From Leptolyngbya sp. KIOST-1 (GTDB lineage: Bacteria; Cyanobacteriota; Cyanobacteriia; Phormidesmidales; Phormidesmidaceae): a DNA stretch of 64,000 bases. Below the pieces are notes generated by a model. That model did not search any database and had not been told where the DNA came from. It saw only the letters and a list, made by a program, of their open reading frames with translations. Shown in pieces: positions 1 to 64,000 of this stretch (positions are counted from its first letter, which is position 1; each line of letters begins with the position of its first letter). A program made the translations under genes and the position numbers. The stretch is taken from assembly GCF_000763385.1 (NCBI RefSeq), contig NZ_JQFA01000004.1, positions 1,302,001 to 1,366,000 on the forward strand, written 5' to 3'.

Positions 1-308
1 ACAACACCATTGTCACCATCACCGATCAGTCAGGGGAAGCAATTTCCTGGGCCTCGGCAGGTTCCAGCGGCTTTAAAGGGGCCAAGAAGGGAACGCCCTT
101 TGCCGCCCAAACGGCGGCGGACGGTGCGGCACGGCGGGCCATGGATCAGGGCATGCGCCAAATTGAGGTTATGGTCAGTGGTCCCGGAGCCGGTCGAGAA
201 ACCGCCATCCGTGCGCTTCAAGGGGCGGGGTTAGAAATTACGCTGATCCGCGATGTTACGCCCATTCCCCACAACGGCTGTCGACCCCCCAAACGTCGTC
301 GAGTTTAA
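1..308 (+). CDS. rpsK: 30S ribosomal protein S11, 5'-truncated by window edge
   Basis: The reading frame is open from base 3 and ends with TAA at 306-308. The translation begins [20 protein letters not shown] and ends [14 protein letters not shown], the highly conserved S11 C-terminus that binds 16S rRNA in the small-subunit platform. The start codon and roughly the first quarter of the protein lie left of the window. It is followed after about 60 bases by rpoA, the usual rpsK-rpoA-rplQ order of the bacterial alpha operon. The identification is secure; only completeness is lacking. Confidence 0.97.
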
Positions 309-354
309 GGATTGAGCGCTCAGCTTCATCGGTGGACAGGGTATTGCGAGGTTT

Positions 355-362
355 AAGGGAGG
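355..362 (+). promoter_or_regulatory. Strong Shine-Dalgarno for rpoA TTG start
   Basis: AAGGGAGG lies seven bases before the TTG at 370. No in-frame ATG sits near the conserved N-terminus, so this site decides the rpoA start and shows that it is a non-ATG codon. Confidence 0.8.
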
Positions 363-369
363 CAGGATT

Positions 370-1317
370 TTGGCACAGTTTCATGTCGATTGCGTAGAGT
401 CTGTCGTTGAAAGCGACCAGAGCCAGTACGGTCGTTTTGTAATCGAACCCCTGGAGCGCAGTCAGGGAACCACCGTAGGCAACGCCCTGAGGCGGGTGTT
501 GCTCTCTAACTTAGAAGGTATTGCGATTACAGCCGTCAGAATTGCTGGTGCCACCCACGAATTCTCCACCATCGTTGGCGTGCGAGAGGATGTCCTCGAT
601 ATTCTCCTCAACATGAAGGAGATTGTCCTGCGCAGCTACTCCAATCAGCCTCAAATTGGACGACTTCTGGTTCAGGGGCCAGCGCGAGTAACCGCCGGGC
701 ACTTTGAGCTACCCTCCGAGGTGGAAGTGGTCAACCCCGAGCAGTACGTAGCCACCGTTGCCGATGGCCATACCCTGGAGATGGAGTTCAGAATTGAGCG
801 GGGTCAGGGATACCGGGCTGTTGAGCGCAGCAAGGACGACGCGACGGCGCTCGACTTCATTCAGATCGATTCGGTCTTTATGCCGGTCAAAAAGGTCAAC
901 TATAGCGTTGAGGAAGTCGTGGTCTCTGGCTCTATGCAGCGTGACCAGCTGAGCATGGACATCTGGACCAATGGCAGCATCACCCCTCAGCAGGCGATGA
1001 GTCAGGCCGCCGATATTCTAGTCAGTCTGTTTGTACCGCTCAAAGACGTCACGCTTGAACCCAAGTTTGACGAAGAGGTCAAAGAAGAAGACCCGAATAA
1101 TCAAATTCCCATCGAAGAACTGCGGCTGTCTGTGCGGGCCTACAACTGTCTGAAGCGGGCCCAGATCAACTCGGTGGCCGACCTGCTGGACTTCAGTCAG
1201 GAAGACCTGCTGGAGATCAAGAATTTTGGGCAGAAGTCTGCTGAAGAGGTGATTGAAGCTCTTCAGGAGCGCCTGGGGATTACTCTGCCCCTGGAGAAGG
1301 CTTCGAAAACCGCATAG
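370..1317 (+). CDS. rpoA: DNA-directed RNA polymerase subunit alpha
   Basis: This 315-residue protein is the alpha subunit, which dimerises to nucleate RNA polymerase assembly. The N-terminal domain has the typical YGRFVIEPLERSQGTTVGNALRRVLL segment (written here only as a landmark from about residue 20). The C-terminal domain, from about residue 235, carries IPIEELRLSVRAYNCLKRA and the helix-hairpin-helix region ending in GITLP, which contacts DNA and activators. The start is TTG at 370 behind a strong Shine-Dalgarno. It lies between rpsK and rplQ, with a terminator-like hairpin after its stop. Length is normal for cyanobacteria. Confidence 0.98.
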   Translation: MAQFHVDCVESVVESDQSQYGRFVIEPLERSQGTTVGNALRRVLLSNLEGIAITAVRIAGATHEFSTIVGVREDVLDILLNMKEIVLRSYSNQPQIGRLLVQGPARVTAGHFELPSEVEVVNPEQYVATVADGHTLEMEFRIERGQGYRAVERSKDDATALDFIQIDSVFMPVKKVNYSVEEVVVSGSMQRDQLSMDIWTNGSITPQQAMSQAADILVSLFVPLKDVTLEPKFDEEVKEEDPNNQIPIEELRLSVRAYNCLKRAQINSVADLLDFSQEDLLEIKNFGQKSAEEVIEALQERLGITLPLEKASKTA

Positions 1318-1327
1318 TGTCCGGGTT

Positions 1328-1353
1328 CAGGCGGGCACCTTCGCCTGGTTTTT
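1328..1353 (+). terminator. Terminator-like hairpin between rpoA and rplQ
   Basis: CAGGCG (1328-1333) pairs with CGCCTG (1342-1347), followed by a TTTTT run at 1349-1353. The stem is only six base pairs and rplQ starts 37 bases later, so it is more likely a partial terminator or processing site that lowers ribosomal-protein expression relative to upstream genes than a full stop. Confidence 0.55.
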
Positions 1354-1389
1354 CGATTGTTTTAATGTTGTTCATCTAAGTTCAGTACC

Positions 1390-1740
1390 ATGCGTCACCG
1401 CTGTCGCGTTCATCAACTCGGGAAGCCTGCAGACCAACGTAAGGCTCTACTCCGCTCTCTGACCACGGAGCTTATCCGTCACGGTCGCATTACAACCACT
1501 AAAGCCCGGGCCAGGGCGGTGCGCGAAGAAGCTGACCGCATGATTACTCTGGCCAAGGACGGCTCCCTGTCGGCCCGCCGTCAGGCGCTGGGCTACATCT
1601 ATGACAAGCAGCTTGTGCACGCCCTGTTTAGCCAAGCCACTGAGCGCTACGGCGATCGCAATGGCGGCTACACCCGCATTGTCAAAACCGTGCGCCGCCG
1701 GGGTGACAACTCCGAAATGGCGATCATTGAGCTGACCTAG
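1390..1740 (+). CDS. rplQ: 50S ribosomal protein L17
   Basis: The 116-residue protein starts [20 protein letters not shown] and contains the L17 core [22 protein letters not shown] and the C-terminal [23 protein letters not shown]17 surrounds the exit-tunnel region of the large subunit. It is the short bacterial form with no extension. It follows rpoA, as in nearly all bacteria, and precedes truA, the normal cyanobacterial order. Confidence 0.97.
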
Positions 1741-1797
1741 GTACCTCTGTTGATTTAGTCTCCGACCTCCGTTCGTTAGTTTCCCCTGTCCGTACCC

Positions 1798-2670
1798 ATG
1801 GCGAAGCCCTCACCCATACAGCGCAGCCTGGAGAGCCAGCCCGCCGAGTTTGCCCAGGCAACTCAGCGGATTGCTCTGGTGGTGCAGTATGTGGGTACCC
1901 ATTTGCACGGTTGGCAGTGGCAGCCCAATGCTCGCACCGTTCAAGGTGAGATTGAAGCGGCCATTCGCTCAGTGTTGGGCTATGAGGTTCGGCTCAGTGG
2001 GGCAGGGCGTACCGACACTGGCGTCCATGCCGCCGCTCAGATGGCTCACTTCGACGCTCCAGAGTTTATCCCGGCGCATCGATGGGCCGACGTGCTCAAC
2101 AGCCGCCTCCCAGAGGACATCCTGATTCGGGCTTCGGTGGCGGTGCCTGACACCTGGCATGCTCAGTTTTCGGCCTGCTGGCGGCGCTACCGCTACACTC
2201 TGTATACTGAAGCGCGCCCCAACCTGTTTGTGCGACCTTTTGTGTGGCACTACTACCATCAGTACCTCGATCAGGCCAAGATTCAGGTGGCGCTGGATGC
2301 CATGGTGGGTCACCACGATATGGCAGCTTTCCACCGAGCGCGATCGGGTAAGAGCCACTCGTGGGTAGACCTCCAGGCAGCTGAATGCCGCCGCCAGGAT
2401 ACTTTCCTAACCGTCGAGCTTCAGGCAAAGGGCTTTCTGTACGGCATGGTAAGGCTGATCATGGGGCTGATTGTCAAAGTCGGCAGCGGAGAGCTATCGC
2501 CAGCAGAGTTTACTCAGCTCTGGCAGCAGCGGCAGCGCCAGCGAGTTAGGTACTCTGCCCCCGCCCAGGGGTTGTGTCTGCTCCGGGTCGGTTATGATAG
2601 TGCCCCCTTCGCTCCCGAGGTGTGGTTTGACACCCAACCTCATTTCTTCTGGGGGTCAGCCGTGGCCTGA
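1798..2670 (+). CDS. truA: tRNA pseudouridine(38-40) synthase TruA
   Basis: This 290-residue enzyme converts uridines 38, 39 and 40 of the tRNA anticodon arm to pseudouridine. The catalytic aspartate lies in [11 protein letters not shown], where it is the Asp after ArgThr. Further family segments are [12 protein letters not shown] near the N-terminus and [17 protein letters not shown] near the C-terminus. The protein begins with about 22 residues not needed for the fold, so a later start is possible, but no better ribosome site is visible. It is embedded between rplQ and rplM in the ribosomal operon, consistent with co-expression with translation genes. Confidence 0.95.
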
Positions 2671-2752
2671 AACCGGGTCAAGTTTGATCAGACAGTTTTT
2701 GACACAGTTTGTTTTACTCCGTGGTTCATCCAAGAAAGGCAGCTCAAGCGCT

Positions 2753-3211
2753 ATGACTACTAAGACCTACATTCCCCCCCACGATTCTGTTCAGAAGCAG
2801 TGGCACGTGATCGACGCTGAGGGTCAGCGCCTGGGACGGCTAGCCACCGAAATTGCCACGATTCTACGCGGCAAAAACAAGCCTACCTTTACCCCTAACA
2901 TGGACACCGGGGACTTCGTCGTTGTGGTCAACGCGGAGAAAGTGGTGGTGACGGGTCGTAAGGCCACAACCAAGCTCTATCGCCGCCACTCCGGGCGCCC
3001 CGGCGGGATGAAGGTAGAGACCTTCGACAAGCTTCAGGCCCGCATTCCTGAGCGGATTATTGAGCAGGCGGTGAAGGGTATGTTGCCGAAAAATTCCCTG
3101 GGCCGCAAGCAGTTCACCAAGCTCAAAGTATACGCCGGGCCGGAGCATCCTCACCAGGCCCAAAACCCTGACCCCCATGTTGTAAATACCATTCCTGGAG
3201 AAGCTAAATAA
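2753..3211 (+). CDS. rplM: 50S ribosomal protein L13
   Basis: The 152-residue product starts [20 protein letters not shown] and contains the L13 signatures [19 protein letters not shown] and [22 protein letters not shown]13 is an early assembly protein of the large subunit. The frame stays open upstream to 2471, overlapping truA, but family alignment places the start at ATG 2753, with a purine-rich AAGAAAGG about 13 bases upstream. Its stop codon TAA shares its last base with the rpsI ATG, so the two are translationally coupled. Confidence 0.97.
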
Positions 3212-3624
3212 TGCAGGCCACCGATCAAACTCAACAGGCTGTGTACTGGGGCACCGGTCGCCGCAAGACCTCTATCGCCAGGGTGCGTTTGGTTCCCGGC
3301 AGCGGTCAGCTGACTATCAACAAGCGCCCTGGGGATGACTATCTGCAGTTCAACCCCGCCTATCTCAACGCCACTAAGGCTCCCCTTGAGGTGCTGGGTT
3401 TAGAAAATTCCTACGACATTTTGGTCAATGTCAAAGGCGGCGGACTCACCGGCCAGGCGGATGCCATCCGTTTGGGAGTAGCCCGTGCCCTCTGTGAACT
3501 CGACCCCGAAAACCGCAAGCCGCTAAAAGTTGAGGGCTACCTCACCCGTGACCCACGGGCCAAGGAGCGCCGTAAGTACGGCTTGAAGAAAGCCCGTAAG
3601 GCTCCTCAATTCTCGAAGCGTTAG
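3211..3624 (+). CDS. rpsI: 30S ribosomal protein S9
   Basis: The 137-residue protein contains [19 protein letters not shown] near the N-terminus and ends [16 protein letters not shown], the basic tail that reaches the P-site tRNA. The ATG overlaps the rplM stop by one base, the classic rplM-rpsI pair. A 9-bp-arm hairpin follows the gene before rpmE. Confidence 0.97.
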
Positions 3625-3646
3625 AGTATTACCTGGAGCTTGGGAT

Positions 3647-3692
3647 GCTCTGCAAGGGACGTTAACTTGGGTCAACGTTCAGGTTGCAGAGC
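3647..3692. other. Two-tier inverted repeat between rpsI and rpmE
   Basis: GCTCTGCAA (3647-3655) is exactly complementary to TTGCAGAGC (3684-3692), and inside it ACGTT (3659-3663) pairs with AACGT (3674-3678). There is no T-run after it, so it is not a classic terminator. It may be an mRNA processing or stability element, or a leader for L31 regulation; function is inference. Confidence 0.5.
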
Positions 3693-3739
3693 TTTCCGAG
3701 CAAATCTGTTTTTCGTTAAACCTTGTTTTAATTACCGCT

Positions 3740-3988
3740 ATGGCAAAGTCTGACATTCACCCCACCTGGTACCCCGAAGCCAAGGTCTTCTGTGACGGTA
3801 AGGAGATCATGACGGTTGGCTCCACTAAGCCTGAGCTGCATGTGGACGTCTGGTCTGGGAATCATCCCTTCTACACGGGTACTCAGAAAATTATTGACAC
3901 GGAGGGGCGTGTGGAGCGTTTCATGCGCAAGTATGGCATGACCGATACCTCTGCTGCCGCTAGCGATAAGGCTGCCGACAACGCTTAG
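3740..3988 (+). CDS. rpmE: 50S ribosomal protein L31, zinc-free type
   Basis: The 82-residue protein starts MAKSDIHPTWYPEAKVFCDG and has the family segment WSGNHPFYTGTQKIIDTEGR followed by VERFMRKYGM. In zinc-binding L31 there are four cysteines (two near residue 17 and two before HPFYTG). Here only one remains (VFCDG) and the later pair is replaced (VWSGN), so zinc cannot be held; this is the form usual in cyanobacteria. The last dozen residues are a low-complexity Ala/Asp/Ser tail. It lies between rpsI and prfA. Confidence 0.95.
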   Translation: MAKSDIHPTWYPEAKVFCDGKEIMTVGSTKPELHVDVWSGNHPFYTGTQKIIDTEGRVERFMRKYGMTDTSAAASDKAADNA

Positions 3989-4002
3989 CCGGCCCTGCTG
4001 TT

Positions 4003-4140
4003 GGGCGTTTCATCACTCCTGGCTAAAACCCTTTTAACACCAGCGTTGCTACATCCCAGCGTTGCCACATCCAGCCCAAACCATGGGCTGGAAGCTGTAG
4101 CCGTTGGTTTTGGGCTTAAAAGCTTGATTGATGATAGCCC
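4003..4140. repeat. R1 dispersed element, near full-length diverged copy
   Basis: This spacer aligns along its whole length with the reverse complement of the clearest R1 copy (31016-31137). It begins GGGCGTTTCATCA and TGGCTAAAA, has GTTGCCACATCCAGCCC in the middle, and ends GCTGTAGCC ... ATTGATGATAGCCC. Terminal inverted repeats are degenerate and no target duplication is seen, so it is old. It separates rpmE from prfA inside the ribosomal operon. Confidence 0.7.
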
Positions 4141-4150
4141 TGAGTACTGA

Positions 4151-5290
<1,140 letters not shown>

Positions 5291-5337
5291 GCTGAGGGCT
5301 GGCGGTGGGATGGGGACGCTGCTCTGGGGGATAGCCC

Positions 5338-6633
5338 ATGCCTAAGTTTCTCCATATTGCCGATATTCACCTGGGCTTTGACCGCTACGACACCCCCGAG
5401 CGCACCAAGGACTTCTTTCGCGCCCTGCAGACGGTGCTGGAGCGCTATGCGATTGAGGAAGGGGTCGACTTTGTAGCGATCGCAGGGGATTTATTTGAGC
5501 ATCGCAATATCAAGCCCGCCACCCTTAACCAGGCCCAGGTTTGCCTCCAGGCCCTAAAAGATGCCAACATTCCGGTGCTGGCTATTGAGGGTAACCACGA
5601 CAACCGTCCCTACGGTACCCGCACCAGCTGGCTCAAGTACCTGTCGGAGTGGAACCTGCTGAAGCTGCTGGAGCCCAACGAGGGCGGCGAGGTGGAGAAT
5701 CGTCTCCTGCCCTGGAATGATGCCACCCGCGCCGGAGGCTACATCGATTTACCCTGCGGCGTGCGAGTGGTGGGCTCTAGCTGGTACGGTGCTACGGCTC
5801 CCCGGGCGATTGAACTGCTGGCCAACGCGATCGAAGCTCTCCCCCCTGGCCCCGATTACACCGTGCTGCTGTTTCACCACGGCCTGGAAGGACAAATTGC
5901 CCGCTATGCCGGGGCTCTGCGCTACTCAGAGCTGCTGCCGCTGCAGGCCGCAGGGGTAGACTATCTGGCTCTGGGCCACATTCACAAAAACTATACTGCC
6001 GAAGGCTGGGTGTTTAACCCCGGTTCGCTGGAGGCGAACAATGTAGAAGAAAGTCGTTTTAAGCGCGGTGCTTACCTGGTAGATCTGTCGCCCCAGGGGA
6101 TTGATGCCCAGCTCAAAACCGACTATTTTCAGCGGCCCGTTGTTCGGGTAGAGCTAGTGGCCAAGGGGCAGGAGAGCCTGGACGAGCTGACCCAGCTGGC
6201 CATAGACCGAGCGATCGCCGCTGCGGCGCAGTATGAAGACGACCCAGCCCCGATTCTGGAGCTAAAAATCACCGGCCAGGTGGGCTTCGATCGCCTGGAC
6301 CTGGATACGCGCCGTCTGCAGGAGTCGATTCAATCGGCCAGTCAGGCGCTGGTGGTGCTGATCAAATACGAGGTGGAGGACGTCGCCTACCAGACGCCTC
6401 TCAATGAGGGTCAAAACCGGGTTGAAATTGAACAGACCATTTTTGAGGATATGCTGGCGGCGCACCGGGACTACAAGCGCCGCGCCCCAGAACTGGCCAG
6501 AGGGCTGAGCGATCTCAAGGATCGTCAGCTAGCTGGCGTCGATGAGACCGAACTCTACAGCCTTGTTGAGACCCTGCTGGACCTGCCATCGGCGGTAACG
6601 GCTCCACCGACTCAGGCGGCTGCGGACGGGTAG
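5338..6633 (+). CDS. SbcD/Mre11-like metallophosphoesterase (DNA repair exonuclease family)
   Basis: The 431-residue protein starts MPKFLHIADIHLGFDRYDTP. All calcineurin-type metal motifs are visible: ADIHLG (res 7-12), AGDLFEH (about 50), EGNHDNR (about 82), FHHGLEG (about 182) and GHIHKNY (about 212). These are the manganese ligands of SbcD/Mre11 nucleases. After about residue 270 it carries an alpha/beta region unlike the SbcD capping domain, with EDDPAPILELKITG and a helical end. No SbcC partner ATPase is adjacent. The exact substrate is unknown; a role in DNA end processing is inferred from the family. It starts 47 bases after prfA. Confidence 0.85.
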   Translation: MPKFLHIADIHLGFDRYDTPERTKDFFRALQTVLERYAIEEGVDFVAIAGDLFEHRNIKPATLNQAQVCLQALKDANIPVLAIEGNHDNRPYGTRTSWLKYLSEWNLLKLLEPNEGGEVENRLLPWNDATRAGGYIDLPCGVRVVGSSWYGATAPRAIELLANAIEALPPGPDYTVLLFHHGLEGQIARYAGALRYSELLPLQAAGVDYLALGHIHKNYTAEGWVFNPGSLEANNVEESRFKRGAYLVDLSPQGIDAQLKTDYFQRPVVRVELVAKGQESLDELTQLAIDRAIAAAAQYEDDPAPILELKITGQVGFDRLDLDTRRLQESIQSASQALVVLIKYEVEDVAYQTPLNEGQNRVEIEQTIFEDMLAAHRDYKRRAPELARGLSDLKDRQLAGVDETELYSLVETLLDLPSAVTAPPTQAAADG

Positions 6634-6717
6634 GGGGCTGCTGCAATTGACCGCCAATTGACCTATGGTGGCCCCAGAACCAACCCCCCAGGGGAAAAAG
6701 AAGGCCAGGCCCCGTCG

Positions 6718-7464
6718 CTACATCCACCAAACCGTCAAGACATGCCGCTGTTGCCAGATCATGGTGATGCCGCTGACTGCTACAAACGCAAACACTAGCT
6801 GCCTAAACTGCTGCGCCGACATTTTCTCTAAAACCTGCTTTCCCAGCCAGTTGGCCGGGATGGCCCCGAGGCCAATCACCAGGCCATAGAGCAAATACTC
6901 CCGGCTCAGGCTGCCGAAGGTGGCGTAGGCCACCAGCTTAACCAGATGGAGAACAGCTTTGTTGAAGGCTTTGGTGGCTACCATGGCCTCTTTCTCCAGC
7001 CCGTAGCCGAGGTAGAAGGGGTTCATGGCCGGACCCGTGCTGCCAATCAGGCCAGACCCAATGGCATTGACCAGGGACAGGGGCAAAAAATGGGCGGCCT
7101 TGAGCGTCCATTGCCTTTCTCTGGTTGGCAGGCAATAGTTGACCACCATCGCCAGCAGGCCCACCCCCAACAGCAGCTGTAGCCCCTCTGCGTGCAGTTG
7201 CGTCAGGCCATAGCCGCCGATCAGGGCACCGACAACGGCCCCTGGCACATACCAGGCGGTGACCCGCCAATCGATCTGCTGCCAGAAAACCAACCCCCGC
7301 TGGGCGTTGCCAATTAACAGCCCGGTGGTAATGACCGGTGCCACGGCCTGAGTTCCCAGCAGCAGCGAAATTAGTGGAATCAGGATAAAGGGGCTGCCTC
7401 CTCCGGCTAACATGCTCAGAAACCAGGCCACAAAACTGGCGACAAACAGGCTTGCGGCAATCAT
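6718..7464 (-). CDS. Sulfite exporter TauE/SafE family permease
   Basis: The 248-residue protein is almost entirely hydrophobic, with about eight membrane segments. The N-terminal SLFVASFVAWFLSMLAGGGS with following glycine/proline turns and a repeated second half (IGSGLIGSTGPAMNPFYLGYG) are characteristic of TauE/SafE carriers, which move sulfite, sulfonates or other small organic anions across the inner membrane. The conserved GGG and STGPAMNP turns are intact. It is a single gene convergent with the phosphoesterase on its left and divergent from the M48-like gene on its right, so neighbours do not indicate the substrate. Confidence 0.85.
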   Translation of the reverse strand: MIAASLFVASFVAWFLSMLAGGGSPFILIPLISLLLGTQAVAPVITTGLLIGNAQRGLVFWQQIDWRVTAWYVPGAVVGALIGGYGLTQLHAEGLQLLLGVGLLAMVVNYCLPTRERQWTLKAAHFLPLSLVNAIGSGLIGSTGPAMNPFYLGYGLEKEAMVATKAFNKAVLHLVKLVAYATFGSLSREYLLYGLVIGLGAIPANWLGKQVLEKMSAQQFRQLVFAFVAVSGITMIWQQRHVLTVWWM

Positions 7465-7651
7465 AGGCAGGGGCGACAGGGTGATCTAGATTTTAGTCTA
7501 GGGGGCAGCGCTGCTTTTCGGTGAGCGTGGTTCTCCCCAAATGTTTCAGGGCCTTGACGAGCGCGAGACGGAGCAGACGGGGAATAGTTAGTTATGCTTG
7601 AACTTTTCTGATCTTGCTTGTCCAGGTTGCTGTTTAGGTTAGTAGCGGCGT

Positions 7652-10177
7652 ATGGCCCAGCCCATAGACCCCCATTCTTTAGCCTCAGGCCCTGGCCGTG
7701 CCCCCAGGTCGTCGGTAGACGCCTTTTATCAGCAGGCGATCGCGGCCTTTAAGGCCCAGGACTATGGTCAGGCGCTGGCCCGGTTTCAACGACTGGAGCG
7801 GCTCCCACCCACCTCGCCCTACCACCTCAAGGCGCTGATTGGCCAGGTGCGCGTTCACCAGCACTTGGGCCACAGTGAACAGGTTACAGTGCTGTGTCAG
7901 CGTCTACTCGACAGTCCTTCTCCCGCAGCCCAGCAGTGGGCCAGGCAGGCGCTAGGGCAACGGACGAAACAGGAGGCCGCTCAGGCCAACCACTCCCAGC
8001 CACAGCCCCTGTCCTCCCCGCCCGCCGCCATCGGGCAGGACTTGAGTGGCTTTGTGCCGTTGCCCAGTTCTTCCCAGGGTCTGCCCTACACCCCGCCGCC
8101 AACCGTCGCGACCCCGACCCGGCCCCCCTCGGCCCCCTCGGCTCCCTCGGTCGAGCCCGCGATCGCGCCGCCCGTAGCTCCCCCTTCGCCGGATGCGGAG
8201 CCGGACGAGCGATCGCCTGAAGTGGGATCGCTATTTCATTACGAACAGCTCAACCGGCAACCGGAGTCCCACGGCGATGGGGCAGGGGATGAGGCCTCTG
8301 AAGCCCTGCGAGGGGACTCCACCCACCCAGGCTCGGCCGCAAACCCCGCCGAAAATTTCTCTGGAGCTCAGGCGACGGCAGTCCAGCCTAGGCCCCTGCC
8401 GACCAGCACCCAGCGTCAAGATCCTCTGCCGCAGCGCCCCCTGGCTCTCTGGCTGGGCCAGGGGCTGACGGCGATCGCGCTGCTGTGGGGAATCAACTGG
8501 GTCTTTCACGCCAGCTTCCGAGCCCTGGATAACCTGGTGCGCTGGGTGCGCTGGCCGGTGCAGCTAAGCTTGCCCGGAGCCTACCAGACTTATACAGGCT
8601 GGATCGTGGGGCTGCTGCTGCTGCTGGGGCTGGCGAGTCCCTGGTTGATGGACCGCGCCCTGGGGCTCTGGTATCGCCAGCGCCCCTTCTCCCTGCGGCG
8701 GCTGCAAACCCAGAGTCCCAGTTCGTTGCGGCTGCTGCGCCAGGTGTGCCGTCAGCAGGGCTGGCCCATACCCGAGCTGCGCCTGATTGCCGACCCTGCG
8801 CCGCTGTGCTTTAGCTACGGCTGGCTCCCCCGCCACACGCGAATTGTGGTTAGCCAGGGGTTGCTGGATCAGAGCTCGGATGAGGAGCTGACCGCCTTCT
8901 ACGGTTACGAACTGGCCCGCATGGTCAACGGCAGCCTGCCGGTCCTGTCAGCGATTGGGCTGCTGCTGCTGCTGCTCCACACCGGCTACCGCTGGCTGGC
9001 GCAGACGGCCGATCGCCGCCAGCCCTGGCTCAGGGGCTTGTTGAGCGGTCTGGCCACGGTGCTCTATGGCTTGTTTTGGCTGCTGCGGCAGACGGTGCTG
9101 TGGCTGTCCCGGCTGTGCTGCCGCTGGGGTGATCGCCGGGCCGTGGCCCTGACCCAGCGCCCCGATCTGATGATTGACGGACTGCTCGGGGGGACCGCCG
9201 CGATCGCCGCCTATCTAAACCAGCACGACACCCTCCATCCCCTCCACACCAGCCTGGAGGTCCTGATGCCCCTCAGCAGTCGCCAGGCGATCGCACCAGG
9301 CTCTCTCCTGGGCCGTCCGGGGTGCGATCGCACCCCGGTTCTCAGGACCCTACTCACCGTAGATGGGCTCAATCCCTACCGCCAGTGGCTGCGCGTCAAT
9401 GCGCCCCACACACCCCTGGGGGAGCGCTTGCTGTGGCTGCACCAGCAGGCGCTGCGCCGAGGCCAGCCAGGCCTGCCGCTCGCCCCAGGGACAGCGATGC
9501 CGGCTCCACCCGCCGCGGGTTCGGTCTCCCTCCCCCTGCTGCTCTTGCAAAAAGGACCGCTGGCGGGGCTGCTGGCGGGGGGAGGGCTCGCTATGGTCCT
9601 CTGGTTTGTCGGAGGAGTCGTCAACCGCACTGGCTTGCAGCGCCTGAACTGGCTCTATCAAGATCCCAGTATTCTGCTGGGGGGGCTGTGGCTAGGGCTG
9701 GGCCTGGGCCTGCTGCTGCGGATCAATGTCCTGTTCCCTGATACCGACCCTCGGTCCGGCAGCCAAGCCTCGGCAGCGCCGATCGCCGACCTGCTGAATC
9801 ACTCCCCCCTGTTGCCGGTGCAGGGCCGTCCAGTGCGGCTCCAGGGCAAGCTGCGGGGCCTGACCGGCAGCGGCAATTTGAGCCTGCAGGAACTCTACCT
9901 GGACGACGCTTCAGGCCTGGTAAAACTGGTCAATCCCGTACCGTTGGCCAGCCTCCAGAACCTGCTTCAGCCCTCCAATCAGCCCTTTCAGTGGGTCGGG
10001 CGCAGGGTAACCGTCACCGGCTGGAGCCGCTACGGCAGCGGCATGCTCTGGATAGACCTCAACCAAATAATACTGGACCAGCGCCACAGCTTTTCAACCT
10101 ATGGCCCCATCTGGGCCACCCTGGCCAGCCTGGTCAGCAGCCTGATTGGCATTGCCATTATTTTTAGCGGCGGCTAA
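7652..10177 (+). CDS. Membrane M48-like peptidase homologue with degenerate HEXXH
   Basis: The 841-residue protein has TPR-like helices (about 20-105), a proline/alanine/serine-rich linker (110-255), two membrane segments (about 263-285 and 314-340), then an M48 (HtpX/Ste24-like) domain. At the place of the HEXXH zinc site the sequence is YELAR (419-423): the glutamate stays, but both histidines are Tyr and Arg. The usual third ligand glutamate (EYEAD region) is replaced by GDRRAVAL. More hydrophobic segments follow at about 430-480 and 615-710, then a C-terminal OB-like domain (about 725-815, GRPVRLQGKLRGLTG ... GRRVTVTGW). It is likely a non-catalytic membrane scaffold; the cyanobacterial relatives should be compared. 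Confidence 0.7.
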   Translation: MAQPIDPHSLASGPGRAPRSSVDAFYQQAIAAFKAQDYGQALARFQRLERLPPTSPYHLKALIGQVRVHQHLGHSEQVTVLCQRLLDSPSPAAQQWARQALGQRTKQEAAQANHSQPQPLSSPPAAIGQDLSGFVPLPSSSQGLPYTPPPTVATPTRPPSAPSAPSVEPAIAPPVAPPSPDAEPDERSPEVGSLFHYEQLNRQPESHGDGAGDEASEALRGDSTHPGSAANPAENFSGAQATAVQPRPLPTSTQRQDPLPQRPLALWLGQGLTAIALLWGINWVFHASFRALDNLVRWVRWPVQLSLPGAYQTYTGWIVGLLLLLGLASPWLMDRALGLWYRQRPFSLRRLQTQSPSSLRLLRQVCRQQGWPIPELRLIADPAPLCFSYGWLPRHTRIVVSQGLLDQSSDEELTAFYGYELARMVNGSLPVLSAIGLLLLLLHTGYRWLAQTADRRQPWLRGLLSGLATVLYGLFWLLRQTVLWLSRLCCRWGDRRAVALTQRPDLMIDGLLGGTAAIAAYLNQHDTLHPLHTSLEVLMPLSSRQAIAPGSLLGRPGCDRTPVLRTLLTVDGLNPYRQWLRVNAPHTPLGERLLWLHQQALRRGQPGLPLAPGTAMPAPPAAGSVSLPLLLLQKGPLAGLLAGGGLAMVLWFVGGVVNRTGLQRLNWLYQDPSILLGGLWLGLGLGLLLRINVLFPDTDPRSGSQASAAPIADLLNHSPLLPVQGRPVRLQGKLRGLTGSGNLSLQELYLDDASGLVKLVNPVPLASLQNLLQPSNQPFQWVGRRVTVTGWSRYGSGMLWIDLNQIILDQRHSFSTYGPIWATLASLVSSLIGIAIIFSGG

Positions 10178-10264
10178 ACTTCAGTGGCGTACTGCAAGCC
10201 TAAGTAACGTTATGTTGCGGAATCGCCACTTGAATGTTACATTAATTTACAGAAACACATGCCT

Positions 10265-10368
10265 AGATTCCCTGGCTACTCCAATGAGTTTGCGTCAGAG
10301 GTCATCAGGTACTGGGTTCTCCTACTCTCAACACAGCAACCAACCAGCCTCAGCGGGCTGGTTTTTAC
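10265..10368 (+). ncRNA. Candidate small RNA ending in intrinsic terminator
   Basis: A C/U-rich unstructured stretch (TTCTCCTACTCTCAACACAG, 10317-10336) is immediately followed by a perfect terminator. An exposed C/U-rich tract plus a terminal hairpin recalls cyanobacterial Yfr-type RNAs, but the exact Yfr1 core is not present. The 5' end is a guess. It could equally be the 3' UTR of the upstream gene. Confidence 0.25.
10342..10366 (+). terminator. Intrinsic terminator
   Basis: AACCAGCC (10342-10349) is fully complementary to GGCTGGTT (10356-10363), with a six-base loop, and the T-run extends to 10366. It lies 165 bases after the M48-like gene stop and well before the RRM gene, so it insulates them or ends a small RNA. 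Confidence 0.8.
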
Positions 10369-10681
10369 TTATCGGGTGACTTTTAGCCGCGACCGAGTCA
10401 CTATTCCTGCTTGATCCGGGGAACCGGCGCGACAATGCTGGTGTCAGAAGGTTTTGGGCCAGAATTGTGCGGAGGCCCTAGGCTATCCAAAGGCTTATAT
10501 TTGGCATTTTGATGAGCTTTAGTTGGCAACTTTAGGTCAGAATCTGCAATCCTGGTAGTAGTTGGTTAGGTTGGCAGCATTGGATGCAGGGGGCGGTTGA
10601 CCTAACGCTCAAACTTTATTTGGCAAGGTTATCGATTTCGATTCATCTGCCTTTAGTTTTAGAACACCAGAGGTATCTCAA

Positions 10682-11122
10682 ATGTCAATTCGCCTTTACG
10701 TCGGCAATCTCTCCAAGGACTTGGAGCGGCAGGAGTTTGAAAGCGTCTTTGCTGACTTTAATGCCGATCTAGTCTCTGTAAAGCTCATTGCCGACAAAAA
10801 AACTGGGAAATGCCGTGGTTTTGGCTTTGTCACGGTCAAAACCGATGAAAAGGCGGATGAGATCGTTGAGCAACTGAACGGCCAGGTCTTGGCCGATATG
10901 CCGCTCAAGATTGAGAAAGCCCTACCCCGCACAAAACCTGAGGGTGAGTCAGAGGCGCGTTCCAGCGGCGAAGCAAACGGCAAGCGATCCAGTAAGCCTG
11001 GCGCTCGAAAGACAACCGCAGCCGCGGCTAGCGGTGGTGGCAGTGTCCAACCCGATCCCCGCTGGGCTGGAGAACTGGAAAAACTCAAGCAGATGCTGTC
11101 TGCTCAAACCACTTCTAGCTAG
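10682..11122 (+). CDS. RRM-type RNA-binding protein (Rbp family)
   Basis: The 146-residue protein has one RNA recognition motif at residues 2-80. RNP2 is IRLYVGNLS and RNP1 is KCRGFGFVTV, the two aromatic RNA-contact strands. The C-terminal 60 residues are Ser/Ala/Lys-rich and low in complexity, ending PDPRWAGELEKLKQMLS. Cyanobacterial Rbp proteins of this build bind mRNA and are often cold-induced or direct mRNAs to thylakoid membranes; that role is inferred. A strong terminator follows directly. The leader upstream is long and A+T-rich. Confidence 0.9.
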   Translation: MSIRLYVGNLSKDLERQEFESVFADFNADLVSVKLIADKKTGKCRGFGFVTVKTDEKADEIVEQLNGQVLADMPLKIEKALPRTKPEGESEARSSGEANGKRSSKPGARKTTAAAASGGGSVQPDPRWAGELEKLKQMLSAQTTSS

Positions 11123-11148
11123 GCGAACTTAGCACATAACTGATTTGG

Positions 11149-11180
11149 GCCGCAGGGATGACTAGCTCTGCGGCTTTTTT
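11149..11180 (+). terminator. Intrinsic terminator of RRM gene
   Basis: GCCGCAG (11149-11155) pairs with CTGCGGC (11168-11174), followed by six T residues (11175-11180). It stands 27 bases after the stop codon. Confidence 0.9.
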
Positions 11181-11216
11181 AGTCATCGCCAGAACTGTTA
11201 GAACCCGACCCATGCC

Positions 11217-11302
11217 CCTGAAGCGATGGCTATACGCCATTGCGCCGCCCCAGTTTTTGCCTCTGGAAGAGGCCAATGGCCTAAGCGCAATGGCCAGCGC
11301 TA
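11217..11302. repeat. R2 dispersed repeat, copy 1
   Basis: This 86-base stretch matches 38562-38647 without gaps at about four positions in five. The ends GCGATGGC and GCAATGGCC are partly inverted, giving a hairpin. It lies between the RRM terminator and the 3' end of cimA, two convergent genes. Confidence 0.75.
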
Positions 11303-11342
11303 CAACTTGTGTATCTCGCGAAGGTTATGGCCCAAGCCCCGT

Positions 11343-12971
11343 CTAGAAGGCGATCGCGCAGGAGCGCTGTTCGGTCTCCAGCATCAACCCGTACTCCAGC
11401 CCTTCGGTGACGGCCTGATAGGAGGCTTCAATGATGTTGGTCGAAACCCCCAGGGTGGTCCAGCGCTGGGTGCCGTTGCTCGACTCCACCAGCACCCGGG
11501 TTTTGGCCGCCGTGCCCGCGCCGCTGTCAATAATTCGCACCTTGTAGTCGGAGAGGTGGAAGTGGGCGATCGCCGGGTAAAACGTCAGCAGCGCCTTCCG
11601 CAGGGCCGTATCCAGCGCCGCCACCGGACCGTTGCCCTCCGCTGCCGCCAGGATCTCTTCTTCGCCCACCATGACTTTGATCGTGGCCAGCGATTGGCTG
11701 CTGTGCTCCGCGCCATTGCCCTGGTGCTGGCAGTTAATGTAGAACCCCGTGAGGTCGAAAAAGCGGGGGCGATCGCCCAGGGCCTCGCGCATCAGCAGCT
11801 CAAAGCTGGCCTCGGCGGCCTCAAACTGGTAGCCCTCGTGCTCCAGGGCTTTGAGCCGGGTGAGCAGCTGCCGCGAGGCCGGGTCGTGGCGCTCTAGCAC
11901 CAGGCCAAAGCTGCGGGCCAGCGCCAGCACATTGCTCAGCCCCGCCTGGTCCGACACCACAATGCGGCGGCTGTTGCCCACGCTGGCCGGGTCGATGTGC
12001 TCGTAGGTTTTGGGTTCGCGCTCCACGGCACTGACGTGGATGCCCCCCTTGTGGGCAAAGGCCGAGCGGCCCACGTAGGGGGCGTGGTCATCGGGGGCCA
12101 GGTTCACCACCTCGCTGATAAAGCGGCTGGTTTCGGCCAGGGTTTCGAGCCGGGCAGGGGCAATGCAGGGGTAGCCCAGCTTGAGCTGGAGATTGGGAAT
12201 CAGGGTGCAGAGGTTGGCGTTGCCGCAGCGCTCACCGTAGCCGTTGATGGTGCCCTGCACCATGGTGGCCCCCGCGACCACTGCCACCATAGCGTTGGCT
12301 ACCGCCGTGCCGCTGTCGTTGTGGGTGTGAATGCCCAGCTGGGGCCGGGGTTCTGGAAAATCTTGAAGCCAGGCATTAACAGCGGCGACTACCTCACCCA
12401 CCTGCTGGGGCAGGGTGCCGCCGTTGGTGTCGCACAGCACCAGCCACTCGGCCCCGGCCTTCACCGCCGCCCCCAGGGTTTCCAGCGCGTAGTCTGGGTT
12501 CGCCAAGTAGCCGTCAAACCAGTGCTCGGCGTCGTAGATCACCCGGCGGCCCTGGCTGCGAAAGTAGCCAGTGGTGTCGTCGATCATGGCCAGGTTTTCG
12601 GCCAGGGTGGTCTGCAGGCCGGTGGTGACGTGCAAATCCCAGGATTTGCCAAACAGCGTGATCCACTCGGTGCCTGCGGCCAGCACCGGCTGCAGCATGG
12701 GTTCGTCGGCAGCCACCTGACCAGGACGGCGGGTGGAGCAAAAGGCGGTGACGCTGGCCTGGGTGAGGGGGTTTTCTTTCAGCTGCCAGAAGAACTGCAC
12801 ATCCTTGGGGTTGGCCCCCGGCCAGCCGCCTTCGATGAAGGGTATCCCCAGGGCGTCAAGCCTGCGCGCAATCCGAATTTTGTCCTCAATGGAGAGGGCC
12901 AGCCCCTCCCGCTGGGCCCCATCGCGCAGGGTGGTGTCGTAGATGTGAAGGGGGGGGCGCTGCTCAGCCAT
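11343..12971 (-). CDS. cimA: (R)-citramalate synthase
   Basis: The 542-residue enzyme condenses pyruvate with acetyl-CoA to citramalate, the threonine-independent entry to isoleucine. The TIM-barrel HMGL-like domain starts IYDTTLRDGAQREGLALS (res 10-27), with metal-binding HTHNDSGTAVAN at about 215. The LeuA-type regulatory domain occupies about 390-530. It is distinguished from 2-isopropylmalate synthase by the CimA-type segments FIEGGWPGANPKD and VIYDAEHWFDGY. It is a single gene, convergent with the RRM gene and divergent from the ferredoxin gene. Confidence 0.93.
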   Translation of the reverse strand: MAEQRPPLHIYDTTLRDGAQREGLALSIEDKIRIARRLDALGIPFIEGGWPGANPKDVQFFWQLKENPLTQASVTAFCSTRRPGQVAADEPMLQPVLAAGTEWITLFGKSWDLHVTTGLQTTLAENLAMIDDTTGYFRSQGRRVIYDAEHWFDGYLANPDYALETLGAAVKAGAEWLVLCDTNGGTLPQQVGEVVAAVNAWLQDFPEPRPQLGIHTHNDSGTAVANAMVAVVAGATMVQGTINGYGERCGNANLCTLIPNLQLKLGYPCIAPARLETLAETSRFISEVVNLAPDDHAPYVGRSAFAHKGGIHVSAVEREPKTYEHIDPASVGNSRRIVVSDQAGLSNVLALARSFGLVLERHDPASRQLLTRLKALEHEGYQFEAAEASFELLMREALGDRPRFFDLTGFYINCQHQGNGAEHSSQSLATIKVMVGEEEILAAAEGNGPVAALDTALRKALLTFYPAIAHFHLSDYKVRIIDSGAGTAAKTRVLVESSNGTQRWTTLGVSTNIIEASYQAVTEGLEYGLMLETEQRSCAIAF

Positions 12972-13100
12972 AGCCGGTGACCTAAACGATTCAGTTATCT
13001 AGCGTAAGTATTTAGCGTAAGGCCTGGCCTGGGGCTGCTTGAGGGGAGGGGGGCGATCGCGTTATAAAACGTAGATATTCTTCGTCTGCCAGGAAATGCC

Positions 13101-13436
13101 ATGCCCACCGTCACCGCCCAGGGAAAGACCATGCCGTGCGAGGTCGGGGCCAACCTGCGCCAGGTACTGCTGGCCCACGGTGTGGATCTCTACAACGGTC
13201 GGGCGAAGCTGATTAACTGCCGCAGCCTCGGCACCTGCGGCACCTGCGCCGTAGAGATTCAGGGTGAAGTTTCAGCGGTGAATTGGAAAGACAAGGGGCG
13301 GCGATCGTTACCGCCCCACGACCCCGCCCGCAACCTGCGACTCGCCTGCCAGACCCAGGTGCTGGGCGACATCACCGTCACCAAATACGACGGCTTCTGG
13401 GGCCAGGGGGAAGCGGTGGTCTGGGCCGCAGACTGA
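13101..13436 (+). CDS. 2Fe-2S ferredoxin-like protein
   Basis: This 111-residue electron carrier has a beta-grasp fold with cysteines in NCRSLGTCGTCAVEI (spacing C-x5-C-x2-C) and a fourth in LRLACQTQV. The first spacing is one residue longer than in photosynthetic plant-type ferredoxin (C-x4-C-x2-C), so it is not PetF but one of the accessory ferredoxins widespread in cyanobacteria. The sequence is basic, unlike acidic PetF. It is a single gene, divergent from cimA; a GCGATCGC and TATAAAA-like stretch stands about 30-45 bases before the start. Confidence 0.85.
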   Translation: MPTVTAQGKTMPCEVGANLRQVLLAHGVDLYNGRAKLINCRSLGTCGTCAVEIQGEVSAVNWKDKGRRSLPPHDPARNLRLACQTQVLGDITVTKYDGFWGQGEAVVWAAD

Positions 13437-13518
13437 TCCTAAATCCTGCTGGGTTGCCCCCAACTCAAAATTGGGATCGGTAGGGACTGCCCAATGGCCC
13501 AGGCTCTCAGGCTTTCGC

Positions 13519-15342
13519 TCAATCCTCACCAAAGTCGATCGCCTCCAGCAGATCGGCCTTGGTTCCCTCCAGGCTGCCCCCCTGAATACTGGCCCGGTAA
13601 CAGATGGGGGACAAATAGCCCTGAATCTGTTTTGCCTGGCAGGCCAGGTGCAGCTGGCTGAGACCCACCTGAGGATCGCTATCGTAGGTTTTCAAATAGT
13701 CGTCAAAGCCCAAAAAGGCCAGTCGGTACAGCAGTTCCTGGCTAAACTTGCCTTCAAAGTAGCCGCCGTGCACGTTGCGCTTGCCCAGCGCGTAGTCGAG
13801 GATGAGCAAGCAGTAGTCCCAGGGGGTGAGTACGGCCCGGCCCAGGGCGCGGGTCAACAGACCGGTTGGCTGAGCCGAGCAGGTATTGGTGCTGGGGTCG
13901 TAGCGAAAGTCCAGGTAGTTGGTGCAGTCAAAGTAGGTGAAAAAGTCGGCTACGGTGGCGCGATTGCTGCTGCGGGCGGTCTGCACCGTAAACAGCTCGG
14001 CCAGGGTGACCACCCCCTGCCCTTTAAACCGCTGGTAGGTCAAAAACAGGTGATCCATGACGTTGCTTTTGGCCTGGGCGATCGCCTCACCGATGGGCAG
14101 GGAGGGCGAAAAGTCGTTGTCCAGCGTGCTCAGGTTGAGCAGTCCGTAGTCGTTCTCGTCCCCAAACCTGTCTTTTAGCGCCACGGTGCCAAGGCGGGCG
14201 CCCCGCGCCTGGGTGCGGCTGGGGAAGGCGATATAGTTGGCGGCGGTGGAGGCGGTGCGCAGGGCCACATCCCCCTCGTTACTAAACAGGTACGATTCCG
14301 AAAAGCGCCGGAGGGACGAGGCCAAAAAGTTGGCCCGACTCGACACAATGGTGAGCACGGGAATGTCGGGGGAGGCCAGAATCAGCCGACCCAGGCTAAA
14401 CACGTCGCCAATGTAGGAATCAGGCCGCTTCTCCACCGAGGCCGTGTCAAACACGTCGGAGAGAATTCGCACCACATTGGTGACCACAAACCCGCCCATG
14501 CTGTGGCCAATAAAGCTGAGTTTGACTTTATTCTGCGATCGCCGCTGCCAGTAGCCCCTGGCCTGGGCCATGGCCTGCCGCCGCGGCATCTGCCCATCGG
14601 TGGCTGGAAACATGTCCGCCGCCGTCCGTTCCAGCATCGCCATATCAATCTGGCGCAGCAGTTCAACCAGGTCTAGCACCCCAAAGTTGTCGGCCCGGTA
14701 GCTGTCGCGGAAGTACACCACCAGCCGCAGCACCACCAGCGCCAGTATCAAGATGCCCAGCACAAACAGCAGCACCAGCCCCAGGCTGAGTAGAAAACTC
14801 CACACCGACGGGCTGAAGGTAATCAGTTCTAAGAGCAGCAGCGCCAGGGCGGCCAGACCCCCCGTGACCAGCAAATCGCGGGGCAAAGGCGGCAGGGCGC
14901 TCAGCGCTTCGCCAATTTTTTGGGGTCTGCCGAGGGCGACATTTTCCGAAGGCCAGCGGTAGCCAACGAACACCTGGTTAGCCTGGGCGGCAATGGCGGG
15001 ATCGTGGCGGTTGATGTACTTAAAAATGTTTTTGTACCAGGCTTCGACCCCGTCGAGACTGGTGTTGTAGCCGTGGACCGTAATCACCAACTCGGCGGTG
15101 CTCCCGGCAGTTGCCATTCGGCGGCAGAGATGGTCGGCAATCTCTTGGATGCCCTGCTCGGCCTGCTGCTGCAGCCGTTCGCTGCCTTCCTGGGCCTCTT
15201 CGATGCTGGGCGGGGCGCTACTCATGACAAAGTAGCCCGGAATTTTGCCCTCAACGCCGCTGCCATCGTCCATGTCGACAATGCGAGCCAGGCTCTCGTC
15301 GGCAAAGACAAACTTTCGAATAATAAACGGAAGCTGTTTCAT
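13519..15342 (-). CDS. Alpha/beta hydrolase with inserted membrane hairpin
   Basis: The 607-residue protein has a DUF900-like hydrolase core. LVITVHGYNTS (res 85-95) forms the oxyanion-hole strand and FIGHSMGGF (277-285) the nucleophile elbow with Ser281. Between them residues 157-212 form two hydrophobic membrane segments, anchoring the enzyme. The C-terminal 300 residues include LILASPDIPVLTIVSSRANF and a long unrecognised region. The substrate is unknown; lipid or ester hydrolysis at a membrane is inferred. Single gene, downstream of the ABC ATPase on the same strand. Confidence 0.75.
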   Translation of the reverse strand: MKQLPFIIRKFVFADESLARIVDMDDGSGVEGKIPGYFVMSSAPPSIEEAQEGSERLQQQAEQGIQEIADHLCRRMATAGSTAELVITVHGYNTSLDGVEAWYKNIFKYINRHDPAIAAQANQVFVGYRWPSENVALGRPQKIGEALSALPPLPRDLLVTGGLAALALLLLELITFSPSVWSFLLSLGLVLLFVLGILILALVVLRLVVYFRDSYRADNFGVLDLVELLRQIDMAMLERTAADMFPATDGQMPRRQAMAQARGYWQRRSQNKVKLSFIGHSMGGFVVTNVVRILSDVFDTASVEKRPDSYIGDVFSLGRLILASPDIPVLTIVSSRANFLASSLRRFSESYLFSNEGDVALRTASTAANYIAFPSRTQARGARLGTVALKDRFGDENDYGLLNLSTLDNDFSPSLPIGEAIAQAKSNVMDHLFLTYQRFKGQGVVTLAELFTVQTARSSNRATVADFFTYFDCTNYLDFRYDPSTNTCSAQPTGLLTRALGRAVLTPWDYCLLILDYALGKRNVHGGYFEGKFSQELLYRLAFLGFDDYLKTYDSDPQVGLSQLHLACQAKQIQGYLSPICYRASIQGGSLEGTKADLLEAIDFGED

Positions 15343-15495
15343 AGATGCCCTGGAATCGAACGGGGATAGATGAGCGAGACTCGCCCCGGCCAGCTCGAGC
15401 GAGTAGCCGGGCTCGCACAGTAGCCTACAGCCCAGCTCCGCCAGTTTCCAAAATTGTTTCCAAAATTGTTTACAAAATAGTGGGCAAATATTGGT

Positions 15496-17124
15496 TTAGG
15501 CGTTCTGGGCCAGGCTGGGTACCGCCCCCAGCAGGGTCTGGCTGTAGGGGTGCTGGGGCGACTCAAACAGGGTTTGGGTGGGGGCCAACTCCACAATTCT
15601 GCCCTGCTGCATGACGGCAATGCGATCGCACATAAACCGGGCCACCCACAGGTCGTGGGTAATGAACAAGTAGGTGAGGTCAAACTCCCGCTTGAGGGCC
15701 AGCATCAGCTCCAGCACCTGGGTTTGCACCGTGGCGTCGAGCATGCTGACGGGTTCATCGCAGATCACGAGCTTGGGTTTGGTGATCAGGGCGCGGGCGA
15801 TCGCCACCCGCTGCTGCTGCCCGCCCGAGAGGTCGCCCGGAAAGCGGTGGAAGTAGTCGCTGGTGGGGTAGAGGCTGACGCGGGCCAGCATCTCGTGGGC
15901 CTGTTTTTCGGCTTCGGCCACGGTGGACAGCCCGTGGATCAGCAGCGGGTCGACAATGCTTTTGCCCACGGTCATCATCGGGTTGAGGCAGGCGTGGGGG
16001 TCCTGAAACACCATTTGCAGGTGTCGCCGCTGCTGGCGCATGGCCCGGCGCGACAGGGTGGTGAGGTCGGTGCCGCCAAACTCCACATGCCCAGAGGTGG
16101 GCTTAACCAGCTGCAAAATCGTGCGCGACAGGGTGCTCTTGCCGCAGCCCGACTCGCCTACCAGCCCCAGTGCCTCGCCGGGGTAAATGTCCAGCGAAAC
16201 GCCGTCCACGGCCCTGATCACCTTCGAGGCCGGGTTGCCCAACAGGCGCGCAAAGGGGTTGGACTCCAGCGCGTAGTGCTGGGTCACATCGGTCAGGCGC
16301 AGCAGCGGCACGGCGGCGGTGGCGGTGAAGGCTATGCCCTCCGCCTGCTGCAGCTGCAGGGCCGATTCAACCAGCGATCGCGTGTAGGCATCCTGTGGGT
16401 CTTGAAACACTGTGGCGGCGGTGCCCTCCTCCACTACCCGGCCCTGGTACATGACGGCGACGCGATCGCAGTACTCCGACACCAGGGACAGGTCGTGGGA
16501 GATCAGCACCAGGGCCGTACCCAACTCATCGCACAGCCGCGTCAGCTCGTTTAGAATCTGGGCCGATACCGTCACATCCAGGCTGGTGGTGGGCTCATCG
16601 GCCACAATTAGCCTGGGCTCCAGGAGCATCGCCAGGGCGATCGCCACCCGCTGGCGCATGCCGCCGCTAAACTCGTGGGGGTACTGGCCAAACCGGCTGG
16701 CGGGAATGTTGACCTTCTCCAGCACCGCGATCGCCCGCGCCTTCGCCTCCGCCTGCGAAACCCCAGGACGATGGGCGCGCAGCGTCTCTATGCAGTGGTC
16801 ACCAATGGTCATCAGCGGGTTGAGCCGCGTCATCGGATCTTGAAACACCAGGGCGATCGCCTCCCCCCGGAACCGGCGCAGCCGCTGGGGAGTAAAGTCG
16901 AGCACCGACTCGCTGTTGAACCACACCCGCCCCTGGACCTCGCTCCCGGGGGGCAACAGCCGCAGCGCCGCCCGGCCCAGGGTGCTCTTGCCACAGCCCG
17001 ACTCCCCCACCAGGCCAAGCTTTTCCCCCGCCGCCAGGGTCAGCGAAACCCGATCCACCGCCCGCTCGGCCTGGCCGGGGTAGGCGACCGAAAAGTTTTC
17101 GAGGGTGAGAAGCGAGTCTGGCAT
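15496..17124 (-). CDS. Fused double ATP-binding protein of a peptide/nickel-type ABC importer
   Basis: The 542-residue protein consists of two complete ABC ATPase domains in tandem. The first has Walker [10 protein letters not shown] (about 39-47), signature [10 protein letters not shown] and Walker [13 protein letters not shown]. The second repeats GESGCGKST (about 318), signature [10 protein letters not shown] and [12 protein letters not shown]. Both have the oligopeptide-ABC C-terminal extension. It equals DppD plus DppF (as in YejF) in one chain. No permease or binding-protein gene is adjacent, so it must act with partners encoded elsewhere. It is 153 bases upstream of the hydrolase. Confidence 0.92.
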
Positions 17125-17287
17125 AGGGGTAGGGGGTGGATGGGTAGGAGGGTGGATGGGTGGAGAGTAAATAGTGGATCAGCGAGAGAAATGCAGGCCC
17201 GTAGAGACCAGATAAGAGGTCAAAAGCTTAAGTCAATGCGAACGACCCCATCCACCCATCCACTCGCTCACCCGCCTACCCACCCAC
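17125..17287. repeat. R3 purine/pyrimidine inverted tract, copy 1
   Basis: The left part (17129-17170) is a run of GGGTGGATGGGTAGGAGGG-type units on the plus strand. The right part (17245-17290) is the complementary type (CCATCCACCCATCCACTC and CCTACCCACCCACTC). The two arms can pair around a non-repetitive centre. The same unit occurs at 49466-49672. Confidence 0.75.
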
Positions 17288-17860
17288 TCACTGATCGACT
17301 CGTCGCATCAAATACGCCACGCCAAAATCCCCATTCGGGTGCTGCTCCAGCAGCTCAGCCAGCTCAAAGACGCGCTGGGCAATGTCCTCCCCCAGCTTGT
17401 CGATGGTGGCCAGCCGCTCCCGTTCGCCGTGCTCTAGCTCGCGCACCTGTCCCTGCCAGTCGGCGGAAAAAATGTAGTCGAGGTGGGCCTGCAAATCGAG
17501 CTGGCCCAGCACCTCCCATTCCCCCGCATCGCACCAGATGCCGTTGCAGTTGGGGCAGCGCTCCACATAAAAAGCCCCCTGCTTGAGGGTAATGCGGCCC
17601 CGCACCAGGTAGCTGCGGCAGTCGGGGCAGAGGGCCGCCCGGTTGTCCAGGGCGGCGGGGCGAAAAGAGGTGCTCAGCGACAGGGGCAGCACCGCTACGG
17701 TGACGGGGGCATCGGGGTCGACCTGCGATCGCTGCCAGGTGATGTAGTTTTCGGGCGGAATCCACGCGCCGCCACAGCTGGGACAGGCGTGAGCCGGTAG
17801 CCCCGGTGCCAGCTGACTGTCCTGAAGGTCAATATTGCCGTCCTTAGGGCACTGATACAA
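17288..17860 (-). CDS. Zinc-ribbon (TFIIB-type) protein
   Basis: The 190-residue protein contains two zinc ribbons. The N-terminal one has CPKDG and ACPSCGGAWIP (its first knuckle lacks a second cysteine). The central one, about residues 75-115, has LCPDCRSYLVRG and RCPNCNGIWCDAGEWE, the zf-TFIIB signature. The last 70 residues are helical and charged. Members of this family are small cytoplasmic proteins of unknown function, widespread in cyanobacteria; no reaction can be assigned. Confidence 0.8.
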   Translation of the reverse strand: MYQCPKDGNIDLQDSQLAPGLPAHACPSCGGAWIPPENYITWQRSQVDPDAPVTVAVLPLSLSTSFRPAALDNRAALCPDCRSYLVRGRITLKQGAFYVERCPNCNGIWCDAGEWEVLGQLDLQAHLDYIFSADWQGQVRELEHGERERLATIDKLGEDIAQRVFELAELLEQHPNGDFGVAYLMRRVDQ

Positions 17861-17930
17861 CGTAGCTACTCTCCACCGCGATCGTCTGAGGGTCCATGAA
17901 CCCTACTATTAAACCACCTGGGCCAGGGGA

Positions 17931-18019
17931 TTAGGGCGTGTCATCAATACTGGCTGAAGCCCCTATGGCCGGAGCTTTGCCACGCCCGACCCCCAAAAGC
18001 GTCTAGGGTGTGTCATCGA
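17931..18019. repeat. R1 partial copy beside patD, with doubled terminus
   Basis: From TTAG at 17931 the sequence runs GGGCGTGTCATCAAT, TGGCT, then CTTTGCCACGCCCGACCC, matching the reverse complement of the 31016-31137 element for about 70 bases. At 18003 a second terminus, CTAG followed by GGTGTGTCATCGAT, appears in the same orientation. The last five codons and the stop of the PatD-like gene lie in this second terminus. Confidence 0.65.
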
Positions 18020-18344
18020 TCGCCTGATCCAGCGCCTCGCAAAAGCCCAGCAGCTGCTCCAGCTTTTCAATTAGCTGCCGCTGGCGCCGCTGCGTCGTGG
18101 CAGACTGGCGGGCCGCCCCCAAAAAGGCCACATCCATCGCCAGCAGCCTAAAAGTGCGATTCATTTCGGTAATCACCGGCTGGGCGATCGCTACCTCGTT
18201 GCCCAGGGGTAAAATCTGGTGCTGGAAATGCTGCTGAGCCAGCAAAAACTGCTCCTGCAATCGGTCACCGCTGGGGTTGGCGGTGCGGGCCAGATCGGCG
18301 AGGGCTTGCAGCTGCGATCGCAGATTTGACAGGGCAATTATCAT
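18003..18344 (-). CDS. PatD-like protein (heterocyst frequency control family)
   Basis: This 113-residue all-helical protein resembles the cyanobacterial PatD family in length and in QHFQHQILPL, a TEMNRTFRLLAMDVAFLGAARQ-type helix (about residues 58-80) and a final short helix with a Cys. PatD influences heterocyst spacing in Anabaena, but homologues occur in species without heterocysts and their role there is unknown. AAGGG nine bases before the ATG, with a hairpin (18359-18378) just upstream, supports the start. The C-terminus IDDTP-stop is written by an R1 repeat terminus, so the original end may have been altered. Assignment is from memory of the family. Confidence 0.55.
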   Translation of the reverse strand: MIIALSNLRSQLQALADLARTANPSGDRLQEQFLLAQQHFQHQILPLGNEVAIAQPVITEMNRTFRLLAMDVAFLGAARQSATTQRRQRQLIEKLEQLLGFCEALDQAIDDTP

Positions 18345-18797
18345 ATAGATATCCCTTCAAGGCATTGGCGAATGCCTTTGATAGCGATTTACCGCTGTCA
18401 AAGACAACTTGCTGATTCCCCCCTGGGGGGACAAATGTTAAGGTTAATACATAACACTCCATCTACTCGAAACTGGCCATAAGCATTTATTGCGCCCCGG
18501 TCAGAATAAGGGTTTTCCCCAGAGTTATGGTGTAGGTTATCTCTATCTAAACGTCCTGCTCTAGGGCAGGGGTGCCGCATTCTTTGGCAGAACACCTGTA
18601 CGAGTTTTGCCAGGGGTTTAAGTTTAAATCTATCCACCTAACCTCAAGAACTTTTCGGTTCAGGTGGCAAATCGCCAAATCGAACGATTTCGTTCTTCGA
18701 TTCCTGCTCAACCCTGAAATACAGAGGTCAACTGTTTGCCATCCAAGTTGGCCAATTTTGAGCTTATCCCTTTCCCTGAGAGGTCACTGGCATCCTT
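18345..18797. other. Divergent intergenic region between patD-like gene and relA/spoT
   Basis: About 450 bases without a credible gene. AAGGCATT (18359-18366) pairs with AATGCCTT (18371-18378) just upstream of the PatD-like start. A CCCCCC-T-GGGGGG palindrome is at 18418-18430. The rest is moderately A+T-rich and presumably contains both divergent promoters. Confidence 0.5.
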
Positions 18798-21083
18798 ATG
18801 ACTGCAACGGTTCATCCCCCCCTACCCGACGATTGTACCCTGCCCGGTTGGCTCGAAACCTGTGTGCTAACCCACCACGACGACCGCCAGGATGACCTTG
18901 CCCAGGACCCCAAAGACAAATCCAATAGCGTGCTGGTTTGCCAGGCGTTTGAGTTTGCCTACACCCTGCACAAGGGCCAGTACCGCGCCTCGGGCGAACC
19001 CTACATCTGCCACCCCATCGCGGTGGCCGGGCTGCTGCGCGACCTGGGCGGCGACAGCGCCATGATCGCCTCCGGCTTTCTCCACGACATCGTCGAAGAC
19101 ACCGAGATCACCCCCGAAGAACTGGAAGCCCATTTTGGCAACGAAGTGCGCCAGCTGGTGGAAGGGGTGACCAAGCTGTCCAAGTTCAACTTCGAGAGCA
19201 AAACCGAGCGTCAGGCCGAAAACTTTCGCCGCATGTTCCTGGCTATGGCCCAGGACATTCGGGTGATTGTGGTGAAGCTGGCCGATCGCCTCCACAACAT
19301 GCGTACCCTGGAGCACCTCAGCGGCGAAAAACGCCGTCGCATTGCCCGCGAGACCATGGAGATCTTTGCACCCCTGGCCAACCGTCTGGGGATTGGGCGC
19401 TTCAAGTGGGAACTGGAGGATCTCTCCTTTAAGTATTTGGAGCCCGACGCCTACCGGCAAATGCAGCGCCACATCACCGAAAAGCGGGTCGACCGCGAGG
19501 CGCGGCTGGTGCAGGTGGCCGAAACCCTGCGCCAGCGCATGCACCAGTCCGAGATCCAGGTAGTGGATGTTAGCAGCCGTCCCAAGCACCTGTACGGCAT
19601 CTACCGCAAAATGGAGCGGCAGCAGAAGGACTTCAGCGAAATCTACGACATCGCCGCCATTCGCCTGATCGTGGGCACCAACGAAGAGTGCTACCGCGCC
19701 CTGGCCATCGTCCACGATGCCTTTCGCCCGGTGCCGGGTCGCTTCAAAGACTACATCGGTCTGCCCAAGCCCAACCGCTATCAGTCGCTGCATACGGTAG
19801 TGATTGGTCCCAAGGGCAAGCCCATCGAGGTGCAGATTCGCACCCTGGAAATGCACCATGTGGCCGAGTACGGTATCGCCGCCCACTGGAAGTACAAGGA
19901 AACCGGTGCCTCCACCAACACCCGCATTAACGCTGACGACGAGAAGTTCACCTGGCTCAGGCAGCTGCTGGAGTGGCAAAACGACCTCAAGGACGCTCAG
20001 GAATTCCTCGAAAACGTCAAGGGCAATCTGTTTGATGAAGATGTCTACGTGTTTACCCCCGACGGGGACGTGGTGCCGCTCAGCCGGGGGGCCACGCCGG
20101 TTGACTTTGCCTACCGTATCCACACCGAGGTGGGCAACCACTGCGCCGGGGCCAGGGTGAATGGCCGCATCGTCACCCTCGATACGCCCCTGGTCAACGG
20201 CGACATTGTCGAAATCATCACCCAGAAGAACAGCCACCCCAGCCTTGACTGGCTCAACTTTGTCGTCACCCCCAGCGCCCGCAACCGGATTCGGCAGTGG
20301 TACAAGCGATCGCACCGCGACGAAAACATTGCCCGGGGTCGTGACCTGCTGGAAAAAGAGCTGGGCCGCAGTGGCTTCGATGCCCTGCTGAAGTCAGAGC
20401 CAGCCCAGATGGCGGCCGAGCGCTGCAATTACCCCAGTGTGGACGACCTGCTGGCCGGGCTGGGCTACGGCGAGGTCACCCTCAACCTGTTCGTCAACCG
20501 CCTGCGGGAGGCGATCAAGACCAAACAGCCCCTGGAGGTGCTGTCACCGGAGGCCTCGCTACAGGACTCTGATCAGTTTCTGGCTGGGGCCGTCACCAGT
20601 CCCCACCGCCACCGCCCCACCCCCTCCAAGGACCCGATTCTCGGCATTGAGGGGCTGATGCACCACATTGCCGGCTGCTGTAACCCCCTGCCCGGAGAGC
20701 CGATCATGGGCAGTGTGTCCCTGGGCAGCCGGGGCATCGCCATTCACCGCCAGGGCTGTCCCAACCTGGCCGATATTCCGGGCGATCGCATCATCCCGGT
20801 CAGCTGGAACCCCGGCGAGCTGAACGGGTCTCGCCAGACCTACCCCGTAGAGGTGCGGATTGAGGTGATCGATCGCGTCGGCGTGCTGAAGGACATTCTG
20901 TCCCACCTGTCGGACTTGCAAATCAACGTCCACAAGGCCCAGGTCAAAACCTTCCCCGGCCAGACCGCCGAAATTGACCTGGGACTGGATGTCAAAGACC
21001 ACGCCCACCTCGATCAAACCTTTGTGCAGATCCGCAAGATGACCGACGTGCTCAAAATTCGCCGCATGAGCCACAGCGGCTGA
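18798..21083 (+). CDS. relA/spoT: Bifunctional (p)ppGpp synthetase/hydrolase
   Basis: The 761-residue RelA/SpoT homologue makes and degrades the stringent-response alarmone. The HD hydrolase domain (about 55-200) keeps the histidine-rich motifs: HPIAVAGLL, FLHDIVEDT and VVKLADRLHNMRTL. The synthetase domain follows (about 240-370) with SRPKHLYGIYRKM and YRALAIVHDAFRPVPGRFKDYIGLPK. Then come TGS (YVFTPDGDVVPLSRGATPVDFAY), a helical region and a C-terminal ACT domain (about 680-755). Because both enzymatic halves look intact it is the long bifunctional form, usually the only one in cyanobacteria. Confidence 0.95.
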   Translation: MTATVHPPLPDDCTLPGWLETCVLTHHDDRQDDLAQDPKDKSNSVLVCQAFEFAYTLHKGQYRASGEPYICHPIAVAGLLRDLGGDSAMIASGFLHDIVEDTEITPEELEAHFGNEVRQLVEGVTKLSKFNFESKTERQAENFRRMFLAMAQDIRVIVVKLADRLHNMRTLEHLSGEKRRRIARETMEIFAPLANRLGIGRFKWELEDLSFKYLEPDAYRQMQRHITEKRVDREARLVQVAETLRQRMHQSEIQVVDVSSRPKHLYGIYRKMERQQKDFSEIYDIAAIRLIVGTNEECYRALAIVHDAFRPVPGRFKDYIGLPKPNRYQSLHTVVIGPKGKPIEVQIRTLEMHHVAEYGIAAHWKYKETGASTNTRINADDEKFTWLRQLLEWQNDLKDAQEFLENVKGNLFDEDVYVFTPDGDVVPLSRGATPVDFAYRIHTEVGNHCAGARVNGRIVTLDTPLVNGDIVEIITQKNSHPSLDWLNFVVTPSARNRIRQWYKRSHRDENIARGRDLLEKELGRSGFDALLKSEPAQMAAERCNYPSVDDLLAGLGYGEVTLNLFVNRLREAIKTKQPLEVLSPEASLQDSDQFLAGAVTSPHRHRPTPSKDPILGIEGLMHHIAGCCNPLPGEPIMGSVSLGSRGIAIHRQGCPNLADIPGDRIIPVSWNPGELNGSRQTYPVEVRIEVIDRVGVLKDILSHLSDLQINVHKAQVKTFPGQTAEIDLGLDVKDHAHLDQTFVQIRKMTDVLKIRRMSHSG

Positions 21084-21089
21084 GGCAAA

Positions 21090-21141
21090 GGGGGATACCC
21101 TGGCTAGTCAGTTGGCATCCTAAACCAGGAGGGATGTCCCC
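21090..21141 (+). other. Hairpin after relA/spoT
   Basis: GGGGA plus CCCTGG on the left pairs with CCAGG-A-GGG and TCCCC on the right, closing at 21141. It has no T-run, so it is only a possible terminator or mRNA-end structure between relA/spoT and purK. Confidence 0.45.
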
Positions 21142-21198
21142 AAAGCCGTGGAATAATGGGAGTCTGCCTCGACGACAACAGCACAGTGGCCCAGGACT

Positions 21199-22359
21199 AT
21201 GGCGCAGAGAACGGCTCATCCCGCTAAACGAGTGGGCGTAATTGGCGGAGGTCAGCTGGCCTGGATGATGGGTCCAGCGGCGCAGAAGCTGGGTCTGGAG
21301 CTGGTGGTGCAGACCCCCAGAGATACCGATCCGGCCGTGGCGATCGCCCAGGCCACCGTTTTTGCCTCCGTCGCCGATGCCGCCGCCACGGCTACTCTGG
21401 CCGCCCAGTGCGATGTGATCACCTTTGAAAACGAGTTTATCGATCGCCAGGGGCTACAGTCTCTGGCCGACGGCGGCACGGTCTTTTGCCCCGGCCTGGA
21501 TCTGCTCAGCCTGGTGCTGGACAAGCGCCACCAGCGGGAGTTCTTTGCCCAAATTGGCCTGCCCAACCCCCGCTTTGCCTGCTTAGACGCCGACGCCAGC
21601 GACGCCGACCTCCTGGCCAAGGCCGAAGCTATCGGCTTTCCGCTGGTGATGAAAACCCGACGCCTCGGCTACGACGGCCAGGGCACCACCGTTGTGCAAA
21701 CCCCCTCTGACCTCAGCGCCACCTGGGCCAGGTTTAACCACGCCCCCGTGCTGCTGGAGGAGTTTGTGCCCTTCAAGCAGGAGCTGGCCATTATGGTTGC
21801 CCGATCGGCCCAGGGCAACGTCGCCGTCTACCCCACCGTCGAGACCCAGCAGGTGAACCAGATCTGCCGTCGGGTCTTTGCCCCGGCCAGGGTGAGAGCC
21901 GGGGTCAGTAGCCGCATGGAGGGCATCGCCCGCACCCTGGCCGAGGAGCTGGATCTGGTGGGCATCCTCGGCATTGAGTGTTTCTTGACCGAGAGCGATC
22001 GCATCTTGATCAACGAAATTGCCCCCCGCACCCACAACTCCGGCCACTACACCCTCGATGCCTGCGAAACCTCGCAGTTTGAGCAGCAGCTGCGGGCGGT
22101 CAGCGATCGCCCCCTCGGCCCCACCGCCCTCACCTGCCCCCAGGCGGTGATGGTCAACCTGCTGGGCCTGGAGGAAGACGAAGCCACCCACCACCAACGC
22201 CTTGAGGCTCTCAAACAGCTACCCAACGCTACCCTCTACTGGTACACCAAAGGGTTGCGTCCCGGTCGCAAGCTGGGCCACATCACCCAACGGCTTGGTC
22301 CTAGGGATGACCCCGCCGCCGCCGCCGCCGCGATCGAAACCCTCTGGTACGGGACATAA
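21199..22359 (+). CDS. purK: N5-carboxyaminoimidazole ribonucleotide synthase
   Basis: The 386-residue ATP-grasp enzyme carboxylates AIR to N5-CAIR in purine synthesis. It begins with the nucleotide-binding RVGVIGGGQLAWMMGPAA, has DVITFENEFID, the ATP-grasp segment FPLVMKTRRLGYDGQGT (about 150) and LINEIAPRTHNSGHYTLDA (about 270), the PurK active-site signature. Its usual partner PurE is not in the window. It is followed after 44 bases of pyrimidine-rich sequence by uraD, placing purine synthesis beside purine breakdown. Confidence 0.95.
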   Translation: MAQRTAHPAKRVGVIGGGQLAWMMGPAAQKLGLELVVQTPRDTDPAVAIAQATVFASVADAAATATLAAQCDVITFENEFIDRQGLQSLADGGTVFCPGLDLLSLVLDKRHQREFFAQIGLPNPRFACLDADASDADLLAKAEAIGFPLVMKTRRLGYDGQGTTVVQTPSDLSATWARFNHAPVLLEEFVPFKQELAIMVARSAQGNVAVYPTVETQQVNQICRRVFAPARVRAGVSSRMEGIARTLAEELDLVGILGIECFLTESDRILINEIAPRTHNSGHYTLDACETSQFEQQLRAVSDRPLGPTALTCPQAVMVNLLGLEEDEATHHQRLEALKQLPNATLYWYTKGLRPGRKLGHITQRLGPRDDPAAAAAAIETLWYGT

Positions 22360-22403
22360 CGCACCCCCTCACTCCTTCACCCCCCCACCCCTTCACCCTC
22401 TCC

Positions 22404-22907
22404 ATGCCCTACACCCTGGACCAGCTCAACGCCATGACCGAGGCAGACTTCGTCGTCGCGCTCGGCCCCGCCTTTGAAGACACCCCAGCGATCGCCGCCC
22501 AGGTTTGGCCCCAGCGCCCCTTTTCCTCGGTGGCCGACCTGCACCAGCGCATGGTTCATATTGTGCAGGCCATGGCACCAGCAGATCAGCTGGCGCTGAT
22601 CCGAGCGCACCCCGACCTCGGCACTCGGGTGGCCATGGCCGAAGCCTCCGTGGCCGAACAAACCAAAGCCGGTCTCAGCAACCTGAGCCCAGAGGAATAC
22701 CACCAATTCCAAACCCTCAACCAGCAGTACAAAGGTCAGTTTGGCTTTCCCTTCATCCTGGCCGTAGCAGGGCATACTAAGACAACGGTCTTAGAAAACT
22801 TCATCAAAAGATTACGCAATTCTTCGGATGTGGAAGTAACCACTGCGCTACGTGAAATTGAGAAGATTGCCCTTTTTCGGCTTGAGGCCTGGATTCTCTC
22901 CAAGTAG
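22404..22907 (+). CDS. uraD: OHCU decarboxylase (2-oxo-4-hydroxy-4-carboxy-5-ureidoimidazoline decarboxylase)
   Basis: The 167-residue helical protein matches UraD, which makes S-allantoin in uric-acid breakdown. Visible motifs are IRAHPDLGTRVA (catalytic His region, about 70), NQQYKGQFGFPFILAVAGHT (about 108-127, substrate-binding) and the final ALREIEKIALFRL helix. The start MPYTLDQLNAMTEADF is a typical N-terminus. No uricase, transthyretin-like hydrolase or allantoinase gene is nearby, so the pathway must be completed elsewhere. The 3' part is visibly richer in A and T than the 5' part. Confidence 0.92.
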   Translation: MPYTLDQLNAMTEADFVVALGPAFEDTPAIAAQVWPQRPFSSVADLHQRMVHIVQAMAPADQLALIRAHPDLGTRVAMAEASVAEQTKAGLSNLSPEEYHQFQTLNQQYKGQFGFPFILAVAGHTKTTVLENFIKRLRNSSDVEVTTALREIEKIALFRLEAWILSK

Positions 22908-23504
22908 CGGCTCAATTGCCCAAGCTGTCAATACAACAACTTTATAAAGCGGTTAGGCCAGAGGCTATTTATTAAAATTTTGTTTCCTACGTACGTATAG
23001 GTGTTGGTTTTTAAAGTTGGCCATGATACGTTAGGCACAAAATTAATTAATTTGAAGAAGGAGCAACTTAAGATTCACCGTTTATCCAAACCCAGGCCTG
23101 GGTTTGCGCCCATGCCTAGGGGTGGTTTGACGGCCTATTTGGCCAAACTGCCTATCGATTCTGCCAGGATCCACCAGTTTGGAAACGTTCGAGGCTTAAC
23201 GACTTGAAGTTCTTTCCGGCTCATTCGATCGGTATGACGTGAAGAACGACTGTCTAGCTCATTGAATAGTATCCAAACCCAGTTTAAAAAATGGTTTTGT
23301 GAACAGCATTTAACATCCATATTGGCCATGGCTATTGAGTGCCGCTGCTGAGCCATTGTGTTTACTTTATCCACCTCATCCAGGGTAAAACCTCAAAAAT
23401 TTAATCCGTGAGTTTTAAATATCACCATTTACAGGGTTGCATCATGATGCGATTGGGTGGGGGTTTAGCCAGTGCTACTACAACTACCGATTGTTGGAGT
23501 TGAT
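22908..23504. other. A+T-rich interval with 18-bp palindrome
   Basis: About 600 bases, clearly richer in A and T than the flanks. A perfect 18-base palindrome is centred at 23096/23097 (23088-23105: AAACCCAGG and its complement). No coding frame resembles a known protein. It probably belongs to the acquired segment carrying the glycosyltransferase. Confidence 0.5.
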
Positions 23505-24650
23505 ATGACATTTATAACCAACCAAAGCATTTCTCCCAGTTTTCATGTTTTAACTAGCACAAAGTTTGATTTCAAGCACTTTGTTGAGCGGGCCGCACTA
23601 GGGCAGGGACCCCGTCATGTCGTTTGGCAACTCAAAGAGAGACTTAATGCTCAAATTCATCAACCCGATTTTGAGGATGATAGTTCAGTTACCATCATAG
23701 ATAAATGGCTGGCTAAGATCATCGGCAGACCTCAGCAGTGGACTTTGGCAAGGCAAATTTTAGCCCAGTCTGGACCGGGTGATATTATCTACTGCTGTGG
23801 TGAGGACGCGGGACTACCACTGGTTATCCAGGCTGTGCTTAAAAGAAAACGTCCATATTTAGTTATGAATGTGATGTGTCCTGAACGCTGGCGGCCTCGG
23901 TTGCTGCTCAAGGGGTTACAACTCCATCGTCTCGTTCATACCTTTACGGTTAATACGACCCTTAAGGCTAAAACGATGGAAAGTATGCTCAAGCTGCCTG
24001 AGGATAGGGTGGTGTGCTTGGCTGAGCAAACCGATCGACAGTTCTTCTACCCTGAATCCGGCACCATTCAAAAGCGTCGCCCTCTGATCGCGAGTGCTGG
24101 TCTGGAACAGCGGGACTATGTGACGTTGGCCAATGCCTTGCAGGACTTAGATCTCGATATTAAGGTCTGCGCCGTTTCGCCCAATGCCACCTCCAAAACT
24201 CGGTGCCGAATTCCAGAGCAACTGCCTCAAAATATGGAAATGCGGTACTTCGATTGGGTCGAGTTGCGCGATCTGTATCGCAGCGCAGACATAACGGTCA
24301 TTAGCTTAATCGACAACACCTATTCTGCTGGGTTGACGGTTTTGATGGAAGCTATGGCCTGCTGTAGACCGATTGTGATTACCAAAACAACAGGCTTGGC
24401 CACCGAGATGGCAGATAAAGGCCTGGTTTGGGGAGTACAGCCTGATTCTCCTGATCAGATGAGAGCAACCGTGGAATACATCCTGACTCACCCCGAGGAG
24501 GCTAGCGCCAGAGCAGAGGCCGCCTACCGATACTTCCTGGAAAACCATACCAGCGAGTACCACATTGAGCAGATCGTTCAGCTCCTACAGCGAGTAGCGA
24601 GTAGCGTGACGGCAGATGCGCCTGTGAAGGTAGGGATGAAGCCGGTTTAA
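23505..24650 (+). CDS. GT4-type glycosyltransferase
   Basis: This 381-residue protein has the GT-B fold of family 1/4 transferases, which pass sugars from nucleotide donors to glycans or lipids. The donor site segment is YSAGLTVLMEAMACCRPIVI (about 275-295), where the two glutamate-region positions of the E-x7-E motif are partly altered. ATG 23505 is preferred over GTG 23472 because TGGAG stands six bases before it. Codon use is A+T-rich against GC-rich neighbours, and no other glycan gene is adjacent, suggesting horizontal acquisition. Acceptor unknown. Confidence 0.8.
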   Translation: MTFITNQSISPSFHVLTSTKFDFKHFVERAALGQGPRHVVWQLKERLNAQIHQPDFEDDSSVTIIDKWLAKIIGRPQQWTLARQILAQSGPGDIIYCCGEDAGLPLVIQAVLKRKRPYLVMNVMCPERWRPRLLLKGLQLHRLVHTFTVNTTLKAKTMESMLKLPEDRVVCLAEQTDRQFFYPESGTIQKRRPLIASAGLEQRDYVTLANALQDLDLDIKVCAVSPNATSKTRCRIPEQLPQNMEMRYFDWVELRDLYRSADITVISLIDNTYSAGLTVLMEAMACCRPIVITKTTGLATEMADKGLVWGVQPDSPDQMRATVEYILTHPEEASARAEAAYRYFLENHTSEYHIEQIVQLLQRVASSVTADAPVKVGMKPV

Positions 24651-24707
24651 TCGTTGTTTAAGATTCAACGACTTATAATTCAACGACATATCGCCCCTGG
24701 AAATTGA

Positions 24708-26411
24708 TCAGGCGGTACGGAGGGTACGCAACCGGTTGATGGCGGCGGCTAGCTCTAAGCCGCGAAAATTAACCAGGTCGCCCATAGGCCATTCGGTCAA
24801 ACAGTCAAGACCATGCTGCGCAATATCAACCATAACGGCTTCGATCGCCTCGCTTAGAGGGGTCGTTGCTGTGAGGTAGTATCGCTGGGCATAGACGATC
24901 GCCGCCGCGATCGCCCGCACCTGTCCAGTTTCCACCAGTTGTTCCACCGCCGACAGATCAATGGCCTCGGTGCCAATCTGGAGTTGCTCCACGTCGCGCG
25001 CCTGCAGCTTGACGCTGTGGCGGCCCTGGCTGGGGTCAATGCTGTCGGGTTGTACGGTGCGTGGGGAAATGGCCCCAAAGGACTGACCCCCCTCGCGATC
25101 GCGCTCTGTTTTAAGTTCAGCCGCAATGGTTTTGGCCCGCTCGGTGACATCCTGGGGCACAAACTCGTCGAGGGCAATCACCGTATCGGCCACGTCAAAG
25201 TAGTCACCGCTGCCGCCCATCACCAGCACCGTGGAGATGTTGTAGTCGCTGTAGAGCTGCTGCACCTTGTCTACAAAGGGGGTGATCGGCTCGCGATCTT
25301 TGGCGATTAGCGCCTGCATGCGGCGATCGCGAATCATGAAGTTGGTCGCCGAGGTGTCCTCATCCACTAGCAGCGCTGTCGCCCCGGCCTCAATCGCCTC
25401 GATAATGTTGGCGGCCTGGGAGGTGCTGCCGCTGGCGTTCGGGGTGGAAAAGGTCTGGGTCGATTTGCCCTGGGGCAGGCTGCCAATAAAGGGCGCAATA
25501 TTGACGCCGGCAATGCTGCGGCCATCCTCGGCCCGCACCTTCACCGCCGCCGGGTCCGTCACCACCTGGTGCCGTCCGTCACCGGGCACGTGGTTGTATA
25601 CCCCCGCCTCGATCGCTCGCAGCAGGGTCGATTTGCCGTGGTAGCCGCCCCCCACAATCAGCGTGATCCCACAGGGCACCCCCATGCCGGTGATGGCTCC
25701 GGCGTGGGGACAGGTGAGCGTCACCCGCAGCGAGTCCGGGGACTTGAAGGGGACCGCCTGATCCGCCAGGGGGCACTCATCCACACCACTGCGCCGGGGC
25801 AAAATCGCGCCGTCGGCGACGAAGGCGACCAGGTGGTGGTGGGAGAGCTGCGATCGCAGCGCTTCGGCGTCCTCGGCGGTATTGACATGGTGCTCCAGCT
25901 GGGCGGCGTCCAGCGCCCCGTAGACCAGCGTCTGCCGCACCAGGGCCGGCACCGTACCGCACAACAGGTCCGCTGCCTGCCGTCCCGCAATCCGCCGTCC
26001 AAAGGCGGGCAGGCCCACGGTAAAGCGCAGCTCTACAGCCCCTGCCGTTACCCTGGCGGCGCTGCGGTTGAGGATCGCCTGACTGGGCCGCACAATGCCC
26101 ACCAACCCGCTTTTGCCCGAGCCCGAAGTCCGCTGGCTGCCCTGGGCGGCCCGATGAAACTCGCGGGTCAGATAGTCCGACAGGGCGATCGCCCGGCAGG
26201 GCAGCTCCCAAAGCCGGTTGGGAAACCCCGCTACCGCCTGGGGCACCACCACCCGCACCCGACTGGGGGCCGCAAAGGGGTCGCCCTGCACATGGTCGAT
26301 GTGCAGGGTAAAGTCCTCAAAGGTGTACTTTCCCTTCAGCGACTTGTAGGCTCCATAGCCCTGGCCATCCAGGCGGTGGAGCTGATCGTAAAGAATCTCT
26401 TGGGTGGCCAT
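24708..26411 (-). CDS. Predicted ABC-class ATPase (ABC_ATPase family, MRB1590-like)
   Basis: The 567-residue soluble protein has no membrane segments. After an N-terminal domain (PSRVRVVVPQAVAGFPNRLW, a FHRAAQGSQRTSGSGKSG loop) comes the P-loop GGGYHGKSTLLRAIEAGVY (about 255-273) and the Walker B LLVDEDTSATNFMIRDRRMQ (about 345). These are hallmarks of the ABC_ATPase family shared by bacteria, plants and trypanosome MRB1590, an RNA-binding ATPase. RNA remodelling is therefore a reasonable but unproven role. It ends about 60 bases from the glycosyltransferase stop, convergently. Confidence 0.85.
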   Translation of the reverse strand: MATQEILYDQLHRLDGQGYGAYKSLKGKYTFEDFTLHIDHVQGDPFAAPSRVRVVVPQAVAGFPNRLWELPCRAIALSDYLTREFHRAAQGSQRTSGSGKSGLVGIVRPSQAILNRSAARVTAGAVELRFTVGLPAFGRRIAGRQAADLLCGTVPALVRQTLVYGALDAAQLEHHVNTAEDAEALRSQLSHHHLVAFVADGAILPRRSGVDECPLADQAVPFKSPDSLRVTLTCPHAGAITGMGVPCGITLIVGGGYHGKSTLLRAIEAGVYNHVPGDGRHQVVTDPAAVKVRAEDGRSIAGVNIAPFIGSLPQGKSTQTFSTPNASGSTSQAANIIEAIEAGATALLVDEDTSATNFMIRDRRMQALIAKDREPITPFVDKVQQLYSDYNISTVLVMGGSGDYFDVADTVIALDEFVPQDVTERAKTIAAELKTERDREGGQSFGAISPRTVQPDSIDPSQGRHSVKLQARDVEQLQIGTEAIDLSAVEQLVETGQVRAIAAAIVYAQRYYLTATTPLSEAIEAVMVDIAQHGLDCLTEWPMGDLVNFRGLELAAAINRLRTLRTA

Positions 26412-26435
26412 AGCGCAGCGTAATTTACCCCTCAG

Positions 26436-27545
26436 CTACTCTACACCCACGCAGCCTCTCACCTTCACCACCGCCACTGCCAGGTCCATCGCCGCCACCA
26501 TACTGCTGGGGTCGGCAATTCCCTGTCCGGCAATGTCAAAAGCAGTGCCGTGGTCGGGTGAGGTGCGCACAAAGGGCAACCCCACAGTGGTGTTCACGGC
26601 TCGGTCAAAGGCCATCAGCTTCACCGGAATCAGGCCCTGGTCGTGGTAAAGGGCCAGGTAGGCATCGTAGGCTGTCTCGGTGGCGCGCTCCTCGGTGCCA
26701 AACCAGGCCTGCCCTGGGCGCACCCACAGGGTATCGGGGGGAATGGGGCCAGCAATTTCCACCTGGGGGTAGCGCTGGCGCTGGCGCTCCAGCCAGGGGA
26801 TCAGCCAGTCTACTTCTTCGCGGCCCAGCTGGCCGCCCTCGCCGCTGTGGGGGTTGAGTCCGGCCACGGCAATGCGAGGCTGACTCAAGCCAAAGTCCTG
26901 CTTCAGGCTGTGAATCAGCAGATCGAGCTTTTGGGTGAGTAACTCTGGCGACAGGGCGGCGGGTACCTGGCGCAGGGGAATATGGGTGGTGGCCAGCAGG
27001 GCGCGCAGCCACCAGCCGGTGTGGGGCGACCGGGCCACAAAGGCCATCCCAAAGCGATCGCACCCGGCCCCCTCCGCCAGCAGCTCGGTCTGTCCAGGGT
27101 AGTGGTGCCCAGCGGCCTTCCAGGCCGACTTGGCAATTGGTCCGGTGACGATCGCATCGTACTGGCCCGCAACGGCTCCCGCGATCGCCATCTTGAGATA
27201 GGCAAAGCTGGCGGCCCCGGTGGCGGCGGCGGCCTGGCCAAAGGTCACTCGCTCCAGGGGCAGGGGCGGCGGCATGTCAACCAGGGGCAGGGCGTCCAGG
27301 TCGGGGATGGGGCCACCGTAGGTGGATTGCTGGAGGGCCTGGTGGGTCTGTTCGAGCAGCGATCGCGTGCCCAGTAGGGCAATGTCTGCGATCGCGGCCC
27401 AATCCTTTGCCCCCAGCGCCTTTAGCACCACCTCTGGCCCAATCCCCGCCGGGTCGCCCAGGGTGATTGCCAGCCGGGGGCGCAGCGGCAGCTGGTTCAA
27501 CATCGAAGTCGCAGGGGTGGTCATAGGCGCAGGGGGTGGTCCCAA
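26436..27545 (-). CDS. pdxA: 4-hydroxythreonine-4-phosphate dehydrogenase
   Basis: The 369-residue metal-dependent enzyme oxidises 4-phosphohydroxy-L-threonine for pyridoxal phosphate synthesis. Motifs are [16 protein letters not shown] near the N-terminus, [11 protein letters not shown] with [13 protein letters not shown] (about 135-160), [14 protein letters not shown] and [19 protein letters not shown] near the end, all active-site or metal-site regions. The first 15 or so residues are probably unnecessary; ATG 27524 or 27503 may be the true start. It reads divergently from petM, 104 bases away. Confidence 0.95.
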
Positions 27546-27649
27546 ACTGGTCTAAAATAAGGGCGGCCAGGGGTTACGTCAACCGCTGGTGGGCCGGGCA
27601 ACTGGCCCTGTTACTGCCTGATTACTATAGTGCTGTGGAAGGAGAGCGT

Positions 27650-27754
27650 ATGGGCGGCGAAATTTTTAGTACGGCGATCACAATTTTTACCCTCACCCTG
27701 GTGGGCCTGGGCATTGGCTTTCTAATGCTGCGGGTACAGGGCGGCGAGGAGTAG
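27650..27754 (+). CDS. petM: Cytochrome b6-f complex subunit VII
   Basis: This 34-residue peptide (MGGEIFSTAITIFTLTLVGL and onward to LRVQGGEE) is a single membrane helix, the PetM subunit of the thylakoid cytochrome b6f complex. GGAAGGAGAG before the ATG fixes the start at 27650; upstream in-frame codons are not homologous. The order petM then ycf39 is also seen in other cyanobacteria. It is shorter than most gene finders report. Confidence 0.93.
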   Translation: MGGEIFSTAITIFTLTLVGLGIGFLMLRVQGGEE

Positions 27755-27830
27755 ATTTTGTCGCCGGGGGTGTATCCGGGGGAGCCATCTGATATTCTGA
27801 AAGGAAGTTAACTTTTGTATCATTTCCCTC

Positions 27831-28787
27831 ATGAAAGTATTGGTCGTTGGCGCTACCGGCACCCTTGGCAGGCAAATTGCCCGCCGTGCCCTGGACGAAG
27901 GGCATGAGGTTCGTTGCCTAGTCAGAAGCGCTCAACGAGCGGCTTTTCTGCGGGAGTGGGGGGTAGAACTGGTGCGGGGTAACCTCTCCAGGCCAGAAAC
28001 CCTGCCCCCCGCCCTTGAGGGCATTGAGGCCGTTATCGATGCCGCCACCGCCCGCCCGTCGGAGTCGGTGATGGATGTGGACTGGCACGGCAAAGTCAAT
28101 TTAATCAAGGCCTGCCGCGACGCTGGCATTCAGCGATTCATCTTTTTCTCAATTCTTAACTCCGAAAAGTTTCCCCATGTGCCGCTGATGAACGTCAAGC
28201 GCTGCACCGAGAAATTTCTGGCCGAGTCGGGGCTCAACTACACCATTCTTCAGCCCTGTGGCTTTCTGCAGGGCCTGATTGGCCAGTACGCCATTCCCAT
28301 TCTCGAAAAACAGCCGATCTGGGTGATGGGAGAAGCGGCCCCGATCGCCTACATGGATACCCAGGACATTGCCCGGTTCGCCGTCAAGGCGCTGTCTATC
28401 CCTGCGACAGAGAACCGCAGCTTTCCGCTGGCGGGCACCCGTGCCTGGGGTGCCTACGAAATCATGCGCCTGTGCGAGCGCAAGTGCGGTCAGGAGGCCA
28501 GGGTTTCGCGCATTTCCCTGGATCTGTTGCGGGCGATTCGCAAGGTGGCGCAGTTCTTTCAGTGGGGCTGGAATTTTGCCGACCGTCTCGCCTTTGTGGA
28601 GGTGGTCGCCGGCAGCCAGCCCCTCGATGCTCCCATGGACGAGGTTTACCAGGTGTTTGATATTCCCAAAGAGGAGATCACCACCCTGGAAGACTACATG
28701 CAGGAGTACTTCAGCCGGATAATGAAAAAGCTGAAGGAACTGGACTACGACAGCGACAAGGCCAACAAGAAGAAGCTGCCGTTCTAG
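27831..28787 (+). CDS. ycf39: Ycf39-type NAD(P)-binding photosystem II assembly protein
   Basis: The 318-residue atypical short-chain dehydrogenase starts MKVLVVGATGTLGRQIARRA with the nucleotide motif GATGTLG. It lacks the catalytic YxxxK pair of true dehydrogenases. The family segments FIFFSILNSEKFPHVPLMNV, LNYTILQPCGFLQGLI and the Lys-rich end match Ycf39, which helps chlorophyll delivery to nascent D1 in photosystem II assembly. It lies 76 bases after petM on the same strand. Its TAG stop coincides with a CTAG followed by an R1 repeat end (GGGCTGTC). Confidence 0.93.
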   Translation: MKVLVVGATGTLGRQIARRALDEGHEVRCLVRSAQRAAFLREWGVELVRGNLSRPETLPPALEGIEAVIDAATARPSESVMDVDWHGKVNLIKACRDAGIQRFIFFSILNSEKFPHVPLMNVKRCTEKFLAESGLNYTILQPCGFLQGLIGQYAIPILEKQPIWVMGEAAPIAYMDTQDIARFAVKALSIPATENRSFPLAGTRAWGAYEIMRLCERKCGQEARVSRISLDLLRAIRKVAQFFQWGWNFADRLAFVEVVAGSQPLDAPMDEVYQVFDIPKEEITTLEDYMQEYFSRIMKKLKELDYDSDKANKKKLPF

Positions 28788-28865
28788 GGGCTGTCTCATC
28801 CAGAAGATGTTGGGGGTGCACGGTGCAAGGTATACGGTGCAAGGCAGAACTGCAAACCGTATACC
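28784..28865. repeat. R1 terminus remnant at ycf39 stop, then hairpin
   Basis: CTAG (28784-28787, containing the ycf39 stop) is followed by GGGCTGTCTCATC, the R1 left end with one insertion. The rest of the element is missing. Next, GGTATACGGT (28829-28838) is exactly complementary to ACCGTATACC (28856-28865), and CGGTGCAAGG occurs twice (28821, 28835). The hairpin may act as an mRNA 3' end. Confidence 0.5.
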
Positions 28866-28977
28866 GTAAACCCTCTTCTTACAATTAATTGGACTCGGTT
28901 ACTTAAACGCTCGCAAGCGCAAAAGTGGGCCAGAGGCTCTGCCCCTGACCCTGCCTTAGCCGGTGGCCTGGCCCAAC

Positions 28978-29976
28978 CTAACCAGCCAGATAGGCCTTCA
29001 GGTCGTGGCGGGCGTAGCGCAGCTTTTTAATCGCGTCGCGCTCGATCTGGCGCACTCGCTCGCGGCTGACGTTGAGCTGCTGGCCCACTTTGGAGAGCGA
29101 CAGCCCCTCCCCGGTGCCGAGGCCAAACCGCAGCACCAGCACCTCTCGCTGCTGCGGGGTGAGGCGATCGAGAATGCGGAAGATATCTTGTTGGAGGCTG
29201 TTTTGGGCGGCGTAGTCCTCAGGCGATCGCCCCTGGTCGTCTTCCAGCATGTCGGCCAGTTCGGTGTCGCCCTTGTCGCCTACCATGGCGTTGAGCGACA
29301 TCGGCTGCTGCGACTGGGACAGAAACTGGCGCACCTGGGTAATGGGCATCTCCAGATGGTTGGCCACCTCTTCCAGGGTGGCGGTGCGGCCCAGTTCCTG
29401 GGCCAGGTGGCGCTGGGCCCGCTTGATTTTGGTCAGCTTTTCAAAAATGTGGATGGGCAGGCGAATGGCGCGGCTTTTCTCGGCGATCGCCCGGGTGACC
29501 GCCTGCCGAATCCACCAGTAGGCGTAGGTCGAAAAACGAAAACCCTTGGTGGGGTCAAACTTCTCTACGCCTCGCTGCAGCCCCAGGGTGCCTTCCTGAA
29601 CCAGATCCATCAGGTCCAGGTTGCGCTTAGTGTACTTTTTCGCGATCGAAACCACCAGTCGCAGGTTGGCCTCCACCATGCGGCGGCGGGCGGCCTCACC
29701 CAGCTCCAGCTGCTCCTGCAGGTCGTTCACAGACAGGTCAGCGGCATCGGCCCAGTCTTCGGCTGAGGGGTCGTGACCGAGGGTTTTGGCGAGTTTGGCT
29801 GCGATCGCGTTGAGCTGGTTCAGCCGCTGCACCCGTTTGCCCAGCGAAATTTCTTCGTCACGGGTGAGTCGGGGAATGCGGCCAATTTCCTTCAGGTATG
29901 CCTGAACGGAGTTACTGGAGGTAGAAAGAGCTTGAGCCATGGGAACATCACTAGCGGCAGTCGACTTAGATGCCAC
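28978..29976 (-). CDS. Group 2 RNA polymerase sigma factor (RpoD/SigA family)
   Basis: The 332-residue sigma-70 protein contains region 1.2 ([21 protein letters not shown]), regions 2.1-2.4 ([30 protein letters not shown] with [19 protein letters not shown]), region 3 and region 4 with the helix-turn-helix [20 protein letters not shown]. It lacks the long region 1.1 and linker of SigA, so it is a non-essential group 2 factor, typical of cyanobacterial stress and nitrogen responses. Which lettered Sig it is cannot be told. Start could be ATG 29976 or 29940. Confidence 0.93.
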
Positions 29977-30031
29977 TATGACAAGGTCCGGCCTCCCATG
30001 CCTCTACCCTGAGGGGGGGCTAAAGATTTCC

Positions 30032-30874
30032 TTAAGGGGTGCAGTTGGTGCCATCGTACTGGACTTGCACCGGCAGCCAGTGGGCCTGGGGGTTTGGCAT
30101 TGGTCCAGTTTGGGGTGCGAAGGTGCGCTGTAGCACCAGCTCCAGGGCCTTTTCATCCAGCACGGTGTAGCCCGTACTGTCGAGCAGCACGGGGGCTTTT
30201 ACCAGGGCTCCGGAGGCCGACACAATCACCCCCACCAGGCCCTCGGCGGGGGGCGGCACCAGGCAGGTATTGATCGGGTAGGGAACCTGAAGGGGAGCCA
30301 GTTTTTGACCCAGGACGGGGATGTCGCGATCGCTGAGCCCCTGGCTTTCGGTTTCTAACCACTGGGGCACAACGGCCACATGGAAATTGATGTCGTCACT
30401 GCTGAGCGATTTGGCCTGCTGGTTGAACTGGTACTGGGCCGGGTCGCGCAGGCGATCGTCGAGGGTGGCTGGCAGGGGCTCGGAGGGGACCGGCTCCAGG
30501 GCGACTGGCTCCGGGGTGGCAGGGGGCGTTGGCTGGGGCTGGGGCACGGCTGGAGCCGGCTGAACAGTGCGTGCCGCTGCCTGGGGGGAAGCGGGAGCGG
30601 GTGCCGCTGGGGCAGCTGCCGCAGAAGCAGGTGCCGCAGGAGTAGTCACCTCCTCGGCTTCAGGGGCAGACGGGGCGGGCAGCCGCACGACATCAATCAC
30701 TGCCGCAGGATCGATTGCCGCCAACTCGTCCTGGGGCTCTGGCGAAGACGCAGGCATGGGCATACCCAGCAGCAGGCCGTGCATCCCAATCGAAACCAGC
30801 GCCAGCAGGCCCCCCCCGGACCACCGGAGCGCGCGCTTACCCGCCCTGAGTTTGAGAGGAAATGCCATGGTCAT
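30032..30874 (-). CDS. TonB-like envelope protein
   Basis: The 280-residue protein has an N-terminal membrane anchor (about 18-38, WSGGGLLALVSIGMHGLLLG), then a Pro/Ala/Glu-rich linker (about 40-135) and a C-terminal domain (about 190-275) with LVGVIVSASGALVKAPVLLDS and LELVLQRTFAP, reminiscent of TonB C-terminal domains. Such proteins span the periplasm to energise outer-membrane transporters. No ExbB/ExbD genes are beside it. Adjacent to a sigma factor on the same strand, about 55 bases downstream of its own stop. Confidence 0.7.
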   Translation of the reverse strand: MTMAFPLKLRAGKRALRWSGGGLLALVSIGMHGLLLGMPMPASSPEPQDELAAIDPAAVIDVVRLPAPSAPEAEEVTTPAAPASAAAAPAAPAPASPQAAARTVQPAPAVPQPQPTPPATPEPVALEPVPSEPLPATLDDRLRDPAQYQFNQQAKSLSSDDINFHVAVVPQWLETESQGLSDRDIPVLGQKLAPLQVPYPINTCLVPPPAEGLVGVIVSASGALVKAPVLLDSTGYTVLDEKALELVLQRTFAPQTGPMPNPQAHWLPVQVQYDGTNCTP

Positions 30875-31011
30875 ACCCGTTGCTCCGCAATCGTGATGTC
30901 AGCGTTCCAGTTTTTGCTGTTCCAGTTCTTGCCGTTCTAAAGGTGGCACATCTTGCAAACCGCGTTACTGATGAACAGACAGTTTTTATACTGTCGTTAT
31001 TTGCCGTTACC

Positions 31012-31141
31012 CTAGGGGCTGTCATCAATTAGCTGCTAAGCGCTAAAAATTAAGGGTTACAGCCCCTAGCCTGGCGTTTGGGTCGGGCGTGGCAAAGTTT
31101 GATATACCGAACTTTTAGCCACAATTGATGACACGCCCTAG
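31012..31141. mobile_element. R1 dispersed element, clearest copy with CTAG duplications (MITE-like)
   Basis: The 122-base element (31016-31137) has inverted ends GGGCTGTCATCAATT and GGCGTGTCATCAATT (right end read on the minus strand), matching at 13 of 15 positions. It is flanked by CTAG on both sides (31012-31015 and 31138-31141). No transposase frame is inside. A four-base YTAR-type duplication is characteristic of some IS5-family elements, so a non-autonomous IS5-related element is the best inference. It lies in the divergent region between the TonB-like gene and the phosphatase gene. Confidence 0.8.
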
Positions 31142-31176
31142 GGCTGTCGAGGCTTGTCACAAAAAGGCTTAAATCA

Positions 31177-33045
31177 ATGCGGCGAGAAGACTTGACCCTA
31201 TTGTCGGCAGGCCTGTTGCTGGTGCTCACTACCCTGCTCTTGATTATTTTGGAGCCCCGTCTGTCCCCCCCTGATCCCACCTCTAACCTGACTACCGTGT
31301 CCACCCAGCTCTTGACCGATCCGTTTTTGCAGTACCCCACCCCTGGCGCAGTGCGAGTGGTGTGGTTTACCGAGTTTGAAGGCCAAAACCACCAGGTCCG
31401 GTGGGGGTCGCCCGACCAATCCCCCGACGCTAACTTACCCAACCAGGCCCCGGCACTCACCACCCAGCTGACCCGCACCCGCGAGGACGCCCAGTCCCGG
31501 ATCGACCATCCCAACTTTGCTGATCTCCAGCAGACGGTGCCACGGCCCATCTGGCGGCACGAAGCCACCGTGACGGGGCTGCCGCCGGGGCAACGGGTGC
31601 CCTACCGGGTCGCCAGCACCGGCCCGGACGGTACAGTGGCGGAAAGCCGGGTGTTTACGTTAGCTGGAGCCCCCATCCCTGGCCAGCCACTCCAGATCCT
31701 ACTCACCTCCGACCACCAAAACATGCCCATGACCGCCGCCAATCTGCAAAAGGTGGCCGAAACCCTGGGCCGGGTAGATGCAGTGTTTTTTGCGGGCGAT
31801 CTGGTCAACATTCCCGATCGCGCCTCCGAATGGTTTGACGACAGCCGGGGCTGCGGGTTTTTCCCCTGTTTGCAGGGCAATACCAGCTACGCCCTGGAGC
31901 GCAACGGTCGCACGGTGAGCTATCGGGGGGGCGAAATTATCCAGCACGCGCCGCTGTTTCCCGCCCTGGGCAACCACGAGGTGATGGGGCGCTTTGCCGC
32001 CACTGCGCCCCTGGGGGAGCAGTTCAACCAGCCCATTCCCCGGTCGGCGGCAGTCGGCCTGTACGAGGCCAATGCCGACCTGTTTAACCCCAGCGGCGAC
32101 CCTGAACTGCGCCGCCAGTGGATCATCGACAATTCCTTCAACAGCGAGACCTACGAGGCCCTGTTTAGCCTGCCAAAAACCCAGGTGCCGAACCCCGATC
32201 GCCCTGAGACCACCAGCCGTTACTACGCCATTACCCTGGGCGATGTGCGACTGGTGTCGCTCTACGTCACCCAGATCTGGCGACCCTTCAATGTGAGCGC
32301 CACGGTGCGGGGGCGCTACCAGGAGCGCGAAGCCGACCTGAACACCCCGCAAAACTGGGGCTACGGTCAGCACATCTTTGAGCCCATCGAGCGGGGCAGT
32401 TTGCAGTACCAGTGGCTGGAGCGGGAACTGGCCAGCGACGCCTTTCGCCAGGCCAGATACAAAGTGGTGATGCTGCACCACCCGCCCCACACCCTGGGCG
32501 ACAACATTGTGCCCCCGTTTACTACCCCGATGCCCCGCTACGATCGCGATGGGGCGGGCCGCCTTACCGCCGTACGCTACGAGTATCCCCGCGCCGACGA
32601 CCACATTGCCCGCGACCTGGTGCCGCTGCTGGAGCAGGCTGGGGTAGACCTGGTTTTCTACGGCCACTCGCACCTGTGGAATCGGTTTGTGTCGCCCCAG
32701 GGCACCCACTACCTGGAAACCTCAAACGTCGGCAACTCCTACGGAGCCTTCTGGAAAGATGCGGCCCGTCCGGTACCGCCTCAGACCCTGGAGGGTTCGG
32801 CGGTGACCTACCCCCCCACCGACTACATCGCCCAGGGCGACCCCAACGGCCTGGAACCCGTGGTGCCCACCCTGGTCCCCCTGCGCGACGACAGCGGCAA
32901 CCCGCAGCCCTACATCGCCAGCAATGACATCACCGTCTTTAGCGTGTTTGATACCGGGGCAGGTACCGTCAGCAGCTATTACTTCGACACGCGATCGCCC
33001 GGCTCTGCGGTGGTGAAGTTCGACGAGTTCGCCGTGGGCCGATGA
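31177..33045 (+). CDS. Purple-acid-phosphatase-like metallophosphoesterase, membrane-anchored
   Basis: The 622-residue protein begins with a signal anchor (LLSAGLLLVLTTLLLIILEP, about 8-28). A fibronectin-III-like N-terminal domain (about 45-160, GAVRVVWFTEFEG ... GLPPGQRVPYRV) precedes the phosphatase domain. Metal motifs are TSDHQN, FAGDLVN, LGNHEVMGRFA, MLHHPPHTLG and FYGHSHLWNR. This build occurs in extracytoplasmic phosphatases that scavenge phosphate from organic esters; the substrate is inferred. Its stop is only three bases from the convergent folC stop. Confidence 0.85.
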   Translation: MRREDLTLLSAGLLLVLTTLLLIILEPRLSPPDPTSNLTTVSTQLLTDPFLQYPTPGAVRVVWFTEFEGQNHQVRWGSPDQSPDANLPNQAPALTTQLTRTREDAQSRIDHPNFADLQQTVPRPIWRHEATVTGLPPGQRVPYRVASTGPDGTVAESRVFTLAGAPIPGQPLQILLTSDHQNMPMTAANLQKVAETLGRVDAVFFAGDLVNIPDRASEWFDDSRGCGFFPCLQGNTSYALERNGRTVSYRGGEIIQHAPLFPALGNHEVMGRFAATAPLGEQFNQPIPRSAAVGLYEANADLFNPSGDPELRRQWIIDNSFNSETYEALFSLPKTQVPNPDRPETTSRYYAITLGDVRLVSLYVTQIWRPFNVSATVRGRYQEREADLNTPQNWGYGQHIFEPIERGSLQYQWLERELASDAFRQARYKVVMLHHPPHTLGDNIVPPFTTPMPRYDRDGAGRLTAVRYEYPRADDHIARDLVPLLEQAGVDLVFYGHSHLWNRFVSPQGTHYLETSNVGNSYGAFWKDAARPVPPQTLEGSAVTYPPTDYIAQGDPNGLEPVVPTLVPLRDDSGNPQPYIASNDITVFSVFDTGAGTVSSYYFDTRSPGSAVVKFDEFAVGR

Positions 33046-33048
33046 GGC

Positions 33049-34398
33049 TCAGGACCGCTCCCGATAGGGTTCGGTGGCCAAAAAATGGCCAATCAGATAC
33101 AGCGATCCGCACAGCACCCTGAGCGGGCTGGGGCTTTGGCCCAGGGCCAGCAGTCCGTCGCGGAGGGAAGGGTGGATCTGACAGTGGGCTAGTTCTGGAC
33201 AGAGCGATCGCGCGATCGCCCCTAGCTCCTCAGGCGCTGCCGTTTCGTGGCCCGGCACGGGCACCAGGTGCAGGGTGTCGTCCGGGCGCAGCAGAGCGGC
33301 AAAAATATCGCCGTGGTCCTTGGTAGCCAGCATGCCCATCAGCCACGCCGTCGGCTGCGGGTTGAGCTGGCTGGCCCACCAGCTATCTACGTACTGGCGC
33401 AGCACTCCGGCGGCGGCGGGGTTGTGGGCTCCGTCGATCAGCAGTGGGTAGGCTGGCTGGCCCCACTGCACCCACTGCAGGCGGCCGGGCCAGCGGGCCT
33501 GGCCCATGCCCGTGGCGATCGCCTCGTCAGAGATATCCCAGCCCTGGTGGCGCAGGCTCTGGAGGGCCGCGATCGCCAGGGCCGAATTCACCCGCTGATG
33601 CTCCCCCAGCAGCACCAGCGGATAGGTAATCCCATCTTCAGCGGAGCCGTAGCGGACCAGGCCGGGGCCTGCGGATACCGCCGGGGCAGGCCACACCGCC
33701 GGGCAGCCCAGATCGGCCAGGCGCGCCTTCACCACCGCCTCTGCCGCCGGGGGCAGAGGGCCAATAATTGCGGGTCGGCCTGGCTTGAGCACCCCCGCCT
33801 TTTCAAAGGCGATATCGGCCAGGGTAGGGCCCAGCCGCTGCCAGTGCTCCCGACTCAGGGAGGTAATCACGCTGACCAGGGGCGCATTCACTACGTTAGT
33901 GGCATCGAGCCGTCCCCCCAGCCCTACCTCCATTACCACTACATCGACGCCAGTCTCGGCAAAGTGCAGCCAGGCGGCGGCGGTCAACACCTCAAACTGG
34001 GTTGGCGAGGGCAACGCCGGGTCGATGGCGGCCACCACCTGGTGCAGCCGCTGAATTAGCGCTTCGGAGCGAATTGGCAGGTCGTTCACCGCAATTCGCT
34101 CTCGCCAGCTCACCAGGTGGGGCGAGGTGTAGCGCCCCACCCGGTAGCCCGCCGCCTTCAGCACCGCCGACAGGTAGGCGCACACCGACCCCTTGCCGTT
34201 GGTCCCCGCCACGTGCACCAGCGGCACCTGGTCCTGGGGGTTGTCCAGGGCCGCCAGCAACCGCTGAATGCGCTCCAGGCCCAGCTCTACCCCAAAGCGT
34301 CCGAAGGGGTCGAGCAACGCCTGAATCTGCCGATCTGGCCCTGCTTCGGGGGGCTGATCCTGGGGAGGCTCATAATCTGGAGGTTGCGTCACGGCCAT
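33049..34398 (-). CDS. folC: Folylpolyglutamate synthase / dihydrofolate synthase
   Basis: The 449-residue Mur-ligase-type enzyme adds glutamate to dihydropteroate and to folates. The ATP loop is VHVAGTNGKGSVCAYL (about 60-75), followed by YTSPHLVSWRERI and the lysine-carbamate region VVMEVGLGGRLDATNVV. The C-terminal ligase domain has PLLIDGAHNPAAAGVL (about 305). The first 20 or so residues are low-complexity Pro/Gln/Asp and may not all be translated. It is convergent with the phosphatase gene with a three-base gap. Confidence 0.95.
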   Translation of the reverse strand: MAVTQPPDYEPPQDQPPEAGPDRQIQALLDPFGRFGVELGLERIQRLLAALDNPQDQVPLVHVAGTNGKGSVCAYLSAVLKAAGYRVGRYTSPHLVSWRERIAVNDLPIRSEALIQRLHQVVAAIDPALPSPTQFEVLTAAAWLHFAETGVDVVVMEVGLGGRLDATNVVNAPLVSVITSLSREHWQRLGPTLADIAFEKAGVLKPGRPAIIGPLPPAAEAVVKARLADLGCPAVWPAPAVSAGPGLVRYGSAEDGITYPLVLLGEHQRVNSALAIAALQSLRHQGWDISDEAIATGMGQARWPGRLQWVQWGQPAYPLLIDGAHNPAAAGVLRQYVDSWWASQLNPQPTAWLMGMLATKDHGDIFAALLRPDDTLHLVPVPGHETAAPEELGAIARSLCPELAHCQIHPSLRDGLLALGQSPSPLRVLCGSLYLIGHFLATEPYRERS

Positions 34399-34632
34399 CG
34401 ATTATCTTCCTGGGGAAAGCGTTTACCAAAAGGGGATCAGATCTGCGATCGCCTCCAGAGTTGTCTGGCAGCAGCAAACCACATCGCCGTCGCCAGAGAG
34501 GCCAGCACCTAACCCACCTCCACAAAGCATTAGCTATACCCGATACCCGACACCTAACGCCTGACATCTGACACCCTAGCCAAAGTGGTTACACCTCCGC
34601 CAACCGATACTAGCAGCAACAAAACTCCCCAC

Positions 34633-34660
34633 AAAAAAGGCGCAGCATTCGGCTGCGCCT
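34633..34660 (-). terminator. Intrinsic terminator of glnB
   Basis: On the minus strand GGCGCAGC (34659-34652) pairs with GCTGCGCC (34646-34639) around a five-base loop, followed by six T residues (34638-34633). It lies about 40 bases after the glnB stop. Confidence 0.92.
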
Positions 34661-34697
34661 GAGCTTGAGTTGTCACCTATCGGTACAGCCAGGCAAG

Positions 34698-35039
<342 letters not shown>

Positions 35040-35110
35040 TCAAACAAGGTGCTTCAGCGATTTTTGTTTAGCTTCGGTCTATGTTTATCGGGCTTGCCCC
35101 CTAGAATACT

Positions 35111-35124
35111 GCATCACTCGCTAC
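35111..35124 (-). promoter_or_regulatory. Possible NtcA-binding site upstream of glnB
   Basis: Read on the minus strand, GTA-N8-TGC differs from the NtcA consensus GTA-N8-TAC at one position. It lies about 75 bases before the glnB start. NtcA control of glnB is established in several cyanobacteria. No perfect TAN3T box is found at the ideal distance, so this is tentative. Confidence 0.3.
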
Positions 35125-35185
35125 AAAAGTGGAGGAGAGCAGGCGGCAGCCAGGGTGACAGCAGCCCTAGAGCGCATTTCAAGCC

Positions 35186-35869
35186 CTAGCGAGCGTTGTT
35201 CAGCAGCGGCTTCATGATCAAAAAGCCGGCCCCAAAGGCGCTGACCACAATGAGCAAAATGGTGGCCGCCAACCACAGTCCACTCAGATCTTTGGGGCGC
35301 TGGCTCAGCTGCCCGGGGCGGTTGGGGTCGATGCGCTCTTCGGTGTAGTAGCGCTGGGGCATCGGGGCAGGAGGGCGTTGGGGGGGCTTCTTCGCGGCTT
35401 TTTTAGCCTTGGGCTTCTTCACCATCTGGGTCAACTGGGTGGCCAGGGTGGAGACCCCCTCGCCCACCGACTCAGACAGCCGCTCGGGCAAAGACACCGA
35501 CGGTTCCTCATCCATCGGCGCGGGGGCCATGGGCATGGGGTAGGTGGGGGCGATCGCCTGGGCTTCCAGGTTGACAGGCCCGCTGGCAGCCACCTCCAGG
35601 GGCTGGGGCTGGCTCACCTCGATCGCTTGCTTGAGGCGGGCCGCCGAGTCGGCAAAGCGAATCATCTCCTGGCGCAGCACCTGATTTTGCTGATTCAGCT
35701 GCTGATTTTGGTGGGTGAGCGAATCGACCATAGCCTGGGTCGCCCGCAGCTCTGTGGCCAGCTCACGGTACACCGAAATGGGCACCGAAGGAGCCTGCCG
35801 ACCGCCCTGGGGGGCCTCCGGGGCAACGGTCCCTGGATACGTAGATTCGGAAGAAAAAGGTACGTTCAT
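35186..35869 (-). CDS. Coiled-coil protein with C-terminal membrane anchor, unrecognised
   Basis: Starting at ATG 35869 (MNVPFSSESTYPG) the protein has 227 residues. A coiled coil occupies about 35-85 (YRELATELRATQAMVDSLTH and Gln/Asn-rich heptads), followed by a Pro/Met-rich linker, a Lys/Ala-rich basic patch (KKPKAKKAAKKPPQ) and one membrane helix near the end (WLAATILLIVVSAFGAGFLI). The frame stays open 23 codons further upstream, but that extension is not protein-like. The topology is that of a tail-anchored protein. Function is unknown. Confidence 0.65.
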   Translation of the reverse strand: MNVPFSSESTYPGTVAPEAPQGGRQAPSVPISVYRELATELRATQAMVDSLTHQNQQLNQQNQVLRQEMIRFADSAARLKQAIEVSQPQPLEVAASGPVNLEAQAIAPTYPMPMAPAPMDEEPSVSLPERLSESVGEGVSTLATQLTQMVKKPKAKKAAKKPPQRPPAPMPQRYYTEERIDPNRPGQLSQRPKDLSGLWLAATILLIVVSAFGAGFLIMKPLLNNAR

Positions 35870-36163
35870 GATGACGGTAGAAGGGGCGTTGGAGAGTAAA
35901 AACAAGGCTGAAATTTGGTCTGCCCAAGGGTAGTTCAAATTTCAGCGCGTGCACCAGCTTTGGTCAAAAAAGTTTTGTCGCCAGGTCAGTGGGGCTGGTT
36001 ACGACCGACGCAGGGCGATGGGAGGCTGACAAAACCTACCACAGACCGCACCAAGACCAAAGCTGGCCTATAGTTTACGTGTATTATCGAAGATCCGCTA
36101 CTGTCTCACCCGCAGACGCTAGGTCCAGACTCGATCCAGCAACAGGTGGACGAGTACTCGGTT

Positions 36164-36253
36164 GAAGAGAGCGCAAATGAAGAGAGCGCAAATGAAGAGA
36201 GCGCAAATGAAGAGAGCGCAAATGAAGAGAGCGCAAATGAAGAGAGCGCAAAA
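36164..36253. repeat. Six tandem copies of a 15-bp unit
   Basis: GAAGAGAGCGCAAAT is repeated six times without a gap; only the last base of the sixth copy differs. The unit length is a codon multiple, and both strands stay open through the array (plus: EESAN repeats, minus: FALSS repeats). The surrounding interval, 35870-36311, has no other recognised gene. A short plus-strand frame 36083-36271, lacking an ATG, reads IIEDPLLSHPQTLGPDSIQQ before the EESAN units and could be a gene remnant. Confidence 0.9.
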
Positions 36254-36311
36254 GAGGTTATCTTTTTTTGAAAATCCTGGTTAGCAATCCTGGATCTGGC
36301 GTTGACCGCGG

Positions 36312-37088
36312 CTACCCCGTAGCCAGGGCGGCGGCGATCGCCCCACTGTCTGCCACAAACCCAAAGCACTGGTTGACGTTGTATACCGTGGCCTGGGCGC
36401 AGTAGTCGGGGGACGTGGTGGCGCTGCAGTCCCGCAGCAAAATACAGTCGTAGCCAAGGAAATTGGCGTCCTGCAGGGTGGCCATGACACACTGGTCCAC
36501 ATTCACCCCGGCAAACAGCAGGGTGGTTTTACCGAGATTGCGCAGAATGCTATCCAGGGGCGTGTCCCAAAAGCCGCTCATGCGGTACTTATCGACCCAA
36601 ATGTCCTGGGGCTGAGCCTCTAGTTCATCCACCACCGCCGCGGCCCAACTGCCCTTAGTCAGCACCGGGGCACCGTTGGCCGGCAGGGGGTCACCCAGGC
36701 CAACCCCGGTCCCGCTGGGGTTGTAGACGTGCCGCAGCCCGGCGCTGATGTTGAGCAGATCAGGCCGATTGCCCCAGTTCACCCACACCACCGGCACCTG
36801 GGCCGATCGCAGCTGGGGCAGCAGGGTTTGCAGCGGCGGAATCGCCCGCCGAGCCGGGGCGACATCGACCCCAATGCTGGCCAGCCAGCCGTCGGGGTGG
36901 CAAAAGTCGTTCTGCATGTCAATTACCAGACAGGCGGTTTTGCTGAGGTCAAACCGGACCTGCTTGGTATCGGTGGTGAGGTTGGCCAACCGGGGCTGGA
37001 GTTCCTGGCGACTGATGTCGGCGGCTTGTTCGTTGACCCACCAGGCGTTGGGGGGAGTACCGAGGGGCCGCAGGTTGGAGCTATCCAT
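36312..37088 (-). CDS. Isochorismatase-like cysteine hydrolase
   Basis: The 258-residue protein has the family triad: Asp in CLVIDMQNDFCHP (about 62-74), Lys in TKGSWAAAVVDEL (about 140) and Cys in FAGVNVDQCVMATLQDA (about 190). These enzymes hydrolyse amides such as ureidoacrylate, nicotinamide or N-carbamoyl compounds; the substrate here is unknown. ATG 37088 (MDSSNLRPLGTPPNAWWVN) is chosen, since earlier in-frame codons would overlap mraY and are not conserved. It is 29 bases downstream of mraY on the same strand and may be co-transcribed. Confidence 0.85.
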   Translation of the reverse strand: MDSSNLRPLGTPPNAWWVNEQAADISRQELQPRLANLTTDTKQVRFDLSKTACLVIDMQNDFCHPDGWLASIGVDVAPARRAIPPLQTLLPQLRSAQVPVVWVNWGNRPDLLNISAGLRHVYNPSGTGVGLGDPLPANGAPVLTKGSWAAAVVDELEAQPQDIWVDKYRMSGFWDTPLDSILRNLGKTTLLFAGVNVDQCVMATLQDANFLGYDCILLRDCSATTSPDYCAQATVYNVNQCFGFVADSGAIAAALATG

Positions 37089-37117
37089 GGCGAGATATCT
37101 AAGGCTGACCTGACTGG

Positions 37118-38242
37118 CTACCGCAGCTGGAGGGCAATCAGCGCCAGCCCAGTGGTCACGGCATAGGCCACCGCTACCACCTGAGTCTCTGACCAACCCG
37201 ACAGCTCAAAGTGGTGGTGCAGGGGGGCCATTTTGAAGAAGCGCTTGCCCACGCCATCGGGGCCTTTGGTGGCCTTAAAGTAGGCGACCTGAATAATTAC
37301 CGACAGGGTTTCGGCAAAGAACAGCAGGGTGAGCACCAGCAGGGCAAACAGATTGCCGCTGAGAATGCCGACAGCCCCGAGAGCCGCGCCGAGGGCCAGG
37401 GACCCCGTATCGCCCATAAAGACCCGGGCAGGATTGTGGTTGTGCAGCAAAAAGCCTAGACAGGCCCCGGCCATGGCGGCACAGAAGACCATCAGGTCGG
37501 GATGGGTGGGGGCCACAATGGCGGCCAGGCCCATAAATGCGATCGCGCCCGTGCCGCCCATCAGGCCGTCTAGACCGTCGGTGAGGTTGGTGGCATTGCT
37601 CTCGGCCACCAGCACAAACCCAGCCAGGGGCCAGAACAGGAAGCCCAGGGGCAGGCCCAAACCCAGCGGCAGGGCAACGGTGGTGAGCCCGACGGGCTGA
37701 CTGCTGAGCACCCACAGGCAGAAGATCACCGCCAGGGCAATTTGCAGCACCAGCTTGGTGCGGGGGGAAATACCTTTATTAGAGCGACGCTGAATCACCT
37801 GCCAGTCGTCGACCCAGCCGATGGCCCCGTAGGCCAGGGTGAGCAACGAGACCGCCACCGCGTCCGGGGCAAAACCAGTTCCCAACAGGGCTACCAGCAC
37901 TGCAACCGGCACAAAGAAGGCACCACCCATGGTGGGTGTACCCGCTTTCTTCAGGTGGCCCTGGGGGCCTTCCTGGCGAATAAACTGGCCGGTTTTGAGT
38001 GCCCGCAGCAGGGGCACCGCCGAAAACCCGACCAGACTGCTGATCAGGGCCGCGATTAGAAACGGCACTGCGATCGATGCCCCCAGACTCACCGGATTGC
38101 CCAAAAAGCCATCGACGGTGACGGCGGCGGCACTCAGCCCCAAACCCAGCAGCCAAAATAATGTCTGGCCGTTTAGCGACAGCCGCTTCGATGCTAAAAA
38201 CTTCGCATCCACGAACGATTCCTCAATTGCGTCACGCCTCAC
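37118..38242 (-). CDS. mraY: Phospho-N-acetylmuramoyl-pentapeptide-transferase
   Basis: The 374-residue membrane enzyme forms lipid I from UDP-MurNAc-pentapeptide and undecaprenyl phosphate. About ten membrane helices are visible. Signature loops are QEGPQGHLKKAGTPTMGG, GWVDDWQVIQRRSNKG (catalytic Asp pair), NATNLTDGLDGLMGGTG, RVFMGDTGSLALGAALG and MAPLHHHFELSGWSE. The usual cyanobacterial protein has a similar N-terminal extension. It is not in a mur operon here; other cell-wall genes are absent nearby. Confidence 0.97.
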   Translation of the reverse strand: MRRDAIEESFVDAKFLASKRLSLNGQTLFWLLGLGLSAAAVTVDGFLGNPVSLGASIAVPFLIAALISSLVGFSAVPLLRALKTGQFIRQEGPQGHLKKAGTPTMGGAFFVPVAVLVALLGTGFAPDAVAVSLLTLAYGAIGWVDDWQVIQRRSNKGISPRTKLVLQIALAVIFCLWVLSSQPVGLTTVALPLGLGLPLGFLFWPLAGFVLVAESNATNLTDGLDGLMGGTGAIAFMGLAAIVAPTHPDLMVFCAAMAGACLGFLLHNHNPARVFMGDTGSLALGAALGAVGILSGNLFALLVLTLLFFAETLSVIIQVAYFKATKGPDGVGKRFFKMAPLHHHFELSGWSETQVVAVAYAVTTGLALIALQLR

Positions 38243-38817
38243 ACCACAGGAAGTCTACTGGATGATCTTCCAATTGACTACGCCCGGCGGCAGGAAATAG
38301 TCAAGAAGTCTAAATGAATGGTCTCATTTAGCGGCGAAGTTTAACAACACTTAATGGCGAAAATGGCTAAAAGTGGGGCGAACCCCCCTGATCGCTCAAG
38401 GTGGAGCGGATCAAAGACCAGCACGGAGCCCCATTTTTAGCCAGTACTCCAGGCCTACCGCTAATCACAGTTTTGTAGAACAGCGGCGCTGAACAACCGC
38501 GCACCAAGGCTTTAGCCCAAACCATGGCCATCGCTTGAACGATTAGAGCCTGGTCGATGCGCTTGAGGCGATGGCTGTACGCTACTGTGCTGCCCCAGTT
38601 TTTAACTGTCCCAGGGACCAATGCCCTCAGCGCAATGGCCATCGCTAAATTTGCGAAACGGCCCGTCAGCGGCTGTCAATCCCATCAATACGAGAACTAA
38701 CCTGAGATCACTTTCACCAGAGTAAATCCCCATCAACGAGGGAATGACAAGCCGTTCGGTTATCTCAGGAAAAATGCAGGCTAAACGCCCACGGCTTAGC
38801 CACAACCTATCGAGGAT
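38243..38817. other. Gene-free interval upstream of mraY, holds R2 copy 2
   Basis: About 575 bases between mraY and the DUF3134 gene, both on the minus strand. It contains the second R2 repeat (38562-38647) and presumably the mraY promoter. No protein-like frame was recognised. Confidence 0.6.
38562..38647. repeat. R2 dispersed repeat, copy 2
   Basis: It aligns gap-free over 86 bases with 11217-11302. The invariant core is GCGATGGCT ... GCCCCAGTTTTT ... CAATG ... AGCGCAATGGCCA. Sequence just to the left (ATGGCCATCGCTTGAAC) repeats part of the end motif, so the unit may be longer than 86 bases here. Confidence 0.75.
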
Positions 38818-39069
38818 CTAGTCCTCGTCATCGTCGAGGGCGAGATCGGTATCCTCGTCGTCGTCGAAGCTGTCGTCGTTGCCCATCAGGTCTGAAATTT
38901 CCTCGTTCTCGGCTTCGTCGGGAATATTCTCAACCACGTCGCGGCTGCGCAGACGACCAATGCTCTCCAGCCAGTGCAGAATAGAGGAGTCGCCGGAGGA
39001 GGGTAAAATGGGTGCCTTGGCGCTGCGGGGCACCTGGCGCAGAGACGGGTTGTAGTACTTTTCAGACAT
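38818..39069 (-). CDS. DUF3134 family protein with acidic tail
   Basis: The 83-residue protein begins MSEKYYNPSLRQVPRSAKAP, contains the family core SILHWLESIGRLRSRD (about 29-44) and ends in a run of Asp/Glu (DDDEDTDLALDDDED). Proteins of this family appear confined to cyanobacteria and have no known function. The strongly acidic, probably disordered tail suggests binding to a basic partner. It is a single gene, divergent from the fibrillin gene. Confidence 0.75.
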   Translation of the reverse strand: MSEKYYNPSLRQVPRSAKAPILPSSGDSSILHWLESIGRLRSRDVVENIPDEAENEEISDLMGNDDSFDDDEDTDLALDDDED

Positions 39070-39218
39070 AGCGAGGCCTATAGCAAGACACAGAGATAAG
39101 ACGCAGACATTCCATCGTAGCAGAGACCTAAGGCTGCGGCCCGCTGAAGTTTTGCCTTATCATGCCTCTGGGTTTGTGCCTTTGGGCCTGCCGTCGCACT
39201 GCTGTAGGAACTGGGGCT

Positions 39219-39812
39219 ATGCTGGGCAAAACGGAGCTACTCGATGCCGTCGCTGGAGTGAATCGGGGGATTAACTGCAGCCCCAGCGATCGCGCCGCGA
39301 TTCAGGCGGCCGCTGTTACCCTGGAGGGCCGTAACCCCACCCCCGACCCGCTCCAGGCCAGCGATCGCCTCAACGGTGACTGGCGCTTGCTCTACACCAC
39401 CAGCCGCGAGCTGTTGAACATCGATCGTGTGCCCCTGGCCTCCCTCGGCCCGATCTACCAGTGCATTCGCCTGGCTGAAAACCGCATTTACAATATTGCC
39501 GAGGTGAACGGGCCGCCCCTGCTCTCGGGGCTAGTCGCGGTGGCGGCGTCCCTGGAGCCGGTCTCGACTAGCCGGGTGAATGTGCGCTTTGAGCGCGGCG
39601 TTGTCGGCCTCAGGCAGCCCCTGGGCTACCAATCCCCAGCCCAATTCATCCAAGCATTGCAGACGACCCCAAAGTTTTCCTGGCTCCAGGGTATCGACTT
39701 TGCCATTAACCCCGATCGCTCGTCGGGCTGGCTGGAGGTCACCTACCTGGACGATGACCTGCGCATCGGGCGCGGCAACCAGGGCAGCCTGTTTGTGCTG
39801 CAAAAAGTTTAG
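39219..39812 (+). CDS. PAP/fibrillin family protein
   Basis: The 197-residue lipocalin-like protein has the plastid-lipid-associated signatures LNGDWRLLYTTSRELLNIDR (about 52-71) and, near the end, WLEVTYLDDDLRIGRGNQGSLFVL. Fibrillins coat plastoglobules or thylakoid membranes and aid photoprotection. The frame is open from ATG 39162, but the family N-terminus fits ATG 39219 (MLGKTELLDAVAGV), with a GGGG stretch just upstream. Its stop lies inside a small R1 repeat remnant and it is convergent with the M41 gene 19 bases away. Confidence 0.85.
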   Translation: MLGKTELLDAVAGVNRGINCSPSDRAAIQAAAVTLEGRNPTPDPLQASDRLNGDWRLLYTTSRELLNIDRVPLASLGPIYQCIRLAENRIYNIAEVNGPPLLSGLVAVAASLEPVSTSRVNVRFERGVVGLRQPLGYQSPAQFIQALQTTPKFSWLQGIDFAINPDRSSGWLEVTYLDDDLRIGRGNQGSLFVLQKV

Positions 39813-39834
39813 CCACAATTGATGACACGTCCTA
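39809..39834. repeat. R1 terminus remnant joining two convergent stop codons
   Basis: TTTAGCCACAATTGATGACA (39808-39827), followed by CGTCCTAAG, matches the right end of the R1 element at 31114-31141. The fibrillin gene stop (TAG 39810-39812) and the M41 gene stop (TAG on the minus strand, 39834-39832) are both within it. It makes up the whole intergenic space. Confidence 0.7.
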
Positions 39835-40518
39835 AGCCGTCTCCAGGGGCGTGCGGTGCGCCTCGATCAGGGCGCAGCAGTCGGCCACCGACGCGCGATC
39901 GCCCATGGCGATCACCAGCGCGTCGTAGGCGGCGCGGTGCCTGTCCAGCAGGGTTTTGGCCTGGAGCGCAGCCCAGCGCTGCTTGAGGGGAGCTTCGGCG
40001 GGCGATCGCCCCAGGGTCTGCCAGAACAGAGTCAGGGCGGCGGTGTCGTTGCTCCCCCCCTGGGCGTCGCCGTAGATCATCTGCTCGGCGGCAATCCCCG
40101 CCATCCACACCTGGCAGTAGCGATCGATGCTCTGGGGGGTCAGCCCGGCCAGGGCCGCCAAGTCGGTGGGGCCAAACACCACGCCTCCCTGGCCGGGAAT
40201 GCCCTGCTTCCAGGCCTCCCAGGTGTTGAGGGTGTAGGCCTCGATGGGAATATCCAGCAACACCGCTGCCAAAAAGTGCCCCGCCTCGTGGTGCAGCACC
40301 CGCTGGCGGTGTTCAGGGGCCGCCCAGGCCACCGCGTCCATCAAAATATCGCCAATTCGCCCCCCCAGACCCAGCTGATCGAGGCTGAACACCCCCAGCC
40401 CCACGGCGGCAAATACCGCCACCACCGCTGGCGACAGATGGACGATGGGCCCCAGCAGGCTAGCCATGGTCACCCCAAAGATGACCACGGCAATGGTGTT
40501 GAGGGTGGTGTCACGCAT
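39832..40518 (-). CDS. Stand-alone M41-type zinc peptidase domain, membrane-anchored
   Basis: The 228-residue protein begins with two hydrophobic segments (about 8-30 and 31-48). It then has LHHEAGHFLAAVLLD (about 74-88), the HEXXH zinc site of M41 (FtsH) proteases, and the helical M41 region with VWMAGIAAEQMIYGDAQGG. The AAA ATPase module of FtsH is absent, so unfolding must be supplied by others or is not needed. Similar free M41 proteins are common in cyanobacteria. Upstream, on the same strand, is the 1104-residue protein, 114 bases away. Confidence 0.8.
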   Translation of the reverse strand: MRDTTLNTIAVVIFGVTMASLLGPIVHLSPAVVAVFAAVGLGVFSLDQLGLGGRIGDILMDAVAWAAPEHRQRVLHHEAGHFLAAVLLDIPIEAYTLNTWEAWKQGIPGQGGVVFGPTDLAALAGLTPQSIDRYCQVWMAGIAAEQMIYGDAQGGSNDTAALTLFWQTLGRSPAEAPLKQRWAALQAKTLLDRHRAAYDALVIAMGDRASVADCCALIEAHRTPLETA

Positions 40519-40632
40519 TTAGGTTTCTCGAAATGGACAGGGCTGACTCGCCAGGCCGCCCGGGCTGCCCCAGGCCAGCCAGCGACCCGCGTTTCTCTAT
40601 GGTAGCGGGGATGGGAGGCGGGGGCCAGGGCG

Positions 40633-43600
40633 TCAAAAGATTCCGGCCTCCAGCCGTTTGGCGGTTTGTAGGCTGTCCTGGAGGCGATCGCGGCCCGCCT
40701 CGGAGTGCTCGATGGGCACAGTGTCCAGCAGTGCCGGAAAGACCAGGGCCGTCCAGCCTTCGGCCAGGGGGCAGCGGGTGCTGCCCCGCCGCAGCATCAC
40801 CCGCTGGGTGTCGGCATCCCACACAAAGGCGGTGGCGGCTCCCAGGGCGATCGCGGCGATGTAGGGTTCGGTGGGGCAACTGGCCGGGTCGGCCCCGTTC
40901 AGCGGGGGGGTGCGAAAGCCGGGGCGAGGAGCGGGCTGAAAGGCCACCCGATGGTCGTGGGCCTGCACCCCCAGCCGGGTGGCCTCCACCTGAATTCCCT
41001 CTACCCCCACCACAAACAGCAGGTCGCGGCGAAACTCAGGGTCGGGAAACCCGACGCCCTGGAGCTCGGCAGGCAGGGCGGCACGTTCCACCCCGGCCGC
41101 CAGCAGCGCCCCGGTCAGCAAAATGCGCTGGAAGCCAACGACATCCCACTCGCCGATCAGGCCGTGGACCAGAGCCGCCTGGTACAGCCGGGCCAGGGCC
41201 CGAATCCGGGGGGCATCGGCGACATCGACGGCGATCAGCTCCTGCACGTTGAGGGTTTCCTGGGCATAGGCGCGCAGGGCCGCCTCGCTGCCGCCGTAGA
41301 CCGAGATGTCGGGGGCCTCCCGCAGGTACATGGCCAGGCTGCGGCGAAAGGCGCGGTAGCGTGGGTCAGCGGGGTTGGCGGGGGCAAAAGCCTGGTCCAG
41401 CAGCCGGGCCAGGTGGGCCTGAAACCCCACCGCCTGCTTCAGGGTGGCGCTGACGCCGATGTCTTGATCGGCGGTGACCAGGGCGGCGTAGAACGCCTCG
41501 TGCAGGCTGGCCCCCTGCTGGGCCAGCTGTTCGTAGGCGCGAATATCGGCGGCGATCGCGCCCAGGCGAGCGGCTAGCAGCGGTTCTTTGTCGGCCAGGC
41601 GTTGCCAGAACTGGCGGCTAAAGGCGTGGTCTTTGAGCACGGCGTACCGAATGCGATCGCCCTCTGGCCCTGGGGGAGCGCCGTAGAGCAGCTCCAGCAG
41701 CAGCAGGCGACTGGTCTGATAGGCCACCCCCAGAGGGTAGCCCGCTTTCTCCTGCCGGGAGACCATCACCGACAGCGTGTTGCCGCCGTTGAGCTGACTC
41801 GCGCCGCCGGGAAACAGGCGCTGCCCCATACCCACGCTGGCCCAGTCGCGATCGCCGAACTGCAGCAGGGCAAAGTCCAGCCGGGAGCGCTCCTCGGCGA
41901 TCAACCGCTCCAGCCTGCCCGTGACAGTCGTTCTGAGGGCGTGCTTATCCCGCTCGTTTTGCTCGATCGCGGCCGCCAGCGATCGCAGCGGGGCCGGGTA
42001 GATGCCGTCGCCCTCAAACCGCATCATGCCCAGGGCCAGGGCGATCGCCCCCTCCTCGGCCCCAAAGGTGACATTGGGAATTTTTGACATCAGCTCGGGG
42101 GTGCTCGACAGCTGCCGACTCTCCAGGGAGGTGGAGGACTCCAGCTGTCTCAGCACCGCCAAACGCGCCAGCTGCCCGGTTGGCCCCGACCGGGCCAGCA
42201 GCGGACGGGTGAGCAACTGCTGCATGGACAGCAGCTGCTCGCCCGCCCAAAACGAGCCCACGGTGCCCGCCCCAGCCGTGATGGGGCGGGCATCGGGGTG
42301 GCGCAGCAGGGGGTCGTGCAGGGTGCGCAGGGAGTGGTCAAGCATCCACAGGGCCTCGCCGGGGTCGAGCCCCGCCGCCCGGCTCGACTCGGCGTAGACC
42401 GGCACAAAATAGTTTAGAAAGAAGCGATTGGTGTCGAAGCGGCCGCCCTGACGGTAGGCCAGCAGCTTGTCCTGGGCCAGGTCGGCGGCGATCGCGGTGA
42501 CGTAGGGGCTGGTCTGCAAAAACCAGAAAAACTTGCGATCGAGGGCCGGACGCAGGGCGCTGCCCAGCACCCCGCTGGCCCGCTGGTAGGCGGCCTCCGA
42601 AAGGGGGGGAACTACAGTGCCATCGCTGAGGGTAAACCAGGCCCCATCGGCCTCAAAGCGGTAGGTAGCTCCCTCAATCGGCGCGATCCAGTCGCGGGTG
42701 GGCAGCCCCTGGGCCTGCATCCCCAGGGTCACCGCCACCAGACCGGGGTCGATCGGCAACTGCCCCGGGGGCAACAGGGCTGGGTCGGGCTGAATCTCGA
42801 GGCTGGGCTCTCGCAGCGTGCCCGTCAGCCGGGCCTGCCACTGCCAGGGCTGGCCGGGGTCGACGGGCAGGCGATCGCCCAGCAGCGGCTGCAGATCGGC
42901 GGCGGCGATCGGCGGCACCTGGGCCGTCAGGTCGTAGCCGGTTTCAGGGTCTACGTGGCCTGCCGCCTGTAGGGTCAGCGGCCCGACCTGCAGCTCGGTG
43001 TCGGCCAGGGCCACCCGCTGGCCCTGAAATGCCACGGTGCTCTGGATTCGCTCCACGGGCGTGATCAGCTGCCCCAGCTGAGTCGGGCCGACCTGCAGCG
43101 TCACCTGCCCCTGGAGATCGAGGCCGGGTTCGGCAACCGTGCTGGCGAGGGGAGCCGTCAGCCGCAGGTCGCTGTCGAGGGTGCCAGCCTGGAGGGCGAT
43201 CGCCGTCGGCAGCAGGGCATTGAGGCTGGTCAGGGGCAGGTTCTGGGTGTGCAGATCCGCCTGGAGCGATCGCCGGGCCAGATCGACGGTGCCGCTGGTG
43301 TGCAGGTGCCCCTGCTCAATCTGGCCGGTCAGGGCAAACGTCACCGGCGGCGGCTGGGGAACCCCAGGCTCCCCTCCCCGGCGAACGGTGGCCTGCACTG
43401 CCTGGAGGGCGATCGCCACCTCCCGAGCCGAGCCACTCCCGGCGGTCAGGGTGAACCGACCGTCTTCAATTTGAAAGGCCTCTACCGTTACCCGCCGTCG
43501 GGCTGTAGCCTCTTCCTGCGGTTCCCAGGGCCAGCTCAGCCAGCTGCCCTCCTCCGGCAGCGCGATCGCCAGGTCGGGCCGCACCAGGGTGACAGCCCCC

Positions 43601-43947
43601 CGCACCTCGCCCCGGTGCAGCAGGGCTGGCCAGTCCAGCGAAATGGCCATGGCCTCGATCTGCCCGGTCAGCCCCCCGGTGTCTCCCCCCGGCAGCACCG
43701 TTTTGCCCAACACCACGCCCCCCGCCGCCAACCCGGTGACGCCCCCCAGCTGAACAGGCTGCTGAAGACGGTTGGCGATCGCCGTCTCCAGCCCAGCGTG
43801 CAGGGACTTCAGGCCCAGGCCTGCCGCTACCACCAGGCCCACCAGCGTCCAGGGCATGGCTTCCTTGGCCACCCGCCTGACCCCCGCCGTTGACCTGGTC
43901 CTGTGCCTGGACAGGTACTGTGAAACTTTTTGCCGCACAAGAGCCAT
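40633..43947 (-). CDS. Large AsmA/TamB-like protein with unrecognised C-terminal half
   Basis: This 1104-residue protein has one membrane helix (about 32-50, MPWTLVGLVVAAGLGL). Residues about 55-425 look like the repetitive beta-groove of AsmA/TamB/DUF748 proteins, with IEAMAISLDWPALLHRGEVR, ALTGQIEQGHLHTSGTVDL and LDLQGQVTLQVGPTQLG, which move lipids across the periplasm. From about residue 440 to the end the sequence is mostly helical and not recognised (for example SEAAYQRASGVLGSAL, WMLDHSLRTLHDPLLRHPD, VMLRRGSTRCPLAEGWTALV). No catalytic motif is obvious. Compared with cyanobacterial TamB it is shorter and ends differently. Cell-envelope lipid function is inference. Confidence 0.6.
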   Translation of the reverse strand: MALVRQKVSQYLSRHRTRSTAGVRRVAKEAMPWTLVGLVVAAGLGLKSLHAGLETAIANRLQQPVQLGGVTGLAAGGVVLGKTVLPGGDTGGLTGQIEAMAISLDWPALLHRGEVRGAVTLVRPDLAIALPEEGSWLSWPWEPQEEATARRRVTVEAFQIEDGRFTLTAGSGSAREVAIALQAVQATVRRGGEPGVPQPPPVTFALTGQIEQGHLHTSGTVDLARRSLQADLHTQNLPLTSLNALLPTAIALQAGTLDSDLRLTAPLASTVAEPGLDLQGQVTLQVGPTQLGQLITPVERIQSTVAFQGQRVALADTELQVGPLTLQAAGHVDPETGYDLTAQVPPIAAADLQPLLGDRLPVDPGQPWQWQARLTGTLREPSLEIQPDPALLPPGQLPIDPGLVAVTLGMQAQGLPTRDWIAPIEGATYRFEADGAWFTLSDGTVVPPLSEAAYQRASGVLGSALRPALDRKFFWFLQTSPYVTAIAADLAQDKLLAYRQGGRFDTNRFFLNYFVPVYAESSRAAGLDPGEALWMLDHSLRTLHDPLLRHPDARPITAGAGTVGSFWAGEQLLSMQQLLTRPLLARSGPTGQLARLAVLRQLESSTSLESRQLSSTPELMSKIPNVTFGAEEGAIALALGMMRFEGDGIYPAPLRSLAAAIEQNERDKHALRTTVTGRLERLIAEERSRLDFALLQFGDRDWASVGMGQRLFPGGASQLNGGNTLSVMVSRQEKAGYPLGVAYQTSRLLLLELLYGAPPGPEGDRIRYAVLKDHAFSRQFWQRLADKEPLLAARLGAIAADIRAYEQLAQQGASLHEAFYAALVTADQDIGVSATLKQAVGFQAHLARLLDQAFAPANPADPRYRAFRRSLAMYLREAPDISVYGGSEAALRAYAQETLNVQELIAVDVADAPRIRALARLYQAALVHGLIGEWDVVGFQRILLTGALLAAGVERAALPAELQGVGFPDPEFRRDLLFVVGVEGIQVEATRLGVQAHDHRVAFQPAPRPGFRTPPLNGADPASCPTEPYIAAIALGAATAFVWDADTQRVMLRRGSTRCPLAEGWTALVFPALLDTVPIEHSEAGRDRLQDSLQTAKRLEAGIF

Positions 43948-43976
43948 GGACGTAATACCAAGTCAGCGGTTGCTGG

Positions 43977-44086
43977 GGGCTGTCAGCAGTTAGTGGCCAG
44001 ACGTAGCGGCTAAACGTTCACAAATCATGGGTTGTAGCCCCTAGCCGGTTTTTTGGGGCCGGGTGTGGTCGGCTCTGACCATCCTA
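43977..44086. repeat. R1 partial copy upstream of the 1104-residue gene
   Basis: The sequence begins GGGCTGTCAGCAGTTAG, continues with GGGTTGTAGCCCCTAGCC and CGGGTGTGG, and aligns in the same order with the first hundred bases of the 31016-31137 element. The right end appears shortened (TGACCATCCTAG, ending at CTAG 44083-44086). It lies between the start of the 1104-residue gene and the VanY-like gene end. Confidence 0.65.
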
Positions 44087-44098
44087 GGCTGGTTCAGA

Positions 44099-44905
44099 TC
44101 AATTGCTGTAAAAGATTTCCAAACTGGTGCGATCGCCCACAAAGCGCCAGTGCCAGGGTTCAAAGGCCACCCCCTGAAAATTGTCCGGCGGGAAGGAAAT
44201 TTCGTAGCCGTAGCGCACGGCATTGGTTTCGAGCCACTGGTAGGCTCGGGTATCGACAAAGGTGGTGTCGAGGTGGGTGCCCAACTGGTTGCCATCGCCA
44301 ATGTCGATGGCGTAGCCGGTGTGGTGCTCGCTGTAGCCCGGTGGGGCACTGACCTCGGCCCGGGTTTGGGCATCCTGGCCCCGCTGGGCCTTGAGGTTAA
44401 AGAAAATTTGCTCCTGCTCCGCCTGGGAGCGAAACCCCGACAGCGGCACCAGCCGTATCCCCTGGCGGGCGGCGGCCTGGGTCATGGCTTCGTACTGGGC
44501 GGCGGCGGCGGTGCGCAGGCGAATGCTGACGTTGTTCGACAGGGGCACCAGATCGTCGACCGGGGCTTCGCTAAAGGCCCGGTGGTTGAGCAGGGTGCGG
44601 CTGGAGGGGGCCAGCCGGGTAGCCACGTCGCGACTGGGGTTGAGCGGAGCTTCCCCACCGCTGGCGGCTACGCCTGGGCTCACCTCCGTTCCGGAAATCA
44701 TGCCCTCAAAGGGCCGGGCAAACTCGGCGGCAGAAAACCCGCCGGTCTGATACCAGGCCACCAGCCCCCCCGCCGCCAGCGCCAGCAGCGCCAGCCCCAC
44801 AAACCGACGCAGCATCCGGGTGCGTCGCAGCCAGGAGGGCTCGGCCTCAGCCGAGTAAAGGGGCACATCGCGGGCCGCCTGGGGAATATCGTCGAAGGGA
44901 GACAT
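44099..44905 (-). CDS. D-alanyl-D-alanine carboxypeptidase, VanY/M15B type
   Basis: The 268-residue protein has one N-terminal membrane anchor (about 35-53, GLALLALAAGGLVAWY) and a C-terminal M15 domain (about 135-262). Zinc motifs are GYSEHHTGYAIDIGD (about 205) and FEPWHWRFVGD (about 248), with LSGFRSQAEQ before them. Such periplasmic enzymes trim terminal D-alanine from peptidoglycan peptides. It is on the same strand as the 1104-residue gene, separated by the R1 repeat, and divergent from the AEC transporter gene. Confidence 0.9.
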   Translation of the reverse strand: MSPFDDIPQAARDVPLYSAEAEPSWLRRTRMLRRFVGLALLALAAGGLVAWYQTGGFSAAEFARPFEGMISGTEVSPGVAASGGEAPLNPSRDVATRLAPSSRTLLNHRAFSEAPVDDLVPLSNNVSIRLRTAAAAQYEAMTQAAARQGIRLVPLSGFRSQAEQEQIFFNLKAQRGQDAQTRAEVSAPPGYSEHHTGYAIDIGDGNQLGTHLDTTFVDTRAYQWLETNAVRYGYEISFPPDNFQGVAFEPWHWRFVGDRTSLEIFYSN

Positions 44906-45031
44906 AGCAATTTCGCGTCCGGAAAAGCTCTACCCATTATGGCGCTTGACGCCGCGATCGCAACCTCTGGCCCCTGACTGAGGCCAACCTCCGCTCCGGC
45001 CTGCCACAATCCCAGGGCAGCGTTCCGGTAG

Positions 45032-45066
45032 AACCTTCCTGTACAACGTTTGTAGGTAAGGTTTTT
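45032..45066 (+). terminator. Terminator-like hairpin in the AEC transporter leader
   Basis: AACCTT (45032-45037) pairs with AAGGTT (45058-45063); inside, CTGTACAA can pair with TTGTAG. TTTTT follows (45062-45066). It stands 45 bases before the plus-strand AEC gene, with no plus-strand gene upstream, so an attenuator or the end of a short RNA is possible. Confidence 0.5.
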
Positions 45067-45110
45067 GTGCCGTCATTGAGGTCGCTATTTTGCCACCGTT
45101 TGAGGTTTTA

Positions 45111-46085
45111 ATGCGCCTGTATGGGCCAATTGGGGCGGGTATCTGCGCCGGGATTGGTCTGGGGGTGCTGCTCCAGCGCTTTGCTCCCGATCGAGACAAT
45201 CCCCAGGGGTTGCACCAGCAGGTGCCCCTGCGGCTGGGGCGTTTTTTGTTCTGGCTGGGCATTCCCCTCAGCATCATTGGGTTTATGCGCCGGGCGGACC
45301 TGTCGGGCAACCTCTATCTGGCCCCGGTTGTGGCCTGGGCCGCGATTCTGCTGGGGCTGTTGTGCAGCCGCCTGTGGATTCGCCGCACGTCCCAGACCCA
45401 GTGGCCCCGTCCCACCCAGGGCAGCTTTTCCCTGGCGGCCATGCTGGGCAATACGGGCTACATCGGCTACCCGGTGGTGCTGCTGCTGCCCCAGCTGGGG
45501 GTGGGGGTGTTTGGCTGGGCGCTGTTCTACGATGCCCTGGGCACGCTGCTGGGCTCCTACGGGCTGGGGGCCATTTTGGCCACCGAAATGAGCGATCAAA
45601 ACGGCCCCCGCAGTCGGCCCTCCTGGCGACAATGGTTAACCAGGCTACGGGCAGTGGGCCAAAATCCCATTATTCTGGCCTTTGGTCTGGGGTTAGGACT
45701 GAAGGCGATCGCGCTTCCCCCCTGGCTCGACCAGGGTCTATACCAGGTGGCTTGGGCTATTGTGATGTTGTCGCTGGTGCTGATGGGACTCAGAATTCAG
45801 CAGCTCCGGTCGTGGCATCACCTGCACCGGGCCACCGTGGCCGTGGCGATCAAAATGCTGGTCCTGCCTTTGGCGGTGGGGATTGGGTTAACTCTGCTGG
45901 GGGTTGATGGACCACCGCGGCTGGTGATGATCTTGCAGGCGGGGATGCCCTGCGCGTTTTCAAATCTGGTGCTGGCCGAGGCCTACGACCTGGACCGCGA
46001 TCTCTCGGTAACCTGCGTGGGGCTGAGCTCCGCCAGTCTGCTGCTAACGTTGCCCCTCTGGCTATGGGCGTTTTCTGGGGAGTAA
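45111..46085 (+). CDS. AEC-family (auxin efflux carrier-like) transporter
   Basis: The 324-residue protein has about ten membrane segments in two similar halves. FSLAAMLGNTGYIGYPVVLLL (about 108-128) and LVMILQAGMPCAFSNLVLAEAYDLD (about 275-300) are family signature regions around the broken transmembrane helices. Members export organic acids, auxin or malate in other organisms; the substrate here is unknown. ATG 45111 with GAGG five bases upstream is preferred to TTG 45090. Five bases separate it from the next gene, so the two are probably co-transcribed. Confidence 0.85.
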   Translation: MRLYGPIGAGICAGIGLGVLLQRFAPDRDNPQGLHQQVPLRLGRFLFWLGIPLSIIGFMRRADLSGNLYLAPVVAWAAILLGLLCSRLWIRRTSQTQWPRPTQGSFSLAAMLGNTGYIGYPVVLLLPQLGVGVFGWALFYDALGTLLGSYGLGAILATEMSDQNGPRSRPSWRQWLTRLRAVGQNPIILAFGLGLGLKAIALPPWLDQGLYQVAWAIVMLSLVLMGLRIQQLRSWHHLHRATVAVAIKMLVLPLAVGIGLTLLGVDGPPRLVMILQAGMPCAFSNLVLAEAYDLDRDLSVTCVGLSSASLLLTLPLWLWAFSGE

Positions 46086-46089
46086 TACC

Positions 46090-46668
46090 ATGACCAGCCG
46101 ATGGACAACGCCGATCGCTCGCTGCGCCCTCTCAGTTCTGGTGGGGCTACTCACCCTGGGCGTACCGCTGGTTGAGGCTGCCCCCGACCTGGCCCAGGAG
46201 CCCACAACCGCCGCAATCGCCCTGCTGCGGTCCGGCGATCGGGGGGATCGGGTCCACCAGCTACAGCGGAGCCTGGCCGAGCTGGGCGTTTACCTGGGAG
46301 ATATCGACGGGATCTTTGGCGCCGATACGGCGGCGGCGGTGCGATCGCTACAGCAGCAGCAGGGCCTTTTAGCCGACGGCATTGTGGGGGAGCAAACCTG
46401 GCAGATCCTGGAAGATGCCCGCCGTCCAACCCCTCTGGCCCTGCCTACGCCGCTCCTCCAGGCCGAGACCATGGGTTTCACCCCCCTGCTGGTGGCGCAG
46501 CCGCCCCCCCCGCCTTCGGCCCTATGGCTGGCGCTCATGCCCCTGGTGCCGATCGCAGGCGGTGCTCTCACCTACCTCCATCGCCGGTTGCGGCATCGGC
46601 AGGTGTTTCGGCGTCGCTCCCGCCGCCTGCCGCTCAAGCCGCCCTACTCTGGCAAGGGGCCTCAGTAG
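46090..46668 (+). CDS. Peptidoglycan-binding domain membrane protein
   Basis: The 192-residue protein has a signal peptide (ARCALSVLVGLLTLGVPLVEA, cleavage about 31-33) followed by one PG_binding_1 domain (about 48-115) with GDRGDRVHQLQRSLAELGVY, GIFGADTAAAVRSLQQQQGL and DGIVGEQTWQIL. Near the end is a membrane segment (WLALMPLVPIAGGALTYL) and a short Arg-rich cytoplasmic tail. It probably tethers the inner membrane to peptidoglycan. Lies five bases after the AEC gene. Confidence 0.88.
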   Translation: MTSRWTTPIARCALSVLVGLLTLGVPLVEAAPDLAQEPTTAAIALLRSGDRGDRVHQLQRSLAELGVYLGDIDGIFGADTAAAVRSLQQQQGLLADGIVGEQTWQILEDARRPTPLALPTPLLQAETMGFTPLLVAQPPPPPSALWLALMPLVPIAGGALTYLHRRLRHRQVFRRRSRRLPLKPPYSGKGPQ

Positions 46669-46881
46669 AAGTCATCAACCTCCCCCCAGGGGATTCCGCG
46701 CAGAAGGCAGGGGCCGTCCGCGACTTCTGGCGGCCTGGGGATCAAATCTAAAGAAAAGGTACAGAAATAAGGGGAACTCCCCACCCCCAAGGTGACCATG
46801 AACTAGATTGAGGCAGGCTTAGCACCGTTGTCCATCTTCTGTGCATCCGCTGCCCATCCCCACCGTTTCCTGGAGAGCCCT

Positions 46882-47280
46882 ATGCTGACTGTTGCCGATA
46901 TCATGACTCCCCGCGTCACCACCATCGCCAGCGGTGCCACGGTGGCTGAGGCAATCGATCTGATGCAGCAGCGGCAAATTCGGGCCCTACTGGTGGAGCA
47001 CCGCTCCCAGGACATGCCCTTTGGCATGGTGACCGAGCGCGACATTGTCTACACCGTCGTTGCCCGCGGCCACGATCCCGAGAAGGTGCTGGTGCAGGAC
47101 ATTATGCGGCAGCCCTGTATTTCCCTGGACCCCAACCTCACGATTCAAGAGGCGTCCCAGGTGCTGTCTGACACTGGGGTACAGCGAGCCCCCGTGGTGC
47201 AAGACGGTGAGCTGCTGGGAGTGATCTCGGTTACCGATATTTTGATGCGCGGCCTCCCGGTGCTGTCGCTGAGCCACTAG
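46882..47280 (+). CDS. CBS-domain protein
   Basis: The 132-residue protein consists of a pair of CBS motifs, starting MLTVADIMTPRVTTIASGAT and, in the second half, IMRQPCISLDPNLTIQEASQ and APVVQDGELLGVISVTDIL. CBS pairs bind adenosine nucleotides and act as energy or ligand sensors. TGGAGAG just before ATG 46882 sets the start. There are no other domains, so it is a free-standing regulator. Target unknown. It is followed by an R3 tract. Confidence 0.9.
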   Translation: MLTVADIMTPRVTTIASGATVAEAIDLMQQRQIRALLVEHRSQDMPFGMVTERDIVYTVVARGHDPEKVLVQDIMRQPCISLDPNLTIQEASQVLSDTGVQRAPVVQDGELLGVISVTDILMRGLPVLSLSH

Positions 47281-47410
47281 GGAGAGGGGATGGGGAAGAT
47301 GAGGGAGATGAGGAGATGGGGAAGACGAGGGGATGGTGAAATAACGGGAGGAGGTTTCAAGCTCTAGCGATCTTCCTCACCGTCCTCATCTCCTCACCGC
47401 TTCACCGTCC
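47281..47410. repeat. R3 purine/pyrimidine inverted tract, copy 2
   Basis: The left arm (47281-47340) is made of GGGGATGGGGAAGATGAGGG-type purine units. The right arm (47375-47417) is of TCCTCACCGTCCTCATCTCC type. They are imperfectly complementary, around a non-repetitive centre (TTTCAAGCTCTAGCGATC). It lies between the convergent CBS and malQ genes. Confidence 0.75.
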
Positions 47411-48919
47411 TCATCCCTCTATTGGAATTCGATTGGACAGCTCGGTCAGCCACCGCAGGCGATCGCGGATCTCATCGGTCAGCGCGTCGGCCCGGTAGCG
47501 CCAGCCCCAGTTGCCGTCTGATTTGCCGGGGGTGTTCATGCGGCAGTCGCTGCCGTAGCCCAGCACGTCTTGCAGGGGCACGATTGCCTGGTTGCCCACC
47601 GACATCAGCGCCAGACGAATCAGGCTCCAGTGAATGCCTTCGGGGCTGACGCAGCCCAGGTACTCCACCAGCCGATGGCGCTCGTAGTCGGGCATTTTTT
47701 CAAACCAGCCGACGGTGGTGTCGTTGTCGTGGGTGCCGGTGTAGACCACGCTGTTGCGGTCATGGTTGAAGGGCAGGTAGGGGTTGTCGCTGCTGCCGCC
47801 AAAGGCAAAGTGCAGAATTTTCATGCCCGGAAACTCGAACTCGTCGCGCAGTGCCTCCACCTCGGGGGTAATCATGCCCAAGTCTTCGGCCATGATTGGC
47901 AGGGTGCCGAGCTTTTCGCGCACGGTTTTGAACAGTTCGGTGCCGGGGGCCTCAATCCACTGGCCGTTCATGGCGGTGTCTTCGCCAGCGGGCACACCCC
48001 AGTAGGCCTGCAAGCCCCGAAAGTGATCGACACGGATAATGTCAACGTAGCCCAGCAGCGCACTGATGCGCTGAATCCACCAGTTAAACTCTCGTTCTTT
48101 TAGGACGTCCCAGTTGTAGGTAGGATTGCCCCAGAGCTGGCCGGTCTCGCTGAAGTAGTCGGGGGGCACCCCAGCCATCAGCGACGGAGCCAGCGTTTCC
48201 TGGTCGAGCATAAAGTTGTCGGGATAGGCCCACACGTCGACGCTGTCGTGGGCAACGTAAATGGGAATGTCGCCAATGATCTGAATCTGGCGATCGCGGG
48301 CATACTGGCGCAGGGCCTGCCACTGGCGGTAAAACTCAAACTGCAAAAATTTCTGGCAAAAAATATCGCTGGAGAGTTTGCCGCGCCATTCGGCCATCGC
48401 GTCGGGTTCGCGCCGTGCGATAGCGCTGGGCCACTCCATCCAGCCCGCCCCACCGTGGGCATTTTTCAGCGCCATGAAGAAGGCAAACTCATCCACCCAG
48501 AAGTGGCACTCTTCGCTGAACTGGGCTAGAGCCGCCTTGTCGTCCTCGGAGGCAAGCTCGTGGAACCGACCGGCGGCTCGCTCCAGCAGCCGCATTTTGA
48601 GCGGGATCACGTCGTCAAACTGCACCCAATCGGCGGAGAGATGCTCCAGGTCGTGGAGTTCGTCGGGGTAGAGCAGGCCGCGATCGCACAGCACCTCTGG
48701 GCTGATCAACAGCGGGTTGCCCGCCATTGACGAGTAGCACAGGTAGGGCGAATTGCCGTGGCCCGTCGGCCCCAGGGGCAGCACCTGCCAGAGCTGTTGG
48801 CGAGTGTGCGCCAAAAAATCTATAAATTGGTAGGCTTCTGGGCCTAGGTCGCCAATGCCAAACCGACTGGGCAGCGACGTGGGATGCAGCAAAATACCGC
48901 TGGCACGGGGAAAGGGCAT
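47411..48919 (-). CDS. malQ: 4-alpha-glucanotransferase (amylomaltase)
   Basis: The 502-residue GH77 enzyme rearranges maltooligosaccharides in glycogen metabolism. It begins FPRASGILLHPTSLPSRFGIGDLGPEAYQFIDFL in style (first 34 residues, family N-terminus). Catalytic segments are DIIRVDHFRGLQAYW (nucleophile Asp), IMAEDLGMITPEVEAL (acid/base Glu) and VYTGTHDNDTTVGWF. Length is usual for the family. It is alone on its strand here, convergent with the CBS gene. Confidence 0.96.
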   Translation of the reverse strand: MPFPRASGILLHPTSLPSRFGIGDLGPEAYQFIDFLAHTRQQLWQVLPLGPTGHGNSPYLCYSSMAGNPLLISPEVLCDRGLLYPDELHDLEHLSADWVQFDDVIPLKMRLLERAAGRFHELASEDDKAALAQFSEECHFWVDEFAFFMALKNAHGGAGWMEWPSAIARREPDAMAEWRGKLSSDIFCQKFLQFEFYRQWQALRQYARDRQIQIIGDIPIYVAHDSVDVWAYPDNFMLDQETLAPSLMAGVPPDYFSETGQLWGNPTYNWDVLKEREFNWWIQRISALLGYVDIIRVDHFRGLQAYWGVPAGEDTAMNGQWIEAPGTELFKTVREKLGTLPIMAEDLGMITPEVEALRDEFEFPGMKILHFAFGGSSDNPYLPFNHDRNSVVYTGTHDNDTTVGWFEKMPDYERHRLVEYLGCVSPEGIHWSLIRLALMSVGNQAIVPLQDVLGYGSDCRMNTPGKSDGNWGWRYRADALTDEIRDRLRWLTELSNRIPIEG

Positions 48920-49024
48920 AGTTAGCTCGGTTTAATTCCAGTAGACTCTAGCACGGCCTACCGGGGGCAGTCGGCTGCCCAGAGAGTTATTTTAGGTTGA
49001 ACGAAATTTCCATAAAGGATCTCC

Positions 49025-49465
49025 ATGACCGTCTACCGCAACCCGGCCCCCACCGTCGATATTGTCATCGAGCTGCTGCACCACCCCCACCGCCCCATCG
49101 TGCTGATCGAGCGCCACCACGAGCCCCTGGGCTGGGCCCTGCCCGGCGGGTTTGTCGACTACGGCGAAAGCGTTGAAACCGCTGCACGCCGCGAAGCTGC
49201 CGAAGAAACCGGCCTCACCGTTGAGCTGGTGGAGCAGTTCGCCGTCTACTCCGACCCCGGCCGCGACCCCCGCAAGCACACCCTGAGCGTGGTGTTTCTG
49301 GCCACCGCCACCGCCGACCCCGTCGCTGGGGACGACGCCAAAACCGCCGCCGTTGTCAATCCCTGGGAAACCCCCGCCAACCTCTGCTTTGATCACGATC
49401 GCATTTTGCGCGATTATTGGCAGTACCGCTTTTACGGGCGCAGACCCCGGTTTGGCAGCGGGTGA
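49025..49465 (+). CDS. Nudix hydrolase
   Basis: The 146-residue protein contains a full Nudix box: [20 protein letters not shown], then ETGL (about 41-64), with the metal-binding glutamates in REAAEE. These enzymes cleave nucleoside-diphosphate-linked compounds such as ADP-ribose or oxidised nucleotides; substrate unknown. It sits between malQ (divergent) and the R3 tract preceding the RidA gene. Confidence 0.92.
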
Positions 49466-49672
49466 GGGGTGGGTGAGTGGGTGAGTGAATGGGTGGATGG
49501 TTGGGTCTATGACTCAGGCAAAGTCCATTCATCCCATCACCTCGTCATCCCCCACCTTCCCTACTCCGTCACCCTGGTACCCATCCACCCTGGTACCCAT
49601 CCACCCTATTACCCATCCACCCATCCACCCTCCCACCCCGTCACCCATCCACCCTCTTACCCATCCACCAAA
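49466..49672. repeat. R3 purine/pyrimidine inverted tract, copy 3
   Basis: The left arm (49466-49505) has GGGTGGGTGAGTGGGTGAG and GGGTGGATGG. The longer right arm (49550-49670) is built of CCCATCCACC(CT) units, including two consecutive CACCCTGGTACCCATC repeats. The arms are complementary. The frame through it is open into the RidA gene by chance of repeat phase. Confidence 0.85.
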
Positions 49673-50062
49673 ATGCAGCGCACCATCATCAACACCCCCA
49701 CCGCCCCCGCTCCCGTTGGCCCCTACAACCAGGCGGTGGCGGTCAGCGGGCAGATGCTCTTTGTCTCAGGCCAGGTGGCCCTCGACCCGGCCACGGGGGC
49801 GCTGGTGGGCGAAGGCGATGTGGTGACCCAAACCGAGCAGGTGATTGCTAACCTGAAGGCAATTCTGACCGCCGCCGGGGCCAGCTTCGACAACGTGGTC
49901 AAAACCTCGGTATTTCTCAAAGACATGAACGACTTTGCCACGGTCAACGAGGTCTATGCCAAGTACTTCGGCGGCGACAATGCCCCCGCTCGCGCCTGTG
50001 TCGAGGTATCGCGCCTGCCCAAGGATGTGGCGGTCGAAATTGAATGCATTGCGGTGCTGTAG
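49673..50062 (+). CDS. ridA: RidA family reactive-intermediate deaminase
   Basis: The 129-residue protein starts MQRTIINTPTAPAPVGPYNQ and carries YNQAVAVSGQMLFVSGQV and the conserved arginine segment APARACVEVSRLPKDVAVEIE. RidA hydrolyses 2-aminoacrylate and other enamines from pyridoxal-phosphate enzymes. The frame continues upstream to 49469, but those 68 codons only translate the R3 repeat (Pro/His/Tyr/Ser-rich), so ATG 49673 is the true start. No ordinary Shine-Dalgarno is present; the ATG follows the repeat by two bases. Confidence 0.94.
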   Translation: MQRTIINTPTAPAPVGPYNQAVAVSGQMLFVSGQVALDPATGALVGEGDVVTQTEQVIANLKAILTAAGASFDNVVKTSVFLKDMNDFATVNEVYAKYFGGDNAPARACVEVSRLPKDVAVEIECIAVL

Positions 50063-50234
50063 ATGGGGTGATCGGGGAGTTGGAGAGGGGCGATCGCCTC
50101 TGCTTGGGAAAACCAGGCCCGGCTTGAAGCATCGCTAAATTTCCGTCGATGTATTGCCTAGATCTACCCTGAATGGCGGAACAGACAAGCTTTTTTGGGA
50201 CCTACGCTGAGGGTAGAACCAAGAGACCTTTGCC

Positions 50235-50840
50235 ATGCCTTCCGGCCAGTCCAGATCCTTTACCTTCAGTGAGTATCTTGCTCACGGCGCTTCTGCCCAG
50301 CAGCGGCAGGAGCTGACCAGGAATGCGACGGCTGACCTGCCGTCCGAGAACAGTGACAACATCGCGCTGACCCTGGGGCTGGCGAAAAGGCTGAAGCAGG
50401 TAGTTGATGGCAGGCTCATCTGCACCCGCAGGGTTCCCCTCCAGGTGCCGGTTCTGCCTGATGTTTCCCAGACCAATCGCTGCCCAGACCTGATGGTGTT
50501 CACGCCGAAGCTGGCCGCTCAGCTGAGCGGGAAACAGGATGCGATCGCGCTTGAAATGCCAAATCCAGCCCTGGTGGTCGAAGTCGTTGACCCCTACAGC
50601 ACTCCCGTTGAAGACAACTACCGCTGCGACTACATTGAAAAGCGCCAGCAGTACGAGCAGCGACGCATTCCCGAATACTGGGTGGTTGACCCCACCGCGG
50701 GCGAAGTCACAGTGCTAGCCTTGCACATGCAGGATAGCTATCAGGGACGGGCGTTTCGGGGACAGCAGCGAATTTGCTCAGCCGGGTTCCCTACCCTGAA
50801 GCTAACAGTCGCTGAACTGCTTGGGTTGAGCGATCAATAG
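50235..50840 (+). CDS. Uma2-family (DUF820) endonuclease-fold protein
   Basis: The 201-residue protein has the PD-(D/E)XK-like Uma2 motifs: NRCPDLMVFTP (Asp), ALVVEVVDPYSTPVED (Glu), YIEKRQQYEQRRIPEYWVVD (Lys). The family is greatly expanded in cyanobacteria, often as solitary genes; no biological role is firmly established. There is no toxin-antitoxin or restriction partner next to it. It is followed by gshB after 73 bases. Confidence 0.88.
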   Translation: MPSGQSRSFTFSEYLAHGASAQQRQELTRNATADLPSENSDNIALTLGLAKRLKQVVDGRLICTRRVPLQVPVLPDVSQTNRCPDLMVFTPKLAAQLSGKQDAIALEMPNPALVVEVVDPYSTPVEDNYRCDYIEKRQQYEQRRIPEYWVVDPTAGEVTVLALHMQDSYQGRAFRGQQRICSAGFPTLKLTVAELLGLSDQ

Positions 50841-50913
50841 TCGTCTTAACCCCGCTCAGTCTTAACCCGAACGTGGGATGCTAAAACTCTAGTTGGAGCA
50901 ATGGGCATTCCCT

Positions 50914-51873
50914 GTGAAATTTCTATTTATCATCGACCCGATCCACCGCCTCGACCCCGGCCACGACACCAGCGTGGCGATTATGGAAGCGGCCCAGACC
51001 CGGGGCCATGAGGTCTGGATTGCGGCGGCCAGCGCCCTGAGCGTGGTGGATGGCAAAGCCCTGGCGCTGATGCACCCGGTCCAGCTGACCCCGGTCCAGC
51101 TGGTCGATGGCCTATGGGCCGCGGCTAATCCCTGGTTTGAACTGGGCGAGGCGGTGCAGCGCCCGCTGGAGGACATGGATGCGGTGTTTATGCGCACCGA
51201 TCCGCCCGTGACGGTGCCCTACCTCTACGCCACCTACATCCTTGACTACGTAAACCCGGCCACCACCCGGGTGATCAACTCGCCCGCTGGGCTACGGGCG
51301 GCCAACGAAAAAATGTACGCCCTGCAATTCAGCGAAGCGATTCCCGAAACCATTGTGACGCAGAGCAAGGTCGTGATTCGCGAGACCGTGGAGCGCTGGG
51401 GCTTGGCGGTACTCAAGCCCCTGGGCGGCAAGGCTGGCGAGGGCATCTTGTTTTTGCAGGCGGGCGATCGCAACCTCAATTCCATGGTTGAAATCAGCAC
51501 CCGCCAGGGCGTCGAGCCGGTGATGGTGCAGACCTACCTGCCCGCCGCCAAGGACGGCGACAAGCGAATCATTCTGCTCAACGGTGAGCCGATTGGCGCG
51601 GTCAACCGTATTCCCACCGGCAGCGAGTTTCGCGGCAATATGGCGGTGGGGGGCCGGGTGGCTAAGGCTGAGATCACCGATCGCGAACTGGATATCTGTC
51701 GCCAGCTCGCCCCCACCCTAATTCGCGATGGCCTCTACTTCGTCGGCATCGACATCATTGGTGGCTACCTGACCGAGGTCAATGTCACCAGCCCCACCGG
51801 CATTCGCGAAGTCGATCGCCTCAACGGGGTGCGCCTGGGTGAACAGGTGATCGCCTGGGCCGAGCAGGGCTAG
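50914..51873 (+). CDS. gshB: Glutathione synthetase
   Basis: The 319-residue ATP-grasp enzyme joins gamma-glutamylcysteine and glycine. It reads KFLFIIDPIHRLDPGHDTSV at the start, DAVFMRTDPPVTVPYLYATY (about 90), VLKPLGGKAGEGILFLQAGD (ATP loop) and YLTEVNVTSPTGIREVDRL at the end. A GTG start at 50914 aligns with the family; TTG 50893 would add seven residues. The gene is convergent with the large kinase gene. Confidence 0.95.
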   Translation: MKFLFIIDPIHRLDPGHDTSVAIMEAAQTRGHEVWIAAASALSVVDGKALALMHPVQLTPVQLVDGLWAAANPWFELGEAVQRPLEDMDAVFMRTDPPVTVPYLYATYILDYVNPATTRVINSPAGLRAANEKMYALQFSEAIPETIVTQSKVVIRETVERWGLAVLKPLGGKAGEGILFLQAGDRNLNSMVEISTRQGVEPVMVQTYLPAAKDGDKRIILLNGEPIGAVNRIPTGSEFRGNMAVGGRVAKAEITDRELDICRQLAPTLIRDGLYFVGIDIIGGYLTEVNVTSPTGIREVDRLNGVRLGEQVIAWAEQG

Positions 51874-51932
51874 GGCCGCCAACCCAGCCCCAGCTGGTGG
51901 CCCCAGCATCAACGGTCCATCGCTGCCAGTTC

Positions 51933-54900
51933 TCAGCATTTGGCCGCAGGGCTGGTTAGCTGCATCAGCACCTCAAACTTAAATTCTTGCGTCAGCTGGG
52001 TGAGGCTGTCGAGCAAGCTCTGATGCTCCGGGGGAATTTGATCGAGCAATTGGGCAACGGCGGTGCTGTCGCACAGCACGGAGGCTTGATGGAGGGCGCT
52101 GACCCAGTCGGGGGGCATGACCCGGAGGGCACCGGGCTCGAGGCGAGGGGGGTGGGGCGGGGCGGGCAACCCCTTGGCCCCCTGGTCGGAGTAGCAGTAG
52201 CGCAGACTCAGGTGTTCAGCCATTTTGGTCAGCAGTACCCTGAGCTGAACGGGCTTGCTGACAAAGTCGTCGCAGCCAGCCGCCAGGGCCTGGTTGTACT
52301 GATCGTAGGAGGCCTGGGCGGTCAGGGCGATGATCACGGGCTCCGGGGTTTCGCCCAGCGCCTGAAATTCGGCGCGAATACGGCGGGTGGCCTCGCAGCC
52401 GTCAATTTCGGGCATCCGCAGATCCATCCAGATCAGGTGGGGGTGCCACTGTCGCCAACGGGCGATCGCCTCGGTGCCATTGGTCGCTTCCTGCACCACC
52501 AGCCCCAGTCGGGAGAGGGCGGCCACCAGAAAATAGCGGTTTTCGGGCTGGTCATCGACCACCAACACGCGGTAAGTAGGCTGCCCTGGCGCCAGGCCAG
52601 TCACGGCGTTTAAGTGGTCAACCGTGGTTACCTCTGCCGCCTGGGCCAACCGCAGGGGCAGGGTAAATTGGAAGGTGCTGCCCTCGCCCAGGGTACTGTC
52701 GACGCTGAGCTCTCCCCCCATCAGGTGGACCAGACTGCGGCTGATAGCCAGGCCCAGCCCCGTACCCTCGAGGGAAACTTTGCCAGCCTTCGCCTGGGTA
52801 AAGGCGTCAAAGATGGCGGTGAGTTCCTCGGGCGCAATGCCGCTACCGGTGTCTTCGACCGCAAAGCTGAGGTGGGCCAGGGGTGAATTTGGGCCTGCCC
52901 CCAAGGCTGAAGCCCCCTGCCCTGGCCCGGCGTTCCCTACGCAGTCTTCCAGGTTGAGCAGGCTGACCCGCAGGGCGATCCGCCCGGCCTGGGTAAACTT
53001 GACGGCGTTGCCCAGCAGGTTGATCAGCACCTGGCGCAGTTTGTTGGGGTCAACCACGACGTACTGGGGCAGGTTGGGGGCCAGGGTCAGACTAAAGCCC
53101 AGCTCTTTGTCCTCTGCCCGCTCCTGGAACATGGCCTGGAGATCGTGGAGGAGGCTGAACAGATTGATGCTTTCGGGTTCGAGGGTGATCCGATTGGCGG
53201 CAATTTTGGACAGGTCGAGAATGTCGTTGATCAGGTGCAGCAGGTGGTCGCCGCTGCGCTGCATGATGCGAATATATTCCTGCTGCTGGGCCTGGAGGGA
53301 GGGATCACCGCTGAGGATTTGGCCAAAGCCAAGAATGACGTTGAGTGGGGTGCGCAGTTCGTGGCTCATGTTGGCCAAAAACTCGTCTTTGAGGCGGGTG
53401 GCGCGGCTGAGGTCCTGGTTGGCGATCGCCAGTTCCCGGTTGCGATCGCTGAGCTGCTGCTGGGCCCGCTGGCGCTCGCCTAGCTCCTGCTGCAGCTGCT
53501 CAAACGTCGTGACCTGCTGGAGGGCGATCGCCAGCTGGTTGGCCAGCTGATGGCCCAGTTCAATCTCCGACTGGAGCCACTGGCGTGGCCCACGGCACTG
53601 ATGAATGCACAGCAGCCCCCAGAGGGTGTCGCCGCAGAGCAGGGGCAGGACCAGGCTGGCTTGCACCTGAAACTGAGCCAAAACGTCGGTATAGCCGCTG
53701 GCCATATTGGCGTTGTGGACATCGTGGATAACGACGTAGTCCCCCTGGGCACAGAGGGCGGTGTAGTGGGCCCCAAAGCCGTGGGCAAAGCGAGAGGTGC
53801 CGAGCACCGAAGGCACCCCCCCGAGGCAGGCCTCGGCAACAAACTCACCCTCGCCGGCGGCGGCGTTAGGCGAAAACTTAAAAATACCCACCCGGTCGGC
53901 GTGGAGCGTAGTCCGAATCTCCTGGCAGGCGGTGTTAAAAATGGTGGGCAGATCGAGGGACTGACGAATGCGCTGGGTAATTTCTCGCAGCAGGGTTTCC
54001 CGCGCGGCCTGCTGGCGAATGGTTTGCTCCGCCTGCTTGCGGTCAGTGATGTCCTGAAACGTGCCCACTACGCCAATGATCTGGCCTGCCCAGTCCCGCA
54101 GGGGCAGCTTGTTGGTTTCCACCCAGCGCTGCTCTCCCGACGCCGAGGTGATGGTTTCTTGAATGCCAATTTTGGGGATGCCCGATGCCATTACCTGGCG
54201 ATCGTCATGGGTATAGGTTTGCACTTCAGCAGCCGTGTAGCCCAGCTCAAAGTGGCTTTTGCCAATTACGTCCGCCGGGTCTGTCAACCCGGACACTTGC
54301 ACAAACTGCTGGTTGCAGCCCAAGATAATCGACTGGCGATTTTTCCAAAAAATGGCCATGGGAACTGTGTCGAGCACCGTCTGCAGGAGCTGTTGGGCGT
54401 CTTGCAGGGCCGTTTCGTAGCGCTTGCGATCGCGAATGTCGATCACCACCGCCAGGTTGCCCACCACCTGGCCCGCCTCATCCCGCAGCACCGAGATGCT
54501 AATTTTGGTCCAAATCCAGTGGCCATCCCGGTGGCGATCGCGCTTTTCGTAGTCCACGCTATCAATCTCGCCGCGTAGAATCCGATCGATCTGGACCTGG
54601 TGCCGGGCCAAGTCCTCAGGATGGATGACATCGGCATAGGTCAGCTCCAGCAGCTCCGCCCTGGAATAGCCAAGCAGCCGACAGTAGTACGGGTTGGCCT
54701 CAACAAATCGTCCCGCGGCGTCAATCTGATTGATCCCCGCCGCGACCTGATCAAAAATGGCCTGGAACCGAACCTCACTGGCCTGGAGGGCGGCGCTGGC
54801 CTGCTTGAAATCACGAATATCCAGCACAATCGCCAGGTCTGAGATTGCTCGTCCGGCGGCATCGTAAATGACCGATAGGGTTACCTCGGTCCAGATCCAC

Positions 54901-56696
54901 TCGCCCTGTTTGTGGCGGTAGCGTTTTTCAATGGTGATGGAGGTCTGCTCCCCCGCAAAGAGGCCAGCGATCGGATCTTGATGCAGGTCCTCAGGGTGGG
55001 TAATGGTCTGGAAGGTGAGGTTTAGCAATTCATCGCGGGTGTAGCCCAGCAGATCGCAGAAATACTGATTGGCCTCAATGAACCGCCCCGAGGCATCGGC
55101 CCGGTTGATTCCCACGGCGGCCTGCTCGAATATGGCCCGAAAGCGATCTTCGCTCGCGGCCAGCGCCATTTCAGCCCGCTGGCGCTGCTCAATATCGCGA
55201 CACACGCACAACCGTACCGACGCCCCATTCCACTGGACGGCGCTGACGCAAATTTCTACCGCATAGGTTGAGCCGTCTCGCCGCCGATGCCGCCGTTCGA
55301 AGCGATCCAGATACAGTGGGGTGGGCTCCAGCTTGTCCTGCATCAACGCTAAGTCAGCGTCAAAGTCAGCCACATTGAGATTCGTCAGCTCATCCAGCCC
55401 GTAGCCCAGCATGGCGGCAAAGCTGTGGTTGGCCTCCACAACCTGACCGGCGGAGTTTAACACCACAATGCCATCACCGGAGGCTTCAAAGAGGGCGCGA
55501 CGGTAGCCAACTTCCTGGCTCAGGGCCGCTTCGGTCTGTTTCAGGGCTGTGATATCGATGAGTAGGCCGTCCCACACCAGCCCCGAGGCGGTCATCTGGG
55601 GGCGCGATCGCCCCTGAAACCAGCGCAGTTGCCCCGTTGATGTGATAAAACGGCTTTCCCCAGACCAGTCGGTGCCCTGTTCTACCGCAAGCGCCACCGA
55701 GGCCTGCAGCGAGGGTAGATCCTCCGGATGAATCAGGGCCCAAACCTGGTTGATGTCCTCCAGCACTTGCTCTGGTGCCAGCCCAAACAGTTCGGAGCAG
55801 CCGGGGCTGACGTAGGTAAAGACCCCGCCGTCACCGTTGGGCACGTAGCGATAGACCATGCCCGGCACGTTGGCCACCAGCGCCTGAAACCGGGTCTCGC
55901 TCTCTTGCAGCGCCAGTTCAGCCCGCTTGCGATCGTCGATATAGGTGGCAATGCCCAGGCAGGAGATGGGGGCTTCGGCTTCGGCGACAAAGGGCGACAG
56001 GTTGGCGGCGTACCAGTAGTAGTGGCCGTTCTGGTGTAAGGCTCTAAACTCTACGCTGCGGCTACTCTCGCCCCCCAGGCAGGCCTGCACCAGCTCAACA
56101 CAGTAAGGCAGATCCTCGGGGTGAACAATGTCGGTAAAGGGGCGGTGCAGTAAGGCCTCCAGACCTTGGCCAGACACCGTGTCCGCCATAGGGCTAAAAA
56201 AGCTCAGGGTTAGATCCGGCGCAATCATCAAGACCAGACCATCGATGGTGTCAATCAGCCGCCGCAGCCGGTGTTCGCTGGCTTCGAGGGCCAACTGGCT
56301 GGCTTTTTGCGCGGTGATGTCGCGCACGTAGCCGTACCATCGAATGCTGCCGTCGGGGCTGCGCTGGGGGGAGGCATCCCCCTGGAGCCAGCGCTGGTGG
56401 CCCTCTGGGGAGTACATGCGATACTCGCAGTGCCAGGGGGTAAACTGTGCGGCGGAGACCTGGATAGACTGCATCACGCGAGCTAAATCCTCGGCGTGGA
56501 TCATGGCAAACAGGGGGCTGGCATCGTCGCGCACCGCTGCGGGAGAAATGCCGCAGAGCTGCACCAGTCCCTCGCTGGCGTAGGGGAAGGCCATGCGACC
56601 ATCGGGGTATTGCACGAACTCGTAGATTGCCCCGGGGATGTGGCGGGCAAGATGGCGCAGGCGATCGCTGTCGGCTGAGGAGGGCGATGGAAACAT
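51933..56696 (-). CDS. Multi-PAS/GAF hybrid histidine kinase
   Basis: The 1587-residue soluble kinase has about seven PAS/PAC units (about 10-890; repeated GYVRDITAQK, DITALKQTE, DIRDFKQAS and FQDITDRKQAE ends), a GAF domain (about 905-1065), a coiled coil, HisKA with [14 protein letters not shown] (His about 1118), HATPase_c (NLLGNAVKFT and [11 protein letters not shown]), a REC domain (YRVLVVDDQPENRY, acceptor Asp in LIWMDLRMP) and an 80-residue helical tail. No membrane segment is seen. Two consecutive PAS units (ending at about 640 and 765) are near-duplicates. It closes a minus-strand signalling operon. Confidence 0.93.
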   Translation of the reverse strand: MFPSPSSADSDRLRHLARHIPGAIYEFVQYPDGRMAFPYASEGLVQLCGISPAAVRDDASPLFAMIHAEDLARVMQSIQVSAAQFTPWHCEYRMYSPEGHQRWLQGDASPQRSPDGSIRWYGYVRDITAQKASQLALEASEHRLRRLIDTIDGLVLMIAPDLTLSFFSPMADTVSGQGLEALLHRPFTDIVHPEDLPYCVELVQACLGGESSRSVEFRALHQNGHYYWYAANLSPFVAEAEAPISCLGIATYIDDRKRAELALQESETRFQALVANVPGMVYRYVPNGDGGVFTYVSPGCSELFGLAPEQVLEDINQVWALIHPEDLPSLQASVALAVEQGTDWSGESRFITSTGQLRWFQGRSRPQMTASGLVWDGLLIDITALKQTEAALSQEVGYRRALFEASGDGIVVLNSAGQVVEANHSFAAMLGYGLDELTNLNVADFDADLALMQDKLEPTPLYLDRFERRHRRRDGSTYAVEICVSAVQWNGASVRLCVCRDIEQRQRAEMALAASEDRFRAIFEQAAVGINRADASGRFIEANQYFCDLLGYTRDELLNLTFQTITHPEDLHQDPIAGLFAGEQTSITIEKRYRHKQGEWIWTEVTLSVIYDAAGRAISDLAIVLDIRDFKQASAALQASEVRFQAIFDQVAAGINQIDAAGRFVEANPYYCRLLGYSRAELLELTYADVIHPEDLARHQVQIDRILRGEIDSVDYEKRDRHRDGHWIWTKISISVLRDEAGQVVGNLAVVIDIRDRKRYETALQDAQQLLQTVLDTVPMAIFWKNRQSIILGCNQQFVQVSGLTDPADVIGKSHFELGYTAAEVQTYTHDDRQVMASGIPKIGIQETITSASGEQRWVETNKLPLRDWAGQIIGVVGTFQDITDRKQAEQTIRQQAARETLLREITQRIRQSLDLPTIFNTACQEIRTTLHADRVGIFKFSPNAAAGEGEFVAEACLGGVPSVLGTSRFAHGFGAHYTALCAQGDYVVIHDVHNANMASGYTDVLAQFQVQASLVLPLLCGDTLWGLLCIHQCRGPRQWLQSEIELGHQLANQLAIALQQVTTFEQLQQELGERQRAQQQLSDRNRELAIANQDLSRATRLKDEFLANMSHELRTPLNVILGFGQILSGDPSLQAQQQEYIRIMQRSGDHLLHLINDILDLSKIAANRITLEPESINLFSLLHDLQAMFQERAEDKELGFSLTLAPNLPQYVVVDPNKLRQVLINLLGNAVKFTQAGRIALRVSLLNLEDCVGNAGPGQGASALGAGPNSPLAHLSFAVEDTGSGIAPEELTAIFDAFTQAKAGKVSLEGTGLGLAISRSLVHLMGGELSVDSTLGEGSTFQFTLPLRLAQAAEVTTVDHLNAVTGLAPGQPTYRVLVVDDQPENRYFLVAALSRLGLVVQEATNGTEAIARWRQWHPHLIWMDLRMPEIDGCEATRRIRAEFQALGETPEPVIIALTAQASYDQYNQALAAGCDDFVSKPVQLRVLLTKMAEHLSLRYCYSDQGAKGLPAPPHPPRLEPGALRVMPPDWVSALHQASVLCDSTAVAQLLDQIPPEHQSLLDSLTQLTQEFKFEVLMQLTSPAAKC

Positions 56697-56888
56697 GTCG
56701 CTGGTGCCCTGGGGGCGAAGCTAGCCGCTTGACCCAGGGACTTTGGGAAAAGGTATAGCTGATAGCATAGCTTTTCCGCCACGGGGAATCGTAGATTGGG
56801 CTACCCGGCGTAACCTGGGCCAGCATCTGGGCCAGCATCTGGGCCAGCATCTGAGGAAGATCTCGATGCTGTTAGCGAACCTGGTCTG

Positions 56889-57911
56889 TTAGCGAACCTG
56901 GTACAGGTTGGCTTCGCCGTGGAAAGCGATCGCGTTGCGCTGGGCCTTGGCCCGGTACATGGCGCTGTCGGCATCGGCCAGCACCTGTACCCTGGTCTGG
57001 CGGGGGTGGCCATTGTAGATCTTGATGCCGAAGCTGCCTCCAATGGCAAGCCTCTGGTCGTCAATGGCGAAGGGCTGCAGCAGACTGTCGAGCAGTCGTC
57101 TGGTCAGGTCCAGAACGGTGCCAGCGGAGTCTACCTGCTCGATCAAAAACACAAACTCATCGCCGCCTAGGCGAAACAGGTCATCTTCGCGACGCAGCTT
57201 GAGCCGCAAGACCCGGGCCACCTGGATCAACAGCTGGTCGCCAACCTGGTGGCTGTAGGTGTCGTTGACTTGCTTAAAGCCGTCCAGGTCCAGAAAAATC
57301 AGCGCAAACCGCTGGCCTTGATAATTGGCTTTGGCGATCGCCCGTTCCAGGCGATCCATAAGGAGCCGCCGATTGGGTAACTCGGTCAGGGCATCGTGGG
57401 TGGCCATCCGCTCGCTCTGGAGCATTTTCAGGTAAGCGGTCTGGAGATGGATGAGGGTGTCCTGGAGGTAGGCCAGAGCCATTTCCAGATCGTGGGTCCG
57501 CTGAACCACCTGGCGTTCGAGGGACTGTCTGAGGCTGTGAAGCTCCAGGTGATTTTTGACCCGAGACAGCAGCTCAATTGCTTGGATGGGCTTGCTGATG
57601 TAGTCCACCGCCCCCAGGGAAAAACAGGCCGCAATACTGTCGACGTCGGGCAGGGCAGTAATAAAAATAATTGGAATTGGCAGCATCGCTGGCGTTTGCT
57701 TGATCCGACGGCAGGTCTCAAGCCCATCGAGGCCGGGCATTTTGATGTCGAGCAAGATTAGCTCGGGAAGGTAGTTTTGCAGCTGCTTGAGCGCCCGCTC
57801 CCCGCTCCTAACGGCGGCCACACGGTAGCCCGCCTTGGTCAGGATGTCGGTGAGCACCTCCAGGTTGCCAAAATTGTCGTCAATGATCAGGATCTCCGGG
57901 CTATCCGTCAT
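56889..57911 (-). CDS. Response regulator with GGDEF domain (diguanylate cyclase)
   Basis: The 340-residue protein has a REC domain (1-125) with acidic patch [11 protein letters not shown], acceptor Asp in [13 protein letters not shown] and the switch Lys in YISKPIQ, a coiled coil (about 135-165) and a GGDEF domain. [11 protein letters not shown] is the intact active site, and RRED five residues before it is a product-inhibition I-site. It should make c-di-GMP when phosphorylated. Its ATG overlaps the stop of the upstream kinase by four bases (57908-57911), so translation is coupled and that kinase is its likely partner. Confidence 0.94.
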
Positions 57912-60022
57912 AGGGCGGCGCCATCCTGTCGGGCCTGGGTCAGGGCTGCGGTCAGCTGCTGCTCGATCTCCTCGGTTCTAAACTGCTGAGTCAGCCCCAG
58001 CAGGGAATTGGCAAAGGGGGCGTAGCGGCGATCGCGCTGTTTGAGGGTCACCAGGTGTTCCCGCAGGCTTTTGACGTTGTCTTGCTGGGCCAACCGCAGT
58101 AGGGTATCCAGGGTGGTGCTGGAGGGCAGGTGTACCTCAGGCCCGGACAGGGGAGATCCATCGGCCTGCGACGCGTAGATCCAATCCAGGTTCAGGCAGT
58201 CAGACAGCGTGGCAAACAGCGCTTTTACCTCAATCGGCTTGGCCAGAAAGGCATCGCCGCCACAGTCCAGGGCCATTTGCTGATCGGAGTGGGACACTGA
58301 GGCGGAGGACACCACAATCGGGGAGTGCTTGAGCTGGCTGTCCTGGCGCACGGTGCTGATCAGCTGATAGCCGTTGAGCACCGGCATGGCCAGGTCGGTG
58401 ATCACCAGGTCGGGGGCCTGAGTTCGCATCATGGCGAGTCCGATTTCCCCATTCTCCGCTTCCAACACCTGAAACCCCACCGGCTCCAGCAGACTGACCA
58501 GCACCGAGCGGTTTTGCGGATGGTCGTCGATGATCAAGATGCGCCTGGGCGGACCTGGGTAGCCGACAATGGGATCGCCCGTGGTGGCAGCCAGCTGCCG
58601 GGAGGACCACTCCACCACCAGCGGCAACTCCAGCGTGAACGCAAACTCACTGCCTTGCCCCAGCTGGCTGTTGACGTCAATACCGCTGCCCATCAGTTGG
58701 ATGATCCGCTGGCTGATAGCCAACCCCAGCCCCGTGCCCTCCACCGGCTGGCGCTGGGCTTCCAGCTGTTCAAAGGCCTGAAAAATCCTTTGAAAGTCCG
58801 CTTCGGCAATCCCCACCCCGGTATCCACCACGCAAAAGCGCAGGGAAATCCGCTCGGCGGTGGTCTCCAGCACCTCTACCTGGAGGGTGACAGCCCCCGC
58901 GTCGGTAAACTTAATCGCATTTCCCACCAGGTTAATCAACAGCTGCCGCAGCTTTTTTTCATCGACCTCGACGCCAGCGGGTAACTCCTGACTGGGTCGG
59001 TAAAAGAAGCTGAGCCCCTTTTGATCCGCCTTGACCTTACAGATTTCGACCACGCTCCGCAGCAGCGAGGGCAAATGAGTAGCGGTCGGCTGCAGGGCCA
59101 TTTTGCCCGCTTCTATTTTGGCCAAATCCAGAATTTCATTGATCAAAGTGAGCAGGTGGTCGCCGCACTGGTGAATGACGGTAACCCCCTGGCGGTCTTT
59201 GCTGGTCAGGGTTTGAGACTGAGCCAGGATCTGGGCATAGCCCAGAATGCCGTTGAGGGGGGTGCGCAGTTCATGGCTCATATTGGCGAGAAATTCGCTT
59301 TTGGCCTGGTTGGCTTTGTCGGCCTGTTCCTTGGCCAGGCTCAGAGCCTTCGTGCGCTGTTTCACCTTCTCTTCCAGGGTTCGATTGATATCCTGCAACG
59401 CCTGCTCGACCTGGTGTCGGGCGATCGTGCCGCCAAAGCTACCGGCGATCGCCCAGAGAGTCGTAACCTCAATTTCACTCCACTGGTGGGCCGTTTTGCA
59501 CTGATCAAAGCCCACAAATCCCCAGACTCGATCCTTGATTTTGATGGGCACCACTAAAATCGACAAAATTCCCTGGGGCTTCAGCAACGCCTGCTCTGAG
59601 TCGGGGAAATCCTGAATTAGCCCCACAATTGGGCGACCCTGGTTTAGCTCAATTTCCCAGCGGGGCAGAAACTCGCTGTAGGGCAAATTCTGCAGCATGG
59701 GATTGTCAATTTCGGGGACCACCCCTGCGGTCACCCACTCCCAGCGCTGGCTAATCGCTGGCACCTGGGTGTTCTGATGGGGATGGTGCTCAAAAATGTA
59801 GACGCGGTCAACCCCGGTAGCCTCGCCTAGAATACCCAGGGCTGTGTCAATGGCGGCGTGGTGGTCCCGCTCCGTTAGCAACGCATTGGTCGCGATCGCC
59901 ACCCCCCGCAGCAGGCGCTCACAGGAAGCCAGGTGTGAATCTCCCAAGGGCTGACGACAATCACCGCTGGAGGGGGGAGCCACTGGCGCGATTCTTGCTT
60001 CGGCAGCATCCATAGGATCCAT
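57908..60022 (-). CDS. GAF-containing hybrid histidine kinase
   Basis: The 704-residue kinase has a GAF domain (about 40-205, with [18 protein letters not shown]), coiled coil (about 207-240), His[22 protein letters not shown] (His about 252), HATPase_c ([25 protein letters not shown]) and a REC domain (about 493-610, [13 protein letters not shown], acceptor Asp in [13 protein letters not shown]). A 75-residue helical end resembles that of the downstream kinase ([13 protein letters not shown] ...). No membrane anchor. It is first in the three-gene cluster and overlaps the cyclase gene by ATGA. Confidence 0.93.
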
Positions 60023-60542
60023 CTAGATAATTAACGGTCGTTGACGGCTTTGCCAAAAAAGTGGCTCAAGGGCTGGTTACCTGGACACTTCAGCGATTGA
60101 GGACGGGAGGGGATGCCACCTTTCTAAGACCTTTCTAAGATAAGATACCACTCACCTGGGTTTTCCCAGTAGTTTATGAAACCATAGAATTTAGGTACGG
60201 ACAGCCGAGTTTTAGCCTCGACTTAATCCGATCAGGCGGCTTAATAGAAGCGCCCTGTTCACGTATTCGATTTAGAACTCAAACCAGGTTCTGGACCCAG
60301 TAAAACGCTACACTATCCCGGATATCTGTATACAGAAAAAACTTTTCGGTAGTACCGTTCCATGGCAAAGAACTGTCGCCAGCAAGGAATACCTGTTCAT
60401 GCCCTCAGCTCAGTTCGCAAGTTTTGATCTGATCAGGGTTTGCGACTCATTTGCTCGGTTCCAAGCCAAGCATAGAAGCCCGACGAAATGTCAACCGAAA
60501 TCTTGCTGGGCCCTGGATCAGGACTGAGGGGGGAGCGCCATC
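60023..60542. other. Divergent interval upstream of signalling cluster
   Basis: About 520 bases with no protein-like frame. A perfect TCTGTATACAGA palindrome is at 60325-60336 and could be an operator. The region is A+T-richer than the genes and must contain promoters for the kinase cluster and the membrane-protein gene. Confidence 0.5.
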
Positions 60543-61247
60543 GTGCTTTTGGGTAGAATGACTCTCTGGCTCAACCTGTTCTCATCTAACCCAACTTTGC
60601 TGGCAGAACCGATCACGACTCTCACTGACTATGCGATCGCCCTGGAATGCCTGCTGTTTGCGCTTGGGCTCCGGGGGCGAGGCTGGCTGGCAGGGCTGTG
60701 GGCCACCGCCTTCGGCAGCGTCGGTGGGGCCGCCTGCCTGGGCGGCACGCTGCACGGTTTCGCCCTGCACCTGCTCTGGCAGCAAAAACTCTGGCTTTGG
60801 CAGGCCACGCTGCTGGCCCTGGCGATCGCCAGCCTTTGCATTTTCCTCACGGTCGCTCTCTCGGTGCCGCCGCGCTGGCGTCAGGGGTTGGTTGTCCTGG
60901 CGATCGCGAAACTGGCCCTGATCATCCGTCTAGGCACCAGCCCCTGGGCCTTTGCGGTCAGCATTGCCGACTACCTGAGCGCCCTGGCCCTGGTACTCCT
61001 GGTGCAGCTGAGGCCGTTCCTACGGCGGGCCGGGCCAAACTGGGCCTGGATGGCGGCGGGGATAGCCACCTCTGGGCTGGCTGCCAGCACCCTCCTCATC
61101 CCCCACCACGCCCTGCCCATGAGCCCTGCGGCGGTTTATCACCTGGTGCAGATGGTGGCGCTGTTCTGTATCTATCGCAGCGTCAGGGCCGTGGGCCATG
61201 CTCCAGCCGGTCTGCCGACTGGGGCAACAAGTCCATCGATCGATTGA
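60543..61247 (+). CDS. Seven-helix membrane protein, unrecognised
   Basis: The 234-residue protein contains about seven hydrophobic segments (for example TDYAIALECLLFALGLRG, LALAIASLCIFLTVAL, LSALALVLLVQL and the final VYHLVQMVALFCIYRSV). A conserved-looking His pair lies in LHGFALHLLW, and another in LIPHHALPMSPAAVYHLVQM, a pattern shared with some small haem- or metal-binding membrane families, though no assignment can be made. A GTG start at 60543 with GGAG seven bases ahead is preferred to ATG 60558. Function unknown. Confidence 0.65.
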   Translation: MLLGRMTLWLNLFSSNPTLLAEPITTLTDYAIALECLLFALGLRGRGWLAGLWATAFGSVGGAACLGGTLHGFALHLLWQQKLWLWQATLLALAIASLCIFLTVALSVPPRWRQGLVVLAIAKLALIIRLGTSPWAFAVSIADYLSALALVLLVQLRPFLRRAGPNWAWMAAGIATSGLAASTLLIPHHALPMSPAAVYHLVQMVALFCIYRSVRAVGHAPAGLPTGATSPSID

Positions 61248-61338
61248 GGTTGGGGGTAGACCTAATCTTCTAGAGTTTTACCAGCGTTGCTGCGTGCGAT
61301 CGCGGTGCCCTAGCGTTTCTCTGGCAGACGAGTAACCC

Positions 61339-62286
61339 ATGTTTGTTCCCCCCGGCTTTGTCAGCCGCACCATCACCACTGAGTATGGCCGCATGGTCTA
61401 CTACGCCTCCCAGGCAGACCCCTGGGCCACCGCCGCCCAGGCCGAGGAAAAAGAAACCCTGGTTTTTCTGCATGGTTTTGGCGGCGGTTCTTCCGCCTAC
61501 GAATGGTCCAAAGTTTATCCAGCCTTTGCGGCAGACTATCGAGTTTTAGCCCCCGATTTAATTGGCTGGGGTCGCTCGGATCACCCCGCCCAAACGTATC
61601 AGGCCGAAGACTACATCGCCATCATCATCGAGTTTTTGGAGGAAACCTGTAGCGGCCCCACCACGGTCATTGCATCGGCGTTGACGGCAGCTTTTACGGT
61701 GCGGGCGGCCATTGAGCAACCAGAATTGTTCAAATCGCTCATCGTCACTACGGTTGCTGGCTTAGCCGAATTTGGGCAGGACTACCGCAGCAGCGGGTTT
61801 GCCCAGTTTGCTCAGTGGGCCAATGTTCCCGTGCTCAGCCAGCTGCTGTACAACGCTGGGGTGGCCAATAGCTTCGGCATTCGGAGCTTTTTAGAGCAGC
61901 GCCAGTTTGCTCGCCCCGATCGCATCTACCCCGAAATAGTCGACGCCTACCTGGAATCGGCCCAGCAGGAGAATGCCGAGTACGCGGCCCTGTCCTTTGT
62001 CCGAGGCGATCTGTGCTTTGATTTGTCGCAGTACATCGGCCAGCTGAGGGTGCCCACGGCCATTATTTGGGGTAGAGGCTCTGAGTTTACGGGGCCAGAG
62101 GTGGGTCGCCGGCTAAGGGAAATGAATCCCCAGGCCATTCGCATTTTTCACCAAATTGAAGATGTGGGCTTCACGCCCCAGCTCGAACTGCCTGGGGTCA
62201 CCATTGGCCTGATCCGTAAGTTCCTGCCTCAGCTAAACGCCCAGGTTGTGGAACCATCGGAGATAGGCCCCTTGCCAACCTACTAA
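61339..62286 (+). CDS. Alpha/beta hydrolase-fold protein lacking the catalytic triad
   Basis: The 315-residue protein follows the alpha/beta-hydrolase pattern: LVFLHGFGGGSSAYEW (oxyanion loop, about 41-56), YRVLAPDLIGWGRSDHP (68-83), then the elbow VIASALTAAF, where the nucleophile position holds Ala114. The acid position (AIIWGRGSEFTG) has no clear Asp, and where the catalytic His is expected the sequence is DVGFTPQLELP. It therefore seems non-enzymatic, perhaps a binding or regulatory protein. The stop TAA (62284-62286) is the first part of the R4 palindromic element. Confidence 0.75.
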   Translation: MFVPPGFVSRTITTEYGRMVYYASQADPWATAAQAEEKETLVFLHGFGGGSSAYEWSKVYPAFAADYRVLAPDLIGWGRSDHPAQTYQAEDYIAIIIEFLEETCSGPTTVIASALTAAFTVRAAIEQPELFKSLIVTTVAGLAEFGQDYRSSGFAQFAQWANVPVLSQLLYNAGVANSFGIRSFLEQRQFARPDRIYPEIVDAYLESAQQENAEYAALSFVRGDLCFDLSQYIGQLRVPTAIIWGRGSEFTGPEVGRRLREMNPQAIRIFHQIEDVGFTPQLELPGVTIGLIRKFLPQLNAQVVEPSEIGPLPTY

Positions 62287-62771
62287 TACCAAATCCTCAC
62301 TGAATACCCCTGATTTGTAGGGGCGTAGCATGCTACGCCCCTACGGGATTCTTGATCATGAATCGGGGTTTCCCAACTCGGATTTCGTATAACCTGTGCT
62401 TTGCGTAGGATCCAGAACCAGGTTGGCAAACGTGGGATGTCCCCCTCTGCCCCTGCGTCCAAACTTTTTCCTGCGCCTGTTTCCCAAATTTCTGTAGCGT
62501 CCCTTCCCAGTATTAGTAGAGTTATTAAAGGCCCTGGCGTTTGGGCCTGCACGCGATCGCCCAGGTACAGCGGTAATTTATAGATGATATTGGTCTCGAC
62601 CAGAACGGGGGCGATTCCCTGGTTGACCACCTCATGAATGGGCATGCCAATGGCCTCTAGCAGCTTGAGGCGGCCAATCTCCATCCAGTGAATATAGACA
62701 GAATTGTTGACGTGCCCGGCAAAGTCGATCTGGTAGGTATAAACCTCCAGATCGTAGGTCAGTTTTTGCAT
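62283..62771 (-). pseudogene. Disrupted acyl-CoA thioesterase (4HBT hot-dog family)
   Basis: The first 78 residues are a good hot-dog thioesterase N-terminus: MQKLTYDLEVYTYQIDFAGH, NNSVYIHWMEIGRL, and IAPVLVETNIIYKLPLYLGDR (this is written as motif only). After about 62537 the similarity stops and the frame passes through unrelated sequence and then the R4 element, which supplies the last 25 residues and the stop. A whole protein would need about 50-60 more residues of hot-dog fold. The N-terminal Asp catalytic region remains, so a truncated product is conceivable but probably inactive. Confidence 0.7.
62286..62390. repeat. R4 palindromic element (MITE-like)
   Basis: Left end ATACCAAATCC (62286-62296) is complementary, with one mismatch, to GGATTTCGTAT (62380-62390), and the adjacent ACCCCTGATT / AATCGGGGTT parts also pair. 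In the centre is a perfect 28-base palindrome (62317-62344) that starts GTAGGGGCGTAGCA. This centre type is widespread in cyanobacterial genomes. There is no coding content of its own. Confidence 0.8.
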
Positions 62772-62801
62772 GGTTTACCCGCCACAGAGCATGAACCGAT
62801 C

Positions 62802-62821
62802 AAAAGTCACCACCCAGTGAC
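62802..62821 (-). terminator. Weak terminator-like hairpin after map
   Basis: GTCAC (62821-62817, minus strand) pairs with GTGAC (62810-62806), followed by TTTT. The stem is only five base pairs. Confidence 0.35.
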
Positions 62822-62844
62822 AAGGAACCGTCAACGCTAATCTG

Positions 62845-63651
62845 CTAGGCCAGCACTTTGGCTGGCGACAGGGTTAGCACCTCCACGCCCTCTTTGGTTA
62901 CCGCCACGGTGTGCTCAAACTGGGCCGACAGCTGGCGATCGACGGTGATGGCCGTCCAGCCGTCCACCAGGACTTCCGCCTCGTAGCTGCCGATGTTGAT
63001 CATCGGCTCAACGGTAAACACCATACCGGGGCGCAGCTTTTTGCCCTTGCCCTTTTCGCCGTAGTGGGGAATCTGCGGGGCGGCGTGGAAAATGCGGTGC
63101 ACCCCGTGACCGACAAAGTCGCGCACCACGGAGAAGCCTTCGCCCTCAGCGTACTCCTGAATGGCGGCGCCAATATCGCCCACCCGCGCACCGGGCTTGA
63201 CGGCGCGAATGCCGCGCCACATCGCTTCTTCGGTGACCTCCACCAGGCGGCGGGCCAGGGGGGAGGGCTCGCCCACCAGGAAGGTGCGGCTGGTGTCGCC
63301 GTGGTAGCCGTCCAGAATGGGGGTGACGTCGATATTGATGATGTCGCCGTCGCGCAGCACGTCTTCGGTGTTGGGAATGCCGTGACAGATAACTTCGTTA
63401 ATGCTGGTGCAGATGGAGCGGGGAAAGGGCATCACCGTGCCCGCATAGCCCAGGGGCGCGCTTTTCGCACCGCGCTTCTGGGTCCAGTCCTCAGCCAGGT
63501 CGTTGAGTTCCTGGGTGCTGACGCCGGGCTTGACGTAGGGGGTGAGGTAGTCGAGCAGCTGGGAGGCAAGCTGACAGGCTTTGCGCATTTTGTCGAGTTC
63601 GCGGCTCGATAGCAGGGTAATGACGTCGGAGGGTTGCTTTTGTTCTTCCAC
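62845..63651 (-). CDS. map: Methionine aminopeptidase, type I
   Basis: The 268-residue enzyme removes the initiator methionine. Metal ligands are visible: Asp in INIDVTPILDGYHGDTSRTF (two), His in FVGHGVHRIFHAAPQIPHYG, Glu in VFTVEPMINIG and Glu in QFEHTVAVT. There is no N-terminal zinc domain. The start MEEQKQPSDVITLLS at 63651 fits the family. Preceded by a 350-base interval with a palindromic repeat. Confidence 0.96.
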   Translation of the reverse strand: MEEQKQPSDVITLLSSRELDKMRKACQLASQLLDYLTPYVKPGVSTQELNDLAEDWTQKRGAKSAPLGYAGTVMPFPRSICTSINEVICHGIPNTEDVLRDGDIINIDVTPILDGYHGDTSRTFLVGEPSPLARRLVEVTEEAMWRGIRAVKPGARVGDIGAAIQEYAEGEGFSVVRDFVGHGVHRIFHAAPQIPHYGEKGKGKKLRPGMVFTVEPMINIGSYEAEVLVDGWTAITVDRQLSAQFEHTVAVTKEGVEVLTLSPAKVLA

Positions 63652-64000
63652 GGTATGCCTTGGCTCGGTAAATGAAGGGGAAATGCCCTGGGCAGGTTGG
63701 GCATTTCGTCTGCTGTAAAGCCGTCACGGCCAGGAAGCCTACGGCGCTGCCAAAAATGCCTCTCAGATAGTATAACAATCGATACTCTGTTCCCCTGGGC
63801 AGAACTGAAGAATACCCGCTGGCCCGGTGAGTCTACCCACCCAAAAGCGAATGGCGGTCACGGTCAAGCCTAAACTTGTAGGTTGGGTGGCGCTCTAGCA
63901 AAACCCAACAGGGCTGACTGCCGTTGGGTTACGCTCCGCTTCACCCAACCTCCGGGAACCCTAAATTTAGCTTTGACGCTGCACTAGCCTCCAATTCTGC
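63652..64000. other. Gene-free interval with R5 cruciform repeat
   Basis: The interval to the window edge contains a nested inverted repeat. AGGTTGGGTG (63880-63889) pairs with CACCCAACCT (63942-63951), and AACCCAAC (63902-63909) pairs with GTTGGGTT (63923-63930). This GGTTGGGT / ACCCAACC type is commonly scattered in cyanobacterial genomes. The rest contains the map promoter; nothing else was seen. Confidence 0.6.

What the first reader, a model, noticed from the sequence alone, without database searches (positions are those of the whole stretch)
40633..43947. AsmA/TamB-like N-terminus fused to a 650-residue unknown domain
The N-terminal beta-repeat part looks like lipid-transfer proteins of the envelope, but the long helical C-terminal half could not be connected with any family from memory. 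It has protein-like composition and well-spaced hydrophobic positions. It may be a new cyanobacterial envelope module; it neighbours a VanY carboxypeptidase and a membrane M41 protease on the same strand.
Basis: inference. Interest (0 to 1): 0.65.

Follow-up and report, generated by a model that had tools for sequence, protein, structure and literature searches.

The report
Cyanobacterial envelope protein with swappable front
This cyanobacterial envelope protein joins the front of a lipid-transport-type protein (TamB) to a large helical domain of no known family, and related species have exchanged the front part while keeping the back part.

Summary
The 1104-aa ORF is real and conserved. Residues ~33-61 look like a membrane anchor. 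Residues ~53-383 are homologous to the N-termini of the organism's own three full-length TamB proteins, but TamB's C-terminal domain is missing. Residues ~417-1104 are a mostly helical domain without a match in Pfam, NCBIfam, PHROGs, PADLOC or, by sequence profile or Foldseek, the PDB. The same domain occurs as a separate ~840-aa protein with a signal-like start in sister genera: 28 of 63 genomes of the order have it, one copy each (17 fused, 11 stand-alone); in the class 26 of 388 genomes, 3 of 159 genera, one family.

(1) VanY and M41 stand side by side without this gene in 10 of 17 genomes examined, so the neighbours say little about function. (2) The N-half, with its upstream DNA, behaves as an exchangeable cassette ending at residues ~411-416, the domain junction. 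In the pair L040/L041 flanks and C-half differ at dS 0.27-0.49, the N-half at 1.65; trees of the two halves reject each other's clades. One N-type goes with a small SH3-like gene (6 of 7 genomes against 0 of 8).

Lipid handling by the N-half is inferred; the helical domain's activity is unknown.

The parts
40633..43947 (-). fused gene, 1104 aa
   Evidence: open frame; 17 fused among 63 genomes of the order, this one included
43765..43851 (-). probable N-terminal membrane anchor, residues 33-61
   Evidence: hydrophobic stretch, KD 1.65 at residue 35; helix 33-61 in a model that is below pLDDT 50 there up to residue 49
42763..43764 (-). TamB N-terminus-like beta part, residues 62-395; the variable half
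   Evidence: BLASTP residues 53-383 to own TamB L073, E 6e-33; beta strands in the model; median pairwise identity 0.45, dN 0.51 for residues 62-400
42700..42717 (-). junction, residues ~411-416, where the exchanged segment ends
   Evidence: identity jump and per-codon differences
40636..42699 (-). constant helical orphan domain, residues 417-1104
   Evidence: 27-30% identity to stand-alone ~840-aa proteins, E down to 9.7e-63; no family match; model pTM 0.74
43948..44098 (-). 5' intergenic region (151 bp), co-segregates with the N-type; 37-1181 bp in the 11 loci measured
   Evidence: gap lengths and leader comparison
44099..44905 (-). upstream neighbour: VanY-type carboxypeptidase (not part of the module)
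   Evidence: Pfam VanY 6e-43; next to M41 without the fused gene elsewhere
39832..40518 (-). downstream neighbour: short M41-like protein, no AAA domain in the Pfam listing
   Evidence: Pfam Peptidase_M41 E 0.0027, below cut-off

Best explanation
A chimeric envelope protein. Shown: the first ~330 residues of a TamB-type protein, with a likely TM anchor and without TamB's C-terminal domain, followed by a ~690-residue helical domain that also exists as a free protein with a signal-like start. Shown: the N-half has been exchanged between lineages, ending at the domain junction, while the helical half and the flanking genes were inherited together; the upstream DNA co-segregates with the N-type. 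Inferred: the N-half is a short inner-membrane-anchored hydrophobic groove that collects a lipid or lipid-linked cargo, or docks to a membrane partner, and presents it to the periplasmic helical domain, the constant working part. The N-half would set cargo or partner and the upstream part its expression; one N-type has a small secreted SH3-like protein as a likely partner.
For: N-half homology to three own TamBs that carry PF04357. C-domain alone in relatives, with hydrophobic N-terminal stretches. One copy per genome and never both forms in 28 of 28 positives. Exchange: L040 vs L041 dS malQ 0.43, VanY 0.30, C 0.49, M41 0.27, MraY 0.32, but N-half 1.65; all 8 pairs of L036/L038/L040/L046 with L039/L041 show the same step (N 1.27-1.86, C 0.46-0.59). 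A full-length TamB in the L040/L041 genomes: N-part dS 0.36, identity 93%. N tree: type II a clade at 98/97, and the 8-row clade of the C tree (98/99 there) is rejected, p-AU 5e-81; the C tree rejects type II as a clade, p 0.004. The flank tree needs 4 type changes, 3 forced by well-supported branches, and rejects its five type II rows as a clade, p 5e-43. SH3-like orthologue in 6 of 7 type II and 0 of 8 type I genomes. AsmA-like proteins are proposed phospholipid transporters (PMC8593681, abstract); Chorein-N domains are predicted in AsmA/TamB (PMC6791001, abstract).
Against: No lipid binding is shown; homology alone carries that step. The N-half model is poor (block pLDDT ~30-80), and Foldseek found nothing at E<=0.001 for the full model. 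TamB's C-terminal domain and most of its length are absent. dN/dS of the N-half is below 1 in all pairs, so diversifying selection is not shown. N-half dS is also raised within types (median N/C ratio 1.41 within type I, 1.65 within type II, 1.71 between types), so a high ratio alone does not prove exchange; saturation may inflate it. TamB N-parts too evolve faster than the rest in most distant pairs, though less. The AU groups were named after the dS table had been seen. Of the 7 type II genomes, G022 lacks the close SH3-like orthologue, in G021 it is interrupted, and in G036 it lies on another contig than the full gene.
Confidence: 0.4

Rival explanations
1. The TamB-like part is only a membrane anchor and spacer. 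It drifts and is exchanged by ordinary homologous recombination because little depends on its sequence; the helical domain does all the work, as the stand-alone form suggests.
For: Stand-alone forms exist without it; N-half dN/dS 0.38 against 0.165 for the C-part.
Against: Two deep N-types are kept (type II 98/97, type I 87/85 in the N tree) and one goes with a specific small gene; length is preserved in the alignment.
Confidence: 0.3
2. A conflict locus: the N-half is exposed to a phage, bacteriocin or rival-derived factor at the inner membrane, and exchange of whole cassettes keeps variants in circulation.
For: At least 3 type switches forced by well-supported branches at a fixed locus; breakpoint at the domain edge; very uneven dN between halves.
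Against: No PADLOC match in the 5 proteins scanned (neighbours were not scanned), no relatives in viral contigs, no dN/dS above 1; the identified neighbours are housekeeping-type genes.
Confidence: 0.15
3. A peptidoglycan-linked unit with VanY and the M41 protease.
For: M41 next downstream in 13 of 14 fused loci of one collection; VanY upstream in 10 of 14, in some with a small gene between; same strand.
Against: VanY-M41 adjacency occurs without the gene in 10 of 17 genomes examined; G034 and G038 keep the fused gene elsewhere; 8 stand-alone loci show none of the window's neighbours within the flanks held.
Confidence: 0.08
4. Artefact: chimeric assemblies or misaligned N-halves.
For: Several loci come from draft or metagenome assemblies; in G024 the N-half is split over two frames.
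Against: The types appear in several independent assemblies, among them Nodosilinea nodulosa PCC 7104 and FACHB and LEGE strains; both types align at roughly 30-58% identity along the N-half, except one poor stretch near residues 107-212; the TamB control in the same genomes is normal.
Confidence: 0.03

Closest known systems
TamB (PF04357) / AsmA-like clan
   Same: anchor and the first ~330 residues, homologous to three own TamBs
   Different: the remaining length and the TamB C-terminal domain are missing; an unrelated ~690-residue helical domain stands there instead
DUF748 (PF05359) and YhdP (PF13116)
   Same: weak profile matches in the N-half (E 1.9e-8 and 0.016, both below cut-off)
   Different: own full-length TamBs show weak matches of the same kind (YhdP in 3 of 3, DUF748 in 2 of 3), so this is clan-level similarity
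Stand-alone ~840-aa protein of Halomicronema-type relatives (unnamed)
   Same: same helical domain, 27-30% identity over ~600 residues
   Different: no TamB part, signal-like N-terminus, other genomic place
Bacterial SH3 (SH3_3, PF08239) proteins
   Same: the small gene beside type II N-halves has longer paralogues whose second half matches SH3_3 in 2 of 3 tested
   Different: 0 of 4 of the small proteins match Pfam at E<=1; they correspond to the first half of the paralogues

Membership tests
TamB | C-terminal TamB domain PF04357 | tested here: not met
   no match in the focal protein; 3 of 3 own TamBs match at E 4e-35 to 1e-42
TamB | N-terminal part homologous to TamB N-termini | tested here: met
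   residues 53-383 to L073 87-419, 29%, E 6e-33; also L074 and L075
AsmA-like clan | N-terminal inner-membrane anchor | tested here: met
   hydrophobic segment at residues ~35-53, KD 1.65; helix 33-61 predicted at low confidence
AsmA-like clan | Pfam clan model above curated cut-off | tested here: not met
   DUF748 33.3 bits against 50; YhdP 13.6 against 46; AsmA 10.2 against 29.8; the own TamBs also stay below these cut-offs
AsmA-like clan | beta groove with hydrophobic lining / Chorein-N fold | tested here: inconclusive
   beta strands predicted at 70-386 but low pLDDT; no Foldseek match at E<=0.001
AsmA-like clan | lipid transfer between membranes | not testable with these tools
   needs biochemistry
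Bacterial SH3 (small partner gene) | match to SH3_3 | tested here: not met
   0 of 4 small proteins; 2 of 3 longer paralogues match, in their other half
any known family for residues 417-1104 | sequence profile match | tested here: not met
   Pfam on 23 members, best E 0.026, no family in more than 4; NCBIfam, PHROGs (best E 0.0036 for one relative over 24 residues), PADLOC, PDB profile search none at E<=10; single-sequence PDB search best E 0.16
any known fold for residues 417-1104 | structural match | tested here: inconclusive
   Foldseek PDB and BFVD: 0 matches at E<=0.001; VIA best Z 7.6, mainly on one long-helix region; model partly low confidence

The most novel reading that the evidence does not exclude
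A module-swapping envelope locus: a constant, lineage-restricted helical periplasmic domain carries exchangeable TamB-derived membrane heads. Head, upstream region and, in one type, a small secreted partner gene move together by recombination at the domain edge, so related cyanobacteria refit the same periplasmic machine with different lipid or partner specificity. No such exchange of an AsmA/TamB-type head was described in the titles and abstract starts listed by four paper searches.
Probability: 0.3. Interest if true: 0.75.

Novelty: new variant of a known kind. Interest (0 to 1): 0.55.

Why it matters
How AsmA/TamB-like proteins choose cargo and partners is, to my knowledge, open. A natural series of close relatives with the same back half and different TamB-type front halves is a ready-made swap experiment. 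The helical domain is a family with no described member in the libraries searched, existing both fused and free, which makes 'what does it gain from a TamB head' directly testable.

Tried and rejected
Functional unit with VanY/M41: rejected as the main reading because the pair stands without the gene in 10 of 17 genomes (gaps of about 30 to 450 bp between the matches) and the conserved block is much longer.

Known family or fold for the C-half: Pfam, NCBIfam, PHROGs, PADLOC, PDB sequences, Foldseek PDB and BFVD, VIA-align, all without a credible match. The VIA list (best Z 7.6) covers mainly model residues 244-427, long helices, where such Z values are common; I draw nothing from it.

Viral origin: 28 pattern matches, none a relative.

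A decayed copy of the gene in the empty VanY-M41 site of G028 (449-bp gap): the loose search against 33 loci gave nothing below E 0.49, and no hit in G028's two loci.

Positive selection on the N-half: not shown, dN/dS below 1 in all pairs (largest 0.66).

Conserved neighbours of the stand-alone genes: in 7 stand-alone loci listed I recognised by eye no shared neighbours except between the close pair L050/L055; no profile search of them was run.

Promoter scan: nothing in 43948-44098.

Class-wide search with the long profile scored only 2 candidates per genome; the shorter profile scored up to 8, and all candidates in the order.

A wrong test of my own: I held together four type II rows of the flank tree and left the fifth (L037) among the others. 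That p-value (0.001) is not used; one search repeats the test with all five.

Rows left out: L034 and L037 (N-half incomplete or split) from the N/C trees, their N-types assigned separately; L042 and L045 (no MraY on the stretch) from the flank tree; L054 (partial) from the first C tree; the dS table has 12 of the fused genes.

Full report
OBSERVATION. The ORF 40633-43947 (-) codes for 1104 aa. It is conserved: one search found the fused form in 17 of 63 genomes of the order (this one included), all of one genus group. Relatives named are Nodosilinea and other filamentous cyanobacteria. The start MAL[VA]RQ is shared with near relatives, which supports the start chosen.

N-HALF. Pfam gives DUF748 (E 1.9e-8, 33.3 bits against a cut-off of 50) and weaker YhdP and AsmA matches. 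Residues 53-383 align with the N-terminus of an own-genome protein of 1726 aa at 29%, E 6e-33; two more, of 1659 and 1827 aa, match too. All three carry the C-terminal TamB domain PF04357; the focal protein does not. The full-length model has a helix at 33-61 and beta strands at 70-386, at low confidence (mean pLDDT 65 for the whole). So the front is a truncated TamB-type head. Chorein-N domains are predicted in AsmA and TamB (PMC6791001, abstract and section list), and YhdP, TamB and YdbH are proposed phospholipid transporters (PMC8593681, abstract and section list). That the focal head binds lipid is inference.

C-HALF. Residues ~413-1024 match separate proteins of ~830-846 aa at 27-30% identity, E down to 9.7e-63. 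These begin with a hydrophobic signal-like stretch (best KD 1.15-2.17 in 10 proteins; cleavage not tested). In an alignment of 23 rows of both forms 51 columns are invariant. No family matches: NCBIfam, PHROGs, Pfam over 23 members, PDB sequence profile, PADLOC. The model is mostly helical (pTM 0.74) and Foldseek finds nothing at E<=0.001 in PDB or BFVD. A fold match of a part is not excluded.

DISTRIBUTION. With a short profile, 26 of 388 genomes of the class (3 of 159 genera, all positives in the window's family) and 28 of 63 of the order have the domain, one match each. Of the 28, 17 are fused and 11 stand-alone (G002-G009, G029 partial, G037, G042); none has both. The tree of 25 C-domains splits into fused and stand-alone at 100/100 with a long branch between, so the two forms are old and the exclusivity may reflect replacement. 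It is not independent of phylogeny.

NEIGHBOURS. In one collection M41 is next downstream in 13 of 14 fused loci and VanY upstream in 10 of 14; of the other four, two are cut by the contig end, one (L042) has other DNA upstream, and one (L047) has neither. MraY and malQ are conserved in the same block where the locus is long enough: MraY in 11, malQ in 8 of 14. In 17 genomes probed for VanY and M41, the two are side by side without the fused gene in 10 (G042, G037, G029, G039, G028, G002, G005, G007, G008, G054). In G034 and G038 the fused gene lies elsewhere. The simplest reading is that the gene entered an older pair.

CASSETTE EXCHANGE. Over 91 pairs of fused genes the N-part (62-400) has median identity 0.45 and dN 0.51, the C-part (413-980) 0.81 and 0.12. 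More telling is dS at constant flanks. For L040/L041: malQ 0.43, VanY 0.30, N-half 1.65, C-half 0.49, M41 0.27, MraY 0.32. For L038/L039: N 1.32, C 0.47, M41 0.25, MraY 0.39. For L035/L044: VanY 0.36, N 1.16, C 0.56, M41 0.45, MraY 0.41. In L036/L046 all six values are 0.23-0.30. Over the pairs of 12 genes, median dS is 1.14 for the N-half against 0.55-0.69 for the C-half and four flanking genes. Against this: the N/C ratio of dS is raised within types too (median 1.41 and 1.65, at most 2.06, against 1.71 between types, at most 3.50). Control: a full-length TamB in the L040/L041 genomes has dS 0.36 in its N-part and in the rest, 93-94% identity; in distant pairs its N-part also evolves somewhat faster. 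The identity step lies at residues ~411-418.

TREES. With 17 rows, the N-half tree joins six 'type II' rows (L039, L041-L045) at 98/97. The C-half tree instead joins L036, L038, L039, L040, L041, L046, L006 and L007 at 98/99. Each tree rejects the other's clade (p-AU 5e-81 for the 8 rows in N; 0.004 for type II in C). The flank tree (VanY+M41+MraY, 11 rows) agrees with the C-half: the six of those eight rows present are a clade at 100/99, and 4 type changes are needed, 3 forced by well-supported branches; its five type II rows as one clade are rejected, p 5e-43 (which replaces a faulty test). The groups were named after seeing the dS table, so the p-values are post hoc.

UPSTREAM PART. Six type I loci have 37-290 bp between VanY and the start (the window 151); five type II loci 369-1181 bp. 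Type II loci share a ~60-75-bp leader just before the start at 85-93% in the pairs found (L037, L041, L043, L044), and a ~500-bp segment at 71-82% in L037, L041, L044 and L045. That segment holds a divergent gene for a small protein with a signal-like start (132-137 aa in L037, L041 and G036, 163 aa from the first start codon in L039). By my own arithmetic the one-sided Fisher p is 0.0014, not corrected for kinship. L047 (= G034), outside both types, has a distant version beside its fused gene. Longer paralogues carry SH3_3 in their other half (2 of 3); the small protein has no Pfam match, so 'SH3-like' is inference. In G036 the leader and first ~29 codons are present twice, a 179-bp stretch at 91% identity, one copy beside VanY and the small gene, the other on the full gene.

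MECHANISM. Shown: chimera, constant back, exchanged front. Inferred: the front is a short anchored groove or docking part whose cargo or partner varies, the back a periplasmic helical worker. The plain-anchor reading is nearly as likely. A conflict-driven reading has no direct support.

NOVELTY. Not a TamB (defining domain absent). The C-domain is an undescribed family as far as the libraries searched go, and exchange of a TamB-type head was not seen in the listings; of papers I read two abstracts with section lists. I rate it a new variant of a known kind.

Noticed in passing
L041:5849-6262, L037:5509-5910, L039:182-673, L047:5803-6210: Small SH3-like gene with a signal-like start, divergent from the fused gene; close orthologues in 6 of 7 type II genomes and 0 of 8 type I genomes.
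   Followed up: partly
L166:2671-2848 and L042:6708-6885: In G036 the leader and first ~29 codons of the fused gene are duplicated (179 bp, 91%), one copy beside VanY and the small gene: perhaps a recombination scar at the 5' edge of the cassette.
   Followed up: partly
39832-40518: Short M41-like protein with an HEAGH motif and no AAA domain in the Pfam listing, next to VanY in 10 of 17 relatives probed.
   Followed up: partly
L037:6492-7700: In G024 the N-half of the fused gene is split over two reading frames: a decayed gene or a sequencing error.
   Followed up: no
36106-36492: Run of near-identical short units (SFALS in translation) in an ORF overlapping the gene at 36312-37196.
   Followed up: no
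G000:C2 at 806908, 2518010 and 2793996: Three full-length TamB genes in one genome, all with PF04357.
   Followed up: yes
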